A stretch of DNA of 64,000 bases from Melioribacteraceae bacterium (lineage in GTDB: Bacteria; Bacteroidota; Ignavibacteria; Ignavibacteriales; Melioribacteraceae). The notes under the pieces are model-generated. The model had not been told where the DNA came from, did no database searches, and saw nothing but the letters and a program-made list of their open reading frames with translations. This document shows, piece by piece, positions 1 through 64,000 of the stretch. How positions within the stretch are numbered: the stretch's first letter is position 1; each line of letters starts with the position of its first letter. The stretch lies in the NCBI GenBank assembly GCA_021739765.1, contig JAIPBD010000001.1, positions 310,001 through 374,000 of the forward strand. Reading direction: 5' to 3'. The position numbers and the translations under genes are program-made.

Positions 1-1
1 C

Positions 2-1099
2 ACCGATTGCCATGTACCGGAAGGACATAAAATTCCACGCGGAACAAAGGGCACTGATCTTGTTGCGAACGACCTTCCCGGCAAAGAAGTATCGTGCGAA
101 ATGTGCCACACTTCGGCACCTCACTTAAAGGACAATTTGGCCGCGATTATGTTAAACGGTCACACCGATAAACTCGCTTGTGAAACTTGCCATATTAAAA
201 CACTCGAAGAATATAATGCGGTTTTAAGAGATTGGACGAACCCGACATATAATGCTGAAGAGGGAATTTATACGCCAACAGATATTCTCCACTCCGGTGA
301 AGAAGGACTTGGTTATACATTTTTATGGTTTAACGGCAACGGAACGTTTCTCGCGAATGCGCTCGGAAACAATCCGAATAATTCCGATGAATACAATCCT
401 TTGATGGAGCAAATTACCGGTTATGATAATCCAAAATCGATTGCCGAAATTAGAAGTAATGTTGAAAGATTATTGGGAGATAGGGGAATTGATATTGACT
501 CTTACATGAACGAGTTCGTTAACACTCTCTCGCAAATGACTCCGGAAATGATCGAAAAGCGGAAAGAGATGATCGCGAAAAATATTAAACCACTTCAAAA
601 TTCAGGTGACAGTAGGATTTATCCATTCAAACTTTTTAATGCTCGAATGTATGAAGACTTAACGAATCAAGGTCCGTTCGGGGCAATGATTCTCCCATTC
701 GATTACGCGACATATTATGAATCCGGCGATCCGGTTGCCGCAGTTGAAAAAGCGGTCAAAAATCCAATAGTAAAACGAATGTACGAATATCCATTCAAAG
801 CATATATGATGGATGAGTTTATGAATTATTTCGGAGTTGATGAGTGGAGTTCGGAGTACCCGTTAGATGAAAACGGCAAAATTACAGAAAATGTTAAACC
901 TTTCTGGATGCGGCAATACGGTACTTTGATGTTTAATCACGGAATCCAAAAAGAGGGAAGAGAATGTGTTGATTGCCATTCCAACCAAGGAATAATGCCG
1001 TTTGAAAAACTCGGTTACACAGCCGATAAATCGAAAATGTTAAGGAATCTTCCCGAAATGAAAATTTTCAGTACCAACGAAGTAGTACAAAAAAATTAA
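2..1099 (+). CDS. Multiheme c-type cytochrome, C-terminal part (octaheme tetrathionate reductase-like)
   Basis: This is the 3' end of a gene that begins before the window; the frame is open from base 2. CxxCH haem motifs are visible at the very start (TDCH, where base 1 can end the first Cys codon), at 95-109 (CEMCH), 179-193 (CETCH) and 965-979 (CVDCH). The middle holds a WFNGNG stretch and an 'IYPFKLFNARMYED' stretch, and the end reads CVDCHSNQGI followed by KLGY. This order resembles the octaheme tetrathionate reductase family, periplasmic enzymes that reduce sulfur or nitrogen oxyanions, but that family call is from memory of its pattern. Binding of several c-type haems is clear from the motifs; the substrate is not. 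A strong terminator follows directly, so this is the last gene of its unit. Confidence 0.75.
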   Translation, partial: TDCHVPEGHKIPRGTKGTDLVANDLPGKEVSCEMCHTSAPHLKDNLAAIMLNGHTDKLACETCHIKTLEEYNAVLRDWTNPTYNAEEGIYTPTDILHSGEEGLGYTFLWFNGNGTFLANALGNNPNNSDEYNPLMEQITGYDNPKSIAEIRSNVERLLGDRGIDIDSYMNEFVNTLSQMTPEMIEKRKEMIAKNIKPLQNSGDSRIYPFKLFNARMYEDLTNQGPFGAMILPFDYATYYESGDPVAAVEKAVKNPIVKRMYEYPFKAYMMDEFMNYFGVDEWSSEYPLDENGKITENVKPFWMRQYGTLMFNHGIQKEGRECVDCHSNQGIMPFEKLGYTADKSKMLRNLPEMKIFSTNEVVQKN

Positions 1100-1123
1100 T
1101 AATGCTAAATGCGGTCCTCCAAG

Positions 1124-1157
1124 AAGCCCGGTTGTTAGGTACCGGGCTTTTTCTTTT
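1124..1157 (+). terminator. Rho-independent terminator after the cytochrome gene
   Basis: A perfect 9-bp stem, AAGCCCGGT at 1124-1132 and ACCGGGCTT at 1141-1149, has an 8-nt loop and is followed by a T-rich run. Confidence 0.85.
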
Positions 1158-1436
1158 TACCGGAATTCGTTCTTAAAATATATTCCGGCATCCATTTTCA
1201 GCTTCATATTATATTGATTATTATCGGATTACTTGAATAATGAGATAGTTCATATTCATGACTATTCCATTTTTTTAGCACTTACGCAACCACTTTCCTG
1301 GCCCCTCTCTCCTTCAATGTGATTTATTTAACAAAATTATTTTTTTTCGGACATTTGGTATCATTTACAACCGTAATTTGTTATTTTACATAAAATGTTC
1401 AAACATATATTTTAGTTTAAAACAAAAGGAGAGCTC
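1158..1436. other. Intergenic region with no gene seen
   Basis: About 280 AT-rich bases lie between the terminator and the next start. A clear Shine-Dalgarno sequence (AGGAGAG) sits just before the ATG at 1437. No convincing promoter pair or RNA structure was found. Confidence 0.4.
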
Positions 1437-3050
1437 ATGAAAAAAACAACCACTTATTTTTCGGCACTATTGATAATATTGCTTTTCTCTGAAATTGAAG
1501 GAAGAGATTTCAGAGTCGGACAAGTTCCGAATGGCTTTAGAAATAGTTGCAATACATGCCATACAAACGGCGGCGGAACACCAAGAAACGAATTTGGTAA
1601 AATGGTAGAAGCTCGATTTCTTGATAATGGCGGAAATGTTCTTTGGGGTCCGGAATTGGCCATGCTGGATTCCGATGGTGATGGAGTAACAAACGGGCAA
1701 GAACTTCAAGATCCTTATGGAATGTGGACTTCAGGCGCAAGTGGAAATTCTGCATTGGTAACAAACGCCGGACTTGCTTCAAGTGTTCCTACTAAAAAAT
1801 TGACCGTAAACTTTGCTTCCATGAATCCTCATGTCGATCAAACTTTATGGTTGAGAGTTGTCGATAAAAGCACAATGAACGAAGTAGGAAGAATTTCTAC
1901 AACAATTTCCGCGAGTTTTAATGTTGAACTCACTCTGCTTCTTGTGGGATCGAGCTATTTTGTGGACTTTTTCGCTGACTTTAACAATAATGGAATTTAT
2001 GACGCACCACCGACCGATCATGCCTGGAGGGAAGAACTGGATAATGTAGCGGGCGATGAATCAATCTCATTTACTCATAATACCAATTTCGTGGATATAG
2101 GTTGGGATTATATGGTAAATGTTGATTTTAGTTCAATGACTCCTCATGTCGGCCAAATGTTAGAAATGAGGGTTGTTGATACCGATAGCGGATTGGAAGT
2201 TGGCAGAGTTAGCGGGAATGTTCCTTCTGCTGCGTATACCGCTGGATTGCCGGGAATCAAAATTGGCGGTAATTATAATGTTGATTTTTACGCAGATTTT
2301 AACAAAAACGGTGTTTACGACGCTCCTCCAACTGATCATGCGTGGAGAGAAACAATTACAAACGCGACCGGTGATGAAACGATTAGTTTTACTCATAACA
2401 CCAGTTTCACGGATATTGAATGGAAATATCAACTTGTAATGAACTTTTTATCCATGACACCTCATGTAGGACAAAAATTGGAATTAAGAGTTTATGATAG
2501 TGGAACAGACTTTGAAGTTTATCGTACATCTCTTGATGAAATACTTCTGCCCAACTTTACTATCTACGCACCGGGTTTAACGGCTGGAGCCAATTATAAT
2601 GTAGATTTCTACGCAGATTTAAATTCAAACGGAAGTTACGATGTTCCGCCAAGCGATCATGCGTGGAGAGAAACATTAACTTCAATTGATATGAATCAAT
2701 ATGTTAATTGGAGTCACAATACCAGTTTTACAGATATTCAATGGCCGGCTCCAACCGGTGTGATTGAAGAGAATGGTTCATTACCGGAAGGATATTTACT
2801 CTCTCAAAATTATCCGAATCCTTTTAACCCGACTACAAATATCAAATTTTCTTTGGTGGAATCCGGATTTGTAAGCTTAAAAGTTTACGATTTGCTGGGT
2901 GAGCAAGTAGCAGAACTTGTGAATGAAAATATGAATGAAGGATCTTATCAAGTTGATTTTAACGCTGCGAATTTAAGCAGTGGTGTTTACATCTATAGAA
3001 TTCAAGCAAATGATTTTATTGAAACTAAAACAATGATGTTGTTGAAATAA
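1437..3050 (+). CDS. Secreted temptin-like repeat protein with type IX secretion sorting domain
   Basis: The 537-residue product starts with a signal peptide (about 1-22). Residues 23-95 resemble the temptin Cys/Cys domain: CNTCH, a GGG turn, then an EF-hand-like calcium loop (DSDGDGVTNGQE). Three imperfect repeats of about 100 residues follow (near 121-220, 226-325 and 331-436). Each has an 'M(N/T)PHV(D/G)Q' start, a YADFNxNGxYDxPP calcium-loop-like stretch, a DHAWRE motif and an SFTHNT motif. From about residue 451 there is a typical T9SS type A sorting domain (QNYPNPFNPTT, ending SSGVYIYRI). The protein is therefore probably exported through the outer membrane and held on the cell surface. 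CNTCH matches a haem motif but also fits the temptin disulfide fold. Function unknown. It is monocistronic between two terminators. Confidence 0.8.
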   Translation: MKKTTTYFSALLIILLFSEIEGRDFRVGQVPNGFRNSCNTCHTNGGGTPRNEFGKMVEARFLDNGGNVLWGPELAMLDSDGDGVTNGQELQDPYGMWTSGASGNSALVTNAGLASSVPTKKLTVNFASMNPHVDQTLWLRVVDKSTMNEVGRISTTISASFNVELTLLLVGSSYFVDFFADFNNNGIYDAPPTDHAWREELDNVAGDESISFTHNTNFVDIGWDYMVNVDFSSMTPHVGQMLEMRVVDTDSGLEVGRVSGNVPSAAYTAGLPGIKIGGNYNVDFYADFNKNGVYDAPPTDHAWRETITNATGDETISFTHNTSFTDIEWKYQLVMNFLSMTPHVGQKLELRVYDSGTDFEVYRTSLDEILLPNFTIYAPGLTAGANYNVDFYADLNSNGSYDVPPSDHAWRETLTSIDMNQYVNWSHNTSFTDIQWPAPTGVIEENGSLPEGYLLSQNYPNPFNPTTNIKFSLVESGFVSLKVYDLLGEQVAELVNENMNEGSYQVDFNAANLSSGVYIYRIQANDFIETKTMMLLK

Positions 3051-3058
3051 GAATTGAG

Positions 3059-3088
3059 GGTTCGGCTTCCACGAAGCCGAACCTTTTT
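3059..3088 (+). terminator. Rho-independent terminator after the T9SS cargo gene
   Basis: A perfect 11-bp stem, GGTTCGGCTTC at 3059-3069 and GAAGCCGAACC at 3073-3083, has a 3-nt loop and is followed by TTTTTAT. Confidence 0.9.
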
Positions 3089-3212
3089 ATATTTATTTAA
3101 ATTATCTCTCCTAATCTGAAAACCGGATATAACCTCTCATTAATTGAAATTGATCAGCGAATTTCACAATTTCATTTTTATAATTTTTACCAACTGTAAT
3201 GAGGAATGAAGA

Positions 3213-3824
3213 ATGAGCCTGAGGAAACTTTCTTTAATTACCGGAATCAGCTATCTGATTATCTTTTTTGCCGCGATTTTCGCCAATTTTTTAGCTCTTG
3301 AATCACTAAAATTAAACCCCGTTGAAACTATACTTGAAAATCATTTGATGGTTCGACTTGGGATTATGGCATTCATGATAACTGTTGTCTTTGATGTTGT
3401 AGTTGCATGGACTTTGAATGAAATTTTCAGGGAGCATATTTTTTCAAAACTTTCCACCTATTTCCGGATGATGCATGCCGCGATAATGGGTGCAGCTGTT
3501 TTTGCGCTGCCAATTACATTAAATCTTACTTCAGCTTCAGAAATTCTCCATCAAGTAGAAATATTTAATACAATTTGGCTGATCGGATTGTTTTTCTTTG
3601 GCATCCATTTGATTCTGCTTAGCAGAATGTTTCAGAAACCTAAATTTATTTCTCTTTTTCTCGCTATCGCCGGAAGTCTCTACATTTTAGATACCACAGC
3701 TCATTTCGTTTTCCCCGATTATAAATCGTATGCGTCAATATTCTTAACTATAGTCGCGATTCCGAGCATTGTTGGTGAAATGTCTTTCGCAATATGGATG
3801 CTTTTGAAAGGTGGGAAAGAATAG
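3213..3824 (+). CDS. DUF4386 family integral membrane protein
   Basis: This 203-residue protein is almost entirely hydrophobic helices, about six, starting with ITGISYLIIFFAAIFANF. The N-terminal pattern, the 'LMVRLGIMAFM' stretch and the length fit the DUF4386 family of bacterial inner-membrane proteins with no assigned function. The ATG at 3213 is preceded by a GAGGAA Shine-Dalgarno-like sequence. The gene stands alone, downstream of a terminator and nearly 280 bases before the mannosidase operon. Nothing in the sequence suggests a substrate. Confidence 0.75.
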   Translation: MSLRKLSLITGISYLIIFFAAIFANFLALESLKLNPVETILENHLMVRLGIMAFMITVVFDVVVAWTLNEIFREHIFSKLSTYFRMMHAAIMGAAVFALPITLNLTSASEILHQVEIFNTIWLIGLFFFGIHLILLSRMFQKPKFISLFLAIAGSLYILDTTAHFVFPDYKSYASIFLTIVAIPSIVGEMSFAIWMLLKGGKE

Positions 3825-4001
3825 TCTTAAAATCGATTACTTCGCGAGTTTTGATTTTACAATTTTATGTGAAAATAAAAGATTCATTTATTTGATCTCA
3901 TAATTGCTGAGCGACATTTAATCTCATTCCGATCAAGTGGTTGATTGTTAAAATTTATTAAAAGATTGATTGAAAATTATTTTTTAACTTTCATCATGAT
4001 T

Positions 4002-4050
4002 TTGACATTTATATCGGATCATTTAATTCTCTTTCAATTCGCTATCTTTG
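4002..4050 (+). promoter_or_regulatory. Candidate promoter of the mannosidase operon
   Basis: Two weak options overlap. One is TTGACA at 4002-4007 with TAATTC at 4024-4029 (16-nt spacer). The other is TATCTTTG at 4043-4050, which fits the Bacteroidota TAnnTTTG element but has no matching TTTG 19-21 nt upstream. The region is right for a promoter; the exact element is uncertain. Confidence 0.25.
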
Positions 4051-4100
4051 AGTCACGAATAACGATTCGAGCACTCTCCACTTTTAAAATAAAATAAAGT

Positions 4101-5528
4101 ATGAAACGAAGAAAATTTATTGTGAATTCGTCACTTGCCGCTGCCGGCATTTTATCTTCAAATGTTTTCCCGAACATAATCCAACAAAAAGATTATAATA
4201 CGCGAAGACCGGAAACAATCGCACGGAAATTTATAAGCAAATCCGTAGAAGCTGAGATCGAAAAACAGAAAGGACTGATAAAAGATCGTGAAATTGCCTG
4301 GATGTTCGAAAACTGTTTCCCGAATACACTGGATACGACCGTCACCCATAAAACCATCGATGGAAAACCGGACACATTTGTGATAACCGGAGATATAAAT
4401 GCGATGTGGCTTCGGGATTCTTCGGCTCAAGTTTGGCCTTATCTTCGAGTGATGAAAAACGATCCGGAATTGCAGAATCTTATTGCCGGTGTTATTAACA
4501 GACAATCCAAATGTATTTTAATTGATCCTTACGCAAATGCGTTTAATGACGGTCACGGCGAAAGCCAATGGAAAGATGATCTGACGGAAATGAAACCCGA
4601 GCTGCACGAAAGAAAATGGGAAATTGATTCCCTTTGTTATCCAATCCGTTTGGCGCATGAATATTGGAAAAGAACCAACGATACTACTATTTTTGATGAA
4701 AATTGGATAAAAGCTTGTGAATTGATTTTCCGGACTTTTGTACAACAACAACGAAAAGCAGATAGAGGCCCGTACAAATTTCAAAGAGTTACCGGCTGGC
4801 AAACGGATACTGTTGCGGGCGCCGGTTTTGGAAATCCTATAAAACCGGTTGGATTAATTTGCTCGATTTTCCGTCCTTCAGATGACGCGACAATTTACCC
4901 GTTTTTAATTCCTTCAAACTTTTTTGCCGTAAAAACTTTAAGGCAGATGGCTGAAATTCATTATAAAGTATTGAAACGAGATTCATTCGTTTTGAAGTGT
5001 AATATCCTTGCAGATGAAGTTGAATCAGCTCTGAATAAATTTGCGATTTCAAACCATTTAGATTTTGGCGAAATGTTGGCTTATGAAGTTGACGGATTCG
5101 GAAACAAACTTTTTATGGATGACGCGAATGTACCAAGTTTACTCTCCATGCCGTATTTGGGCTTAATCGAAAATAATGATCCGGTTTATCTTAGTACGAG
5201 AAAATTTATATTATCTGAGTCTAATCCATATTTTTTCAAAGGCAAATATGCCGAGGGAATCGGAGGCCCGCATGTCGGTCTTGATATGATTTGGCCTATG
5301 AGTTTAATTATGCGCGCATTAACTACGGACGAAGATAAAGAGATCTTATATTGTTTGAGAACCTTAAAAAATACTCATGCGGGAACGGGATTTATGCATG
5401 AGTCATTCCACAAAAATGATCCTTCGAATTTTACCAGAAAATGGTTCGCCTGGGCAAATACATTATTCGGTGAATTGATACTGACAGTTCAAGATCGTTT
5501 TCCTAAACTTTTACAGAACGAGATTTAA
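4101..5528 (+). CDS. GH125 exo-alpha-1,6-mannosidase, Tat-exported
   Basis: The 475-residue protein matches the GH125 (DUF1237, metal-independent alpha-mannosidase) family across its length: MWLRDSSAQVWPYL near residue 100, TGWQTDTVAGAGFGNP in the middle, GGPHVGLDMIWPMSLI, and GTGFMHESFHK near the end, whose Glu is a candidate catalytic base. Family members are inverting enzymes that remove alpha-1,6-linked mannose. The N-terminus 'MKRRKFIVNSSLAAAG' is a twin-arginine signal, so the enzyme is probably exported folded to the periplasm. It is the first gene of a mannosidase operon; the next start codon lies one base after its stop, which implies translational coupling. Confidence 0.92.
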   Translation: MKRRKFIVNSSLAAAGILSSNVFPNIIQQKDYNTRRPETIARKFISKSVEAEIEKQKGLIKDREIAWMFENCFPNTLDTTVTHKTIDGKPDTFVITGDINAMWLRDSSAQVWPYLRVMKNDPELQNLIAGVINRQSKCILIDPYANAFNDGHGESQWKDDLTEMKPELHERKWEIDSLCYPIRLAHEYWKRTNDTTIFDENWIKACELIFRTFVQQQRKADRGPYKFQRVTGWQTDTVAGAGFGNPIKPVGLICSIFRPSDDATIYPFLIPSNFFAVKTLRQMAEIHYKVLKRDSFVLKCNILADEVESALNKFAISNHLDFGEMLAYEVDGFGNKLFMDDANVPSLLSMPYLGLIENNDPVYLSTRKFILSESNPYFFKGKYAEGIGGPHVGLDMIWPMSLIMRALTTDEDKEILYCLRTLKNTHAGTGFMHESFHKNDPSNFTRKWFAWANTLFGELILTVQDRFPKLLQNEI

Positions 5529-5529
5529 T

Positions 5530-7728
5530 ATGAATAAATTGATTTTCCCGCTATTTCTTTTGTTGTTTATTTCTTGTTCAACCGGATTTGAGGAAAGCGC
5601 GGATCCTATCCATTTTGTTGATCCGTTTATTGGAACGGGAGGACACGGACATACATATCCCGGCGCGACTGCACCTTTCGGAATGGTTCAACTCAGCCCG
5701 GATAATCCAACCTCGGGTTGGGATTGGTGCTCAGGCTATCATTATTCGGATTCTGTGATTGTTGGATTTAGCCACAAACACCTAAGCGGAACTGGAATCG
5801 GTGATTTGTACGATATTCAATTTATGCCCGGAATCGGAGCCTACGAAATCGATTCATCGGGGAATGTTTTATATCAATCGGGATTCAAGCATAAAAACGA
5901 ATCCGCCTCACCCGGTTTTTACTCAGTATTATTGGATGATTCGAATATTAAAGTTGAATTAACCGCGACAAAACGTGCGGGTTTTCAACGATTTACATTT
6001 CCGCAGAATGATTCATCTTTCATCGCCTTGAACCTCGGATTCCGGAAAAACTGGGACACTCCGATTGAGACAAATATTAAAATTTATGACGATTCAACCT
6101 TGGTCGGTTATCGATTTTCAAAAGGATGGGCACAAAACCAGAAGGTGTTTTTTGCCGCTAAATTTTCTAAACCATTTTTTAAATCGAAAATCGGAAAAGG
6201 AAATAATTTGACCGGCAATATCGGGGAAGTTTCGGGCAAGGATGTGAAGGGGCTTTTTTATTATCCGACAACCGAAAATGAGAAGGTGCTATTGAAAGTC
6301 GGAATTTCGTCCAGCAGTATTCCCGGTGCTTTATTAAATCTTGAAACCGAAATACCCGATTGGGATTTCGAATCGGTGCGGTTAAAAACACAAAATAATT
6401 GGAATGAAGAATTATCCAAAATAAAAGTCAGTTCTGAAGATCAAGATTCGAAGACTATCTTTTACTCGGCTTTTTATCATTCAATGCTTGCGCCAACCTT
6501 GTTTAGTGATGTTGACGGAAATTATCGAGGAACGGATGATGAGATTCACAAAACCGCTGCAAACGATTATTACACAACACTATCACTTTGGGATACATTC
6601 CGAGCCGCGCATCCGTTGTACACGATTACACATCCGAAGTTAGTTGGTGATTTTGTTAATTCGACGATGGAATTCGATCAGCAATCGGGGTTGCTGCCGG
6701 TGTGGGCGCTCGAAGCAAATGAAACAAATACTATGATCGGATATCACGCGATTCCGGTAATTGTCGACGCCTATTTCAAAGGATTGACAAATATTCACCC
6801 AAAAGAAATTCTGGAAGCTTTTGAGCGCTCCGCAATGCAAGATGAAGGGGGAATAAAGGAACTAAAAGAATTTGGTTATATCCCGGCTGATCTTATAAAC
6901 GAATCTGTATCTAAAACTTTAGAATATGCTTTTGATGATTATTGTATCGCCCAACTCGCCGGGGCAATCGGTGAGAATGAGAAAGCGGAATACTATTCGA
7001 CCAGATCGAAATCCTTTGTGAATCTTTTTGATAAATCAACAAACTTCATGCGTGGCAAAAACTCGGACGGAACCTGGAAAACTCCTTTTAATCCCAAATT
7101 CGCTTCGCATAGGGATGATGAATACACCGAAGGGAACGCATGGCAATACACATGGTTTGTTCCTCATGATGTTGAAAATTTGATAAAGTTGATGGGCGGG
7201 AAAGAGAAGTTTGTCGGGAAACTCGACTCTTTATTTACAATTGATTCGAAAGTTGAGGGAGAAAATGTATCACCCGATATTTCCGGTTTAATTGGTCAAT
7301 ACGCGCATGGAAATGAACCGAGTCATCATATCGCTTATTTGTACACGATTGCCGGTTATCCCGAAAAAACTGCAAAACTTGTTCGTCAAATTTTAGAGAC
7401 ACAATACTCTTCACAACCGGATGGACTTTCCGGAAATGAAGATTGCGGGCAGATGTCGGCCTGGTACATATTTTCATCGTTGGGATTTTACCCGGTCAAT
7501 CCTGCGGATGGTAAATATTATTTTGGTAGCCCTTTGTTTAACTCAGTGGAACTCGATTTAATTAATAATAAAAAGTTTCGAATAGTAGCAAATAACAACG
7601 GCATAGAAAATGTCTTTATTGAGAGAGTGGAATTAAATGGTGAGACGATTGATCGCAATTATATTCTACATTCCGAAATTATGAAAGGCGGAGTTCTTGA
7701 GTTTTATATGACAAAAAATTCAAAATAA
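5530..7728 (+). CDS. GH92 family alpha-mannosidase, lipoprotein
   Basis: The 732-residue protein is a GH92 enzyme. It has the N-terminal beta-sandwich signature (DPFIGTGGHGHTYPGATAPFG, of which GGHGHTYPG is the hallmark), WDWCSGYHY, SLWDTFRAAHPL, EGNAWQYTWFVPHD and GNEDCGQMSAWYIFSSLGFYP. GH92 enzymes are calcium-dependent inverting exo-mannosidases, often specific for alpha-1,2 links. The N-terminus is a lipoprotein signal with lipobox LFISC, so it should be anchored in a membrane facing the periplasm or surface. It starts one base after the GH125 stop and is followed 13 bases later by the GH47 gene, so the three enzymes are made together. The precise linkage is inferred from the family. Confidence 0.93.
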   Translation: MNKLIFPLFLLLFISCSTGFEESADPIHFVDPFIGTGGHGHTYPGATAPFGMVQLSPDNPTSGWDWCSGYHYSDSVIVGFSHKHLSGTGIGDLYDIQFMPGIGAYEIDSSGNVLYQSGFKHKNESASPGFYSVLLDDSNIKVELTATKRAGFQRFTFPQNDSSFIALNLGFRKNWDTPIETNIKIYDDSTLVGYRFSKGWAQNQKVFFAAKFSKPFFKSKIGKGNNLTGNIGEVSGKDVKGLFYYPTTENEKVLLKVGISSSSIPGALLNLETEIPDWDFESVRLKTQNNWNEELSKIKVSSEDQDSKTIFYSAFYHSMLAPTLFSDVDGNYRGTDDEIHKTAANDYYTTLSLWDTFRAAHPLYTITHPKLVGDFVNSTMEFDQQSGLLPVWALEANETNTMIGYHAIPVIVDAYFKGLTNIHPKEILEAFERSAMQDEGGIKELKEFGYIPADLINESVSKTLEYAFDDYCIAQLAGAIGENEKAEYYSTRSKSFVNLFDKSTNFMRGKNSDGTWKTPFNPKFASHRDDEYTEGNAWQYTWFVPHDVENLIKLMGGKEKFVGKLDSLFTIDSKVEGENVSPDISGLIGQYAHGNEPSHHIAYLYTIAGYPEKTAKLVRQILETQYSSQPDGLSGNEDCGQMSAWYIFSSLGFYPVNPADGKYYFGSPLFNSVELDLINNKKFRIVANNNGIENVFIERVELNGETIDRNYILHSEIMKGGVLEFYMTKNSK

Positions 7729-7741
7729 ATTTGGTGCAAAA

Positions 7742-9145
7742 ATGAAAAATCGAAAAACTTTAATCCGAATCGTATTAGGAGTTATAATCCTCGCATTTGT
7801 GTTATACCAACAATTATTTAAGCAGAATTCTGATTCAAATGACACCGAAAAAATTGCCGGTTTTGATAAATCCAAATATTCGGAAATGGTTAAACGAGAG
7901 TTTATTCACGCCTGGAATGGTTACAAAAAATATGCGTACGGACATGACGCTTTAAAACCACTTTCTAAATCTTTTCGGGATTGGTACGGTGAGTCTTTGT
8001 ATATGACTCCGGTTGACGCCTTTGACACAATGATTTTAATGGGACTTGCGGAGGAAGCGAACGAAACTAAAAATCTTATTCTCGAAAACTTGTCATTTGA
8101 TAAAAATTTGTCCGTCCAAAATTTTGAAATAACAATCAGGTTGCTTGGCGGACTCATTTCTGCTTATCAACTCGATGGTGATCAAAAATTCCTTGATTTG
8201 GCTGTTGATCTCGCCGATAGATTAATGCCGGTTTTTGATTCAAAAACCGGAATTCCTTACCGATATGTGCATCTTCAATCCGGAAAAATTTCTGATAAGT
8301 TTAACAATCCCGCGGAGGCAGGCACATTAATGCTGGAGTTTGGAACCATCTCCAAATTAACCGGCGATGATAAATATTATAACGCCGCCAAAAAAGCGCT
8401 TGTTGAAATATTTAACAGAAGATCGGATATTGGATTGGTAGGGACAGTAATTGACGCTGAAACCGGAAAATGGATAAATACTGACAGCCATATTTCGGGC
8501 ATGATCGATTCGTATTACGAATATCTGATCAAAAGCTGGATTTTATTTGAAGATGATGATTTCAAAATGATGTTCGATAAAAGCATTAACGCGGTGAATA
8601 CTCATCTTGCCGATATTACGGATAGCGGACTCTGGTACACGTACGCCGATATGAATACCGGGGAAAAACTAAAAACCCAATTCGGCGCGCTTGATGCGTT
8701 TTTCCCCGCGGTACTTTTACTCGGCGGGAATAAATTCAGAGCCGAACAATTAGTTGAATCATGTTATAAAATGTGGAAATTGCACGGAATCGAACCCGAA
8801 CAAATAGACTATTCAACTATGGAAGTGCTTTCTGCGGATTATAATCTTAGACCGGAATTTGCGGAGTCATTGTATTATTTGTACAATGAAACCAATGATG
8901 AAAAATATCTTGTGATGGGAGTTGAAGTGCTTGAATCCTTAATCAAATATTGCAAAACTGAAGACGCCTACGCCGCATTAAGAAATGTAATTACAAAGGA
9001 AAAAAAGGATGATATGGAAAGTTTCCTCTTTGCCGAGACATTTAAATATTTATTTTTGTTATTCGCGGAAGGTAATTCGATAAATTTGAATGATTTTGTG
9101 TTTAATACCGAGGCTCATCCGATTGCTAAGAATTTTAATAAATAA
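7742..9145 (+). CDS. GH47 family alpha-1,2-mannosidase, membrane-anchored
   Basis: This 467-residue protein matches class I (GH47) alpha-1,2-mannosidases: KREFIHAWNGYKKYAYGHD, PVDAFDTMILMGL, NFEITIRLLGGLISAYQL, NPAEAGTLMLEFG, and the C-terminal FNTEAHP motif whose Thr coordinates the catalytic calcium in this family. A single hydrophobic helix (about 8-25) with basic residues before it acts as a signal anchor. GH47 is best known from eukaryotic ER and Golgi and is much less common in bacteria. In the operon it complements GH92 and GH125, which suggests trimming of high-mannose glycans. The gene ends 15 bases before the DUF3332 gene. Confidence 0.9.
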   Translation: MKNRKTLIRIVLGVIILAFVLYQQLFKQNSDSNDTEKIAGFDKSKYSEMVKREFIHAWNGYKKYAYGHDALKPLSKSFRDWYGESLYMTPVDAFDTMILMGLAEEANETKNLILENLSFDKNLSVQNFEITIRLLGGLISAYQLDGDQKFLDLAVDLADRLMPVFDSKTGIPYRYVHLQSGKISDKFNNPAEAGTLMLEFGTISKLTGDDKYYNAAKKALVEIFNRRSDIGLVGTVIDAETGKWINTDSHISGMIDSYYEYLIKSWILFEDDDFKMMFDKSINAVNTHLADITDSGLWYTYADMNTGEKLKTQFGALDAFFPAVLLLGGNKFRAEQLVESCYKMWKLHGIEPEQIDYSTMEVLSADYNLRPEFAESLYYLYNETNDEKYLVMGVEVLESLIKYCKTEDAYAALRNVITKEKKDDMESFLFAETFKYLFLLFAEGNSINLNDFVFNTEAHPIAKNFNK

Positions 9146-9160
9146 TGAAAGGGTAATAAA

Positions 9161-9748
9161 TTGAAAAAGCTAAAAGCTGTTGTCGCGTTGTTATTAATCT
9201 CGAGTTTTATGTATACAAGTATCGGTTGTTACGGTTCTTTTAATCTTACAAAAAAGCTGTATAACTGGAATGGGACTGTTGGGGATAAATTTGTAAATGA
9301 AGTTGTTTTTCTCGCCTTTCTTATTGTACCCGTTTATGAAGCTACCACTATCATCGATGCTTTTATCCTAAATGCGATTGAATTTTGGACCGGAAATAAT
9401 CCCGTAAATTTAGCAAACGGAGAGAAAGAGACTCAAATTGTCGTTGGCGAAAATAGTACATATGAAATAACATATTCCCAAAACAGCATAAAGATTAATT
9501 GTATTGATGGAAATGAGAAAGGGCAAAACGCGGAATTCTTTTATTCGGGCGATGAACAATCATGGTATTTAAATTCGGGTGATAATTCTATTAAGATTGC
9601 GCAGATTTTAAACAAATCCGAAAATGAAATTATCGTTAATTACTTCCTTCCTAACGGCGATATAATTGAATTAAATCAGAATAATCTAAATTCAACCGCG
9701 CTTAAATTGAAACTTGATTTATACAATCAATTAGCATCAACTAAATAG
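9161..9748 (+). CDS. DUF3332 family exported protein
   Basis: The 195-residue product has a hydrophobic signal followed by a Cys (SSFMYTSIGCYGSFNLT), giving a lipobox-like site, then 'KKLYNWNGTVGDKFVNEVVF' and a second hydrophobic stretch, the pattern of DUF3332. The C-terminal half is hydrophilic. The start is TTG at 9161 with GAAAGGG about 8 bases upstream; no in-frame ATG fits the signal peptide. It follows GH47 by 15 bases and so is probably co-transcribed with the mannosidases, although the family is widespread and a link to glycan use is not established. A hairpin closes the unit. Confidence 0.7.
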   Translation: MKKLKAVVALLLISSFMYTSIGCYGSFNLTKKLYNWNGTVGDKFVNEVVFLAFLIVPVYEATTIIDAFILNAIEFWTGNNPVNLANGEKETQIVVGENSTYEITYSQNSIKINCIDGNEKGQNAEFFYSGDEQSWYLNSGDNSIKIAQILNKSENEIIVNYFLPNGDIIELNQNNLNSTALKLKLDLYNQLASTK

Positions 9749-9754
9749 AATTAA

Positions 9755-9790
9755 GGTGGCTTTAACTCCTTTGAAGCCACCACTTCTTTA
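9755..9790 (+). terminator. Terminator-like hairpin after the DUF3332 gene
   Basis: An 8-bp stem, GGTGGCTT at 9755-9762 and AAGCCACC at 9774-9781, is followed by a weak T-rich stretch (ACTTCTTTA). Confidence 0.6.
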
Positions 9791-9895
9791 GAAATATATT
9801 CTTTGTAATTACAAGAATAATATCACATTTTCCACCTCTGTTTTTTCTGCCTGTTCGGAGATTTCTCCGGATTGAATAACTATGGAAAATTTATC

Positions 9896-11314
9896 ATGTC
9901 AAAAATCAACTTTTTTAATAAATCCAAATTTAATTCCTTGTGGTTTGATTTAAAGGACGCGCTTACGGGAAGCGAAGCCGACTTCACAAAAATTGGAATC
10001 GGCAAGGCTATCTTTTTACTCGCAATTCCGATGATTTTGGAATTAATAATGGAATCAACTTTTGCTGTTGTTGATATCTATTTCGTTGGCAGGTTGGGCG
10101 CTTCGGCGGTAGCGACAGTCGGCTTAACAGAAACATATCTGTTCTTGCTTTATTCAATCTGTATGGGACTCGCGATGGCGGTAACCGCAATCGTGGCTCG
10201 TCGAATTGGCGAAAAAGAGCATGAGAAGGCGGGAGTTGTCGCGGTTCAATCCATTTTTATCGGAATACTGGGTTCATTGCCGTTTGTAATCGCCGGAATT
10301 TTCTTCTCGAAAGAGCTGCTCGCTTTAATGGGTGGCGACGATTGGTCTTTAGCAATCGGTTACCGTTATACTCAATGGATGCTTGGCGGAAATTTTGTAA
10401 TAATGCTTCTATTTGTGATCAACGCGATTTTCAGAGGAGCGGGTGACGCCGCGATCGCGATGAGGGTACTTTGGCTTGCGAACGGATTAAATCTGATTCT
10501 CGATCCGATACTAATATTCGGTTGGGGTCCGTTTCCCGAAATGGGCATTGAAGGCGCGGCGATTGCTACAAATTTAGGTAGAGGTGCAGCGGTTATCTAC
10601 CAATTGTATTGTTTGCTCAAAGGGGGTAAACACATCAAGATTTCAAAAAACCAAATTAAACTGCACTTAGAATCAATCAAAAAAATTGTAAAAACTTCCC
10701 TTGGTGGAATCGGGCAAATGATTGTTGCCATGACATCATGGATTTTTATAATGCGAATAATTGCCGAGTTCGGCAGTAATGCCGTCGCCGGAACAACAAT
10801 TGCAATACGAATAATGATGTTTACAATGATGCCCGCTTGGGGAATGTCGAATGCGGCGGCTACATTAGTCGGGCAAAATCTGGGCGCGGATCAACCGGAA
10901 CGTGCCGAGAAATCCGTTTGGATTAGCGGATTTTGGAATATGCTATTTTTAGTTTCAATTTCTGTCGTTTTCTTTTTATTCAGCGAAAACCTTGTCTCGA
11001 TTTTTACAGATGAGCCGGAAGTGATTAAAATTGGAGGCGGCTGGCTCCGGATTATTTCATATTCGTATTTTATTTACGGATGGTGGATGGTTGCCGTTCA
11101 AGCTTTTAATGGCGCGGGAGATACGATAACGCCGACAAAAATAAACTTGGTGTTCTTCTGGCTGATTCAAATTCCACTTTCTTATGTTATGGCAACTGTT
11201 TGGGGAATGGGATATTCGGGGGTTTTCTGGGCAATTTTTATTTCCGAAACTTCGGTAGGGCTATTTACAATCTGGCTTTTTACTCGCGGTAAATGGAAGA
11301 ATGTGAAGGTGTAA
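9896..11314 (+). CDS. MATE family multidrug efflux transporter
   Basis: The product (about 472 residues) has twelve hydrophobic helices in two homologous halves, the MATE layout. Recognisable stretches are AIPMILELIMESTFAVVDIYFVGRLG in helix 1 (of which PMILELIMESTFAVVD is typical), IFRGAGDAAIAM after helix 5, and the matching FNGAGDTITPTKINL in the second half. MATE proteins export cationic drugs or metabolites in exchange for Na+ or H+. The ATG at 9896 is chosen; an in-frame TTG at 9872 would add eight residues (NNYGKFI before the Met) and cannot be excluded. A hairpin separates it from the mannosidase operon, so it is probably transcribed alone. The repeat-rich island begins just after it. 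Confidence 0.88.
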   Translation: MSKINFFNKSKFNSLWFDLKDALTGSEADFTKIGIGKAIFLLAIPMILELIMESTFAVVDIYFVGRLGASAVATVGLTETYLFLLYSICMGLAMAVTAIVARRIGEKEHEKAGVVAVQSIFIGILGSLPFVIAGIFFSKELLALMGGDDWSLAIGYRYTQWMLGGNFVIMLLFVINAIFRGAGDAAIAMRVLWLANGLNLILDPILIFGWGPFPEMGIEGAAIATNLGRGAAVIYQLYCLLKGGKHIKISKNQIKLHLESIKKIVKTSLGGIGQMIVAMTSWIFIMRIIAEFGSNAVAGTTIAIRIMMFTMMPAWGMSNAAATLVGQNLGADQPERAEKSVWISGFWNMLFLVSISVVFFLFSENLVSIFTDEPEVIKIGGGWLRIISYSYFIYGWWMVAVQAFNGAGDTITPTKINLVFFWLIQIPLSYVMATVWGMGYSGVFWAIFISETSVGLFTIWLFTRGKWKNVKV

Positions 11315-11385
11315 TCCTAAATAAACGTGTTGACGAATTAATGAATTTATTGCTCACACGCCCTTCAGACTATTTTTATAGCTAA

Positions 11386-12126
11386 TAGCTGTCATGGCCT
11401 TTTTTAGCTGTCATGGCCTTCAAACTATTGTAAAGTGTTGATGCCGTGACAGAGTAATAGTCAAGTAAACCACAAAACAGTGGATTTTTACCTGTAATTG
11501 AACAAATGTTCAACTTTCAAGAACTAATCTGATTCCTATAAAAGTTGAACATTTCATAGCTTCATTTATTAATAGCTGTCATGGCCTTCAAACTATTGTA
11601 AGGTGTTGATGCCGTGACATTGTATCAATAAAGAAAAGCACAAAGCAGTTGATTACTACCTGTAACTGAACAAATGTTCAACTTTCGAGGACTAATCCGG
11701 TTCCCATAAAAGTTGAACATTTCATGGCTCCATTTATTAATAGCTGTCATGGCCTTCAAACTATTGTAAAGTGTTGATGCCGTGACATTTTATCATAATA
11801 AAGAAAGCACAAAGCAGTTGATTACTACCTGTAACTGAACAAATGTTCAACTTTCGAGAACTAATCTGATTCCTATAAAAGTTGAACATTTCATGGCTCC
11901 GTTTATTTATAGCTGTCATGGCCTTCAAACTATTGTAAAGTGTTGATACCGTGACAGAGTAATAGTTAAGAAAACCACAAAGCAGTTGATTACTACCTGT
12001 AACTGAACAAATGTTCAACTTTCGAGAACTAATCCGATTCCCATAAAAGTTGAACATTTCATAGCTCCATTTATTAATAGCTGTCATGGCCTTCAAACTA
12101 TTGTAAGGTGTTGATGCCGTGACAGA
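11386..12126. repeat. Tandem array of 168-bp repeats containing two palindromes
   Basis: After a truncated start at 11386, units begin at 11405, 11573, 11741 and 11910, with a partial fifth from 12078 to about 12126; the period is 168-169 bases. Each unit opens with TAGCTGTCATGGCC, and CTGTCATGGC pairs with GCCGTGACAG about 24 bases later. Further on, a perfect 14-bp inverted repeat occurs (AAATGTTCAACTTT at 11504-11517 with AAAGTTGAACATTT at 11541-11554 in unit 1). The segment between the palindromes exists in two versions: one with AGAGTAATAG (units 1 and 4), one with TATCAATAAAG or a similar sequence (units 2 and 3). The palindromes are better conserved than the rest. Related copies lie at 17212-17470. 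Confidence 0.92.
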
Positions 12127-12196
12127 GTAATAACAAAAAATAATGCGGTACGATTGATATTCCTTGTTCTGCACTGGTATAGTTCAATAAAGACTA

Positions 12197-12640
12197 ATTC
12201 AACGGCAGCTCGGAGTGATTCAATGAGAAATCGGTATCGTTCAACCGAAGCATGGCATCGTTCAACGAAAAACCGGATTCATTCAGCAACGACTCAATTC
12301 CGTTAAATTGCAGCTCGTTTATATTCAGCAGTAGTTCGATTTTGCTCAACAACAACCCGGCATTATTCGATAGAATCAAATTCCCTTTCAACAACACTTC
12401 GGGGCAGTCGGGCAACATTCTGTTTTCTTTCGGAGTATTCACTTCTCCGCTCAATAGGTAACTGGAATTGTTCAACGCTTATCCGCGTGTTTCAATAAAG
12501 CAAATCCATAGTTCAGCGGCAGCTCCGATTCGTTCAATAGGTACTCGGGATTCTTCAATTATCACTCATTTAAATGCAATGATTGCCCGGATTAATTCGG
12601 CGAATGCCCGGTTTGATTAAACGGATCAACGGAATGTTTC
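12197..12640. repeat. Degenerate 21-bp tandem repeat tract
   Basis: From 12197 at least ten consecutive 21-base units follow, most opening ATTCAAC, GTTCAAC or ATTCAGC (for example units at 12197, 12218, 12239, 12260 and 12281). More diverged units continue to about 12640. Read on the - strand (12475 down to 12194), the tract is open for 93 codons and gives seven-residue repeats with 'LN' at a fixed place, such as LLLNINE, LQFNGIE, FSLNDAM and LRLNDTD. Whether this is a translated small protein or a decayed part of a longer repeat protein cannot be told; there is no clear start signal. Confidence 0.7.
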
Positions 12641-12875
12641 GAAGACCTAAAATTTGGATTAATCGTGAAAAATTGACTCCTTTTGATACTTTTTATTTAA
12701 TACACCCTATCTTATTAACATGTTATTTTAAACTATTCCTATCTTTTATTTACAAATATCATTGTAATAAGTTTGTTTGATAAACTTCAAATCGTTATTA
12801 TTGGATCGGTCGCTTATATATACTTAATGACTTTACTAATTGGAATAAATACAATAATTCAATGAGGAGCATTAT

Positions 12876-13520
12876 ATGACTAAAGAACAGAATAATTACT
12901 ACAGAATGGTGAAAGCCGCCACCGCATTTTTAGATTCCAACACAAACACCACATCAACACTTCCGATATTCGCCGCATCCGTTACTGAATTAAAAGAGAA
13001 AACCACCGAGCTTGAGAATATTGAAAATGCCCGGCAAACAGTTAAGGAGGGAAAAAGCGAAATCAAAGCCAAAGAAAGAGAAGAATTGGAGAAGATTGTT
13101 TTTAAGATATCCTCTGTTTTTTATATGTACGGCAGAATGACCGGCAGTAAAGAAATTACTAATGTTTTCGATTTGAACAGTTCTGACCTTTCCAGATTCC
13201 GCGAGGCCGAATTAGTAAGAACCGCTGAAGTGCTTCACGAAGAAACTACAAAGGTTTCCGATCAATTGGCGGATTATAATATTACTACTGAAATGTTGAC
13301 ACAACTTGAAAAAGAGAAAAATGATTTTGTAAACGCGGCAGGTTTAAGCACAACCGACAGCAGCCAAAGTGTTGTTTATACCGCGAAAGTGAAAGAAATA
13401 ATTTCCGCGATCAGAGATATACTCGAAAATGAGATCGATAAACTGGTTGATTTTTATAAGGACGGTAATCCCGATTTTTACAACGGTTATTACAATTCGA
13501 GAAATATTATTGATCGATGA
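12876..13520 (+). CDS. Hypothetical helical protein
   Basis: A 214-residue hydrophilic protein with no signal peptide or membrane helix. It is rich in Glu, Lys and Leu and should be mostly alpha-helical, with coiled-coil potential around residues 45-85 (ELKEKTTELENIENARQT and following) and near 155-195. The N-terminus reads NYYRMVKAATAFLDSN. A strong Shine-Dalgarno sequence (GAGGAG) stands before the ATG. I do not recognise a family with confidence; it resembles small helical proteins with an N-terminal RMxxA motif found in Bacteroidota genomes. It sits between the 21-bp repeat tract and a GC-rich hairpin inside the accessory island. Confidence 0.7.
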   Translation: MTKEQNNYYRMVKAATAFLDSNTNTTSTLPIFAASVTELKEKTTELENIENARQTVKEGKSEIKAKEREELEKIVFKISSVFYMYGRMTGSKEITNVFDLNSSDLSRFREAELVRTAEVLHEETTKVSDQLADYNITTEMLTQLEKEKNDFVNAAGLSTTDSSQSVVYTAKVKEIISAIRDILENEIDKLVDFYKDGNPDFYNGYYNSRNIIDR

Positions 13521-13537
13521 GGAGAGGTAATATAATC

Positions 13538-13560
13538 ATCCGCCGGGTGCTCCGGCGGGT
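13538..13560 (+). terminator. GC-rich hairpin after the helical protein gene
   Basis: The stem ATCCGCCGG / CCGGCGGGT (one G-T pair) has a 5-nt loop. No T run follows, so it may act as a weak terminator or 3'-end stabiliser. Confidence 0.45.
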
Positions 13561-13809
13561 GGGGTTTGGGAATTAAAAATGAAGAAAGAAGAATTGAAAG
13601 AGCTGTAGAACGGACATTTGTTCGGTTTCATCATCCGGGTTAAAGTTAGTATTTTGAGCATAGGTTATTGTTATTCATCAATTTAGAGAGTTTTATTAGG
13701 GATGAAACGAATCACAATTAAAGAAATATCGTCGGCAATTGCTTCCCCGTTATCCCGGAAGCACGTTGACTTATTTAATAGTTATAAAGCCATCAAAAAG
13801 GATTCCTTG

Positions 13810-14748
13810 ATGAAAAAAATACTTTTATTATTTAACATAGTTACTTCTGTAGTTTTTTACAGTTGTAATGAAGAATTGATCGAATCAGAAAATGCCCAAC
13901 TAAAAATTATTTCCCCAAACGGTGGTGAAACATTGATAGTAGATAGCACATATATTATAAGATGGGAAAGCCAAGATGTAAATAATATCAATATTTTTTA
14001 TTCTGTTGATAGCGGAATGGTTTGGGAAATATTAGAAGAAAATATTAACGCGTCTAATGGACAATTTTCTTGGAAAATTCCAAATAGTATTACTAAAACC
14101 GGATTGGTGAAAATTTCAGTACCTGATAATTCAATTCAAGATGCGTCTGACAACAATTTTAATATTACTTATTCTTTGGAAACATTTAAATATTATTCAC
14201 TTAATATCGGGGATATTTGGATTTATGACATCTTTGATGATAAGATTCCCGTAGACTATATAGTAAAAAGAGAAATAATAGAGGAGAGTTTAATTAATGG
14301 GGAGAAATTCTTTCTTGTAAAAGAAATACCAATAATTCAGGATACATACTCAAATTCGCCATATTCCAGAGCAACTTGGCAAAGAATTGACAGTTCGAGC
14401 GGTATAATATACAGACAAGCTTTTCCTTGGATTGACAGACAAGCTTTTCCTTGGATTGATCTCAAAATGAAAGCTGGAGAAGTTTTTGAAAAAGGTTCTC
14501 CTTCAGACTTAGGTTCAAACTGGTATAGAATAGAAGTATTAAGTGAGAACAATACCGAATTATTTGGAATATCAACTACAGTGAAAAAATATAAAAAACT
14601 AGATTTATACCAATCTTATCTTTATGATTTTGCAAAAAACATTGGCCAAATCAGATATAGATATAATGGTGATTTTAGGACATACGATTTAAAATTAAAA
14701 GGAGCAGTATTAAACGGTGTAGCAATTGGTGATACTACTACTCAATAG
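13810..14748 (+). CDS. Lipoprotein with Kre9/KNH-like Ig domain
   Basis: The product (312 residues from ATG 13810) starts MKKILLLFNIVTSVVFYSC, a lipoprotein signal with its Cys after VFYS. Residues about 30-115 match the Ser-Thr-rich/Kre9-KNH-like beta domain common in Bacteroidota surface proteins (SPNGGETL, YIIRWES, YSVDSGMVWE, GQFSWKIP). The C-terminal part (from LNIGDIWIYD) is unassigned. The frame is open upstream to 13702, but AAAAAGGA lies 7 bases before ATG 13810 and the lipoprotein signal begins there, so the shorter form is chosen. A 24-base perfect-phase duplication at 14413-14460 doubles the residues RQAFPWID. It lies in the accessory island and is followed by palindromes. Confidence 0.72.
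   Translation: MKKILLLFNIVTSVVFYSCNEELIESENAQLKIISPNGGETLIVDSTYIIRWESQDVNNINIFYSVDSGMVWEILEENINASNGQFSWKIPNSITKTGLVKISVPDNSIQDASDNNFNITYSLETFKYYSLNIGDIWIYDIFDDKIPVDYIVKREIIEESLINGEKFFLVKEIPIIQDTYSNSPYSRATWQRIDSSSGIIYRQAFPWIDRQAFPWIDLKMKAGEVFEKGSPSDLGSNWYRIEVLSENNTELFGISTTVKKYKKLDLYQSYLYDFAKNIGQIRYRYNGDFRTYDLKLKGAVLNGVAIGDTTTQ
14413..14460 (+). repeat. 24-bp in-frame tandem duplication within the lipoprotein gene
   Basis: AGACAAGCTTTTCCTTGGAT plus TGAC (14413-14436) is repeated at 14437-14460 with only the last base changed. It duplicates the eight residues RQAFPWID and looks recent. Confidence 0.9.
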
Positions 14749-14767
14749 CTTTATAACCACTTTCCCC

Positions 14768-14815
14768 AGCTGCCACGGGCTTTGAAATCTTTTATAATTT
14801 AATACCGTGACAGAG
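14768..14815. repeat. Diverged copy of the TGYCAYGG palindrome
   Basis: AGCTGCCACGG at 14768-14778 pairs imperfectly with ACCGTGACAG at 14804-14813. The whole stretch aligns with the first palindrome of the 168-bp units (AGCTG then CA-GG at the left, CCGTGACAGAG at the right). It lies 20 bases after the lipoprotein stop. Confidence 0.65.
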
Positions 14816-14839
14816 AAACTCAATGTGAAGAATAATAAC

Positions 14840-14908
14840 ATTACTTGGGGTGTTTGTGTGACAGTTACGAATCCTATTATGCAACTATCGTTGTGACAAC
14901 CAAGTAAT
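14840..14908. repeat. Inverted repeat with TGTGACA direct repeats inside
   Basis: Perfect 9-bp arms ATTACTTGG (14840-14848) and CCAAGTAAT (14900-14908) enclose about 50 bases that contain two TGTGACA copies in direct orientation. Confidence 0.6.
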
Positions 14909-14943
14909 ATACATCCACCAAGGGATTTCTTCGGTAGATGTAT
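14909..14943 (+). terminator. Hairpin, possible terminator
   Basis: ATACATCCACC at 14909-14919 pairs with GGTAGATGTAT at 14933-14943 with one mismatch. An AT-rich but not T-only stretch follows. Confidence 0.4.
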
Positions 14944-15012
14944 TATATATAGTTTAGGTATTCCCTATATTTATCGCGTAAAGTTTAACTCATTTGAAAA
15001 CCCTAATTTTTT

Positions 15013-15603
15013 ATGACCAAAACCTACCTGTCAAATTTATTCAAGACCCATCAAAAAGGAGATGCGCGAGAGGAATCTTACTATAAACACCTTGCAGATT
15101 TTATTTCGACATTTTCGAAATCTGAAAGAAACAAGAAAATTGATGTAACTATTCTTCCGAAACAAACACAAGCCGGAAACCCCGATTTTAGAATTTGGGA
15201 TGGCAGACAAAAAATAATCGGCTACATTGAAGCAAAGGATCTAGGCGTTGATCTTGACAGAATTGAAGACAGTGAACAACTCGAAAGATATTTATCAACT
15301 TTCCCGAACGTTATTTTAACAAACTTCACAGAGTTTCGATTATACAGAAACAGTGAACGAATAGATAAAATATCAATCGCTCGCCCGTTTGTTATTAAAA
15401 AACTTTCGACGGTTCCACCTCTCGAAAACGAAAATAATTTATTTGAACTGCTCGAAAGATTTTTAGACTTTTCATTACCCAAAACATACACCGCAAAAAC
15501 TCTTGCTGTTGAATTAGCAAAAAGAACCAAGTTTCTGAAAGACGAAATCGTAAGCGAAGAATTAAAAGGTTTTCACGGTCTTAGAATTCACCTTCACATT
15601 TGA
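15013..15603 (+). pseudogene. Truncated type IIG/ISP-like restriction-modification enzyme, nuclease part only
   Basis: The first ~185 residues match the N-terminal part of large single-chain restriction-modification enzymes with an N-6 adenine methylase. They show GDAREESYYKHLADF, then a PD-(D/E)xK-type nuclease core (GNPDFRIWD and GYIEAKD), then EDSEQLERYLSTFPNVILTNF. Intact proteins of this family are around a thousand residues and continue into methylase motifs, which are absent here. The coding match ends at 'SEELKG', exactly where the 137-bp element at 15573-15709 begins, and the last residues and stop codon come from that element. It is therefore a remnant, unlikely to cut or methylate DNA in a regulated way. 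Confidence 0.78.
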
Positions 15604-15709
15604 TACCGTGACACCATTTCTCGATAGAACACAGAAACAGTTTGGGCGTTGTGTTTGTGTCATGGTTACAATTATTTGAATAGCTGGTATGACCATGACA
15701 CCCACGGAA
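15573..15709. repeat. 137-bp palindromic element, copy A
   Basis: This stretch is the same as 16994-17130 apart from two base differences. It contains two hairpins: TCACGGT ... ACCGTGACA at the left and GTGTCATGGT ... ACCATGACAC at the right. It supplies the stop codon of the broken restriction gene, and its right edge lies 15 bases before the start of the beta-barrel gene. Confidence 0.92.
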
Positions 15710-15723
15710 CAAGAGGTGAGAAA

Positions 15724-16380
15724 ATGAAAAAATACTTATTCGCATTGTTAACAATTATTGTCGTTATTATTTCTACTGTTACTTATGCGCAAGATTCCAA
15801 TTCTATTCAAGTGAATGGTGGAATATTTATGCCTATGAGTTCCTCAAAAGGATTTAATACTTCTATTCAGTATAACTATCATCTTAGTAATAATATTCAA
15901 CTATATATTTATTCCGGCTATTCATCGTGGGATAGGTTTAATGTGATTTTCACTGAAGACTGGTCTACTATACAAAAGCAAACACATTTCAGTACGTATA
16001 TTTCTGATAATCATATTTTAATACCAGTATTCATTGGTAGCAGAATTAATTTCCATTCAAGCAAACTCTTTACTTCATTTGCAACATTTGAAATTGGTTA
16101 TTCGAATTTGAGTTACGACAATTATGGGATTAAAAAAGAAATCAACCCAGTAACCGGGGAAGTATTGTCTTACAATCCTGATCTCAGAACAAAAAAAGAG
16201 ATTACTGAAAATTTATTAGGTATTGGTGCTGGTGTTGGTTTGTCGCATACAATAACAGAAAATATAAATATAATTTTATCATTCAAATTAAATAGTCAGC
16301 TTAACTCAAAGGACTATAGTTTCTTAAGTAGCAGAGGAACTTATACAGCAATTAATCTTGGATTTAATTTCAATCTATAA
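15724..16380 (+). CDS. Outer-membrane beta-barrel protein
   Basis: A 218-residue protein with a signal peptide (MKKYLFALLTIIVVIIS, cleavage near TYAQ) followed by alternating beta-strand sequence rich in Tyr, Ser and Asn. It ends GFNFNL, which resembles an outer-membrane beta-barrel C-terminus. Stretches such as IQYNYHLSNNIQLYIYSGYSS fit strands and turns of an eight-stranded barrel. The frame is open back to 15649 inside the 137-bp element, but ATG 15724 has AGAGGTGAG just before it and begins the signal peptide. No function can be assigned. It is bounded by element copy A upstream and an attC-like site immediately after its stop, so it may be a cassette gene. Confidence 0.75.
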   Translation: MKKYLFALLTIIVVIISTVTYAQDSNSIQVNGGIFMPMSSSKGFNTSIQYNYHLSNNIQLYIYSGYSSWDRFNVIFTEDWSTIQKQTHFSTYISDNHILIPVFIGSRINFHSSKLFTSFATFEIGYSNLSYDNYGIKKEINPVTGEVLSYNPDLRTKKEITENLLGIGAGVGLSHTITENINIILSFKLNSQLNSKDYSFLSSRGTYTAINLGFNFNL

Positions 16381-16384
16381 TAAT

Positions 16385-16570
16385 GCCTAACCAGTTCTTC
16401 AAGCCGCCCGCTTTAAACGTAGCGGCATTTGTCCAGTTAAAATATTTTGTTACAAAACTTAGTTGCTCTTAGAAGTAGGTTTTTAAAAATATAAATTATA
16501 AATCATCGGCATTGGTTTTCAAAGCTGCATAGCTGTGTTGGGCGGCGGCTTAGCGGCGACGCCGTTATGC
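16385..16570 (+). other. Integron attC-like recombination site
   Basis: GCCTAAC at 16385-16391 (fits the R'' box RYYYAAC) and GTTATGC at 16564-16570 (close to the R' box GTTRRRY, one base off) flank inner boxes: CAAGCCGCC on the left and GGCGGCTTAG on the right. The order and spacing of these four boxes is that of attC sites, and the total of about 186 bp is at the long end of their range. It follows the beta-barrel stop by four bases, the usual place of attC in a cassette. No integrase gene is in the window. Confidence 0.62.
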
Positions 16571-16647
16571 CCTAAAAATAATGAATTGAAAGTATGAGAG
16601 GTTAGGTTTATATTTAGCTCAAACAATTGAGAATTAGAGAGGAAAAA

Positions 16648-16824
16648 ATGGTAACAAAAGAAAGAATAAAACGTGAAATAGATCGGATGCCAAACGATTT
16701 ATTGGAAAAAGTTTATAAATATATTAATGGACTTGCATACGGAAAAACAAAAAAGAGATTTCCTACTTATAAACTGAAAGGACAATTTGACAATATAAAT
16801 GTTCGAGAAAAAGCATATGAGTAA
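16648..16824 (+). CDS. Small antitoxin-like protein paired with a PIN toxin
   Basis: This 58-residue basic protein (MVTKERIKREIDRMPND..., then a 'KVYKYINGL' helix) has the size and layout of DUF2281-like or similar antitoxins: a helical N-terminus and a flexible basic tail that would cover the toxin. ATG 16648 has GAGAGG upstream. Its last codons overlap the ATG of the PIN gene (ATGAGTAA), the standard arrangement of type II toxin-antitoxin pairs. It begins about 80 bases after the attC-like site, as the first gene of a cassette would. Function is inferred mainly from the neighbour. Confidence 0.65.
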   Translation: MVTKERIKREIDRMPNDLLEKVYKYINGLAYGKTKKRFPTYKLKGQFDNINVREKAYE

Positions 16825-17005
16825 TGTATTGCTGGACGCAAATATTCTACTTTACGCAATTGATGAGGAATCTAAATACTTCAATTCTGTACAAGATATT
16901 CTAAGTGACGACTCAATTAAATTCTTTATTACTTCAAAAAATATTTCTGAGTTTCTATCGGTAATTAATAATCCGATTCCCATTACAAGGTTGTCACGGT
17001 CTTAG
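16817..17005 (+). pseudogene. Truncated PIN-domain toxin (VapC-like)
   Basis: The start matches PIN-domain ribonuclease toxins: MSNVLLDANILLYAID contains the first catalytic Asp, and FITSKNISEFLSVINNP holds the conserved Glu. Intact VapC-type proteins have about 130-140 residues, but this one is cut after about 57 residues of real sequence by the 137-bp element beginning near 16992. The final 'RLSRS' and the stop come from the element. The remaining catalytic acids are lost, so the toxin should be inactive. It overlaps the antitoxin-like gene by eight bases. Confidence 0.78.
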
Positions 17006-17130
17006 AATTCACCTTCACATTTGATACCGTGACACCATTTCTCGATAGAACATAGAAACAGTTTGGGCGTTGTGTTTGTGTCATGGTTACAATTATTTGA
17101 ATAGCTGGTATGACCATGACACCCGCGGAA
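16994..17130. repeat. 137-bp palindromic element, copy B
   Basis: Near-identical to 15573-15709. In this copy the left hairpin has perfect 9-bp arms (TGTCACGGT at 16992-17000, ACCGTGACA at 17026-17034) and the right one perfect 10-bp arms (GTGTCATGGT at 17078-17087, ACCATGACAC at 17113-17122). It interrupts the PIN toxin gene. Confidence 0.92.
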
Positions 17131-17136
17131 TGAGTC

Positions 17137-17153
17137 GGTGACAAATTGTCACC
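17137..17153. repeat. 17-bp palindrome
   Basis: GGTGACAA, one central base, TTGTCACC: a perfect palindrome immediately right of element copy B. It could be an operator or the remnant of another palindromic unit. Confidence 0.5.
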
Positions 17154-17211
17154 AACTGAAATTACTTTCTTCCGATGGTAAAAGATACGCTACTGATGTT
17201 GCTGATGTTTA

Positions 17212-17470
17212 TAGCTGTCATGGCCTTCAAACTATTGTAAAGTGTTGATGCCGTGACAGAGTAATAGTCAAGAAAACCACAATACAATGGATTTTTACGT
17301 GAAACTGAACAAATGTTCAACTTTCGAGAACAAATCCGGTTCCTATAAAAGTTGAACATTTCATGGCTCCATTTACAGCAGTCATGGCCTTCAAACTATT
17401 GTAAGGTGTTGATGCCGTGACAGAGTAATAATCCGATTCCTATAAAAGTTGATCATTTCATGGCTCTATT
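17212..17470. repeat. Distant copies of the 168-bp repeat
   Basis: One nearly full unit starts at 17212, with its 14-bp inverted repeat at 17311-17324 and 17348-17361. A second, internally deleted unit starts near 17376 and ends around 17470 with a damaged right arm (GTTGATCATTT). They match the array at 11405-12126 about 5 kb to the left, in the same orientation. The remaining stretch up to 17572 holds no gene. Confidence 0.9.
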
Positions 17471-17572
17471 AACATAACCACCAAAGGCAGATTTCATTTT
17501 CAATCACCTTATTTTGTCCTTAACAAATTCCAATTAACTCATTAAATTAAGACTCAATTATGGTTAACCGGA

Positions 17573-20500
17573 ATGATGTTTAAAAAATATCTCAAATTGT
17601 TTTTACTCTTACCCATCGTACTTTCAGCTTTTAACGATACCGATTATGAATTCAAACAAATAAATATCAACGACGGTTTATCCCAGAGCATGATTTTTGC
17701 GATAATGCAGGATAAAGTCGGTTATATGTGGTTTGGTACTGCAAATGGTTTGAACAGATATGACGGTTACGAGTTTAAAGTTTATCGGAATAACAGCAAG
17801 GATAGCACCTCAATTTCCGATAATGGAATTACTTCGATTTATGAAGACGAGGATGGATATATCTGGATTGGTACAAACGAAGGAGTTCTAAATCGTTTTG
17901 ACAGAAAAACCGAAACTTTTAAACGATTTCATATCACCGATAATGAAGATTTTTTGTTAATTCAGCCTGACGAGTATTTCAGTTATCCGATTATTTTTTC
18001 GCGTAATAATAACAAAACCATCACTTCAATCGCTCAAGACGAAACCGGTGATCTCTGGATCGGTACATGGGGGAAAGGAGTAATTCGATTTAATCCAAAC
18101 AATAATAAAACAGATTATTATTATAGAAATCCTGCTGATCCGAACAGCATAAGTTATAACAGGGTTACGAAAATTATTGTGGATCAATCAGGATTAATTT
18201 GGGTCGGTACTTTCGGCGGGGGATTGAACCGCGTAGTAAAATGGGAGGATTCCGAAAACGAGGACAATTCGATAGGGTTTTATTCTTACCAGATGGTGGC
18301 TGATTATGAAAGCTCCCTCAGCGATGATAAAATTGTTACACTTTTCGAAGATGAGAGCGGAAATATCTGGATCGGTACTTTCGGTGGGGGAATAAATGTT
18401 CTTGGAAAAGAAGAAAAATCACTCACGCGGGATGACGCTCAATTTATTATGTTCGAAAATGATTTCGGCGATGGGAATTCCTTGTGCAATAATAACGTAA
18501 TGGCGATCGAAAAGGATAGTGACGGCAATATGTGGTTCGGCACATTTGGTGGTGGATTGGATCTTTATGATTCATCTACAAATGAATTTTCACATTTCTA
18601 TAATTCTTCTGATTCCAAAAATTCATTGGCTGATAACGAGATCATTTCTCTTTTTATTGATCGCTCCGGCATTTTATGGATTGGAACACATCTCGGAAAG
18701 GGAATAAGCAAGTTAGAATCAAACAAAAATAAATTTAAAGCAATTAGCAAGAGTGAATCTTCAAATAAAGGTTTAAACGATGATCTGGTTTGGGCTTTGT
18801 TCGAGGATAATAAGGAAGATCTTTGGATTGGGACTTACAGAGGCGGTGTAAATGTTTACAATCGCAAAAATGATACGTTTTCTTATTTCAATACTATTGC
18901 TGATAAGTCGAAACGAATTAACGATAACCATATTCGATCAATTACAGAAGATGATGAAGGGAATATTTGGATCGGAACATACAGCGGCGGATTAAATCAT
19001 ATCAACCGCAAAAATGGTAAAATTACAATAATCCAAAACCGGCCGGGCGATAATTCGAGTCTGGGCGCAAACCAAATTCAAGCTCTTACTTTAGACGATG
19101 AAGGAAATTTATGGATCGGTACTTTTGGCGGCGGATTAAATAAAATCAATCTTTCCGAACAGAACGGAAAGATCCCCTCCGATATTGAAGTAAAACGATA
19201 TGTGAATTACCCTTTCGATAAACAGAGTATTAGCGACAACAGGATTTATTCGCTTTATAATGAAAAGAACGGGAGTTTGTGGGTTGGAACTTTCGGCGGC
19301 GGATTAAATAAATTTGATAAAAAAACGGAAACTTTCGAATCCTTTGTTTCGGACCCCAAAAATCCAAATTCTATAAGCAGCAACAGAATCATGGTTATTC
19401 ACGGGCAGAATGAAAATACATTATGGATCGGAACCTACGGTGGCGGTCTTAACAGATTTGACAAAAACACCAAAGAATTTAAAGTTTATGGAGAAACCGA
19501 AGGACTCAACAGTGACGCGATTTATGGAATTCTTGAAGGCAAAGAAGGTGAGTTGTGGTTAAGTGGTGATAATGGGTTAATCAAATTTGATTTGGAAACG
19601 GAACGATTTACGCAGTACGATATCGATGACGGTTTACAAAGCATGGAATTCAGCGGCGGATCTTACGCTAAATTAAAAGACGGCAGTTTATGTTTTGGCG
19701 GAATTAACGGATTTAATATTTTCCATCCCGATAGTATAAAAACTACAGTAAATTATGCGCCTGTGGTTATTAATAATATCAGAATTTTTAACAAACCCTT
19801 AAAAGGTGAAAGAACAAGTCTTACTCTCGAGTATGACCAAAATTTCTTCTCGTTTGGCTTCGCTTCTCTCGAATACAAAAATTCGCAAGATGCTATTTAC
19901 GAATATATGTTACAAGGTTTGGAAGAGGATTGGCAGCAGACAAGTTCAAAACTGAGAATTGCCAATTATACGAATGTGGCGCCCGGCGAATATTTGTTTA
20001 AAGTAAGGAGAAAGGACGCTACATCACCGGCGAATTCGGGACTGGCAACCGTCGAACTGAAAATATTACCACCTTTTTGGCTTACGTGGTGGTTTATTTT
20101 ATTGTCATTTATCGCCGCTGCCGCTCTAATTTCCTACTTGTCCATTTTAAGATACAGGCAATTATTAGCGATTGAAAAACTTAAAACCAGACTCGCCGCA
20201 GATCTTCATGACAATATTGGCGCCGGTTTGACAGAGATCTCGATAATGAGTGAATTGGTTTCGCACAATTCAAATAACGAAGCCTCAAAACCTCTACTTT
20301 CTAAAATTAGTAACCGCGCAAGAGATTTGGTTGATGGAATGAGCGATATTGTTTGGGTTGTTAATCCTCAAAAGGATTCATTGCACGATATTATCCTTCG
20401 ATTGCGCGATACTTACAATGATCTTTTCACACAAATGAACATCTCGTTCAAAAACAACAATTTGGATGAAATTATCGATCTGAAACTACCTATCGATTAT

Positions 20501-20800
20501 AAACAGCACCTTTATTTGATATTTAAAGAAGCTATAAATAATGCTATAAAACACTCCGGTTGCTCGTTAATAGAACTGAAGGTCATTTATAATTCAGGGC
20601 AACTTATAATTACGTTGAAAGACGATGGTAAAGGAATTGAAGAAAAAGATATCAATTACGGCAACGGTATACAAAATATGAGAAACCGCACTAAACAGAT
20701 AAATGGCCAGATCGTATGGGAGTCGGCGCCGGGAAGTGGAACTCAGATAAAATTTACCGGTCAGATTAAAAAATTTGGTTTTCTGGAAAAATTAGTCTGA
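17573..20800 (+). CDS. Two-component regulator propeller sensor histidine kinase
   Basis: The 1075-residue protein has a signal peptide, then many Reg_prop repeats (about residues 25-740) of the GNIWIGTFGGGLN type that form two beta-propellers in the periplasm. Next come a Y_Y_Y domain (about 752-830), one membrane helix (about 837-860), a HisKA_3 dimerisation domain with DLHDNIGAGLTEIS (phospho-acceptor His near 878), and an HATPase domain (about 980-1070, with DDGKGI and GNGIQNM). This is the NarX/LytS-like kinase class with a large periplasmic sensor; in Bacteroidota such propellers often bind carbohydrates. The response regulator gene follows 22 bases later and is the likely partner. There are two possible ATG starts (17573, 17576). 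Confidence 0.92.
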   Translation: MMFKKYLKLFLLLPIVLSAFNDTDYEFKQININDGLSQSMIFAIMQDKVGYMWFGTANGLNRYDGYEFKVYRNNSKDSTSISDNGITSIYEDEDGYIWIGTNEGVLNRFDRKTETFKRFHITDNEDFLLIQPDEYFSYPIIFSRNNNKTITSIAQDETGDLWIGTWGKGVIRFNPNNNKTDYYYRNPADPNSISYNRVTKIIVDQSGLIWVGTFGGGLNRVVKWEDSENEDNSIGFYSYQMVADYESSLSDDKIVTLFEDESGNIWIGTFGGGINVLGKEEKSLTRDDAQFIMFENDFGDGNSLCNNNVMAIEKDSDGNMWFGTFGGGLDLYDSSTNEFSHFYNSSDSKNSLADNEIISLFIDRSGILWIGTHLGKGISKLESNKNKFKAISKSESSNKGLNDDLVWALFEDNKEDLWIGTYRGGVNVYNRKNDTFSYFNTIADKSKRINDNHIRSITEDDEGNIWIGTYSGGLNHINRKNGKITIIQNRPGDNSSLGANQIQALTLDDEGNLWIGTFGGGLNKINLSEQNGKIPSDIEVKRYVNYPFDKQSISDNRIYSLYNEKNGSLWVGTFGGGLNKFDKKTETFESFVSDPKNPNSISSNRIMVIHGQNENTLWIGTYGGGLNRFDKNTKEFKVYGETEGLNSDAIYGILEGKEGELWLSGDNGLIKFDLETERFTQYDIDDGLQSMEFSGGSYAKLKDGSLCFGGINGFNIFHPDSIKTTVNYAPVVINNIRIFNKPLKGERTSLTLEYDQNFFSFGFASLEYKNSQDAIYEYMLQGLEEDWQQTSSKLRIANYTNVAPGEYLFKVRRKDATSPANSGLATVELKILPPFWLTWWFILLSFIAAAALISYLSILRYRQLLAIEKLKTRLAADLHDNIGAGLTEISIMSELVSHNSNNEASKPLLSKISNRARDLVDGMSDIVWVVNPQKDSLHDIILRLRDTYNDLFTQMNISFKNNNLDEIIDLKLPIDYKQHLYLIFKEAINNAIKHSGCSLIELKVIYNSGQLIITLKDDGKGIEEKDINYGNGIQNMRNRTKQINGQIVWESAPGSGTQIKFTGQIKKFGFLEKLV

Positions 20801-20822
20801 ATATAGTATTAAATTGTCTTCC

Positions 20823-21461
20823 ATGATAAACGTAGCCATTGTTGAAGATAATAATACAATTCGGGAAGGACTTTCCGCATTAATTGGTGGAACACCGGAT
20901 TATAATTCTGTCGGGGCATATTCCTCGAGCGAGGATTTTTTAAAATCACTTGAAAAGACCGCGATTGATGTCGTACTCATGGATATAAATCTCCCCGGAA
21001 TGAACGGAATCGAAGCAGTCAAAAAGGCCGTTGTAATAAAGCCTTCGATTAACATATTGATGTTAACGGTTTATGAAGAAAGTAGTGTTGTTTTCGAAGC
21101 ATTGTGTGCCGGAGCTTGTGGTTATCTCGTAAAAAAAACACCGCCGGCAAGATTGCTCGAAGCCATAAAAGACGCGAATGAAGGTGGTTCTCCGATGAGC
21201 GCTCACATTGCCCGTCAAGTTATAAATGTATTTCAAAAGACACAAAAAGTAGTCCCACAATCGGAAGAATATGAATTATCGAACCGCGAAAAGGAAGTGC
21301 TCACTAAATTATCCGAAGGAAACAATTACCAGGAAATCGCCGTGAACTTATTTATTGCCGTAGATACCGTGCGTCATCACATCAGGAATATCTACAAAAA
21401 ACTTCATGTTCATTCTCAATCGGAAGCGGTAGCAAAAGCAATTCGTAAAGGATTAATCTAG
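20823..21461 (+). CDS. NarL/LuxR-family response regulator
   Basis: A 212-residue protein: an N-terminal receiver domain with acidic pair ED, phosphorylation site in VVLMDINLPGMNG, and the conserved Lys in GYLVKKTPP; then a LuxR-type helix-turn-helix (LSNREKEVLTKLSEGNNYQEIA, of which NREKEVL and YQEIA are typical, and VDTVRHHIRNIYKKL). It should bind DNA when phosphorylated by the upstream propeller kinase. ATG 20823 is preferred over an upstream in-frame TTG at 20814 because the receiver fold starts at MINVAIVEDN. An 8-bp hairpin stands 36 bases after the stop. Confidence 0.93.
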   Translation: MINVAIVEDNNTIREGLSALIGGTPDYNSVGAYSSSEDFLKSLEKTAIDVVLMDINLPGMNGIEAVKKAVVIKPSINILMLTVYEESSVVFEALCAGACGYLVKKTPPARLLEAIKDANEGGSPMSAHIARQVINVFQKTQKVVPQSEEYELSNREKEVLTKLSEGNNYQEIAVNLFIAVDTVRHHIRNIYKKLHVHSQSEAVAKAIRKGLI

Positions 21462-21496
21462 AATTAAATCTAAGATTTCAAGCTAAATTTCTCTGC

Positions 21497-21516
21497 ACCT
21501 ACATGAATATGTAGGT
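21497..21516. other. Perfect 8-bp hairpin downstream of the response regulator
   Basis: ACCTACAT, 4-nt loop, ATGTAGGT. There is no T run, so it may be an operator or RNA 3' structure rather than a terminator. Confidence 0.4.
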
Positions 21517-21655
21517 AGGCAATCCCAAAATTAATCCCTACCATAAAATACCACATACATGTGCCGTTGTTTTGGGCATAGTTTATAATTATTTATGTAC
21601 CAGAGATTAGAAGAGACTAATTGTAAACAATACCAACAGATGACGGGGGTCAACG

Positions 21656-21901
21656 ATGGAAGCAATACAAGAAATCAGAAATCCAATAGCCGACTTGATA
21701 AGCGACGACGTTTACAGTTTGCTGGAAAGTAAAGGATTGATAAACGAAAAATCGGTTAGAGATTATCAAATCCGAAAAAAGTTCAAACAAATGCGCGATA
21801 AAAAGTATAGCGCAAGCGATGCAATTGATACCTTGCGGGAAGACTATCCATATCTTCAATTTGATTCAATTCGCAAGATTGTTTACCAGGCACGTAAATA
21901 A
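21656..21901 (+). CDS. Small conserved-looking helical protein
   Basis: An 81-residue basic, mostly helical protein without signal peptide. The middle reads LINEKSVRDYQIRKKFKQMR and the end 'YPYLQFDSIRKIVYQARK', which has the look of a small DNA- or RNA-binding helix-turn-helix (a 'dAIdtL ... sIRKIvY' pattern). I cannot name a family. A G-rich Shine-Dalgarno-like stretch (GGGGGT) precedes the ATG. It stands alone: a 9-bp hairpin overlaps its stop codon (21896-21925) and a strong terminator lies downstream. Confidence 0.7.
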   Translation: MEAIQEIRNPIADLISDDVYSLLESKGLINEKSVRDYQIRKKFKQMRDKKYSASDAIDTLREDYPYLQFDSIRKIVYQARK

Positions 21902-21965
21902 CATTTTCGGGGGGATATGTTATTTCTGCTTAATTTCTAAATAATCTCATTCTTCGAATACTACC

Positions 21966-21993
21966 AAGCGCAGCTTAATGTTGCGCTTTTTTT
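21966..21993 (+). terminator. Rho-independent terminator
   Basis: AAGCGCA at 21966-21972 pairs with TGCGCTT at 21982-21988 and runs into a T stretch. A second hairpin, AAATAACAT / ATGTTATTT at 21896-21925, overlaps the stop codon of the preceding gene. Confidence 0.85.
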
Positions 21994-22047
21994 GTATCCC
22001 GACCGATAATTTGCCAGTATTTAAAATAGGTCGGGCAATAATTATCA

Positions 22048-22078
22048 TTTGAGTTGGTCAATAAATAAGCTAATTTTG
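22048..22078 (+). promoter_or_regulatory. Bacteroidota-type promoter for the RNA helicase
   Basis: TTTG at 22048-22051, 19 bases, then TAATTTTG at 22071-22078 match the Bacteroidota consensus TTTG-N19-21-TAnnTTTG. Transcription would begin near 22085, leaving a 5' leader of over 100 bases before the helicase start. Confidence 0.5.
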
Positions 22079-22203
22079 CAAGTGATATTTGTTTATGCTT
22101 CAGTAAAACCCTTGATTGCAATTCTTACCCGAATTAAAATTTTTATTTAACTGCACTTCAAACATCATCCAAATTGTTATTTCGATATTAATGGAAAAAT
22201 TAA

Positions 22204-23478
22204 ATGTCATTTGATGAAATTAATCTGATTGACCCGATCAAAAAAGCCCTTAAAGAAGAAGGGTATACACTACCGACACCAATTCAAGAACAAGCTATTC
22301 CTTACATTTTGGAACGGAAGGATTTGCTGGGCTGCGCTCAAACCGGAACCGGAAAAACAGCTGCATTCGCGGTTCCGATAATACAAATTCTGCAAAATGA
22401 ATCCGGAGAAAATCACCGAAAACGTTTAATCCGATCCTTGATTGTTACTCCCACTCGGGAACTGGCAATTCAAATTGGAGATAGTTTTAACGCGTACGGT
22501 AAGTTTACAAAATTAAAAAATGTTGTTGTGTTCGGCGGTGTTGCTCAAAAAGCTCAAACCGATAAACTTCGAGCGGGTGTTGATATTTTAATCGCGACTC
22601 CGGGTCGACTGTTGGATTTAATGAATCAAGGATTTATCAGTCTGAATGAAATTAAACTTTTTGTTCTTGATGAAGCCGACAGAATGTTGGATATGGGATT
22701 TATAAACGATGTGAAAAAAATAATCGCGAAATTACCACATAAACGACAATCACTCTTTTTCTCCGCGACAATGCCTCCCGAAATTGTAAAACTTGCTAAA
22801 ACAATTTTGGTAAATCCGGTTAAAGTTGAAGTTACACCGGAAAAACCAACCGTCGAAGCAATAAAACAAAGCGTTTACTTTGTAAGCAAACCGGATAAAA
22901 AATCGTTGTTGATCCATTTGTTAAATAATCCGGATATTGAATCAGCGTTAGTATTTACACGAACAAAATATGGTGCAGATAAAACGGTTCGATTTCTGAA
23001 CAGAGCTAAAATACACGCCGAGGCGATTCACGGTAATAAATCGCAGAACGCAAGACAAAGAGCGTTGAGCAATTTTAAAGCGAGGAAAATACGTGTATTG
23101 GTGGCGACAGATATTGCCGCAAGAGGAATTGATATTGATGAACTGTCTCATGTAATCAATTTCGAAATTCCAAACATCCCCGAAACTTACGTTCATAGAA
23201 TTGGCAGAACCGGAAGAGCCGGTCTCGGTGGAATCGCAATTTCCCTTTGTGACTCTGAAGAAAAGGCATATTTAAAGGATATCAAAAAGCTAATTTCAGT
23301 AGATATCCCCGTTATAACTGACCACCAATGGAAACTCGATGAATCCAATCAACCGGACTCCGGAAACAAAGAAAAAACAAAATCTGCTTCAAGAAATCCT
23401 AGTTTGAACCATAATAAAACATCAAATTCCGGTGAGAACAGGAAACGAAAAAGTGGCAGACGAAACTGGTCGAAGTAA
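22204..23478 (+). CDS. rhlE: DEAD-box RNA helicase, RhlE type
   Basis: The 424-residue protein carries all DEAD-box motifs in order: the Q motif ([14 protein letters not shown]), AQTGTGKT (motif I), PTRELAIQI (Ia), TPGRLLDL (Ib), [11 protein letters not shown] (II), SAT (III), then [21 protein letters not shown] (V) and [10 protein letters not shown] (VI). After about residue 380 there is a short basic tail (KSGRRNWSK at the end) of the kind that adds RNA affinity. RhlE-type enzymes unwind short RNA duplexes in ribosome assembly, RNA turnover and cold adaptation. The long leader after the promoter candidate could allow cold or autoregulation. The stop is followed 10 bases later by ywbE, so the two are probably one unit. 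Confidence 0.93.
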
Positions 23479-23488
23479 AGGATTGGGC

Positions 23489-23683
23489 GTGGAATCAAAC
23501 AAAAGAGAAAATATAAAGTCAGGTTTATTTGTCGCGATTGTTCAAAAAGAGGATCAACGAAGCGGGGAATTAACCGAAGGTTACGTAAAAGATATATTGA
23601 CAAAATCTAAATTTCATCCACATGGAATAAAGGTGAGACTGGAAACCGGGGAAGTTGGCAGAGTAAAAAAAATATTGGAGTAA
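23489..23683 (+). CDS. ywbE: YwbE family small protein
   Basis: A 64-residue protein matching YwbE (DUF2196) across its length: NIKSGLFVAIVQKEDQRSG, then GYVKDILTKSKFHPHGIKVRLE, of which DILTK and HPHGIKVRL are diagnostic. It is a compact all-beta, KOW/SH3-like fold of unknown function, often near RNA helicases. The frame is open upstream into the helicase gene, but GTG 23489 has AAAGGA six bases before it and gives the usual family length; TTG 23483 is an alternative. The terminator stem overlaps its stop codon. Confidence 0.85.
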   Translation: MESNKRENIKSGLFVAIVQKEDQRSGELTEGYVKDILTKSKFHPHGIKVRLETGEVGRVKKILE

Positions 23684-23702
23684 CATATACACATTACTCC
23701 AA
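23675..23702. terminator. Bidirectional terminator between convergent genes
   Basis: TTGGAGTAA at 23675-23683 and TTACTCCAA at 23694-23702 form a perfect 9-bp stem. On the - strand it is followed by a run of eight T, so it is strong for the ABC-F gene; on the + strand it ends ywbE with a weaker AT-rich tail. Confidence 0.82.
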
Positions 23703-23722
23703 ATAAATTTTAAGCCACGTTT

Positions 23723-25354
23723 CTAAATATTTATTGCGGTTGCGTGGTATTCTTCAAGATGCATTTTTTTGATTTTTTCATCGGCAAGATATTCATCAAA
23801 AGTCATCTCTTTATCGATTAAACCGGATGGGACAATTTCGATAATTCTTGTGGCGATTGTTTGAATAAATTGATGATCGTGCGAACTAAAAATTATCGTT
23901 CCCGGAAAATCGATTAAACCATTATTTAACGCGGAAATTGCTTCCATATCGAGATGGTTGGTAGGACCGTCAAGAAGCAGTACATTTGCGCCTGTTAACA
24001 TCATCTTTGCGAGTAAACACCTTACTCTTTCTCCTCCAGAAAGTACTGTTGCTTTCTTCAATGATTCTTCACCGCTGAACAACATCCGTCCAAGAAAACT
24101 ACGAATGTAAGTTTCCTCTTTTTCTTTTGAATATCTCCTCAACCAGTCAATCAAATTTATATCAATATCGAAATATTTTTCATTTTCCTTCGGAAAGTAC
24201 GCGGTTTTGGTAGTTGCGCCCCAAGTAAAAGTGCCATTATCCGATTTATCTTCATCCATTAAAATATTGAAAAGCGTTGTTTTCGCTAAGTCGTTAGGTC
24301 CTACAAGAGCAATTTTATCACCGGTTTCAACTTTGAATGAGATATCGTTAATCAGTGTCTCGCCTTCATAATATTTTGTGATATTGTTGACTTCCAGTAG
24401 GTTATCGCCGGCTTCACGATCTGACTTAAAAGTTACATAAGGCATTCTTCGTGAGGAAGGTTTAATGTCCTCCAAAGTCAAGTTTTCCAGTTGCTTTTTC
24501 CTTGAAGTCGCTTGTTTTGATTTAGACGCGTTTGCACTAAATCGAGCGATAAATTCTTGCAGTTCGGCACGTTTCGATTCAATTTTTTTGTTTGAATCCC
24601 TAGCTTGTTTTGCCGCCAGCTGACTACTTTCCAACCAAAAATCGTAATTACCGGTGTACATTTGAATATGTCCGAAATCGATATCGGCAATATGGGTGCA
24701 GACTTGATTCAAAAAGTGTCTGTCATGCGAAATAACAATTACTGTATTTTTAAATTTTGCAAGAAACTCTTCCAACCAGTTAATAGCGATTATATCGAGG
24801 TGGTTAGTCGGTTCATCGAGAAGTAAAATATCGGGATTTCCAAAAAGAGCTTGTGCCAATAACACTTTTACTTTTTCATTTCCGGAGAGATCTTTCATTT
24901 GTTTGGAATGTTGTTCATCTTCAATTCCAAGCCCGCTTAAAAGTTCGGCGGCTTCCGATTCGGCTTCCCAACCGAAAAGCTCGGCGAACTCAGCTTCTAA
25001 TTCCGCAGCTTTTAATCCGTCTTCCTCCGTGAAATCAGTTTTTGCGTATAAAGTATCCCGCGCTTCCATAATCGCGTAAAGTTCTTTGTGTCCCATAATC
25101 ACGGTCTTGAGAACTTCGTATTTATCGTACTCGAACTGATTTTGTTTCAATGTTGCGAGACGACTTCCGGGTGTTACGGTAACATGCCCTGAGCTTTGTT
25201 CAATTTCGCCGGATAGTATTTTTATAAAAGTAGATTTCCCGGACCCATTTGCGCCTATTATTCCGTAACAGTTGCCCGGTGTAAATTTTATGTTTACATC
25301 TTCGAAAAGAATTCGTTTTCCAAAACGTAATGATAGATTGCTTGCACTAATCAT
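23723..25354 (-). CDS. ABC-F family ATPase (YbiT/YkpA type)
   Basis: A 543-residue protein with two ABC ATPase domains and no membrane helix, joined by a charged linker (SNKKIESKRAELQEFIARF), the ABC-F layout of ribosome-associated translation factors. Domain 1 has Walker A GANGSGKST, signature LSGNEK and Walker B ILLLDEPTNHLD. Domain 2 is degenerate: the Walker A reads GPNDLAKTT, without the Gly before Lys, and the Walker B Glu is replaced by Gly (LLLDGPTNHLD), while the signature LSGGERVR and the SSHDHQF switch remain. As far as I recall, YkpA/YbiT-type members share such changes, so this is probably a family feature rather than decay. It is convergent with ywbE. Confidence 0.9.
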   Translation of the reverse strand: MISASNLSLRFGKRILFEDVNIKFTPGNCYGIIGANGSGKSTFIKILSGEIEQSSGHVTVTPGSRLATLKQNQFEYDKYEVLKTVIMGHKELYAIMEARDTLYAKTDFTEEDGLKAAELEAEFAELFGWEAESEAAELLSGLGIEDEQHSKQMKDLSGNEKVKVLLAQALFGNPDILLLDEPTNHLDIIAINWLEEFLAKFKNTVIVISHDRHFLNQVCTHIADIDFGHIQMYTGNYDFWLESSQLAAKQARDSNKKIESKRAELQEFIARFSANASKSKQATSRKKQLENLTLEDIKPSSRRMPYVTFKSDREAGDNLLEVNNITKYYEGETLINDISFKVETGDKIALVGPNDLAKTTLFNILMDEDKSDNGTFTWGATTKTAYFPKENEKYFDIDINLIDWLRRYSKEKEETYIRSFLGRMLFSGEESLKKATVLSGGERVRCLLAKMMLTGANVLLLDGPTNHLDMEAISALNNGLIDFPGTIIFSSHDHQFIQTIATRIIEIVPSGLIDKEMTFDEYLADEKIKKMHLEEYHATAINI

Positions 25355-25439
25355 TTATTAAATTTCCTATTATTCTATGTAATGAACTGAAAAGAGTTAA
25401 ATCTGTTGGGATGCCAATTAAATTAGCTAAGGATCAAAT

Positions 25440-25622
25440 CTGAAGACAAATATTTGCGTTTTTAGAAAGGGACGTCAAATTAACTTTGCTATTGAAGATG
25501 TAGTTGATGCCGGTTCTCTTTTTGATTATTGTGATAAAAAAGTAATCACAAAAGTAAGCAAATATATGTTCCAGAACAATCGGAATATAAAATTAGTGAA
25601 GGTGGAGGCGAAAAGGAATTAG
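25440..25622 (+). CDS. Possible small protein with CTG start
   Basis: A 60-codon frame reads L/M-KTNICVFRKGRQINFAIED and continues to a basic C-terminus (KLVKVEAKRN). It has no ATG, GTG or TTG at a sensible place, but a CTG at 25440 stands six bases after an AAGGA sequence. The composition (mixed beta and helix, basic) looks protein-like. It may be a real small gene with a rare start codon, or a decayed gene. No family recognised. The rest of the 25355-25746 gap shows only AT-rich sequence. Confidence 0.3.
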   Translation: MKTNICVFRKGRQINFAIEDVVDAGSLFDYCDKKVITKVSKYMFQNNRNIKLVKVEAKRN

Positions 25623-25746
25623 AAGTTTTCTGATTGCAACTTTTAATTGAATCGAAAGATGTATAATTTTCTTATTGGTATTTTTGTAGTGAGTATAAAA
25701 ATCCAATAATAACTAAATAAATATTGAATAATTATCAGGTCTCGAA

Positions 25747-27975
25747 ATGACAGATTACAAAATTGTATGGACAAAGATTGATGAAGCTCCGGCTCTTGCA
25801 ACTTATTGTTTTTTACCGATTGTGGAAGCATATTCAAAAGGAACCGGCATCGGATTCGAACAAAAGGATATTTCACTAGCCGGCAGAATTATAGCAAACT
25901 TCCCGGAAAAATTAACCGAAGATCAAAAAATTCCCGACTATCTTGAAGAACTCGGAATTCTCGCCAAAACTCCCGAAGCAAATATTATTAAACTGCCTAA
26001 TATCAGCGCTTCAATCCCACAACTTCAATCCGCAATTAAAGAACTTCAGGAAAAGGGATTTGATATTCCCGACTATCCTGAAGAAGCAAAAACTGATGAA
26101 GATAAAATATTGCAAAAAAGATTTGCGAAAGTTTTAGGTTCCGCCGTGAATCCGGTATTAAGGGAAGGGAATGCAGATAGAAGAGCGGCTGCGTCGGTAA
26201 AGGAATTCGCGAAAAAGAATCCGCACAAAATGATGCGACCTTGGCCGGAATCCGGTTCTAAAACTCGTGTTGCTCACATGAAAGAGAAAGATTTTTACGG
26301 TTCCGAAAAATCTGTTACGGTTCAAGAAAATATCAATGTAAGAATTGAATTCGAAAACACGTCCGGCGAAAAGAAAGTATTGAAAGAAAATTTAGGTCTT
26401 TTGACGGGTGAAGTGATTGATACATCGGTGATGAACGTAAACGCATTAAGATCATTTTACGCCGAACAAATTGAAGAAGCAAAAAAAGATGGTGTCCTTC
26501 TTTCCTTGCACCTAAAAGCCACGATGATGAAAATCTCCGATCCGATTATGTTCGGTCATTGCGTGTCGGTTTATTTTGAAGAAGTTTTAAGCAAACATGC
26601 AGAAACCCTAAAAGAAATAGGAGCAAATTTAAATAATGGACTCGCAGACGTAATTTCAAAATTGAGCAAATTACCGGATACCAAAAGAACTGAAATTGAA
26701 GCTGATATCGCGAAAGTTTACGAAACTCAACCCGCCCTCGCAATGGTTGATTCACGACACGGAATTACAAATTTGCACAGACCTAATGACGTAATTGTTG
26801 ATGCCTCAATGCCGAATGTTGTTCGTGATGGTGGAAAAATGTGGAACAATAATGATGAATTACAAGATTGCATCGCGATGGTGCCCGACCGTTCTTACGC
26901 GACAATGTACAGCGAAATTGTTGAGGACGCGAAACGAAACGGTCAATTTGATCCATCAACAATGGGTTCGGTTTCTAATGTCGGTTTGATGGCAAAGAAA
27001 GCGGAGGAGTACGGCTCTCATGATAAAACATTCGAAGCTCCTTCAAGGGGGAAAATTAGTGTGATTGACTCGAAGAACGAAGTTGTTATTGTGCAGGAAG
27101 TTGAGACCGGTGATATTTTCCGAATGTGCCAAACCAAAGACGAAGCTATTAAAGATTGGGTGAAACTCGCTGTTAAAAGAGCTGCGGTTTCGGATTCACC
27201 TGCAATATTTTGGCTTCATGAAAATCGTGGGCACGATGCCGAAATTATAGCCAAAGTATACACTTATTTGAACGATCATGATACTTCCGGATTGGAGATC
27301 AAAATTCAGAAACCGGATGATGCTATGAAATACACTTTGAAACGAGTTAGAAATGGGGAAGATACTATTTCCGTAACAGGGAATGTACTTCGGGATTATT
27401 TAACAGATCTGTTCCCAATTTTGGAACTTGGAACAAGCGCCAGAATGCTTTCGATTGTACCATTGCTAAATGGTGGAGGATTATTTGAAACCGGTGCCGG
27501 TGGCTCTGCTCCGAAACATGTTCAGCAGTTTTTAAAAGAAGGTCATCTAAGATGGGATTCACTCGGCGAATATTGCGCTTTGGTTCCTTCTTTAGAATTA
27601 GCGGCTGAAAAAACGGGAAATGCTAAAGCGAAAATTCTCGCAGAAACACTCGATCAGGCTGTCGGTAAATATCTGGAAAATGAAAAAGCCCCTTCAAGAA
27701 AAGTGAACGAAATTGATAACAGAGGAAGTTCGTTTTATCTTGCATTATATTGGGCGGAAGCACTTTCTTTACAAGAAAAAGATCTCGAAATGAAAAACCG
27801 TTTTGGTAAAATGTTTGCCGAGTTGAAATCAAACGAACCGAAAATTAATGAAGAACTAATTTCGGTTCAGGGCCAACCTGTTGATATAAATGGTTACTAT
27901 TTCCCGGATGTTAAATTAGCTTCGGATGCTATGCGTCCTAGCCCGACTTTTAACTCAATTTTAGAATCATTATAG
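25747..27975 (+). CDS. icd: Isocitrate dehydrogenase (NADP+), monomeric type
   Basis: The 742-residue protein is the monomeric class of NADP-dependent isocitrate dehydrogenase, which oxidises isocitrate to 2-oxoglutarate and CO2 in the TCA cycle. Diagnostic stretches are [58 protein letters not shown] (of which DVIVDASMP is conserved), [27 protein letters not shown] and the C-terminal GYYFPD. The length is standard for the family and no key residue appears lost. It is a single-gene unit: a clear Rho-independent terminator follows 9 bases after the stop. Confidence 0.97.
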
Positions 27976-27984
27976 AAAATTTAT

Positions 27985-28009
27985 GGAGCGACTTCTTGTC
28001 GCTCCTTTT
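27985..28009 (+). terminator. Rho-independent terminator after icd
   Basis: GGAGCGAC at 27985-27992, loop TTCTT, GTCGCTCC at 27998-28005, then TTTT. Confidence 0.92.
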
Positions 28010-28198
28010 GGTTTTATATCCTTCCTAAAATAAGATGCTATATCCTTTAATAATCTAAGTTGCTTTTAGTTGCCCTAACTTCTAATTTGGTCAATCCGAT
28101 AATTTTCCGGTTCAGCATATAACAATGTTTGTGGGAATTAGTTATGGGTTGAAAGGATTATTATAACGCTTCGATCGAAATCCTAATCAGGGGAGTTT

Positions 28199-29695
28199 AT
28201 GGGTAACTTTCTTCTTTTCCTTCGCTATAATATTTTTGCCTGGTATTTTATAATTTTTGCGACAATTGTTGCCAGCATTATTGGGGCATCATATTTTATT
28301 GAGTACCAACCTGAGATTCCCTGTCAGTTAAAATCCACATCCGACGTTTACTCTTACGCAAAAAATAATGACGAGGAAGAGAAACAATTCAATACCATCA
28401 AAATCGGAAAATTCAGCTCAGGTACTAACGCAATTTGTTTGGGTAGACTTGGAAACTGGTACAAGCTGAAATTTAAAAATGGAGATATTGGTTGGGTAGA
28501 AGGTGGTAACATTGCACCCAATAAATTTACTGTTGTTCAAGATGATGAAGATTTTGGAGGTGAATGGGTTTGGTACTTATACAAATCACCGGAATTATCC
28601 GATAGTTTGAGAATTACCGGTATTAGTCCGGGCGATTCATTAACACGATTGTTTGAGTTTAAGAAAACAGATTCTCGGTCATTTGAAAAAGTTAAAACAC
28701 CGGATGGTGATGAGGGGTGGATTGTTGATAAACTTCCTGAACGGGTTGGCGTCCGGTTTCAATATTCTCCGAAAGAATTCATTATAAATTTTACTGAAGT
28801 TAATTCAAAATTAATCGGCTATTCTGTAGACTCACTTGTCAGCGAATTTGGATTACCTTCAGCAATTCAGAAATCAAATAATAATCAGTCAATTCTTTTT
28901 TATTCGAATATCAATTTATATGACTCTGCATATGTTGCTCCTGGTGTTAAATTAAAGTTATTGAATGGCAGTGTAGCTGAAATTAATGAATGGGGTGAGG
29001 CTTATGTAACCATTCCGGATCTATTACCAATGGCATCATTTTTCCGGATAATTCCATTTGCTAATATTATTCGTAACCTCGATCCATTTGAATTCATAAA
29101 AATTAGAGGGGGCAATCAATCTTATTTTTTAGCCGGTTTTTGGGATGATATAGTTTATTCAATTCTTTGGTTGATATTCTTCATCATCTATCTTTTGGTT
29201 TTTATGTTGCCCACAACCATTTCCACCCTTATAGCAGAAGTTTTAGCAAAGCACCCGGCGATATCGAATAAAATGCTTCAGTATGTCGTAATTCCGCTTT
29301 CTTTAATTTTAAGTTACTTTTGGTATTTAATAATTATTTTTAACGTAAATCCGTTTAGAGAAAGTGTGTTTATTTGCAGCGCTTTATACATTCCTATTTT
29401 ACTTTCGGGATTCTCTGTCGTCTCTGGAGTGGTATCGAATAGATGTCCAAAGTGCAGGGCTTACAACAGTTTTGGTGAAAAAACTTCTTATGACGGTAAA
29501 AATATAAGCGAAACGAAATATAAAGAAATTCGCACGGACGGTTCTTACGAAGAAGCAACCGGAAATGTGGTTCATAACACTCTCACCACAAAATACTTTA
29601 CTGATCACAGAAACTGTCATAATTGCGGATTTCGTTGGAATATCAAAAGATCGATTTCAGAATCCAAATCGAGCAAGGGATTTGAGGGAAGGTAG
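28199..29695 (+). CDS. Membrane protein with SH3-like and zinc-ribbon parts
   Basis: A 498-residue protein starting with a membrane helix (about 10-33). An exported region follows that contains a bacterial SH3-like segment (SSTNAIC... is degenerate; GRLGNWYKLKFKNGDIGWVEG is typical) and a second similar one (DGDEGWIVDKLPERVG). After residue 315 come three or four membrane helices. The cytoplasmic tail has two Cys pairs, CPKC near 415 and CHNCG near 472, that could form a zinc ribbon. The ATG has GGGGAG upstream. I do not know a named family with this order. SH3-like segments often bind cell-wall peptides, so an envelope-sensing role is conceivable but unproven. Confidence 0.65.
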   Translation: MGNFLLFLRYNIFAWYFIIFATIVASIIGASYFIEYQPEIPCQLKSTSDVYSYAKNNDEEEKQFNTIKIGKFSSGTNAICLGRLGNWYKLKFKNGDIGWVEGGNIAPNKFTVVQDDEDFGGEWVWYLYKSPELSDSLRITGISPGDSLTRLFEFKKTDSRSFEKVKTPDGDEGWIVDKLPERVGVRFQYSPKEFIINFTEVNSKLIGYSVDSLVSEFGLPSAIQKSNNNQSILFYSNINLYDSAYVAPGVKLKLLNGSVAEINEWGEAYVTIPDLLPMASFFRIIPFANIIRNLDPFEFIKIRGGNQSYFLAGFWDDIVYSILWLIFFIIYLLVFMLPTTISTLIAEVLAKHPAISNKMLQYVVIPLSLILSYFWYLIIIFNVNPFRESVFICSALYIPILLSGFSVVSGVVSNRCPKCRAYNSFGEKTSYDGKNISETKYKEIRTDGSYEEATGNVVHNTLTTKYFTDHRNCHNCGFRWNIKRSISESKSSKGFEGR

Positions 29696-29773
29696 ACTTA
29701 AATGTCAGTCGAGTCAGGTTTGAAAATCGGGTTGTTACTTTTTTGATTTAGTATTTATCGCCAAGATGAGTAT

Positions 29774-30784
29774 TTATTCCAAAAAGTACATATTCATAAC
29801 ACCCTTGCCTTTTACGGCAATTTCACCGCGATCTATCAGCTTAAACTTGTCCTTTACCAAATCGTAAGTGTTTTGTGAAATATTTATTCTCATTGGCTCC
29901 GAATTACTTTCCATTCTGCTGGCAGTATTGACGGTATCGCCAAAAATATCATAGACATATTTCGTTTTGCCCACAACTGCTCCAACGACAGGACCCGTGC
30001 TAATTCCGGCTCGTAATTGAAAACCCAAACCCAGATTTTTTCGGTTTCTTTCGTTCAGAAAATCTATTAGACCCCTCGCGATTTCAATTATAATCTCAGC
30101 ATGTTTATTGTTAGAAACCGGCACTCCGCAAGCTGCCATGTAAGCATCACCAATAGTTTTAATTCTTTCGCCGCCATTTCGATAAGTAATTTCGTCAAAA
30201 GCGGAAAAAATTTCATTTAGTTCGGTTATTAAATCATCAGCGGAGGTTTTTGATGAAATAGATGTGAACCCGACAAGATCGGTAAACAAAATTGTCACAT
30301 CTTCAAAATGTTCCGGCATCGAGAAACCGTCTTCCATTAAATCATTAATAATTTTTCGGGGAAGAATGTTTTCGAGAAGTTGGTCGGCTCTTTTAGTAGT
30401 GCGGACTAAATTTAAGTGCGTTTTTACTCTGGCTTCAACAATTGCCGGATGAAACGGTTTCGTGATATAGTCTGCGGCGCCAAGTTTAAATCCTTTTGTT
30501 TCATCTTCAATATCATTCAAAGCGCTGACAAAAATCACCGGGATATGTTTTGTATTATTACTGGACTTCAGCTTTTCAATCACTTCATACCCATCCATTC
30601 CGGGCATCATAATATCTAATAAAATCAGATCGGGTGGATTACCGGAGTTCGCAATTTTTAAAGCCGTTTCACCATTAAGCGCTATTTTACGTTTATATGC
30701 GGAAAGTAAACCGGAAAGAATATCCAAATTCTCGGGAGTATCATCGACAATAAGAATTGAGGGTATGTAGGATAAGCCGTTCAT
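29774..30784 (-). CDS. Response regulator with class III adenylate cyclase output
   Basis: The 336-residue protein has a receiver domain (1-125; VDDTPEN, LILLDIMMPGMDG, and the Lys in YITKPFHP) joined to a class III nucleotide cyclase domain (about 150-335). Catalytic features are present: the two metal Asp (FTDLVGFTSIS and the D of TIGDAYMA) and the substrate-specifying Lys and Asp (ERIKTIGDAYM, YDIFGDTVNTASRME), which point to ATP, hence cAMP, rather than GTP. It is the last gene of the SiaBC/AAA+ operon, and its ATG overlaps the stop of the lone receiver gene (TGATG). Phosphorylation by the operon's kinase probably controls cAMP synthesis, which is an inference. Confidence 0.9.
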   Translation of the reverse strand: MNGLSYIPSILIVDDTPENLDILSGLLSAYKRKIALNGETALKIANSGNPPDLILLDIMMPGMDGYEVIEKLKSSNNTKHIPVIFVSALNDIEDETKGFKLGAADYITKPFHPAIVEARVKTHLNLVRTTKRADQLLENILPRKIINDLMEDGFSMPEHFEDVTILFTDLVGFTSISSKTSADDLITELNEIFSAFDEITYRNGGERIKTIGDAYMAACGVPVSNNKHAEIIIEIARGLIDFLNERNRKNLGLGFQLRAGISTGPVVGAVVGKTKYVYDIFGDTVNTASRMESNSEPMRINISQNTYDLVKDKFKLIDRGEIAVKGKGVMNMYFLE

Positions 30785-31149
30785 CAGTTATTTAAAATTT
30801 GATGAATTGAATTAAGCATTTTCTCGGAATCGAATGGTTTTAGTAAATAATCAACTGCGCCGAGTTGCAAACCTTTCTCCATTTCGGCTTGCGAATCTTT
30901 TGAAGTCAAAAAGATTACCGGAATATTTTTGGTATACTCATTACTTTTTAATTCTTTTATTACTTCGTATCCATCCTTGCCGGGCATCATAATATCTAAC
31001 AAAATAAGATCAGGTCGAACGGGGGAGTTAGCTATCTTTAAAGCTAAATCACCATTTATTGCGACTTTCTTTTGGTAATCTTTTAAAATACTCGAAAGTA
31101 TTTGAATGTTTTCGGGTGTATCATCCACGATTAATATTGTTTTATCCAT
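30784..31149 (-). CDS. Single-domain response regulator
   Basis: A 121-residue stand-alone receiver: acidic pair in LIVDDTPENIQ, phosphorylation Asp in LILLDIMMPGKDG, switch Thr in FLTSKDS, and Lys in LLKPFD. It has no output domain, so it should act by protein contact or as a phosphate shuttle or sink in a relay, as CheY or Spo0F do. Its sequence is close to the receiver halves of the two neighbours (REC-cyclase and REC-PP2C), suggesting local duplication. It starts 7 bases after the AAA+ gene and overlaps the cyclase gene by one base. Confidence 0.92.
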   Translation of the reverse strand: MDKTILIVDDTPENIQILSSILKDYQKKVAINGDLALKIANSPVRPDLILLDIMMPGKDGYEVIKELKSNEYTKNIPVIFLTSKDSQAEMEKGLQLGAVDYLLKPFDSEKMLNSIHQILNN

Positions 31150-31156
31150 TTACACT

Positions 31157-34100
31157 TCACACGATATTTAGTTTTGAAACATCCTCTTCTTCAATTGTCG
31201 CGAGATCATCATCGTTATGTTCAATCATCGCCGCTAATCTTTCTTCTTGCAGGCTTATTACATCAAAAAGGATATTTCTTGCTGTTCGGGCATTACCAAA
31301 ATTTTTATCGCGTTTTTGGTAAAGTGTGTCAAACAAAGTTAATAGTCTAACATTAGCATTTGGTGAAATTTTATATCCGCTGGATTTTGCCATTATTTCA
31401 CAAATTTTCATCAACTGACCTGGAGTATAATCTTCGAATTCAAATGTATTAGTAAATCTTGAAGTCAGTCCGGGGTTCGTCTCCATAAAGGTTTTCATTT
31501 CGTTGGTGTAACCGGCAACGATGCAGATAAATTGACCTCGATAATCTTCCATTCTTTTGAGCAAAGTTTCGATTGCTTCCTGGCCGAAATCGTTTCCTCC
31601 GCGGGAAAGTGTGTAAGCCTCATCAATAAAAAGTGTACCGCCAAGTGCTTGTTTAATTACCGCATCAGTTTTGATAGCCGTTTGACCTTGATAACCCGCA
31701 ACCAATTGCGCTCTGTCAACTTCTACCAAATGTCCTTTTTCGATAATTCCAAGTTCACGGAAAATGTCGCTCATTATTCGAGCCACGGTTGTTTTTCCGG
31801 TTCCGGGATTTCCTGTAAAGACGGAATGAAGTGGTTTTTCCATCACTTGCATTCCTCTTTCTCTTCGTATCTTGGCAATTTTTAATCCGCTAACAAGTTT
31901 TGTAACACTTTCTTTTACGGAAGTTAACCCGGTAAGCGACTCAAGGGAGGCGAGATGTTTCTGAAGTTTTTGCTCATCACCTTTGAATACTTTCTTAACA
32001 GTTTCTGCTTTCTGAGGAAGAATGTCAGAGAAATCTTCGATTCTGTAAGTTGATTTCTGTTCGTTAGTTAACTCTGTATGTGGAATTTCTGTAAGACGAG
32101 AAAGCATCCTTTTTTCCGCGCCATCCATTATATTTCTTACAATTCTTGCATTTCCAAAGTTTTTATCACGATTTCTGTAGATTTCATTAAAATGCTTTTG
32201 AAGAGCGATTTTAGCGTCATTATAAATAGTTTTTTTCTGCGAGGTCGCAATTCTTTCGGCAATTTCAAGTAATTCATCCGGAGTATAATCTTCAAAATGA
32301 AATGTTTTTGTGAAGCGGGATTTCATTCCGGGATTACTTTCCAAAAATTCTTTCATTTCGTTAGTATAGCCGGCCGCGATTGTAATAAACTTTCCGCGAT
32401 CGTCTTCCATGCGTTTTAATAATGCATCTATAGCCTCTGTTCCAAAATCCGAGCCGCTATCGCCCTTTTTAACAAGTGTATACGCTTCATCGATAAAAAG
32501 TGTACCGCCCATTGATTTATCGATGATCTCATTTGTTTTATCGGCGGTCTGACCAACATAACTCGCCACCAACCCTTTGCGGTCGGTTTCAATTAAATGG
32601 CCTCGTGGTAAAACTCCCAAACCGGAAAAAATATCTCCAATTATTCGAGCAACAGTAGTTTTGCCGGTTCCAGGATTTCCGAGAAAAAGAATATGGGATG
32701 TAAATTTACTGCGGATATCTTCACCAAGATTTCTATAATACTTAGCAAGTTTCACCATTTCCCGAACGTCATTTTGAACAGATGTTAATCCGGTTAGTGA
32801 TTCTAATTTTTTCAACGCCGAATTTAGTTTTTCCTCATCAATAGGAATGTCAACCTTTTTACTTTCATCAACAGGTGAAATGATTGATTGAATATCATCC
32901 AAAGTGATGGTAACCATTTTATCGCGGGTTCGTTCGTGTTTTGGTGTTTGCAAGTATCGTTTGCTAAGTGCCATTTTTGCGTCTTCGAAAAACTTTCGCA
33001 CCGTACGCGCGTTTCCAAAATTTTGATCCCGGTTGCGGTATAGTTTTGTGAATTCTTTAACAAGAGTCTCTTCGGCACCGGGAGTAATTTTATATTCTTC
33101 GGCAATCATCATTTTGCGGAAAATTGCCATCATTTCTTCAGGAGTATAATCTTCGAAATTGAAAGTATGGGTCATTCGAGATTTCATGCCCGGATTTGCT
33201 TCGAGGAATGATTGCATCTCATTCGGATAGCCGGCCGCAATTACGAAAAAATCACCTTTTTTATCTTCCATTCGTTTAAGTAATACATCGATTGCTTCCT
33301 GTCCAAAATCTTGACCGCTTCCGCCTTGTTTTACTAATGTGTAAGCTTCATCGATAAAAAGCACATTTCCCATTGCCGACTCAATGATTTTTTCGGTCTT
33401 TTGCGCGGTTTCGCCGATGTATTGTCCAACCAGTTCAGCTCTATCGACTTCAATAACTTTGCCTTCTTTTAATAATCCCATTCCTTTAAATATTCTACCC
33501 ATCAAACGCGCGATAGTGGTTTTACCGGTTCCGGGATTACCAAGGAAAATCGCGTTAATTGCAATTTTATCTTGAGCTTTCAAGCCGATCTGTTTCCGCT
33601 CTTTCATGAACTCGATATAATCGATTAATTCACGAACGGATTTTTTAATTGAATTAAGCCCGATGTTGCTGTCAAGTTCTGAAAGCACTTCTTCGAAATT
33701 AATTTCATCGGATTTGGCTTTATCCTCGGACGGCTTTTCTTTACCGGGTTCGGAATTGTCTATTACAGACTTTTCAGAAACCAAGAAGTTTTTTGTGGCG
33801 ATGTTTTTTCTTTCCAGGAATATTTCAACTCTTCCTTCGCCTTCGCCCCAGAACGGGGAAGATGAAGCATCGCAGTATTGCCTAAACATCATCGCGTCCC
33901 AATCAGAAGGAACTTCCACCTCTACATTTCCTTGGTGGATGATTTCTTCATTCAGATACCACGCAATAAAAACTTGATGTTTCTTCGCTTCCTTATTAAA
34001 AAACGGATTATTAAATATTACTTCAACACCAATTTTTTGAATTGAACTGATATTAAACTCATTAAAGAATTCTTTTTTGTCATCACCGGCGTTACCGTCA

Positions 34101-34978
34101 AATAATCGAATGGAAAAAATATCCATTAAGTTATTTTCGGAATATTTCACCGAATATTTATCATTGCTCGAACCTGAAGTTGGCGATGAAGATTTGAATT
34201 CAACCGATTTCTTTTCGTAAGTGTTTAGCGCATTTTCAATAGAGGAAAGTTTTTCATTATTTGGATACTTTTCTTTCAATTCCGGTAATTTTTGTAATAC
34301 TGGAGTTAGTTGATTCAATCTAAACATTGATTCAAGAAGGAATATTTCCCAGGTTTGTTCATTCTCAAGCGATTTTCCGGATTCTAGAACTTTCTTGCTG
34401 ATCAACAAAGCGAACCAATATTCTTTTGCCTCGATCGCGGCCTGAACATAATCTTGATATTTGGCAATATCGGATTCGTCAAAATTTTCTTTTTTTGCAA
34501 TGAGCTTTTCTGCTCGATCAAAATATTTCCTTGTAGATTCCCACTCCTTGTGTGCGCCTCGATCCATCATGATCGCGAGTTCGTAAGAACCGGCTGCTTT
34601 TTTGATAGAACCCATCGCCCCCAAAGCTTTCGATTTATTATAATACGACCAAGCGAGCATATCTTTTTGCACATCCTGAGTCATATTAAAATCGTAAACA
34701 GCGCCTTCAAAACTGCTAAGCCTTAAATGCAAATAAGCACGGTAAGTTTGAGCAATTATTGTATTGCCTGCCATTTCCTTCGACTTATTGAGATATTCCA
34801 TCGCAATAAGCGGATTCCCGTTTTCTAACAACGACCATGCGTAGCAAACGTTACTTTCCGCGTTGTTTGGTTGTTCATTAACCAGTTTTTCCGCAATTGG
34901 TAATGCAAGTCGGGCTCGACCGTGTAATAAATGGTCAAAAGCTTCTTTTTGTAATTTATATAAATCGGCTGAGTTCAT
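31157..34978 (-). CDS. TPR protein with three CbbX/SpoVK-type AAA+ domains
   Basis: The 1273-residue protein has a helical TPR-like region (about 1-245), a beta-rich domain (about 265-400, around EVIFNNPFFNKEAKKHQVF), then three tandem AAA+ domains of the CbxX/CfqX family. Each has an intact Walker A GNPGTGKTT (near residues 480, 765 and 1055), a Walker B LFIDEAYTL, an IAAGY or IVAGY sensor stretch and a NFGNAR(T/I) motif. Such ATPases thread or remodel partner proteins in hexameric rings. CbbX, SpoVK and EccA have only one such domain, and EccA also has an N-terminal TPR part. Within the operon it follows the SiaC-like and small helical protein genes and is a plausible effector of the partner switch, by inference. 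Confidence 0.88.
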   Translation of the reverse strand: MNSADLYKLQKEAFDHLLHGRARLALPIAEKLVNEQPNNAESNVCYAWSLLENGNPLIAMEYLNKSKEMAGNTIIAQTYRAYLHLRLSSFEGAVYDFNMTQDVQKDMLAWSYYNKSKALGAMGSIKKAAGSYELAIMMDRGAHKEWESTRKYFDRAEKLIAKKENFDESDIAKYQDYVQAAIEAKEYWFALLISKKVLESGKSLENEQTWEIFLLESMFRLNQLTPVLQKLPELKEKYPNNEKLSSIENALNTYEKKSVEFKSSSPTSGSSNDKYSVKYSENNLMDIFSIRLFDGNAGDDKKEFFNEFNISSIQKIGVEVIFNNPFFNKEAKKHQVFIAWYLNEEIIHQGNVEVEVPSDWDAMMFRQYCDASSSPFWGEGEGRVEIFLERKNIATKNFLVSEKSVIDNSEPGKEKPSEDKAKSDEINFEEVLSELDSNIGLNSIKKSVRELIDYIEFMKERKQIGLKAQDKIAINAIFLGNPGTGKTTIARLMGRIFKGMGLLKEGKVIEVDRAELVGQYIGETAQKTEKIIESAMGNVLFIDEAYTLVKQGGSGQDFGQEAIDVLLKRMEDKKGDFFVIAAGYPNEMQSFLEANPGMKSRMTHTFNFEDYTPEEMMAIFRKMMIAEEYKITPGAEETLVKEFTKLYRNRDQNFGNARTVRKFFEDAKMALSKRYLQTPKHERTRDKMVTITLDDIQSIISPVDESKKVDIPIDEEKLNSALKKLESLTGLTSVQNDVREMVKLAKYYRNLGEDIRSKFTSHILFLGNPGTGKTTVARIIGDIFSGLGVLPRGHLIETDRKGLVASYVGQTADKTNEIIDKSMGGTLFIDEAYTLVKKGDSGSDFGTEAIDALLKRMEDDRGKFITIAAGYTNEMKEFLESNPGMKSRFTKTFHFEDYTPDELLEIAERIATSQKKTIYNDAKIALQKHFNEIYRNRDKNFGNARIVRNIMDGAEKRMLSRLTEIPHTELTNEQKSTYRIEDFSDILPQKAETVKKVFKGDEQKLQKHLASLESLTGLTSVKESVTKLVSGLKIAKIRRERGMQVMEKPLHSVFTGNPGTGKTTVARIMSDIFRELGIIEKGHLVEVDRAQLVAGYQGQTAIKTDAVIKQALGGTLFIDEAYTLSRGGNDFGQEAIETLLKRMEDYRGQFICIVAGYTNEMKTFMETNPGLTSRFTNTFEFEDYTPGQLMKICEIMAKSSGYKISPNANVRLLTLFDTLYQKRDKNFGNARTARNILFDVISLQEERLAAMIEHNDDDLATIEEEDVSKLNIV

Positions 34979-34996
34979 AGTTTGTGTGGAATCTAA

Positions 34997-35233
34997 TTAG
35001 TCGAGATTTCTCAAAGTATCCATAAGATCTTTGTATTTTAATAATTTCTGCTGGGCTTTGTCACCCAATTTTGAGATACGTGCAGCTGTTTTTAAAAGTT
35101 TATCGTAATTTTCTTTCAACATTTGATATTCTACCATTAGTTGGTCTCTATCAATATCATGCCATTTAGCAATTCGTTCGGCTCTTGATTGGGATTCATA
35201 ATATTCTTGGAAAATATCTTCATGTTCGCTCAT
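34997..35233 (-). CDS. Small helical protein of the SiaBC/AAA+ operon
   Basis: A 78-residue, highly charged, probably coiled-coil protein (AKWHDIDRDQLMVEYQMLKE then LLKTAARISKLGDKAQQK; both stretches are heptad-like). No signal peptide, membrane helix or recognised family. It lies 7 bases after the SiaC-like gene and 18 bases before the AAA+ gene, so it is part of the operon. It could be an adaptor linking SiaC or the phosphorelay to the AAA+ protein, which is conjecture from position only. Confidence 0.75.
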   Translation of the reverse strand: MSEHEDIFQEYYESQSRAERIAKWHDIDRDQLMVEYQMLKENYDKLLKTAARISKLGDKAQQKLLKYKDLMDTLRNLD

Positions 35234-35240
35234 AACTTCC

Positions 35241-35615
35241 TCACTTAGTAAAAATATTGAATGGAATTTTAGTGTCTTCTTTTAATTCTTCACCCATTTC
35301 TTGAATGTCTTCATCATCTTCTTCGTGATACCAATTAATTTTTACCTCTCCACCGCCTTTAAAATAGGTTTCAAGTTTCTCGATTATGTCCGAAACGAAT
35401 TTAATAGAACTTGAATTCAAATAATCAAGATCGAAATTAAGTGTTAATTCACCGGTTACATTTAACATGTATTGATTAATCCAATCGACAATTTGCCCAT
35501 AAAATTCCGATGTATTTTCGGGATATGAGGAGCCTTTAATTTCCATAATTCCGGTATCAGGATCGCAATTTACGGTTGGAGTATTTTTGGTTTGCTCTAA
35601 ATTTAAACTATCCAT
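35241..35615 (-). CDS. siaC: SiaC family regulatory phosphoprotein (DUF1987)
   Basis: The 124-residue protein matches DUF1987/SiaC: GIMEIKGSSYPENTSEFYGQ (YPEN and FY are diagnostic), a WINQY stretch, then DYLNSSSIKFVSDI, and an acidic C-terminal WYHEEDDEDIQEMGE. In Pseudomonas SiaC is a STAS-like partner-switch protein phosphorylated on Thr68 by SiaB, dephosphorylated by SiaA, and in its free form activates the diguanylate cyclase SiaD. Here the matching site is Ser (N67-S68-S69-S70), also phosphorylatable. The start overlaps the siaB-like stop by eight bases. No SiaD-type gene is nearby, so its target must differ. Confidence 0.88.
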   Translation of the reverse strand: MDSLNLEQTKNTPTVNCDPDTGIMEIKGSSYPENTSEFYGQIVDWINQYMLNVTGELTLNFDLDYLNSSSIKFVSDIIEKLETYFKGGGEVKINWYHEEDDEDIQEMGEELKEDTKIPFNIFTK

Positions 35616-36162
35616 CTGATTTCTCCTGTACTAAGTTTACATTAAATTTTATTGTTGAAAATTCCGCATTAACCTCTTCAAGATCAGTATCCAATTTTGT
35701 CTTGGATTTCCTGATCACCTCTACAAATCCTATTCCTCCACCTTTGCTCTCTTCTTCTTTTGGTGCTTTTAGGAGTTCTTTATAATGGGCTTTTAATTCA
35801 TCCTCGTTCAGTTCATTAAGAGTATCAATTCTACTTTTTAGAGCATTACCCTTAGCCGTCTTAATTTTGTTTGATGTATTAATTGAAATCCGTTCGGAAT
35901 CAAATTCAATTTCAATCGTACCTTTGCCAACTTCAGCACCATCAAAAAGGGTAATACGATCTGCGGAATAAAATCCAATATTTTGAACTAATTCATTAGA
36001 GCAGATAAAAGCTCTTTTGATTAACATTGGATTAAATTTCCCATCCAATTGTTCTCTTAATGTATCACCTATCTCCATTAAGATATTATGGGTAATTGGC
36101 CCGGAATAAAAAATCTTAGTTTTGCCGGTAATTTCTTCAGAAACACTAACTTTTTTGTTCAT
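35608..36162 (-). CDS. siaB: SiaB-like protein kinase (DUF6272)
   Basis: The 184-residue protein resembles SiaB: FYSGPITHNILMEIGDTLREQ at the start, then RAFICSNELVQNIGFYS, in which E-x-x-Q-N corresponds to the ATP-binding N box of this HATPase-related fold, and GGGIGFVEVIRKS, a glycine-rich loop later on. SiaB kinases phosphorylate the SiaC-type partner and so switch it off. The start has GGAAAG upstream. The coding region overlaps the siaC-like gene, as expected for a tightly balanced kinase-substrate pair, and lies 14 bases after the phosphatase gene. Confidence 0.85.
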   Translation of the reverse strand: MNKKVSVSEEITGKTKIFYSGPITHNILMEIGDTLREQLDGKFNPMLIKRAFICSNELVQNIGFYSADRITLFDGAEVGKGTIEIEFDSERISINTSNKIKTAKGNALKSRIDTLNELNEDELKAHYKELLKAPKEEESKGGGIGFVEVIRKSKTKLDTDLEEVNAEFSTIKFNVNLVQEKSDG

Positions 36163-36176
36163 CGCTACTTTCCAAT

Positions 36177-37346
36177 TTAAATTCTAATCCCTATTACTGT
36201 TACATCATCCCGCTGTGGTTCATCTCCTTTGAACTCGTCCAAACGAGAAATTAAGATTTCCTTCTGTTTGCTAAGATCATATTTGTGAATTTCTGTTATA
36301 ACTTCCCGAAACTGTCTGGTGCCGAATTTTTTCCCTTCAAAATTATTTTGATCGATGTAACCATCAGATAGAAAATAGAACATTGTCTCATTTTCTATAT
36401 TAATTATCTCGGTGGTAAATACTTTATCTTTTTTTATGTCCCCGATCGATTTCCGAGTACCTTTTACCTCAGTTAATTCACCATTAGTAAAATAAAAGAG
36501 GGGTCTGCCTGCTCCGGAATAACTTACTGTATTTTTCACGTTATCATAAACAATTAAGCCAAGATCCATACCATCCAAAGTTCCGGTATTAACATTTTTA
36601 TTCAACTCTTCAATTATATTCTTATCAAGCATATTTAAAATTTCGCCTGCGTCATCAACCCCAAATTTGTTCACGATATCATTCAATAAAGTGTTACCGA
36701 TCATCGACATAAAAGCACCGGGAACACCGTGACCGGTACAATCCACACAAGCAATTATTTTTTTACCGTATTTTTCAGCTGCCCAATAAAAATCACCACT
36801 CACAATATCTTTAGGTTTAAAAATGATAAAAGACTCTTTGAAGAGGGAAGCAATCACTTCATCAGTAGGAAGGATTGACGATTGAATTCTTTTGGCATAT
36901 TTGATGCTATCTGTTATATACCGGTTTCTTTCCTCCAATTGGATGTTTTGCTCGTTCATTATCTTTCGAGCTTTTTGGAGTTCAAGATGATTTTTTACTC
37001 GCGCTAACACTGAGGGCGGACTAATCGGTTTGGATATAAAATCGACGGCGCCCAATGACAATCCCTTGGTTTCATCTTCAATCGAATTTTTCGCGGTAAT
37101 AAATATTACGGGAATATCTTTCGTTTTAGGATCGGCTTTTAGTCTTTCGCAAACTTCATAACCATCCATTTCGGGCATCATTATATCGAGAAGAATAATA
37201 TCCGGTTGTGGTTCTTGTTGGGCTAGTTTGAGTGCAATTTTACCGTTTACAGCAGCCTTACGTTTAAATTCAGAAAGTACTTCAGAAAGCAGTTGAATGT
37301 TCTCCGGAGTATCGTCTACTATTAAAACAGATTGTTCATCATGCAC
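36177..37346 (-). CDS. Response regulator with PP2C (SpoIIE/RsbU-type) phosphatase output
   Basis: The 389-residue protein combines a receiver (1-120; LIVDDTPEN, IILLDIMMPEMDG, Lys in FISKPIS), a short coiled-coil linker (ERNRYITDSIKYAKRIQSSI), and a PP2C domain (about 180-389) with metal-binding motifs SGDFYW, CVDCTGHGVPGAFMSM, GMDLGL and FFLSDGYIDQ-like residues (FYFLSDGYID). It would be the functional partner of SiaB: SiaA in Pseudomonas is a membrane PP2C that dephosphorylates SiaC, whereas here the phosphatase is soluble and gated by phosphorylation of its receiver, probably by the adjacent histidine kinase. Confidence 0.92.
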   Translation of the reverse strand: MHDEQSVLIVDDTPENIQLLSEVLSEFKRKAAVNGKIALKLAQQEPQPDIILLDIMMPEMDGYEVCERLKADPKTKDIPVIFITAKNSIEDETKGLSLGAVDFISKPISPPSVLARVKNHLELQKARKIMNEQNIQLEERNRYITDSIKYAKRIQSSILPTDEVIASLFKESFIIFKPKDIVSGDFYWAAEKYGKKIIACVDCTGHGVPGAFMSMIGNTLLNDIVNKFGVDDAGEILNMLDKNIIEELNKNVNTGTLDGMDLGLIVYDNVKNTVSYSGAGRPLFYFTNGELTEVKGTRKSIGDIKKDKVFTTEIINIENETMFYFLSDGYIDQNNFEGKKFGTRQFREVITEIHKYDLSKQKEILISRLDEFKGDEPQRDDVTVIGIRI

Positions 37347-37438
37347 TTGTTTATTGTTCCTATTCTGTAAAAGTGTAAGGCTAAAAAATAATATAAATTT
37401 TTATAATAAACAGACGTTCAAGTATTTTAAATTGTTTA

Positions 37439-38851
37439 TTAGTTGCCGCCTAACCCAGAGTGCTTCAACGTAATACGAGATTGAAGTAACTTTAATTCTT
37501 CTATTGCCAAATCGAACTGATAATTCATAATTTCTTTCTTTATTTTTTTAATAGTTTCTTCACCCGGCAATATATTTTCAATTTCATCCGCAATTTTAAT
37601 TGAATCGGCATCATAATCTTCTAAGTGGGAACTAAGTTCATCTAATAATTTCTGAATAATCTCGAATTCAGTTTTCTCAATATCAAGTGTCGACGAGTTA
37701 TTTTCACTGAATTGAACAAGCTCAGATTCTTTAGAATGAAGATTGATTTCTATTTTGTCGTATATATCTACTTCAATAGGGATTTTAATTATAAATCGAC
37801 TACCCTCATTTATTTGACTTTCAATTTTTAAATCACCATCAATAATATCAAGATATTTGACACAAATTGCCAAACCGAGTCCGAGTCCGCCAAACTTGCG
37901 GGTGGATGAATCTTCCACTTGATAAAACATCGTTGTGATTTTATCCAACTTATCTTTGCTAATTCCAATTCCGGTATCCGATACTGCTATTTCCATGAAG
38001 ATTTTTTCATCTTCAATAATATCTTGCACTTTGACCTTTATAAAACCGCTGGAAGTAAACTTAAAAGCGTTTTCAAGAATATTTACCAATACTTTCTCCA
38101 AGATCAAGGAATTACTTTTAAGCCTTCGATTAATTTTGCCCTCTGAAGTAATCTCAAAGTGAATATTCTTATCCTCAGCCGATGTTTTGAATCTATCAAA
38201 AAATAAATGAAGGAAATTTTCAAAATTTACTTCGTGGATATCCGAACGGATTTTCCCGCCGTCAATCTTTGAATAATCAAGAATTTCATCAAACATTTTT
38301 AACAGATCATGTGATTCTTTAAGGATTTTATCCACTTGTTTTTTAGTATTGGCAGATTGAAGCGATGTACCTAGTTGATGGGAGGTTCCGATAATCGCGT
38401 TTAGTGGTGTTCTAATTTCATGACTTATTACGGAAATAAATTCGGCTTTAGATTTGTTGGCTTCTTTTAACTGATATGTTCGTTCTTCGATCTGCTTTTC
38501 GAGATATAGGTTTGTATGTTTTATTTTTTTTTCAATAATGAAAACGCGCGAAACCACCGGTATCCATTTCCAAAATCCCACAAAAAGTAAAATCCCACCC
38601 AGAGAGTACCCGACTACTTTTTCAAGTATTGCTTGTGCGGTTGTGTGACCAAAAATTATTAGGAATGAAAGTTCAGGGAATTGATCGGAGACATCTATTA
38701 CTGAGCCAAGTGCTAAAAGACCAAAACCGGCCAATAAATAATTCCAACCACTCTGTTTTTGCAGCTCAACTCTTTTGCCAATTCTCAATAAGAAAAAAAA
38801 CAAAATTGTAAGAAGAACTGCTCGAATTATTTCTAATACCAGAATTAACAT
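37439..38851 (-). CDS. Membrane sensor histidine kinase heading the SiaBC/AAA+ operon
   Basis: A 470-residue protein with three membrane helices near the N-terminus (about 3-22, 38-55 and 75-98), a coiled-coil linker, a HisKA domain (ISVISHEIRTPLNAIIG; His near 144), and an HATPase domain (NILENAFKFTSSG, DTGIGIS, FGGLGLGLAI). It has no receiver or HPt, so the separate receivers downstream in the operon (REC-PP2C, lone REC, REC-cyclase) are its natural targets. After the ATPase it carries a C-terminal helical tail of about 75 residues (LLDELSSHLEDYDADS then NYQFDLAIEELKLL), which resembles the tail of the four hybrid kinases upstream. The gap to the phosphatase gene is 92 bases. Confidence 0.9.
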   Translation of the reverse strand: MLILVLEIIRAVLLTILFFFLLRIGKRVELQKQSGWNYLLAGFGLLALGSVIDVSDQFPELSFLIIFGHTTAQAILEKVVGYSLGGILLFVGFWKWIPVVSRVFIIEKKIKHTNLYLEKQIEERTYQLKEANKSKAEFISVISHEIRTPLNAIIGTSHQLGTSLQSANTKKQVDKILKESHDLLKMFDEILDYSKIDGGKIRSDIHEVNFENFLHLFFDRFKTSAEDKNIHFEITSEGKINRRLKSNSLILEKVLVNILENAFKFTSSGFIKVKVQDIIEDEKIFMEIAVSDTGIGISKDKLDKITTMFYQVEDSSTRKFGGLGLGLAICVKYLDIIDGDLKIESQINEGSRFIIKIPIEVDIYDKIEINLHSKESELVQFSENNSSTLDIEKTEFEIIQKLLDELSSHLEDYDADSIKIADEIENILPGEETIKKIKKEIMNYQFDLAIEELKLLQSRITLKHSGLGGN

Positions 38852-38887
38852 TTCATATCAAATATACATCTATTACCAAAAATAATT

Positions 38888-41800
38888 TTATAATTTCTGA
38901 TCATGCACAATGATTTCCACAATTTCCGTTGCTCCATCAAAATCATAAGCATCAATAGTGTCTTTAAGTTTTTGTGATTCTTTTTGGTGTCCGGGAATTG
39001 GATGTATCTCAAGTATCAGATTTTGAGCTTCTGGATCAAAGTTCTCAAGCATCTCTTTTAACTTCGCGAGTTTTTCTTTCAATTCGTCTTCACTTATCTC
39101 AACTTCTGCTTTTGATTCATTCTCAATTACTTTTTCCCTTACTTGCTTCAAGATAGGGGATAGGAAAGTGTCGAGTTCAGATAGAATTTTATCAATGTTC
39201 TCAAGTTTTTTATCGATAAAAAATTTCTCCAACTCTTTAACTTTTTCATGAAGTTCAATTGCACCAATATTGCCGGTAACGCCTTTAAGAGTATGCATCA
39301 ATCGGTGATCTGTTTCGTAATCTTTTTCTTCAACTTTTTGTTTCAGTTCTTCAATAATGTTTACATTTCCTTTGTAGAACTTCTCGAGCAGCGAACGGTA
39401 GAGTTTCTTATTACCTCCAACACGAGAAATACCATTACTTGTATTAATTCCGGTGATATCGGGGAATGATTCATCGAGATTATGATCTAATTCTGTGTCT
39501 TCAATAATTTGTTTAGCTGAGTATTTTTCCGACTCAGGCTTTACTGTCTTTTCTAAACCATGTTCGACCGACAAAGGAGGAATCCATCTAACTAAAGCAC
39601 CAAAAGCCGCATCGGGATCTATAGGTTTGGTGACAAAATCCGTCATTCCGACTTTCAAACATTTTTCTTTAACACCGGTTACGGCATCCGCTGTCAGACC
39701 GACAATCGGTAAGTTTTTGTATTGATCAAGTTTTCGGATCTCTTCAGTCGCCTTGTATCCATCCATAACCGGCATCTGGATATCCATAAAAACGAGATTG
39801 TATTTTGAGGGCACTCCCGATTCTTTAATCTTCTCTAATGCAATTTGACCGTTGTTTGCAAGCTCGATAATAAAACCTTCACTTTCGAATAATTCTCTCG
39901 CCACCTGCTGATTGATCTCATTATCCTCAACGATTAGAAGCTTAGCTCCTTTAATTTTTTTGAGCTCGGTTGCATATTTTTTCCCTCGTTTATCTGAGAT
40001 AAAATCTTTGCTTATTTCCTTCCCAAACACGTGCATAATTGTATTGTAAAGTGCCGAGGATGAGACAGGTTTGGTTAAAATTTTATCAACATATATTAAT
40101 TGATCGGGGTCCAATTCTTGTTCAAGATTATTTTTGCCGGTTAACAAAATTACTTTTGCTGATTTTAGCTCGTCACGCATCTTAATTCGTTTTGCCAGAA
40201 TGATGCCTTCATCATCCTTGATATAATCATCGATTATGAAAAGATCTATTTCTTTCTTATTTCGTTCTAATATTTGAATTAGTTTAGAGCTTCTATCCGA
40301 TTGAAAAACATTGAAACCAAATTTTTCCAGATATTCAGCAATTATTGATTGAGAATAAATATTATCATCGCAAATAAATGCGTTATTGCCTATAAGGTCG
40401 GGACTAATTAGGAGTTCGCGTTCGGGTTGTTTTTCTTGAATTTTCAGATCGAGTGTGAAACCAAATATACTTCCTCTTCCGGCATTGCTTTTTACCGAAG
40501 TTTCGCCTCCCATCAACTCAACTAATTTTTTAGAAATTGCCAATCCTAAACCGGTTCCACCATATTTACGTGTTGTGGATGAATCCGCTTGTTGAAATTC
40601 TTTGAACAGATTCTTTTGCTGTTCTTCTGTTAAGCCAATTCCCGAATCTTGAACGGAAAATTCAAGTTTTACATTTTTGCCCGAAATGTTCTTAACTTCG
40701 GCTCTGATAATAATTTCACCCTCATTGGTGAATTTGACCGCGTTGCTGGCGAAAATTGTTAAAACTTGACCGATTCTCAGCGGATCACCGATTAGTAAAC
40801 GCGGAACGTCATCCGAAATATAAACCAGGAATTCGAGGTCTTTTTCTATGGCTTTTTGTGCGTTGAAACCCGTTACGGTATCAAAAACTTGCTCAATATT
40901 AAATTCGATATTTTCTATCTCCAGCTTACCGGCTTCAATTTTGGAGAAATCGAGTATGTCGTTTATAATTCCAAGAAGCGTGTTTGCCGAGCGATCGATT
41001 TTTACAAGGTAATCTTGTTGTTTTGTAGTTAAATCTGTTTTTAATGCCAAATTGGAAAATCCTATTATCGCGTTCATCGGAGTTCGGATTTCGTGGGACA
41101 TAGTTGCGAGGAATTGACTTTTTGTAAGGGTTGCTTCTTCAGCCAATTCTTTGGCTTTTCTCAATTCTGCTTCACTATTTTTTCGATCGGTTATATCAAG
41201 AGTAATACCGACAACTCGTTTGATTCTACCTTCCTTTGTTCTTTCGAGGATTTTGCCTTTAGTAAGCAGCCAGCGTTTTGGATTTTGGTTACGATCTATT
41301 GTGCGGTACTCATGCGAATACTCATTAATTTCATTGTTAATATATTTATTGAATTTAGCCGACATTTCTTCAAAATCTTCGTCAGCTATGTTCTTTTTAA
41401 AATCATCTTGTTTTAGTGGATTATAGCTGAATTCCATATCATGCAGACGGTAATTGATTTCATTCCAAATTGATTCTTCTTCCAAAAGATTTGAATCCCA
41501 CAAACCGATTTCGGCCCCTTCGAGAGTCAATTCCAACCGTTTTCTATTTTCATCAAGAGCTTCTTCCATTTTCATACGATCGGTCATATCCACAAACGCG
41601 GAGACATATTTAGTACCGATGACGGAGGAGGAGGATTCCATTATTTTTTTTACTCCATCTTTGCTTGTGATGGTGATGTTAAACGGACGGAATTGTTTGT
41701 TTTTGAATGCAAATTTTTGTCTTTCATTCCACTGATTTATCACTTCTTCGCGGTATTTGGGATCAGGAAAAGCAGCTTTACGCCATTGTTCAATATTTTC

Positions 41801-43918
41801 AGTATCCTTTAATGTGTAACCCAGAATTTCTATAAACTTATCGTTCACGAACACAATTTTACCTTGCTCTTCAACCGTAACGGGAACGGGGGATTTTTGC
41901 AAGATTGCCATATTTTGTCGAAGCGCATTATTAAGATCTTTAGTTCTTTCACCAACTTTTTCCTCAAGCTCCGTATTAATTGCTTTCATTCTTTCATCGG
42001 CTTTTTTACGTTGATAAAAACCGGAGATTGAACGGGACACATTTTCGAGTAGCTGAATTTCCTCTTTTAGGAAGAGTCCTTTGGCTTTCTTTTTCTTTTC
42101 GCTGTAAACTACGGTGATTGAACCTTTGATTTCTTTTCCAATAAAAATCGGTTGTGATAATTTCCATTCGGAATTCTTGAATAGGTCAAAATCATTTGAT
42201 TGGTAGACTTTTCCCAAAAACTGAATCTCTGAGTAAGCGACTTCCGCCGATTGGAAAGCGGGTGGAATGGTTTCAACTACTTGATGTAGTATTTGGTCAA
42301 TATCTTTTTCAATAGCGGTTGTGATTTTTGAAACGTGGTTCAAACACGTCAATTCTTTCATTCTTTCACCGATTGAATCGAGCAATTTTTCTCTTTCGCG
42401 CTCCGCTATTTTGTTATCGGTTATGTCAATAGTTACACCAATTATTTTAACCGGTTTACCGGATTCGTCATTCACAAGACTGGCACGAGATGTAAAGTAT
42501 TTAATTCTTCCTTTCTCTGGATTAGAACGAAACTCAACAACATAGGGGACATTCTTTTCAATTGTTGATTTTATCGCATTTTTAATTTTATCGCGATCTT
42601 CAGGGTGAACATAGTCGAGAAATGATTCGTTGTTGAAATTGAAATCCGCTGTTTTTATTCCAAGAAGTTCTAAAGTAAATTCGTCCTGATAATTTTTCAT
42701 CGTGTTGATGTTCGTTTCCCAGGTTCCGATTCCTCCTGTCTTTAAAGCTAATTTCAATCTTGCTTCGCTGTCTTTTATTTTCTCTTCTCTAATCTCAATT
42801 TCTTTGCCGACTTTATTAAAAGTTGAAAACAAATCTTGGACTTCATCATTCGAGTTCTTCACTTCGATCTCTTGATAGTTGCCCTCTCCGAAGCGATTAA
42901 TCAGTGTTCTTAATGATCTGAGCGGTCTGGAAATTCTTCTGGAGAATGTGAACAGACCTACTGTTAAAAGTACAAAAGCCAGAATAACCGAGTAAAGAAT
43001 TGTACGTATCAATTGATTTAAATCAGCAAAAGCATCATCCTCACTAAGTGAGGCGGAAATACTCCAATTCGTTGACTTAATCGGGGCGTAAAAGGCAAGC
43101 CGGTTAATTCCTTCACCACTGTCATACAATACCATTGTTCCGGAATTCCCGGCGATCATTTCTTCGCCGATTTTTTTTTGTAATTCGGGGTCCATTCCGG
43201 AATCTTCAAGAGTTAATATATTGTCTCTTAAAATCCGTGCTTTGGAAGGGTGATAGATAAACTGCCCGGTTCCGGAAATAATTACAAAACCGAAAGATTC
43301 ATACTCTGTGAACTTATCGACTAAAATACCGGAAAGTGGTTCCAGAGAAATATCAATTGTTAGAATTGCGATTATTTTGCCGTCTACTTTTACCGGTGTT
43401 GCAAAAGTAACCATCTTGATATTGCCCGCACCGGGCGCGTAGTAAGGTTCTATCCAAACCGGATTACCTTGTTTTAATGGTTTATTAAACCAATCCCATT
43501 CCGGCTCTGTGTAATCATACTGTAACTCAACGGTTTTAGTTGAGTCGCCAGATCGCAAAACAAAAGGGGCGTAAAGCGGTTTATTTTTGTACTCCCGGGG
43601 AAGGAAAGCCAAGCATGAACCGAATATAAACGGATCAGATTCAAGGTTTCGTTTGAGTATTTGATTTATCTCGGACTCGGTTAGAACATCATGCAGTACA
43701 AATTCCTGAGAAGAAATTTCAGCTATTTTTTGATATAATCTTAGTTTGCTGTCGATGCTTTCGGCGTACTCCTCGGCTACACGAATCATTTTTTCTTCGA
43801 AATTTTTCTTTACAAAGTCTGAACCGACAAATACAACATACGATAATTGCACAGTGTAGATCAGTGCAATTGGAATTATTAGAAAAATTAAAAATTTTTT
43901 AGTAAGCGAAAGACGCAT
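38888..43918 (-). CDS. Cache-PAS hybrid histidine kinase with two receivers and HPt
   Basis: The 1676-residue protein has a membrane helix (7-29), a periplasmic dCache domain (about 35-295), a second helix (about 300-325) and HAMP (about 328-380). Next come a PAS domain (about 385-505), a GAF-like region (510-640) and two more PAS domains (to about 915). The kinase core is HisKA ([15 protein letters not shown]; His near 941) plus HATPase. Then follow REC1 (about 1176-1298), REC2 (about 1324-1446; [12 protein letters not shown]), an HPt (HTLKG, His near 1541) and a helical tail. REC1 keeps its Asp (LFIIDDYIKDDEG) but has lost the usual MP-DG surround. GAGGGG precedes the start. It is a full internal phosphorelay whose end target is not in the protein. 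Confidence 0.93.
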   Translation of the reverse strand: MRLSLTKKFLIFLIIPIALIYTVQLSYVVFVGSDFVKKNFEEKMIRVAEEYAESIDSKLRLYQKIAEISSQEFVLHDVLTESEINQILKRNLESDPFIFGSCLAFLPREYKNKPLYAPFVLRSGDSTKTVELQYDYTEPEWDWFNKPLKQGNPVWIEPYYAPGAGNIKMVTFATPVKVDGKIIAILTIDISLEPLSGILVDKFTEYESFGFVIISGTGQFIYHPSKARILRDNILTLEDSGMDPELQKKIGEEMIAGNSGTMVLYDSGEGINRLAFYAPIKSTNWSISASLSEDDAFADLNQLIRTILYSVILAFVLLTVGLFTFSRRISRPLRSLRTLINRFGEGNYQEIEVKNSNDEVQDLFSTFNKVGKEIEIREEKIKDSEARLKLALKTGGIGTWETNINTMKNYQDEFTLELLGIKTADFNFNNESFLDYVHPEDRDKIKNAIKSTIEKNVPYVVEFRSNPEKGRIKYFTSRASLVNDESGKPVKIIGVTIDITDNKIAEREREKLLDSIGERMKELTCLNHVSKITTAIEKDIDQILHQVVETIPPAFQSAEVAYSEIQFLGKVYQSNDFDLFKNSEWKLSQPIFIGKEIKGSITVVYSEKKKKAKGLFLKEEIQLLENVSRSISGFYQRKKADERMKAINTELEEKVGERTKDLNNALRQNMAILQKSPVPVTVEEQGKIVFVNDKFIEILGYTLKDTENIEQWRKAAFPDPKYREEVINQWNERQKFAFKNKQFRPFNITITSKDGVKKIMESSSSVIGTKYVSAFVDMTDRMKMEEALDENRKRLELTLEGAEIGLWDSNLLEEESIWNEINYRLHDMEFSYNPLKQDDFKKNIADEDFEEMSAKFNKYINNEINEYSHEYRTIDRNQNPKRWLLTKGKILERTKEGRIKRVVGITLDITDRKNSEAELRKAKELAEEATLTKSQFLATMSHEIRTPMNAIIGFSNLALKTDLTTKQQDYLVKIDRSANTLLGIINDILDFSKIEAGKLEIENIEFNIEQVFDTVTGFNAQKAIEKDLEFLVYISDDVPRLLIGDPLRIGQVLTIFASNAVKFTNEGEIIIRAEVKNISGKNVKLEFSVQDSGIGLTEEQQKNLFKEFQQADSSTTRKYGGTGLGLAISKKLVELMGGETSVKSNAGRGSIFGFTLDLKIQEKQPERELLISPDLIGNNAFICDDNIYSQSIIAEYLEKFGFNVFQSDRSSKLIQILERNKKEIDLFIIDDYIKDDEGIILAKRIKMRDELKSAKVILLTGKNNLEQELDPDQLIYVDKILTKPVSSSALYNTIMHVFGKEISKDFISDKRGKKYATELKKIKGAKLLIVEDNEINQQVARELFESEGFIIELANNGQIALEKIKESGVPSKYNLVFMDIQMPVMDGYKATEEIRKLDQYKNLPIVGLTADAVTGVKEKCLKVGMTDFVTKPIDPDAAFGALVRWIPPLSVEHGLEKTVKPESEKYSAKQIIEDTELDHNLDESFPDITGINTSNGISRVGGNKKLYRSLLEKFYKGNVNIIEELKQKVEEKDYETDHRLMHTLKGVTGNIGAIELHEKVKELEKFFIDKKLENIDKILSELDTFLSPILKQVREKVIENESKAEVEISEDELKEKLAKLKEMLENFDPEAQNLILEIHPIPGHQKESQKLKDTIDAYDFDGATEIVEIIVHDQKL

Positions 43919-44037
43919 TAATTCCCCTCGCGTGTTTTAAATTAATGCCTGACAAAAAGAAAATTGTTATCAGGTTGGATTATTGTTAATCAAAATAAAA
44001 TAATCAATTATTAAGTTATTATAAAATAAGAATGATT

Positions 44038-47000
44038 CTAAAGATTGATTATCTTTTTCAAAATTATTGATGCCGCTTCAAAATCATATCTATCAATCGT
44101 TTCTTTCAGCCTGGCGGATTGTTCTTCGTGCTCACTAATAGGGTGAAGCTCTGTTATCAAGTTTTGAGAAGCGGGATCGAAATTCGCCAGCATTTCTTGA
44201 AGTCGGATTAATTTATTATTCAGTTCACCCGTGCTTAGATTCCTAAATTTAGTATGTTTAATACATGATATTTTCAACTCAACTTCATTTAGAATCGGTG
44301 AAAGGTTTTGATCGATTTCACCCAAAATATGATCAATGTTGTTTAATTCTCTTTCTTTAAAAAAGTGCTCAATTTCTTTAATCTTTTCATGTAGATTTAT
44401 GGCGCCAATGTTTCCCGAAACGCCTTTTAATGTGTGGACCATTCTATGAGCAGTTTCAAAATCATTTTCTTGAATTTTATTTCGAAGTTCAGTAATAATA
44501 TTTTTATTTGCCTTGTGAAATTTCTCGAGTAACGAGATATACAGTTTTTTATTTCCGGCAACTCTCGCTAAACCATCCTCAATGTCAATTCCATCAAGAA
44601 GCGGAATTATCAAATCAGAATTTTCTGGATTCATCGCTCCGTTTTCTCTCGTTGCCTCAGTTTGATTTTCCTCCTCTGTAATCAAATTATTGTTTCGATT
44701 AATCGAATCCGGATTAATCCATTTTACGAGAACTTCAAAAGCCGCATCGGGATCAATTGGTTTTGTGACAAAATCCATCATTCCTACTCTGATGCATTTT
44801 TCTTTAACGCCTTTCATAACATCGGCAGTGAGTCCCACGATAGGGAGGGTTTTATAGTCATCTAATTTTCTGATCTCCTCGGTAGCTGTAAATCCGTCCA
44901 TTTCAGGCATTTGGATATCCATAAAAACAAAATCATATTTGGATGGCACACCCGAGTTTTTCACCATTTCCAAACCGATCTTTCCATTTTCAGCAACCTC
45001 TACATTAAAACCTTCCCCTTTCAAAAGTTCAGTAGCGACTTGTTGATTAATCTCATTGTCTTCAACTATTAAAATTCTTGCTCCTTTTAGTTCTCTCAAA
45101 GCCTCTTTGTGCTTTATTCCTTTTTCTCTCCTTTTATTAGAAGCAAATTCTTTGCCGAAAACTTCCATGATTTTATCATACATCGAAGAAGGGGAGACCG
45201 GTTTGGATAAAATTCCATCAATTGATGCGAGTAAATTATCCCCACCGATTTCAGTTTTACCGTACGGCACGAGTAAAATTATTTTTTTTACTTGAAGAGC
45301 CGGATCATTTTCTATTTCGGCGATTGTCTCCAACCCATCCATATCCGGGTTATCCAAATTTATAATCAGTAAGTCGAATTGGTTAACCAAGTTTTTACGC
45401 ATTTCCCAAATTGCTTTTTCCCCGGTGTTTACTTGGGTTACGTTGAAATTGAATTTTTCTAAAACTTCAGCCATTATAGCTTGGGCGACCAAGTTATTCT
45501 CACAAATAAGTACTTTCAAACTTTTGAGCTCGTCGCTAATTTCCGGTAAGCCGTTCGAAATATTTTTCTGGATTATGAATTCAGCTATAAAATAGAAAGT
45601 TGTACCTTTGCCTGGTTTGCTTTCAGCCAAAACATCGCCGCTCATCAAGTTTGCCAACCGTTTTGAGATTGAAAGTCCCAATCCGGTACCTCCATATTTT
45701 CTGGTAGTGGATGTATCGGCTTGTTGAAATGCGGTGAATAACTTTTTCAGTTGAGCTGAAGTCATTCCGATGCCAGTATCTTGAACCGAAAATTTCAGCT
45801 TGATTTTTTCATTATCCCTGGCGACGGTCTCAACCGATAAAATTACTTCACCCGCATTGGTAAACTTAATGGCGTTGCTGCAAAGATTGGTTAATATCTG
45901 ACTGATTCGAAGCGGATCGCCAATTAATTCGGATGGGATTTCATGATTTACATGTACGATAAATTCTAAATTTTTATCAAACGCTTTTTGGGCATTGAAA
46001 GCAATTACAGTATCCAGCACTTGCTCTATGTTGAAACGAACTTTTTCTATTTCCAACTTACCGGCTTCAATTTTGGAGAAATCGAGTATGTCATTAATTA
46101 TTCCGAGAAGCGAGTTGGCGGAACGGTCTACTTTTTCGAGATAGTCCCTTTGCTTGATGTCAAGATCGGTTTTTAACGCAAGGTTTGTTAAACCAATAAT
46201 CGCGTTCATTGGTGTGCGAATTTCGTGGGACATCACTGCAAGGAACTGACTTTTAGCTTTTGAAGCATTTTCAGCAATTTCCTTCGCGTTTTCCAACTCC
46301 TTGGTTCTTTCGATTACCTTCCGTTCTAAATCTTCATTTAAGTCTTCAATTTCTTTTAATACCTTATTTTTCTGATCTTCCCTTACTTGAATAAACTCGA
46401 ATAGAAGATTGAATCTTCTGTAAAGTTCAGTTATTTCATCGTCGCCACGAGGTTTAACCCTAATCGTAAAATCATTGTTATTGGCGATCATGCTTGTAAC
46501 ATTCGCAAGCTGCGTTATTGGTCCGGAAATTATTCTTTGAAAGTAAATTGTGAGTAAAAGCGCGACGACAACCGATGTCAGCAAAATTAAAATCATTATC
46601 AATATTCGAATTCGAATTTCACTATCCAGTTCGTCAGTTGAAACATGAAGATAAATCGATCCGTAATTTTCATTTTCGAAATTAATCGGATAAACAACTA
46701 CCAAATAATCATCAACAAATTCGGTAGATTTATTTTTAATGGATTGCGGAGGATCAATTTTATTATTTTCGTCCCTATGAAATGAAGCAACAACGTTTCC
46801 GGTGATACCAAAAACAAACGCGCCGGTAATGTTTGGAACAGAGTTTAATTTTGTTAAAATTTGATCGATTTCGTTTGTGTATTCGAATAAAAGCGGGGCA
46901 GAGCAATATTCAGCAATAAGTGTGGCATTAATAATTGAACTTTCTTTTAAATTCATTTTGTAGTTCTCAATATCCCAGATTAGATTTATCGCTAAAGCAA

Positions 47001-47079
47001 GAATGATTGAAAAACTGCTTACGCCGAGAATAATTAAAATGAGTTTATTGCGGATTGAAAGTTCTCGTAGCTTTTTCAA
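44038..47079 (-). CDS. CHASE8-HAMP hybrid histidine kinase with two receivers and HPt
   Basis: The 1013-residue protein begins with a membrane helix, a short periplasmic CHASE8-type domain (about 38-150; [17 protein letters not shown]), a second helix and HAMP. Then come HisKA ([15 protein letters not shown]; His near 281), HATPase, REC1 (from about 521), REC2 (from about 668; [12 protein letters not shown]), HPt (HTLKGVSGN, His near 882) and the helical tail. REC1 looks inactive: its phosphorylation Asp is Asn ([13 protein letters not shown]) and its acidic pair is EN (LICENN). CHASE8 is the sensor of YfiN, whose periplasmic repressor is YfiR, and a YfiR-family gene lies just 45 bases upstream. 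YfiR-like control of this kinase is therefore likely. Confidence 0.93.
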
Positions 47080-47124
47080 AACCGACCTGCTCTTAAATTT
47101 ACCGCGGCATGGTATTTCAAAATA

Positions 47125-47658
47125 CTAATCATATAATACGGAAGCTAAGTTGATAAATTGAGTGTTCGATTCTATTCCATTTTCTCTTAGGGAGGAAAGA
47201 TTTATTTCAAATTTAATCTTCCCATCTTGTTTAATCAGATTTATACCCGCGCCTTTTTCACCGAAGCCTTCTTTATCACCTATCAGTAAAACCGGTTCTC
47301 CCTGAATTTTTTGCAGAACATTTTTTATATCCATTGTACTTTTTTGGGATAGGAAAATAATATTGTAACTCTTCAATGGAGTTGATGGATTCAATTCTTC
47401 AATCTTCGCCGGTTTTTTTTTGATTAATTGCTCGTGTGTTATAATCTTTAATGCGGAAGCAATTTCAGCATCGCCAAGAACGCCTATTTTGAAAGTATCT
47501 CTATCCGCATTTTCCGGCCAATGTAGGAACTTTGTAAACTTATAGACTAAAACAGCTTTAACATTTGCTTCAGTGTTTCCTTCTTGAGATTTGATTTCGG
47601 AAACATAACCGAGGAAGAAAAGAATTAATACCGGTACAAAATATCTTAATCTCAACAT
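47125..47658 (-). CDS. YfiR family periplasmic protein (DUF4154)
   Basis: A 177-residue protein: signal peptide (MLRLRYFVPVLILFFLG, cleavage near SEIKSQ), then the YfiR/DUF4154 core (NVKAVLVYKFTKFLHWPE, FKIGVLGDAEIAS, YNIIFLSQ, PVLLIGDKEGFGEKGAGINL, and the C-terminal LRENGIESNTQFINLASVLYD). YfiR in Pseudomonas sits in the periplasm and represses the CHASE8-GGDEF cyclase YfiN. The frame is open upstream to 47868 across the receptor gene, but the signal peptide begins at ATG 47658, four bases after the receptor's stop. It is the middle gene of the receptor-YfiR-kinase operon. Confidence 0.9.
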   Translation of the reverse strand: MLRLRYFVPVLILFFLGYVSEIKSQEGNTEANVKAVLVYKFTKFLHWPENADRDTFKIGVLGDAEIASALKIITHEQLIKKKPAKIEELNPSTPLKSYNIIFLSQKSTMDIKNVLQKIQGEPVLLIGDKEGFGEKGAGINLIKQDGKIKFEINLSSLRENGIESNTQFINLASVLYD

Positions 47659-47662
47659 AATG

Positions 47663-49651
47663 TTAAAAATTATTACTGAATAAATTGTATTCAATTTTGA
47701 ACAAGACCATCCTTTGAGGTTGTCTGTATCTCTGCGGTGGTCTGTTAGAAGTATGATAAAACTCAGTATCAAACAAATTATTAACAAACAATCTAAAGTT
47801 AAATCCCGCCACATTAATAAATGCGAAATTGAGATGTGAAACGAATGCCGGTCCCACTTGTTTGTCACCCGTCGATTCTATATAAACCGGATTTTCTCTT
47901 CTGCCCAAATAATTGTTTCTAAATCCGATTGAAAATTGATCCGTGAAATTATATCGCACGCCAAAATTGGCCGAGTGTTTTGCTATTTCCGGAACGATCG
48001 TGTTATCATCAAAGACCGCGTAATTGTAAGTGTAATTCCCGTAAATTTTCAATTTATCGGAAGCATGTTCTGCAAAGAGTTCTACACCATCAACATTTGT
48101 TTCGCCGACGTTATCCCAATACCATCCGTTATTGGTATTAACTTGACTCAATTTTTCGTGCAGCGAATTCTTATAAAATGAAATTTCGGCATAGCTATTT
48201 TTTGATAAACTGTACGAAAGGGAAAATTCGAAGGAACTCATTTTTTCGGATTCAAGATTTAAATTCCCCAATCCGCTGTTATAATCCCAAGGTTTAGGTG
48301 CCCGGAAAGCACTAGCGTATAAAAACTTAGCGCCCAACTTTTCGTCCTTGTAAACTAAACCTGCTCTCGGCGTAAATACTTGATCGTATACCGAACTGTT
48401 ATCGAAACGGAATCCCGCGAATAAATTGAAATTAGTGTAAAACTTAAATTGTGATTGCAGATAAAAACTGAATAATGAATTATTTTGTTTTTCGGGTTCG
48501 GGTGGAACTGCGGGAGCGGTTGTAGCAGAACTACTGTAAGTCTGAGAAAATCCGGTAGCTAATGTTTCAGATTCGTATTCAAGTCCGCCTATAAAGGAAA
48601 GTTGATTATTTATCTCCCACGACAAAATTTCCTCGATACCGATTAAGTTGTTGGGACGGTAATAACCCGCTTGAGAGGTGGTTGTAACATAACCAATGGT
48701 ATTATCAAGCACTGTCGCGTCAATGCAGTAAATATTGGATGTCAGTTTTAATCTTTCGTCGATACTGTAATCATGTTTCAGAAAACCTGTTAGGAAATTG
48801 ATGTTCCATGAAGAACCATGATCCAGATATAAGGTGCCGGTGGATTTATAGTTTGTCGTTCTGGATGCTTTTTTACTCTGGAATGTTAGCCCGAATGTAA
48901 ATTCTTCATAGAGGATTTTTGCATCTACCGCAAGGTCGTCTTCAAAATTTTCCATATTTTCAGTCCAATTATTATCACCTTCCTTGCCTCCCAAATCGGC
49001 CTTTTCCGTTGTTTTGAACATTCCGGAGATTCCGAAACCAAAATTATCTTCTTCATCAAAATATCTGTATGAAGCATTAGCGTTTACCGTGTTAAAGGCA
49101 CCATATTCGATACTTGCGTTAGCACCGGGGTAATCTTTCGGATTTTTAGTGATAATATTGATGATGCCTGAAATAGCGTTTGTGCCGTATAACGCGGATG
49201 CCGGACCGTAAACAACTTCAATCCTTTCAACATTTTCCAAATTATATTGCGCACCGCCGTAGAATCCACCTGAATTCAATTCGTTTATTTGAATTCCATC
49301 GATCAAAACCAAAGTAAGATTATTTTGATTTGGTATTCCCCGTTGAAATATGTAACTGTTGAAGCCTTGAATATTTCGAAATTGGAATCCCTGTAGATCG
49401 GATAGAACATCTTCTAAAGTGAGATAACCGTTTTGAATTATTTTCTCTTTTGAAATGACTTTTACGGTTGCTGGAACATCACCCAATTTTTGAAGTTTTT
49501 TTGAAGCGGTAACAATTTCAACATTGAGAAGATCTGAGAGACTCAAATCCATTAATTCTTTTATATTATCAGATTGAGCTTTAATTGTGGTTGCTGTTGA
49601 AAAGAGAATTAGGAATATTATAAAGTGACGATAGTCTAAATCATTCATCAC
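47663..49651 (-). CDS. TonB-dependent outer-membrane receptor
   Basis: The 662-residue protein has a signal peptide, the SLSDLLNVEIVTASKK stretch that marks receptors of this operon type, a plug domain (LGDVPATVKVISKEKI, VLIDGIQIN, VERIEVVYGPASALYGTNAISGIINIITK; the last stretch is the classic plug end), and a 22-strand barrel region. The C-terminus ends RMVLFKIEYNLFSNNF, a barrel-closing strand with terminal Phe. No SusD partner is present. Together with YfiR and the CHASE8 kinase it may couple ligand arrival at the outer membrane to kinase activity, rather than serve bulk nutrient uptake; this is inferred from the conserved gene order. Confidence 0.92.
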   Translation of the reverse strand: MMNDLDYRHFIIFLILFSTATTIKAQSDNIKELMDLSLSDLLNVEIVTASKKLQKLGDVPATVKVISKEKIIQNGYLTLEDVLSDLQGFQFRNIQGFNSYIFQRGIPNQNNLTLVLIDGIQINELNSGGFYGGAQYNLENVERIEVVYGPASALYGTNAISGIINIITKNPKDYPGANASIEYGAFNTVNANASYRYFDEEDNFGFGISGMFKTTEKADLGGKEGDNNWTENMENFEDDLAVDAKILYEEFTFGLTFQSKKASRTTNYKSTGTLYLDHGSSWNINFLTGFLKHDYSIDERLKLTSNIYCIDATVLDNTIGYVTTTSQAGYYRPNNLIGIEEILSWEINNQLSFIGGLEYESETLATGFSQTYSSSATTAPAVPPEPEKQNNSLFSFYLQSQFKFYTNFNLFAGFRFDNSSVYDQVFTPRAGLVYKDEKLGAKFLYASAFRAPKPWDYNSGLGNLNLESEKMSSFEFSLSYSLSKNSYAEISFYKNSLHEKLSQVNTNNGWYWDNVGETNVDGVELFAEHASDKLKIYGNYTYNYAVFDDNTIVPEIAKHSANFGVRYNFTDQFSIGFRNNYLGRRENPVYIESTGDKQVGPAFVSHLNFAFINVAGFNFRLFVNNLFDTEFYHTSNRPPQRYRQPQRMVLFKIEYNLFSNNF

Positions 49652-49749
49652 AAACCTCTGTCGTTATTAGACCGGTTGATCTGATTCGAGTTTTATATTT
49701 TTTAGCCGTTTATAACAGCTAACACTTAATTACTTCCCAGTAGGCAAAA

Positions 49750-49771
49750 AATTGGATTGTCAATTCCAATT
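49750..49771. promoter_or_regulatory. Palindrome upstream of the TonB receptor operon
   Basis: AATTGGA at 49750-49756 and TCCAATT at 49765-49771 form an inverted repeat about 100 bases upstream of the receptor start. It could be an operator; no regulator is assigned. The 49652-49891 gap holds no gene. Confidence 0.25.
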
Positions 49772-49891
49772 ATCTTAAAGTTTATATTTCCTTAAATGGA
49801 AACTATTTTGAACCGTATATTTAGTTATTCGTATTCCAAATTAAGAAGAAAATATATTTGATATCAAGATAAATATTTAAATATATCATAC

Positions 49892-52800
49892 CTAATCACT
49901 AATCAAGTTCATACTTCCTAATATTCGTATAGCGGCTTCAAAATCGTAGGTTTCAATAGATTCTTTCAGTTTTGCGGAATCGATTTTGTGCCCCGGAATA
50001 GGGTGAATTTCGCGTATTGTTTCTTGTGCTTCCGGATCAAAGTTCTCGAGCATTTCTTTTAACTGCCTGAGCTTTGTTTTTAGATCTTCAGCATTAATGT
50101 TGGATTCATGCTCTAACTCATTTTCAATAACTTTTTCTTTAATTGAATTTAGCACCGGGTTCAAATACTGCTTTAGTTCAGCTAGAATTTCTTCAATGTT
50201 TTCAAGGTTTCTGTCGATAAAATATTTCTCTAATTCTTTTGTTTTTGAATGAAGTGTCATTGCGGCGATATTTCCGGAAACGCCTTTTAGTGTATGAATT
50301 AATCGATGAGCTGTTTCATAATCTTTATTAGTGACAGCATTTTTCACTTCATCCGGTGTTTTAAGGTTTCCCGTGTAGAATTTTTTAAGAATAGAAATAA
50401 AGAGCTTTTTGTTTCCGGCAACGCGCTGAAGTCCTTCATTAATATCTACATCAAATATTTCAGGAATTTGTACTTCGATAGTATCTGGCTCCGTTTCATC
50501 GCCGGTAAGTGCATCCTTGCTAATATTCACCGGAATCCATTCCACAATTGCGCCGAATAATTGATCCGGATCGATCGGTTTCGTAACATAATCCTGCATA
50601 CCGACTTCCATACATTTTTCACGAATTCCTGACATGGCGTCGGCGGTCATTGCAACAATCGGCAATTTTTCTTTGGAAACGAATTTTCGAATTTCTGTGG
50701 TAGCCGAGTATCCATCCATAACAGGCATTTGCAAATCCATAAGTACAAGATCATAATTTTTCTTTCTTACCATTTCGGCGGCGATTTGTCCGTTTTCGGC
50801 AATATCTACTTTTAGGTTTTGACCTAGCAGTAATTCAGATGCAACTTGCTGATTAATCTCATTATCTTCCGTCAGCAGAATTTCCGCTCCGCGTCTCAGT
50901 TTTAATTCCATTAGATGTTTTTTGCCTTTCGATTGAACAATTTTCTTCGTTTTGATTTCCTTCCCGAAAGCTTCCATAAAAGAATCGAACAGGGTTGAAT
51001 AGGAGTATGGTTTTTTTATAAATCCGTTTACGCCTAATAGTCCGGCTTTTTCTGCGATTTGTTCATCTCCGAATGCGGTAACCATTATTATTTTTAGGTC
51101 ACGGAGTTTGCTGTCACTTTTTATTTTTTTTACGACTTCAATACCATTCATCTCAGGCATCATATAATCAAGAAACAATAAATTATATTTTTTCTTTTTT
51201 AACATTACTAATGCTTCGCGTCCGGAAGATGCAACATCAGAATGAAGATCGAACATAATTGTAGCACCGAACATAATTTGCTGTGCGGTTGGGTTATCAT
51301 CACAAATTAATATTTGAAGATTTTTCAAGTCGTCCGGAATATCATACTCAGTGCTATCTTGTAGCTTCCTGATTCCGAACTCGGCGGAAAAGTAGAATGT
51401 GCTTCCTTTTTCTTTTTCTGTTACAAGCCATGTATCACCGCCCATCAGACTAGCCAATTTTTTACTGATTGCTAATCCAAGTCCGGTACCACCATATTTT
51501 CTTGTTGTCGAGCTATCGGCTTGGGAAAACTCTTGAAACATTTTATCGGCTTGTTCAGGGGTCATCCCAATTCCGGTATCCTTAACACCAAACTGTAGCA
51601 AAACTTTTTCCGGACTTTTTTCCATTACGCTGACTGACACAACAACTTCGCCCGAATCAGTAAACTTGATCGCATTGCTGCAAAAATTTGTGAGAATTTG
51701 AGTTACTCTCAGCGGATCACCGATAAGATTTGAGGGAACATTCGGAGCAACAAATATTGCAAATTCAATCCCTTTATCAATTGCTTTTTGAGCGTTAAGA
51801 TTTGAGACTGTATCCATCACGGTGTCCAAATCCATTTCTGTATATTCTATCGCAAGTTTCCCGGCTTCAATTTTTGAGAAATCTAGAATGTCGTTAATTA
51901 TTCCAAGCAGGGAGTTTGCTGAACGGTCAATTTTTGTCAAATAATCAAACTGTTTCGAGTTGAGTTCAGTTTGTAACGCAAGATGCGTTAATCCGATAAT
52001 CGCGTTCATCGGTGTTCGGATCTCGTGGGACATTGTGGCTAAGAATTGACTTTTTGCGACCGTTGCGGTTTCGGCTTCTTCTTTTGCAAACTCAAGTTCA
52101 GCTTGAATGTTCATGAGTTCCGTGATGTCTCGAGATATGGAAAGAATTCCAACAATGTTTCCATTCAAATCTTTGAGAGGCCTTTTTACGGTATTTGCCC
52201 ATCCTTTCTGATTTCCGATTTTGATTATATCTTCTGTCAATTCAATGCTCTTTCCTTCATTGATAACTTGAATTTCAGGACCCTTAGTAAACTTGATTAC
52301 AGATTTTTCATTCTGAACCTCCTCTTCCATTTTGCCTACTATATCATGCCAGTCTTCATAACCGAGCATTTTCGCCATCGGCAAGCTGCAAGCGCGATAT
52401 CGCAAATCTTTATCTTTCAAGTAGACTAAATCCGAAGTGCTCTCAAGGAAGTTTGTAAAATCGCGACTTAAAACTTCTGCAGCTTCCTTCGCGGTTTTTA
52501 ATTCAATTTCCGCTTCTCTCCGTTTTGAGATATCATTAAACGAAATTACCGAGCCGATCAGGTCATCATCTTTAATTATTGGAGTCGCTGTATATTCAAC
52601 AGGCAAAGGTTTGCCATTCTTTGTCCATAGTACTTCGTCATCAACTCTGCTCGAAATACCTTCGGTAAATGCATGATACATCGGGCAATTTTCAACATGA
52701 TATTCCGAACCATCGGCATGATGATGATGAAATATTGAATGGGCTTTATTACCAAGCAGTTCCTCTTTAGAGTAGCCCAAAATATTTTCCACAGCCGGAT

Positions 52801-55633
52801 TTACGAAAGTTATTTTACCATCCGCATCCGTCCCAAAAATTCCTTCTGTCGTTGATTCCAGGAGTAGCCGGCTTCGTTCTTCGGCCGCCTTTAGTTCTGC
52901 GGCGGCTTCTTTTTTCTCGGTTAAATCGCTCATTATCACGCCGAGGAAATTTCTTTCACCGACCGAAAAGGGGATTATTGTTAAGTCAACAAAGAATAAA
53001 TCGCCATTATTTTTCTTCGCCAACCATTCTGTTTTTACTTTTTCGCCATTTTGAAATTTCAGATTATATTCAGCCAGATGTTTCTCAAAAGGTTTGCCGT
53101 CAGGTTGTATCTCTGCCGAAATTTCAGAGGGGGACAATCCGATCACTTCGGTTTCATTATCATACCCAAACATTTTTACCCAGGCTTTATTACACTCAAT
53201 AAAGCTCATATCCTCAACAAAAGCGTAAGCATCGATTGCGTAATCATAAAGTGATTGGAATTTTGCCGAATTTACTTTGCGTTCGGTTATATCGTCTTCA
53301 ATGGCAACATAATGTGTCAGCTTATTTCTTTCATCCGTTACTGAAGATATTGATATCGCCACCCAGTAATATTCGCCATTTTTCTTTCTGTTTTGAATTT
53401 CTCCTCGCCAGACTTTACCTACTGAAATTGTTTCCCACATATCTTTGTAGACTTCATCAGGCGTAATTCCTGAATTGAGAATACTTGGCTTCTTACCAAA
53501 TGCCTCGTCTTGAGTAAAGCCGGTAAAGTTCATAAATTCTTGATTTACATATTCGATTTCACCGGAGAGATTTGTGATAAAAATCATTGAAGGATTTTGT
53601 TCGACGGCGACTGAAAGTTTTTTAGTAATTTCTTCAGTTTTTTTGCGTTCTGTGATATCGAAACGAATTGAAATATATTCAGCCGGTTTGCCGTTTGCTC
53701 CGATGACAGGCGCAATCACCGTATCTACCCAATAAATTGATCCGTCCTTTGCCACATTTTTTACAATGTCCCGCCATACTTTCCCTTGTGCAATTTCATG
53801 CCACATCTTTTTCCAAAATTCAACTGGGTGGTAACCGGAATTTACGATGTTATGTTTTTTCCCTATGAGTTCGGAGCGTTCATATTTGGAAACTTTGCAA
53901 AACAGATCATTAACAAAAGTTATTTCACCTCGTATATTTGTGGCTGAAACAATAGCCGTTTTATTTAAAGCGTTATTTTGTGAAGTAATTTTAAGATTTA
54001 AATTATTAGCTAATTTAATCGAATTTTCCAATTCCGCGGTTCTTCTTTTAACTTCATTCTCAAGATTTTCATTAATAGATATTAACTTTATCTCCGATTG
54101 CTGCCGATCGTAGAAATTACCAATCAGCCGACAAAGCGCTGCGATCAGTTCTTTTTCCTCTTTTAGAAACGGGCCATCATCGGCTTCGGGCATTTCTTCA
54201 ACATAAAAAACTTCTATTGATCCGATTACGCGCTCTGTTGTAACAATCTCACTTTTTTGCATCCACTCCGATTCTTCAAAATTATCAGAAGTAAATATTT
54301 TATCACCAAATTTTATTCGACCTTTCGTGATCTCTGGGTATTGCCAACCGTTTGGAATTGCTTTGGCGGTTTCTTGTAATATAAAATCTATATCAGACAA
54401 GGTATCTTCTGTTAATTGAGAAACCTTATATAGACATCTTAGTTCTTTAACTCTTTCATTTACATCATGTATTAATTTTTCCTTTTCTTTTTCTCTTTGC
54501 TTAATTCTCTGATTCATATAATCAAAGCTCGCGGCTAAAGATGCAACTTCATAACCTTTTGCGTTAACACTCAATTCTGAGTCTTTTCCCGCTGCTACGG
54601 ACTCCACATGTTTTTGAAGAGTTTTAATTGGTTTTGTGATCTGGTTGGAAACGAAAAGTATTATTAAGACTGTGATAAAAATTGTAGCCAAAAAGAGCAA
54701 AATGAATTTTTGTATGGTACTGTTCACAATGCTTAATGCTGAAGACTCATTTGTCCCCACAAAGAACGTCCATTTTGTCGTTTCAACCGGAGCGTAAAAA
54801 GTTAAGAATCTATCGCCGCTACTAAGATCTAATCTTTCTAAACCCGATCCTCCTTCAATAAATTTGCGGGCGACTTTATCTCTTTCTGATTTTAATAGTG
54901 AATTGGAATCCTCTTCGTCGAAAATATTCTTCCCAAGGAGTTCTTCTTTGCTATAAGATGTGTAAACATAGTTCCCCGCATTTGTAATAATTCCAACGGA
55001 ATAATCATTCATTTCTTCTGCGGATAGATAACTCTCAAACTCTGAGATTGGTATGTCGATAGTTACAACAGCCCAAAAAGAATTATCGCGGAAAACGGGC
55101 ATGGAGTAAGTCACCATCCAAATATTACCTGCTTCGTTATCGAAGTAAGGTTCGGTCCAGATTGGTTTTTTCTCTTGTTGGGGTAAGTTATACCAATCCC
55201 ACTCACCGTTGGAATAATCGTAAGCGTCTTTGCCAATTTCAATTTGTTTTATCCCGTCGGGACTTCGAAAAGAATATGGAGCGAAAAGTCGTTGATTCTT
55301 ATTAAAAACGTAAGGAGCAAAAGTTATTGATGAGCCATAAATGAAGTCATTGTTCTCAACATTTCTTTTTGTCCAATTATATATCTCTTCTTCTGTGTAA
55401 TCATCTTTTTCAATTAAAAATCTTCTATTTAAGGAGGCAACATCTGTAACTACTTGGAGATAACGATCGAGATTGCCGGCAGTTCGCCAAGTTAAATCCT
55501 TTAGTTTATATTCAATCTTATCTGTGGATTCATTTTTGATAGTTGTAATATTTATTAAAGCGATTACAACATAAAGCAAAATTATGGGAGGCAGAATAAA
55601 CAGTAAGAGTTTATTCGTGATCGATAATTTCAT
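49892..55633 (-). CDS. Cache and multi-PAS hybrid histidine kinase with two receivers and HPt
   Basis: The protein is 1913 residues from ATG 55633. Its order is a membrane helix, a periplasmic dCache domain (WTRPYF-like [12 protein letters not shown] and [10 protein letters not shown]), a second helix, HAMP, a GAF-like region, five PAS domains (one with a His/Cys-rich insert, [18 protein letters not shown]), HisKA ([15 protein letters not shown]; His near 1201), HATPase, REC1 (from about 1439; [13 protein letters not shown]), REC2 (from about 1581; [13 protein letters not shown]), HPt (HTLKGVSGN, His near 1779) and the helical tail. Both receivers are intact. The frame extends upstream to 55810, but the sequence from '[12 protein letters not shown]' aligns with the start of the neighbouring Cache kinase, so the shorter start is chosen. 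Ligand unknown. Confidence 0.92.
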
Positions 55634-55891
55634 ATTTAATTCCGGTGAGAGATAATGGTATAAAAGAGTAATTACAAGCAATAATTTAAGGAAATAATGG
55701 TAGAAATGAGATGGTACTTTATCAATTATGGGATATAAGAACCGGTGAAGAAGATAAATAATTAATGCAATTATTTGCGATGAAAAATACTGTACTGAAG
55801 TAATTTTCAATACTGTAGATTGGTCTTACAATCTAAATACGACTATTAGTTAAACAAATTTAATAATAATTAAAGATATATATATTGCAAA

Positions 55892-58800
55892 TTAAATATT
55901 TTGAATCATTATCTCAAAATATTCCAACGCGCCTTCAAAATCGAAATCATTAATTTTCTGTTTTAGTTGGATTAATTCTTTATCGAATTTAGGATTCGAG
56001 CCCATCTCATCGACTGCATTTGTAGCATCCGGATTGAAATTATTCAACATTTCTTTCAATTTTTCTAATTTCCCTTTGAACTCATCGTCACTAATTGCAG
56101 AAGCAGATTCTTCTTTTTGATCAAGTATTTTCTTTTTTACAGACACAAGAGTAGGAGAGAGGTATTGATCTAATTCAGCTAGTAATTCTTCAATATTTTC
56201 TAATTCATGACTTATGAAAAACTTCTCTAATTCTTTTACTTTTTCGTGAAGAACAATTGCACCAATATTTCCGGTAACTCCTTTTAGAGTATGCATTAAT
56301 CTATGAGCAGTTTCAAAATCTTTTTGGGCGACTTTTTTCTTTATTTCCTCAACAAGATTAATATTTCCGTTATAGAACTTTTCTAATATTGAGAGATAAA
56401 GTTTTCTGTTTCCGCCAACTCTAAGCAATCCATTTTGAATGTCGATTCCTTCCAACTCTGGAATTTCAATTTCGTGATCAGTCTCTTTCCCTTTAGCATA
56501 ATCTTTTTCGTCGTCGATTATTTTGTTTTTGACGTCTCCAGGTTTTATCCATTTCACAATAGCTCCAAATGCGGCATCCGGATCAATCGGTTTGGTTACG
56601 AAATCCATCATTCCGGATTTAATGCACTTCTCTCTTACGCCGCTCATCGCATCAGCTGTTAAACCTAGAATTGGTAATTCTTTATAATCAGCCAGTTTTC
56701 TAATCTCTTCAGTTGCTGTGTACCCATCCATTTCCGGCATCTGAATATCCATAAACACAAGATTGTATTTGGAGGGAATGCCAGAATCGCGAACTTTTTC
56801 AAATGCAATTCTTCCATTCTCGGCTATCTCAACATTAAACCCAACTCCTTCAAACAATTCCGAGGCAACTTGCTGATTTATCTCGTTATCTTCTGCTATC
56901 AGAATTTTAGCACCTCTAATTTCTTTCAGAGCTTCGGTATGTCTCAAACCCTTCTCAACATGTGTTGTCGATATTACAGATTCCTTCCCAAATGTTGTCA
57001 TTATTGCATCAAATAGGGAGGACAAAGAATACGGCTTGCTGATAATCGTACTTATCCCCAATTCCGCTGATTGTTTTGCTGTGTCTCCTTTTGCGAAAGC
57101 ACTTATCATTATTACTTTAAGTTTTTTTAATTCTTCGACTTGCCTAATTAGTTTTACTGTTTCAATCCCGTCTAAATCCGGCATGCGCCAATCAACCAAA
57201 AATAAATCGTAAGGATTGGTCTTTAATTCTTTTATTGCTTCTTCTCCAGATTCAACTAATGTTATATCAAAATTGAAAGTTTTACACGCAGTCTTAAGTA
57301 TTCTCCGAGCTATATGGTTATCATCGCACCCCAATATTCTGATTTTCCCCAGTCCATCGTTTGCTGAAAATTCACTTTTTTTCTGATATTCCTGAACTCC
57401 ATAAACACCAGTGAAATAAAATGTACTACCTTTTCCATATTCGCTTTCAACTCCCGTTTCTCCGCCCATTATTTCCGCAAGTTTTTTACTTATTGCCAAT
57501 CCTAATCCGGTTCCACCGTATTTTCTTGTGGTTGAACTATCTGCCTGGCTGAATTCCTTAAACATTTTCCCTTGCTGCTCTTTGGTTAATCCTATACCGG
57601 TGTCTTTTACTTCAAACCGGAGTTTAATTTGTTCTTCGGATATTTTCTCAATAACAGATACATTTACAATAATGTCTCCTTTTTCAGTAAACTTTACAGA
57701 ATTACTGCAAAAGTTTGTTACTATCTGCCCAATTCTCAATGGATCACCAACCAGATTGAGCGGAACATCCGGAGAAACATAAATAGAAAACTCAAGCCCT
57801 TTTTCTTGTGCTTTTTGTGAATTCAGATTTGAAATTGTATCAAGCACAGTTTCCAGATCAAAATCAACATTTTCTATGTTTAATTTTCCGGCTTCAATTT
57901 TTGAGAAATCGAGGATATCGTTAATAATGCCCAAAAGAGCAATAGCGGAGCGGTCAATTTTAACAAGATAATCATGTTGTTTTGGATTTAGATCTGTTTT
58001 TAACGCAAGATTGGACAATCCAATTATCGCATTCATTGGTGTTCGAATTTCATGTGACATCGTAGCTAGGAATTGACTTTTTGTTTGTGTTGCAGCTTCG
58101 GCAGTTTCTTTCGCAATCTCCAATTCCTTTTCAGCATTTTTTATATCAGTTATATCCCAGACCAATCCAATTGAATCTGTGGGCTGACCATTTTCAGAAT
58201 ATGAGAACTTTCCGATTGACATTATATGCTTAACTTTTCCATCAGGAGTCAGTACTCTAAAGTTAGTCCTATAATCCACAATTTGGTTTGACATAGTGTC
58301 CTGCATAACTTGACCGATCGCTGCGATATCATCCGGATGAACAAAAGTGAACCATTGGTCCATTGTTCCATCCAATTCAATATTATCAAGTCCATAAAGC
58401 CTTTTAGTATTTTCATCAGCATCCAATCTATTTTCTTGCACATAATATTTCCATGAGCCCATATTTGCCGCTTGAAGAGCTAAATCTAAATTTTCTCTTG
58501 CCTCAAGAACTTCTTTTTCAGCTTTTTTACGATCAGTTATATCGTTTACAACGGCAGTAAAAAGTTTCCTGTCTTTTAATTCTACTTCACTTATCCCTAT
58601 TTCCACCGGGAATAATTCACCATTTTTTCTTAATGCTGTTACCTCAAGACGTTTATCAATAACTTTTTTAATACCCGTATTAAGGTAATTTTTAAGGTAA
58701 GCATCGTGATTAGCAGAGTGCTCGGCAGGAATAAGGATTCTTACGTTTTTTCCGTTTATTTCTTCAAATGAATAGCCGAAAATTTGCTCTGCAGCAGGAT

Positions 58801-61800
58801 TGAATGTTTCAATAAGTCCTTTTTCGTTTATTGTTATAATTCCATTTGTCGATGCAGCAAGGATTGCATCCGTTTTATTTTTACTTTCAATTATTTTTTC
58901 TTCTTGTGATTTCCTCTCAGAAATATCATGGGTAAATGCGACAATGTAACTCGCGCCTTCAAATTCAAAATAGGATGCCGCTATTTCAACCGGTATCAAT
59001 TTATCATCTGCCGAGCACAATACAGATTCGTAATATGCTTTTTCACCTTGTATTAATTTTTCCACAAATCCAGACCAATCTTCAGGTAAAAAGTTGATAT
59101 CGAAATACCAAAATTTCTTTCCGACTACATCGTCTCTTTTCAAACCTAATGATTGATACGCATTGGAATTGGTATCAATAATTTCCCCTGAGATACAGTC
59201 AACGAAGCATATGCTGTCTCTAGCGTTATCAATGCCGAATTGTATGAGTTTTAGTTGTTTCTCAAGCTTAATTCTTTCAGTAATATCTTTAAAAATTACA
59301 ACCGAACCAATTACACTATTTCCTTTCAAAATAGCTGTACTAGTATATTCAACACTAAAATACGATCCGTCTTTTTTCCATAAGACTTCATCATGTACTG
59401 TTGCTGATTCACCGTAATTATAAGATTTATACATCGGGCAGTGTTCAAACAAATACTTTGTGCCATCCGAATAGGAATGGTGAATTAACGGATGTATTTT
59501 ATTACCGACAATTTCTTCTTCCTTGAAACCCAGCATTTCGCAAGCTGCGGGATTTATAAAAGTTGTAACACCATTAGTGTCACAACCAAATATTCCGTCG
59601 GCAGCAGAACTTAATAAGAGTCTGCTTTTTTCTTCAGATTCAAGTAATGCGGCTTCAGCATTTTTTCTATCGGTAATATCAAAACGGATTGCTAAAAATT
59701 CTTCAGGTTTTCCTTTATCACCAAGCACGGGGGCAATTATTGATTCGGCCCAAAAGAATGAGCCGTCTTTTGCTCTATTCCTAATTTGTCCTTTCCATAC
59801 ATCTCCGGAAAGAATTGTATTCCACATTTCTTCAAATAATTCTTTCGGGTGTAAGCCAGAATTTATAATTCGATGATTTTTACCAATAATTTCATCTTTT
59901 GTGTATTGGGTAATTCTGCAAAATTCGTCATTGACCTCTGTAATATTTCCTTCCAAATCCGATATTGAAACTATTGCAGAGTAATCAAGGGCAAGATTTT
60001 GAGAAGCTAATTTGGAATTCACAGCTTTAATCTCGGAAGTCCGTTCCGCCACTATTTTTTCCAGTTCTGCTTTTTGTCTTTCAAGTTTTCGGGAATTGTA
60101 CCAAACGATTGTATAGATGAATCCTAATGCGAAAACAAAATAAAAACCATAAGCCCACCAGGCCAGGTACCATGGATGGTGAATTTTAAACCGATAAGCT
60201 GTGACGTTGCTTTCAGTTAAATAAACATTACGGGCCTTTACTTGAAAGGTATAATCACCTTCATTTAAATTCGTAAAAACAGATTTATTTTCCTTCGACC
60301 ATGCACTCCAGTCTTTACTGTACCCAACTAACTTATAACTATACTGTGTCTCTTGGGGCTCCTCGTAAAACAGACCAGAATACTGTAGAGTTACAGAATT
60401 CAACGAATAATCAATATCAGGTATCTCTTGCCCGGTCTGATTTAATACTGGTGTTTTTAAACTATCTGAGGGTGAATAAAAACTTCCATCAAATAGTAGC
60501 GAATCAGAATCTATAGTAACCTTTCTTATGGCAACATTAAACGGTTTTGTGAAATCGCGTTTCGCCTTGATATTGTAATGAATAAAAGCTTCAGCAGTGC
60601 CAAAACTGATTGTTTTATCATTGTTTAAAAACGGGTGTAATTCATTAAATTCGGAGATTAATCGATTAAAACTCGTGGAGTCTATTTCAATGCCTTGCGG
60701 TGTTTTTGTTATATATAAAATTGATTCACCTTTCAACAAATAGTTGTTTTCGTCAACTTTAATTATATACTCCATCGGGCTTTTTATTTCCTTGCCGAAG
60801 AAATTGGTATAAGTAAATCTTATGAGTGAATCGGGTTCATTTGCATTTGGAAAATTGGCTTGCAGAATACCATTTTTTGTAATTACAAATATATTGCCAT
60901 CTATAATAAACGTTCTTGTTTCCTGAACATTCGGTAATCCATTATTGGTGCTCAGGTGAGTAATTTTATAGCTCTTTACATCGTAATTTTCGAATTGAAT
61001 AATATAAATACCACTATACTGAGTATTTACCCATAAATTTCCATCATTGTCTTCTGTGATGTTAAAAATTACGTCCTCAATTTCAGGGAAATACCATTCT
61101 TCTAAATACTTTACGTTTTCGAATGTAGCCTTGGAATTCAACCGCAGATACCCTAAACGGTTGTGGACACCAAAAAACAGTATATCCGGATTTTTGTTAG
61201 AACCGGTAAAACATAATGATGTTAATCCATTAAATTTAAGCAATCCCTTTTTGGTAGAATCTTTTAGAACAATTAAATAACTTCCACCTCCGGCAACTAA
61301 TAAATCGTTCATTCTTTTTATTTCCCAGCAACTATTACTGAATAATTCAATTTTGCGATAAACCGAATTGTAATTCTTTTTAATTGTGTTGTCCGGCAAA
61401 TAATAAATACCGTTCTGAGTACCTATGTATTGAAACCCGTCGTATGAATAAGCAGAAAGTACAGTTTCGTCAATGTTTTGCAATTTACCGGCAATAGTTG
61501 CCGGATAATTGATATCTACCTTGCAAATACCTCTTTGCATGCAAAGCCATAAATTTCCTGTATTCTCAGTAGTGATATAATATGTGCTGCCTCCCTGAAG
61601 TCCTTTATCTTCATTTAATACTTGAATAATTTCTCCGGTATTGGATAAAATAAGAACCCCTCCGGTACGTGTAGCAACTGCAAAATTATTTTCATCGATT
61701 CGGATAGCAAAATAGAGCCTGTGTTCGTTTAAATATTTTTGCGCAGGTGTTTCAAATTTCTCAAATTGTTTTGTATCTAAATTGTACAATCTCCAATTTA

Positions 61801-62470
61801 TTTTTACGTCTGAAATTAGAATCTTATTGTCTGGGAACGGTATTATTAAGGTGAGATTTTCAACACTATTTTCAAGTTGCTTAATAGGTTCAAGAACTGA
61901 ATCTTGAATTAAGCAAATACCTTTGTTTTTATGTATTACATAAATATTGCTATTTAATTGAAATGCATATTGGGCGAATAATTCTGTCTTTATAGTTTTG
62001 AGTTTATTTTCAGAATAGATGTAAATATTTTCTCGCGCGAAAAAATATACTTTATCCGAACGTACAATTATTTTGTGTATATCCTGAAACCGAGGTTCAT
62101 TTTTGGGTAATAAGACAGATAAAGAATTGTATTCCAGATTGCCTGATTTATCCGCTTTAAGGTATCCAAATTCGTTGAACGAACCTACATATATTCGACC
62201 TTTGTCGTCGATAGCTAACGAACGGACGATTGTTTTCGATGGCGTATGAATTCTTTTCCATGTAGTTCCATCAAATTCAATAATTCCCTGGTTGTCTCCA
62301 AAATACATTATCCCACGATTGTCTTGTAAAGCGCACCAGACCTGAGAACTCGCACCATATTCTTTTGGTGAATAATATTTAATAAACGGAGAGCCATAAT
62401 TGAATAAAGGCTGGGGGAATAAAATTCCGGTGTAGACAAACAGAGCAATTAACAGTAGCCTTATTTTCAT
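55892..62470 (-). CDS. Propeller-sensor multi-PAS hybrid histidine kinase with two receivers and HPt
   Basis: The largest gene, 2192 residues. A signal peptide (MKIRLLLIALFVYTGILFPQ) is followed by a periplasmic Reg_prop-type propeller region (to about 660) and a Y_Y_Y domain (about 663-757). After one membrane helix (about 768-790) come five PAS domains (the second with an HHSYSDGTKYLFEHCPMY insert, the fourth FixL-like), HisKA ([15 protein letters not shown]; His near 1473), HATPase, REC1 (from about 1708; LFLVDWRMPDLDG), REC2 (from about 1852; [12 protein letters not shown]), HPt (HTLKGVTGN, His near 2058) and the helical tail. Unlike classical Bacteroidota propeller hybrids it lacks a fused AraC output domain; it ends in an HPt instead, so it must hand phosphate to a separate regulator. 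Confidence 0.93.
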   Translation of the reverse strand: MKIRLLLIALFVYTGILFPQPLFNYGSPFIKYYSPKEYGASSQVWCALQDNRGIMYFGDNQGIIEFDGTTWKRIHTPSKTIVRSLAIDDKGRIYVGSFNEFGYLKADKSGNLEYNSLSVLLPKNEPRFQDIHKIIVRSDKVYFFARENIYIYSENKLKTIKTELFAQYAFQLNSNIYVIHKNKGICLIQDSVLEPIKQLENSVENLTLIIPFPDNKILISDVKINWRLYNLDTKQFEKFETPAQKYLNEHRLYFAIRIDENNFAVATRTGGVLILSNTGEIIQVLNEDKGLQGGSTYYITTENTGNLWLCMQRGICKVDINYPATIAGKLQNIDETVLSAYSYDGFQYIGTQNGIYYLPDNTIKKNYNSVYRKIELFSNSCWEIKRMNDLLVAGGGSYLIVLKDSTKKGLLKFNGLTSLCFTGSNKNPDILFFGVHNRLGYLRLNSKATFENVKYLEEWYFPEIEDVIFNITEDNDGNLWVNTQYSGIYIIQFENYDVKSYKITHLSTNNGLPNVQETRTFIIDGNIFVITKNGILQANFPNANEPDSLIRFTYTNFFGKEIKSPMEYIIKVDENNYLLKGESILYITKTPQGIEIDSTSFNRLISEFNELHPFLNNDKTISFGTAEAFIHYNIKAKRDFTKPFNVAIRKVTIDSDSLLFDGSFYSPSDSLKTPVLNQTGQEIPDIDYSLNSVTLQYSGLFYEEPQETQYSYKLVGYSKDWSAWSKENKSVFTNLNEGDYTFQVKARNVYLTESNVTAYRFKIHHPWYLAWWAYGFYFVFALGFIYTIVWYNSRKLERQKAELEKIVAERTSEIKAVNSKLASQNLALDYSAIVSISDLEGNITEVNDEFCRITQYTKDEIIGKNHRIINSGLHPKELFEEMWNTILSGDVWKGQIRNRAKDGSFFWAESIIAPVLGDKGKPEEFLAIRFDITDRKNAEAALLESEEKSRLLLSSAADGIFGCDTNGVTTFINPAACEMLGFKEEEIVGNKIHPLIHHSYSDGTKYLFEHCPMYKSYNYGESATVHDEVLWKKDGSYFSVEYTSTAILKGNSVIGSVVIFKDITERIKLEKQLKLIQFGIDNARDSICFVDCISGEIIDTNSNAYQSLGLKRDDVVGKKFWYFDINFLPEDWSGFVEKLIQGEKAYYESVLCSADDKLIPVEIAASYFEFEGASYIVAFTHDISERKSQEEKIIESKNKTDAILAASTNGIITINEKGLIETFNPAAEQIFGYSFEEINGKNVRILIPAEHSANHDAYLKNYLNTGIKKVIDKRLEVTALRKNGELFPVEIGISEVELKDRKLFTAVVNDITDRKKAEKEVLEARENLDLALQAANMGSWKYYVQENRLDADENTKRLYGLDNIELDGTMDQWFTFVHPDDIAAIGQVMQDTMSNQIVDYRTNFRVLTPDGKVKHIMSIGKFSYSENGQPTDSIGLVWDITDIKNAEKELEIAKETAEAATQTKSQFLATMSHEIRTPMNAIIGLSNLALKTDLNPKQHDYLVKIDRSAIALLGIINDILDFSKIEAGKLNIENVDFDLETVLDTISNLNSQKAQEKGLEFSIYVSPDVPLNLVGDPLRIGQIVTNFCSNSVKFTEKGDIIVNVSVIEKISEEQIKLRFEVKDTGIGLTKEQQGKMFKEFSQADSSTTRKYGGTGLGLAISKKLAEIMGGETGVESEYGKGSTFYFTGVYGVQEYQKKSEFSANDGLGKIRILGCDDNHIARRILKTACKTFNFDITLVESGEEAIKELKTNPYDLFLVDWRMPDLDGIETVKLIRQVEELKKLKVIMISAFAKGDTAKQSAELGISTIISKPYSLSSLFDAIMTTFGKESVISTTHVEKGLRHTEALKEIRGAKILIAEDNEINQQVASELFEGVGFNVEIAENGRIAFEKVRDSGIPSKYNLVFMDIQMPEMDGYTATEEIRKLADYKELPILGLTADAMSGVREKCIKSGMMDFVTKPIDPDAAFGAIVKWIKPGDVKNKIIDDEKDYAKGKETDHEIEIPELEGIDIQNGLLRVGGNRKLYLSILEKFYNGNINLVEEIKKKVAQKDFETAHRLMHTLKGVTGNIGAIVLHEKVKELEKFFISHELENIEELLAELDQYLSPTLVSVKKKILDQKEESASAISDDEFKGKLEKLKEMLNNFNPDATNAVDEMGSNPKFDKELIQLKQKINDFDFEGALEYFEIMIQNI

Positions 62471-62573
62471 TTCGTCTAATTCCTAATTGTTCAGTGGAAC
62501 AGCGCAACTAAACTCAACCTACAAGTATTATTTAGTCGCAGGGATTCCTTATAAAAAATACTATCCGAATCTT

Positions 62574-62981
62574 TTAGTTTACACCTTTACCATTCAGGTA
62601 AGGACCAAATTTCGTATCAGAACCTACAATATGATCATGTAGCCAATCGCGGAGAAAATTCATAACATCAATTGTCAAAACTCTTTCTCCGGCTTCAAAC
62701 TTCTTCTGTAGAGCAGCAACCTGTTCTACTAACTCGGCATGCTGTTTTTTGTGAATATCAGATTCCGGGTAATCATATTGATCGAAATATTTTTCTTCAG
62801 TGCCGAAATGATAGACCGTATAATCTACAACATCACTCAAAATCTTGCTCATAGCTTCTTTTGCTTTTCCCATCATCATTGCTTCGTGAAGTTCGTTGAT
62901 CAATTTGACTAACTTTTTGTGCTGTGAATCAATTTCCTGAATGTTAACTTCGTATACTTGTTTCCAATCGACCAAAGCCAT
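62574..62981 (-). CDS. Bacteriohemerythrin
   Basis: The 135-residue protein is a single-domain hemerythrin that binds O2 at a non-haem di-iron site. Ligands are visible in order: H in IDSQHKKL, HFGTEEKYF (His and Glu), HKKQHAEL (two His), and the final HDHIVGSD (His and Asp). It could carry, store or sense oxygen in the cytoplasm. GTGAGGG precedes the ATG. It is transcribed in the same direction as the kinase genes and ends about 100 bases before the propeller kinase gene starts, so a shared transcript is possible. Confidence 0.95.
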   Translation of the reverse strand: MALVDWKQVYEVNIQEIDSQHKKLVKLINELHEAMMMGKAKEAMSKILSDVVDYTVYHFGTEEKYFDQYDYPESDIHKKQHAELVEQVAALQKKFEAGERVLTIDVMNFLRDWLHDHIVGSDTKFGPYLNGKGVN

Positions 62982-62988
62982 AATACCC

Positions 62989-63228
62989 TCACCATTTAAT
63001 TTTTAATTGATGTTTATTAAGAGACGATGCTAAGTCAAAATCAATAAGTTCAAAAACATTTTTGCTTGTATTTCTTTCCACTTTATAATTTGGAATTGGA
63101 GGAGTTCCTTTTATGATGGCTTGTACGGTCAGATCAAAGTTTTTAATGAGTCGCCGGACTGGTATTTTTAATAAGATGATTAATGATAGAGTAAATAAGA
63201 TTGGTTTTTTAAGTGTATTTCTGCTCAT
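62989..63228 (-). CDS. Small membrane protein, possible HAMP-domain remnant
   Basis: A 79-residue frame 7 bases upstream of the hemerythrin gene. One hydrophobic helix (PILFTLSLIILLKIP) is followed by RRLIKNFDLTVQAIIKGTPP and later NVFELIDFDLASSLN, a pattern like helix 1 and helix 2 of a HAMP linker (Pro/Arg after the membrane, then E-L-x-x-F-x-x-x-x-x-x-L). It may be the leftover of a receptor whose sensor and output were lost, or a real small gene. A longer start at 63249 exists; ATG 63228 is chosen because it directly precedes a basic stretch and the helix. No good Shine-Dalgarno sequence. Confidence 0.4.
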   Translation of the reverse strand: MSRNTLKKPILFTLSLIILLKIPVRRLIKNFDLTVQAIIKGTPPIPNYKVERNTSKNVFELIDFDLASSLNKHQLKIKW

Positions 63229-63380
63229 AAAATTATATCGCTGCAACAATTTTATATAGGAAGTAATTAAAAATTATAATTTAAGGAAATAATTACAAAA
63301 ATGAGATAACGATATATTAATTTTAATATATTGGATAAATCGAATATACATAAGGCATTTTAGTTCGTTTAGAGGTCAAA

Positions 63381-64000
63381 TTGCACGAGAAAGCACCATA
63401 TTTATTTTTTGTTCTATTTTTCTTAAGAATCTCAGTTTGTGGTCAACAATTAATCACTTTTTCAAAAATCAGTGAAAATTCTGGGATTCAAACCGACCGA
63501 AGACCAATCTCTGTCGCGTTTTACGATTCTATTTCCAACAAAACTTTTCTTAGCTGGATGGGTGGTTACAGTCACCCGCTTGTAAAATCTTACGATCATG
63601 CGACAACGGCTTGGAGTGAAGACAAAATAATCGGGACTTCTCCTTTCGCGGATGCGCATAATTATCCCGGAATGATTCAAGCAAAAAATGGGAAATTGAT
63701 CATGTTTTATGGCTGCCATAATTCCGTGATGAAGATTTCCACTTCGCCGGTAGCAGGAAGTATAGAGGGCGATTGGGATGATCGAGAATTAGTTGAAGCT
63801 CAGGGGGCATCTTATCCCGTTCCAATAATTTTAGCCGATGGTACAATTTATTGTTTTTATCGCGTGACGATGAGAACGGTGTTTCCTTCTGAAAAATTTC
63901 CGGTGGATTACCGACCTCTGGCATTTGTAAAATCGACTGACAATGGTGAAACATGGAGCCGATCCGTCATAATCATTGATAATTATCCTCGTACAGATAA
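63381..64000 (+). CDS. BNR_4-type secreted protein, 5' part
   Basis: An open frame runs from TTG 63381 to the window's end (206 codons, no stop). AGAGG lies 5 bases before the TTG. The first residues form a signal peptide (LFFVLFFLRISVCGQQ), followed by a beta-propeller-like sequence: VAFYDSISNKTFLSWMGGY, VKSYDHATTAWSE, DAHNYPGMIQAKNGKLIMFYG and STDNGETWSR, the last an Asp-box (BNR) motif. The DHATT ... HNYPG arrangement fits the BNR_4 family, found among glycosidases and polysaccharide lyases. The substrate cannot be told. It is divergent from the hemerythrin genes and lies far from the mannosidase operon. Confidence 0.78.
   Translation, partial: MHEKAPYLFFVLFFLRISVCGQQLITFSKISENSGIQTDRRPISVAFYDSISNKTFLSWMGGYSHPLVKSYDHATTAWSEDKIIGTSPFADAHNYPGMIQAKNGKLIMFYGCHNSVMKISTSPVAGSIEGDWDDRELVEAQGASYPVPIILADGTIYCFYRVTMRTVFPSEKFPVDYRPLAFVKSTDNGETWSRSVIIIDNYPRTD

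Follow-up and report, generated by a model that had tools for sequence, protein, structure and literature searches.

The window, as we term the whole 64,000-nucleotide stretch analysed here, belongs to a 4.5-Mb genome of a Melioribacteraceae bacterium. Its positions 29774-38851 hold eight genes, all intact and all on the - strand (Table 1). Open reading frame checks, Pfam, NCBIfam and motif inspection recovered the gene set that the initial annotation had read from the letters, including the domains and the 92-base gap after the first gene, that of the histidine kinase; the remaining neighbours overlap by 1-8 bases or sit 7-18 bases apart. The same-strand set extends above 38851 with a 1676-aa Cache-PAS hybrid kinase that ends 36 bases upstream, followed by three more giant hybrid kinases and then by the hemerythrin gene. 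The same gene order is found in relatives, under names of Ignavibacteriales.

Table 1. Positions in the window of the genes and sites discussed in the text
Feature	Position	Strand	Details
Histidine kinase	37439..38851	-	470 aa; Pfam HisKA 1.2e-16, HATPase_c 4.9e-22
REC-PP2C phosphatase, SiaA counterpart	36177..37346	-	389 aa; Pfam Response_reg + SpoIIE 2.4e-19
SiaB-family kinase (DUF6272)	35608..36162	-	184 aa; ELVQN at 57, GGGIG at 141
SiaC	35241..35615	-	124 aa; PF09345 1.6e-43; expected phosphosite Ser68 in YLNSSS
SiaC Ser68 codon (= T68 of P. aeruginosa SiaC)	35412..35414	-	Alignments
Putative free-standing SiaC-docking stalk	34997..35233	-	78 aa; profile comparisons
Predicted SiaC-binding motif of the stalk, residues 52-64 (RISKLGDKAQQKL)	35042..35080	-	Register with SiaD S82/D83/Q86
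TPR - beta domain - AAA+ x3, SpoVK/CbbX/EccA clade, siaC-linked paralogue	31157..34978	-	1273 aa; Pfam, NCBIfam, tree
Lone receiver domain (REC)	30784..31149	-	121 aa; Pfam Response_reg
REC-class III cyclase, accessory	29774..30784	-	336 aa; Pfam Response_reg + Guanylate_cyc
Giant hybrid histidine kinase (Cache, HAMP, PAS, HisKA, HATPase, REC x2, Hpt), likely input	38888..43918	-	Pfam
Hemerythrin, head of same-strand signalling array	62574..62981	-	PF01814 3.9e-17

The SiaABC phosphate switch is known for its control of a c-di-GMP enzyme, SiaD, in which SiaC binding brings the stalk helices together as a pair and turns the enzyme on. The window's SiaB scores 123 bits against NCBIfam NF038262 (cut-off 85), adjoins siaC and has its active-site motifs ELVQN and GGGIG in place. 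SiaC reaches 125.8 bits with the NCBIfam SiaC model, under the equivalog cut-off of 150, and carries a phosphorylatable S68 between N67 and S69, within the YxN[ST]S site, together with E79, E110 and D114. The PP2C phosphatase, whose gene adjoins siaB, matches the SiaA model NF038263 through its PP2C part (E 1.1e-61) with a score of 209 against a full-length cut-off of 700, and is thus not a full-length SiaA; the active-site motifs SGDFYW, VDCTGHG and QRDDVT are all there. These matches support the SiaABC-type switch with receiver-domain input that had been proposed. The lack of a SiaD is supported as well. The initial annotation had allowed that a SiaD-like protein encoded elsewhere might be the real target of SiaC; none was found in the 4.5-Mb genome, where EAL gave zero matches, the only GGDEF match is a GAF-GGDEF protein with no GG[DE]EF motif by eye, and the 78-residue protein is the sole stalk match.

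This 78-residue protein has no Pfam family matches and no GGDEF domain. It weakly matches the N-terminal helix of SiaD (NCBIfam NF038266, E 0.0015), a model that none of seven relatives of the protein matches, and across 33 siaC neighbourhoods the gene after siaC often opens with the same helix. An alignment of 28 stalk rows has four invariant positions, L46, D58, Q61 and L64, and its profile aligns twice to the SiaD of PDB 7E6G at an overall E of 0.0063, both times in register with the SiaC-binding motifs RIARISDGFQ and KVARISDRYQ; in the same search two designed coiled coils outscore SiaD, via repeated weak matches. A profile built from 12 free stalks and one built from nine GGDEF-fused stalks match each other (hhalign 85%, E 5.8e-6), a comparison that is not fully independent because the nine GGDEF rows were found with the stalk profile; eight of them come from records named, by reading, as proteobacterial groups and one from Mesoflavibacter. 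The linker coil of REC-PP2C proteins, used as the single control, gave no match (hhalign 0.2%, E 0.35). AF2 chains had pTM values of 0.56 and 0.61 (summary scores alone).

The register places the stalk on the residues through which SiaD is held. In PMC8457831, T68 of SiaC is described as inserting between the paired stalk helices and bonding with SiaD S82 and Q86, its neighbours as contacting Q86 and D83, and SiaC D79, E110 and D114 as bonding with R74, K77, R80 and R84 of the SiaD stalk; phosphorylation of SiaC in P. aeruginosa is there said to block target binding. D58 and Q61 of the window's stalk fall on SiaD D83 and Q86, and G57 on S82; among 73 stalks D58 is present in all, Q61 in 68, and G or S at position 57 in 72. 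R52, K55 and K59 stand at the places of basic residues in the SiaD stalk, with T49 at the place of R74. The free stalk has one copy of the docking motif, and SiaD two. The 78-residue protein therefore looks like a detached SiaD-type stalk, which is how it is best read from its sequence and which would make it the expected target of SiaC. Docking of SiaC on the stalk is a prediction that sequence supports well. The annotation had offered the small protein or the AAA+ protein as what SiaC acts on; the former now stands as the expected target, and a coupling to the AAA+ protein is suggested by linkage.

Stalks track SiaC across genomes. Among 165 genomes of the order Ignavibacteriales, a stalk occurs in 10 of the 11 with SiaC over the cut-off and in 0 of the 154 others. 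Among 395 sampled genomes of the phylum, 20 match the stalk profile at E <= 0.001, two of which are weak and stop-containing (G161, G236) and were set aside; stalks are then found in 17 of 22 genomes with SiaC versus 1 of 373 without (Fisher 2e-24), although the matches in SiaC genomes are partly built in, because many of these genomes contributed rows to the profile. The near-absence of stalks outside SiaC genomes is not built into the profile, and the lone stalk-bearing genome found without SiaC has its stalk on a stalk-cyclase (G317). In the best 80 of 222 named siaC loci, 62 of 3618 open reading frames are stalk ORFs, distributed over 54 loci, and all 62 lie no more than 1.5 kb from a siaC.

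Some residues of SiaC vary along with the stalk. For 114 distinct SiaC sequences, a stalk ORF lies in the same stretch in 74 cases, directly after siaC in 60, and no recognisable stalk is in the stretch in the other 40, some of which may be cut-off cases because the stretches differ in length. An acid stands at SiaC position 79 in 57/74 of those with a stalk versus 7/40 without, and at position 114 in 59/74 versus 10/40. The contrast holds at 70% identity (34/43 versus 7/25 at position 79; 34/43 versus 8/25 at position 114), a filter that is the only correction for descent, and it does not appear at contact positions 103 (49/74 versus 31/40) and 110 (74/74 versus 36/40). At position 68, serine is found in 12/12 SiaC proteins that accompany a free stalk versus 14/62 that accompany longer stalk proteins.

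With duplicates removed, 81 distinct stalk ORFs were obtained, and their classes, assigned by best phmmer matches with examples of GGDEF, histidine kinase, class III cyclase, PP2C, Ser/Thr kinase and HD confirmed by Pfam, are GGDEF (23), histidine kinase (23), class III cyclase (10), free-standing (12), PP2C (3), Ser/Thr kinase (3), HD (HD-GYP-like; 3), a short CxxC domain (2) and other (2). The two in the last class are one without a Pfam match (L059) and one that is frame-broken (L145). All 12 free-standing stalks come from Ignavibacteriales. Furthermore, six SiaC genomes contain, at sites remote from siaC, a total of seven additional stalk genes (L206-L212), three on cyclases and four on kinases, so that one SiaC may serve several outputs. 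A literature search, mostly without subscription papers, found no account of stalk-bearing outputs other than SiaD. Taken more generally, the stalk would be a portable docking module, joined to at least six classes of output enzyme with several stalks per SiaC, that in Ignavibacteriales has become a soluble adaptor gating a triple-AAA+ machine; we regard this wider proposal as evenly balanced between being right and being wrong.

The gene that follows the stalk encodes three AAA and three AAA_lid_6 stretches by Pfam, preceded by a TPR-like match below cut-off; every AAA+ module has both Walker A and Walker B (three of each), and the NCBIfam models SpoVK, EccA and CbbX all match the AAA part. 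Members of the SpoVK/CbbX/EccA clade are dedicated chaperones with variable N-terminal domains, according to PMC10659427, and by analogy the TPR-AAA+x3 protein is probably a protein-remodelling chaperone of this clade. The order contains 13 siaC loci in 11 genomes, 12 with a free stalk and one lone siaC (L111 in genome G487). In 9 of these 12, from nine genomes, siaC is followed by the stalk and then by the TPR-AAA+ gene, so that the link between SiaC, small helical protein and TPR-AAA+ pointed out in the initial annotation proves to be conserved. SiaB is found in eight of these nine loci, fused to the phosphatase in three, and gave no match in the ninth (L011), whose AAA+ protein has two AAA stretches versus three in the window. 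The three free-stalk loci without an adjacent AAA+ gene are L009, L106 and L110, and the genome of the last (G464) has a sole, weak AAA+ family match (4.9e-12).

The annotation had named an AAA+ gene found mostly without siaBC as a point against its proposal. For the family this is the case, as 129 of the 165 order genomes have a member, mostly without siaC, and SiaC over the cut-off occurs in 11; for the paralogue beside the stalk it is not. In a tree with 13 hand-chosen unlinked rows, and with L011 as a long branch, the nine siaC-linked copies separate from the unlinked ones with 100/100 branch support. Eight of the 30 AAA+ loci listed score as the linked type, all of them beside siaC, and 22 as the unlinked type, with the scoring models derived in part from the rows being scored. 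The siaC-linked AAA+ copies are a separate paralogue group. Conserved sites specific to them make up 26 of 121 conserved sites in the TPR and beta domains versus 30 of 515 in the AAA part (L011 left out), and a C-terminal stalk tail, [KR]YK[DE]xxD, is kept in all nine AAA-adjacent loci and in L009 and is absent in L106 and L110; like the tree, these comparisons cover few, related cases. In L109 the AAA+ start follows immediately on the stop codon of the stalk.

On the input side, large kinases lie upstream in six loci (L008, L010, L060, L105, L107 and L109), and a close homologue of the hemerythrin lies upstream of the switch in L060, L105, L107 and L108, the window's copy being 70% identical to that of L105. 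Hemerythrin is thus present in five of the nine AAA+-linked loci, the window included, over stretches of unequal length, and its upstream position leads us to guess at an oxygen or redox signal as input.

We think it somewhat probable that the locus encodes a SiaABC partner switch with its target split in two, in which signals run from kinases through REC-PP2C and dephospho-SiaC to a free stalk and an AAA+ chaperone, a pathway whose every step we infer from the observed sequence relations and linkage. The phosphorylation state of the phosphatase's receiver would be under the control of the hybrid histidine kinases, and receiver domains there and on the lone REC protein would tie the kinases in. 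By homology, SiaB would phosphorylate SiaC at Ser68 and the phosphatase would take the phosphate off. Dephospho-SiaC may then dock on the free 78-residue stalk in the manner known for SiaC and the stalk of SiaD, with residue 68 predicted next to G57/Q61 (SiaD S82/Q86), as the register suggests, and with the conserved acids of SiaC facing R52, K55 and K59. As the stalk is free-standing, it is most likely an adaptor on the neighbouring TPR-AAA+x3 protein, which the assembly of SiaC with a probably paired stalk may recruit, load or activate, perhaps through contact between the conserved stalk tail and the TPR domain.

The same neighbours could be arranged otherwise. The AAA+ machine might act on the switch itself, pulling SiaC off the stalk or dismantling the stalk coils as a reset, with the real output elsewhere; chaperones of this clade remodel their partners, the tail is kept where an AAA+ gene is adjacent, and three of the 12 free stalks have no AAA+ neighbour, all of which would suit such a role. 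We nevertheless hold it unlikely, as SiaB already supplies a reset and the absence of another stalk match from the genome means that no other output of known kind is present. Those same three stalks, with the wide distribution of the AAA+ family without siaC, could also mean that the free stalk is a sink or decoy for SiaC and the AAA+ gene a passenger copy with its paralogue's housekeeping role. This is a doubtful explanation to which we give little weight, since the linked copies form one separate group kept with siaC in nine genomes, have conserved TPR sites of their own, and in L109 directly abut the stalk.

A main output of SiaC through the adjacent REC-cyclase, presumably making cAMP as its adenine-type residues (Lys, Asp) imply, seems to us highly improbable. 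Class III cyclases are fused to 10 of the 81 stalk ORFs elsewhere, but the window's cyclase carries a REC instead and is not among the stalk matches of its genome. The initial annotation had placed cAMP in the core as a parallel output; only two of the nine loci, the window and L107, have a REC-cyclase next to the AAA+ gene, and cAMP is better taken as an accessory output, its cyclase being a branch that would be driven by the kinases and not by SiaC.

With the target divided between stalk and chaperone, as we prefer, the window would be an extreme form of the module, in which a free stalk neighbours a protein-remodelling machine, and it makes the coupling of SiaC, stalk and AAA+ protein testable with few purified proteins. 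SiaC would serve many enzymes as an interchangeable input, and one short motif would predict its partner from sequence. If gating of the AAA+ protein is real, we know of no other partner switch that controls such a motor.

A short helix called the signaling helix reportedly occurs in many signalling proteins; set side by side with it by description, the stalk differs in tracking SiaC genomes and in its own invariant D..Q..L. SiaABCD of P. aeruginosa, as described in PMC8457831 (PDB 7E6G) and PMC7647112, shares with the window a PP2C phosphatase, SiaB, a SiaC with YxN[ST]S, all encoded together, and a stalk with a [SG]DxxQ docking motif. The window's stalk, in contrast, lacks GGDEF, forms a protein of its own and bears a single motif where SiaD has two, its phosphatase has REC in place of the membrane sensor of SiaA, its SiaC has Ser68 where P. 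aeruginosa has Thr68, and the next gene encodes TPR-AAA+x3. HptB-HsbR-HsbA and BgrSTUWV, both mentioned in the Discussion of PMC8457831, likewise have a phosphorylation-controlled STAS-domain or STAS-like partner that acts on an enzyme, but their partners (HsbA, BgrV) are STAS-domain proteins as opposed to DUF1987, and their outputs are diguanylate cyclases. SpoVK, CbbX and EccA have AAA with AAA_lid_6 in common with the AAA+ protein, and TPRs are also reported in EccA (PMC10659427), whereas the window's protein has three AAA+ modules per chain, a beta domain in addition, and a gene that lies next to a partner switch. SiaABC, the stalk of SiaD and the AAA+ clade are thus already known; as far as literature searches show, the novelties are the modular use of the stalk on many outputs, its occurrence as a free-standing protein and its AAA+ partner.

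Acidic residues at SiaC positions 79 and 114 are expected to contact basic residues of the stalk, the SiaD-type helix on which SiaC is predicted to dock, and they are mostly missing from SiaC proteins encoded without an adjoining stalk gene. These include the proteins of three loci (L052, L055 and L056) where the gene after siaC encodes a protein of about 1023 residues, as well as those of the other stalk-less siaC loci. Such SiaC proteins may use a different type of partner.

The stalk itself is found in several further settings. A small CxxC-type domain that carries no Pfam name lies C-terminal to it at three loci, being the only part after the stalk in L133 and L142 and preceding GGDEF in L163. 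Additional stalk-cyclase and stalk-kinase genes lie distant from siaC in six genomes that encode SiaC (L206-L212), and a further stalk-cyclase occurs in a genome, G317, where no SiaC was found. TPR-AAA+x3 genes of the unlinked type are widespread in the Ignavibacteriales, and in at least several of 13 stretches they adjoin what we take to be a DUF2807-like gene and purE or ABC genes. In the genome of the window c-di-GMP enzymes appear to be scarce and cyclases plentiful, with no EAL match, a single GGDEF match in which the motif was not seen, and six class III cyclase matches.

Features of the switch loci and of unlinked genes
Feature	Locus	Position	Strand	Details
Hemerythrin	window	62574-62981
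Hemerythrin	L060, L105, L107, L108
Four giant hybrid histidine kinases	window	within 38888-62470	-	Hpt domains; 1013-2192 aa
Receiver-bearing phosphatase-SiaB fusion	L008, L106, L108, L109, L110
Stalk-cyclase	L205	5713-6636		genome G317
Unlinked TPR-AAA+x3 (one example)	L112	8803-12957

Five of the order's 13 siaC loci encode PP2C phosphatase, SiaB kinase and receiver domain as a single protein. L059 also carries a PP2C-SiaB fusion. The stretch of the window holding the giant kinases also encodes a TonB receptor and a YfiR-like protein. Because a hemerythrin gene lies 5' of the switch in five of the nine AAA+-linked loci, an oxygen or redox signal is hinted at as its input, which we offer as a guess.
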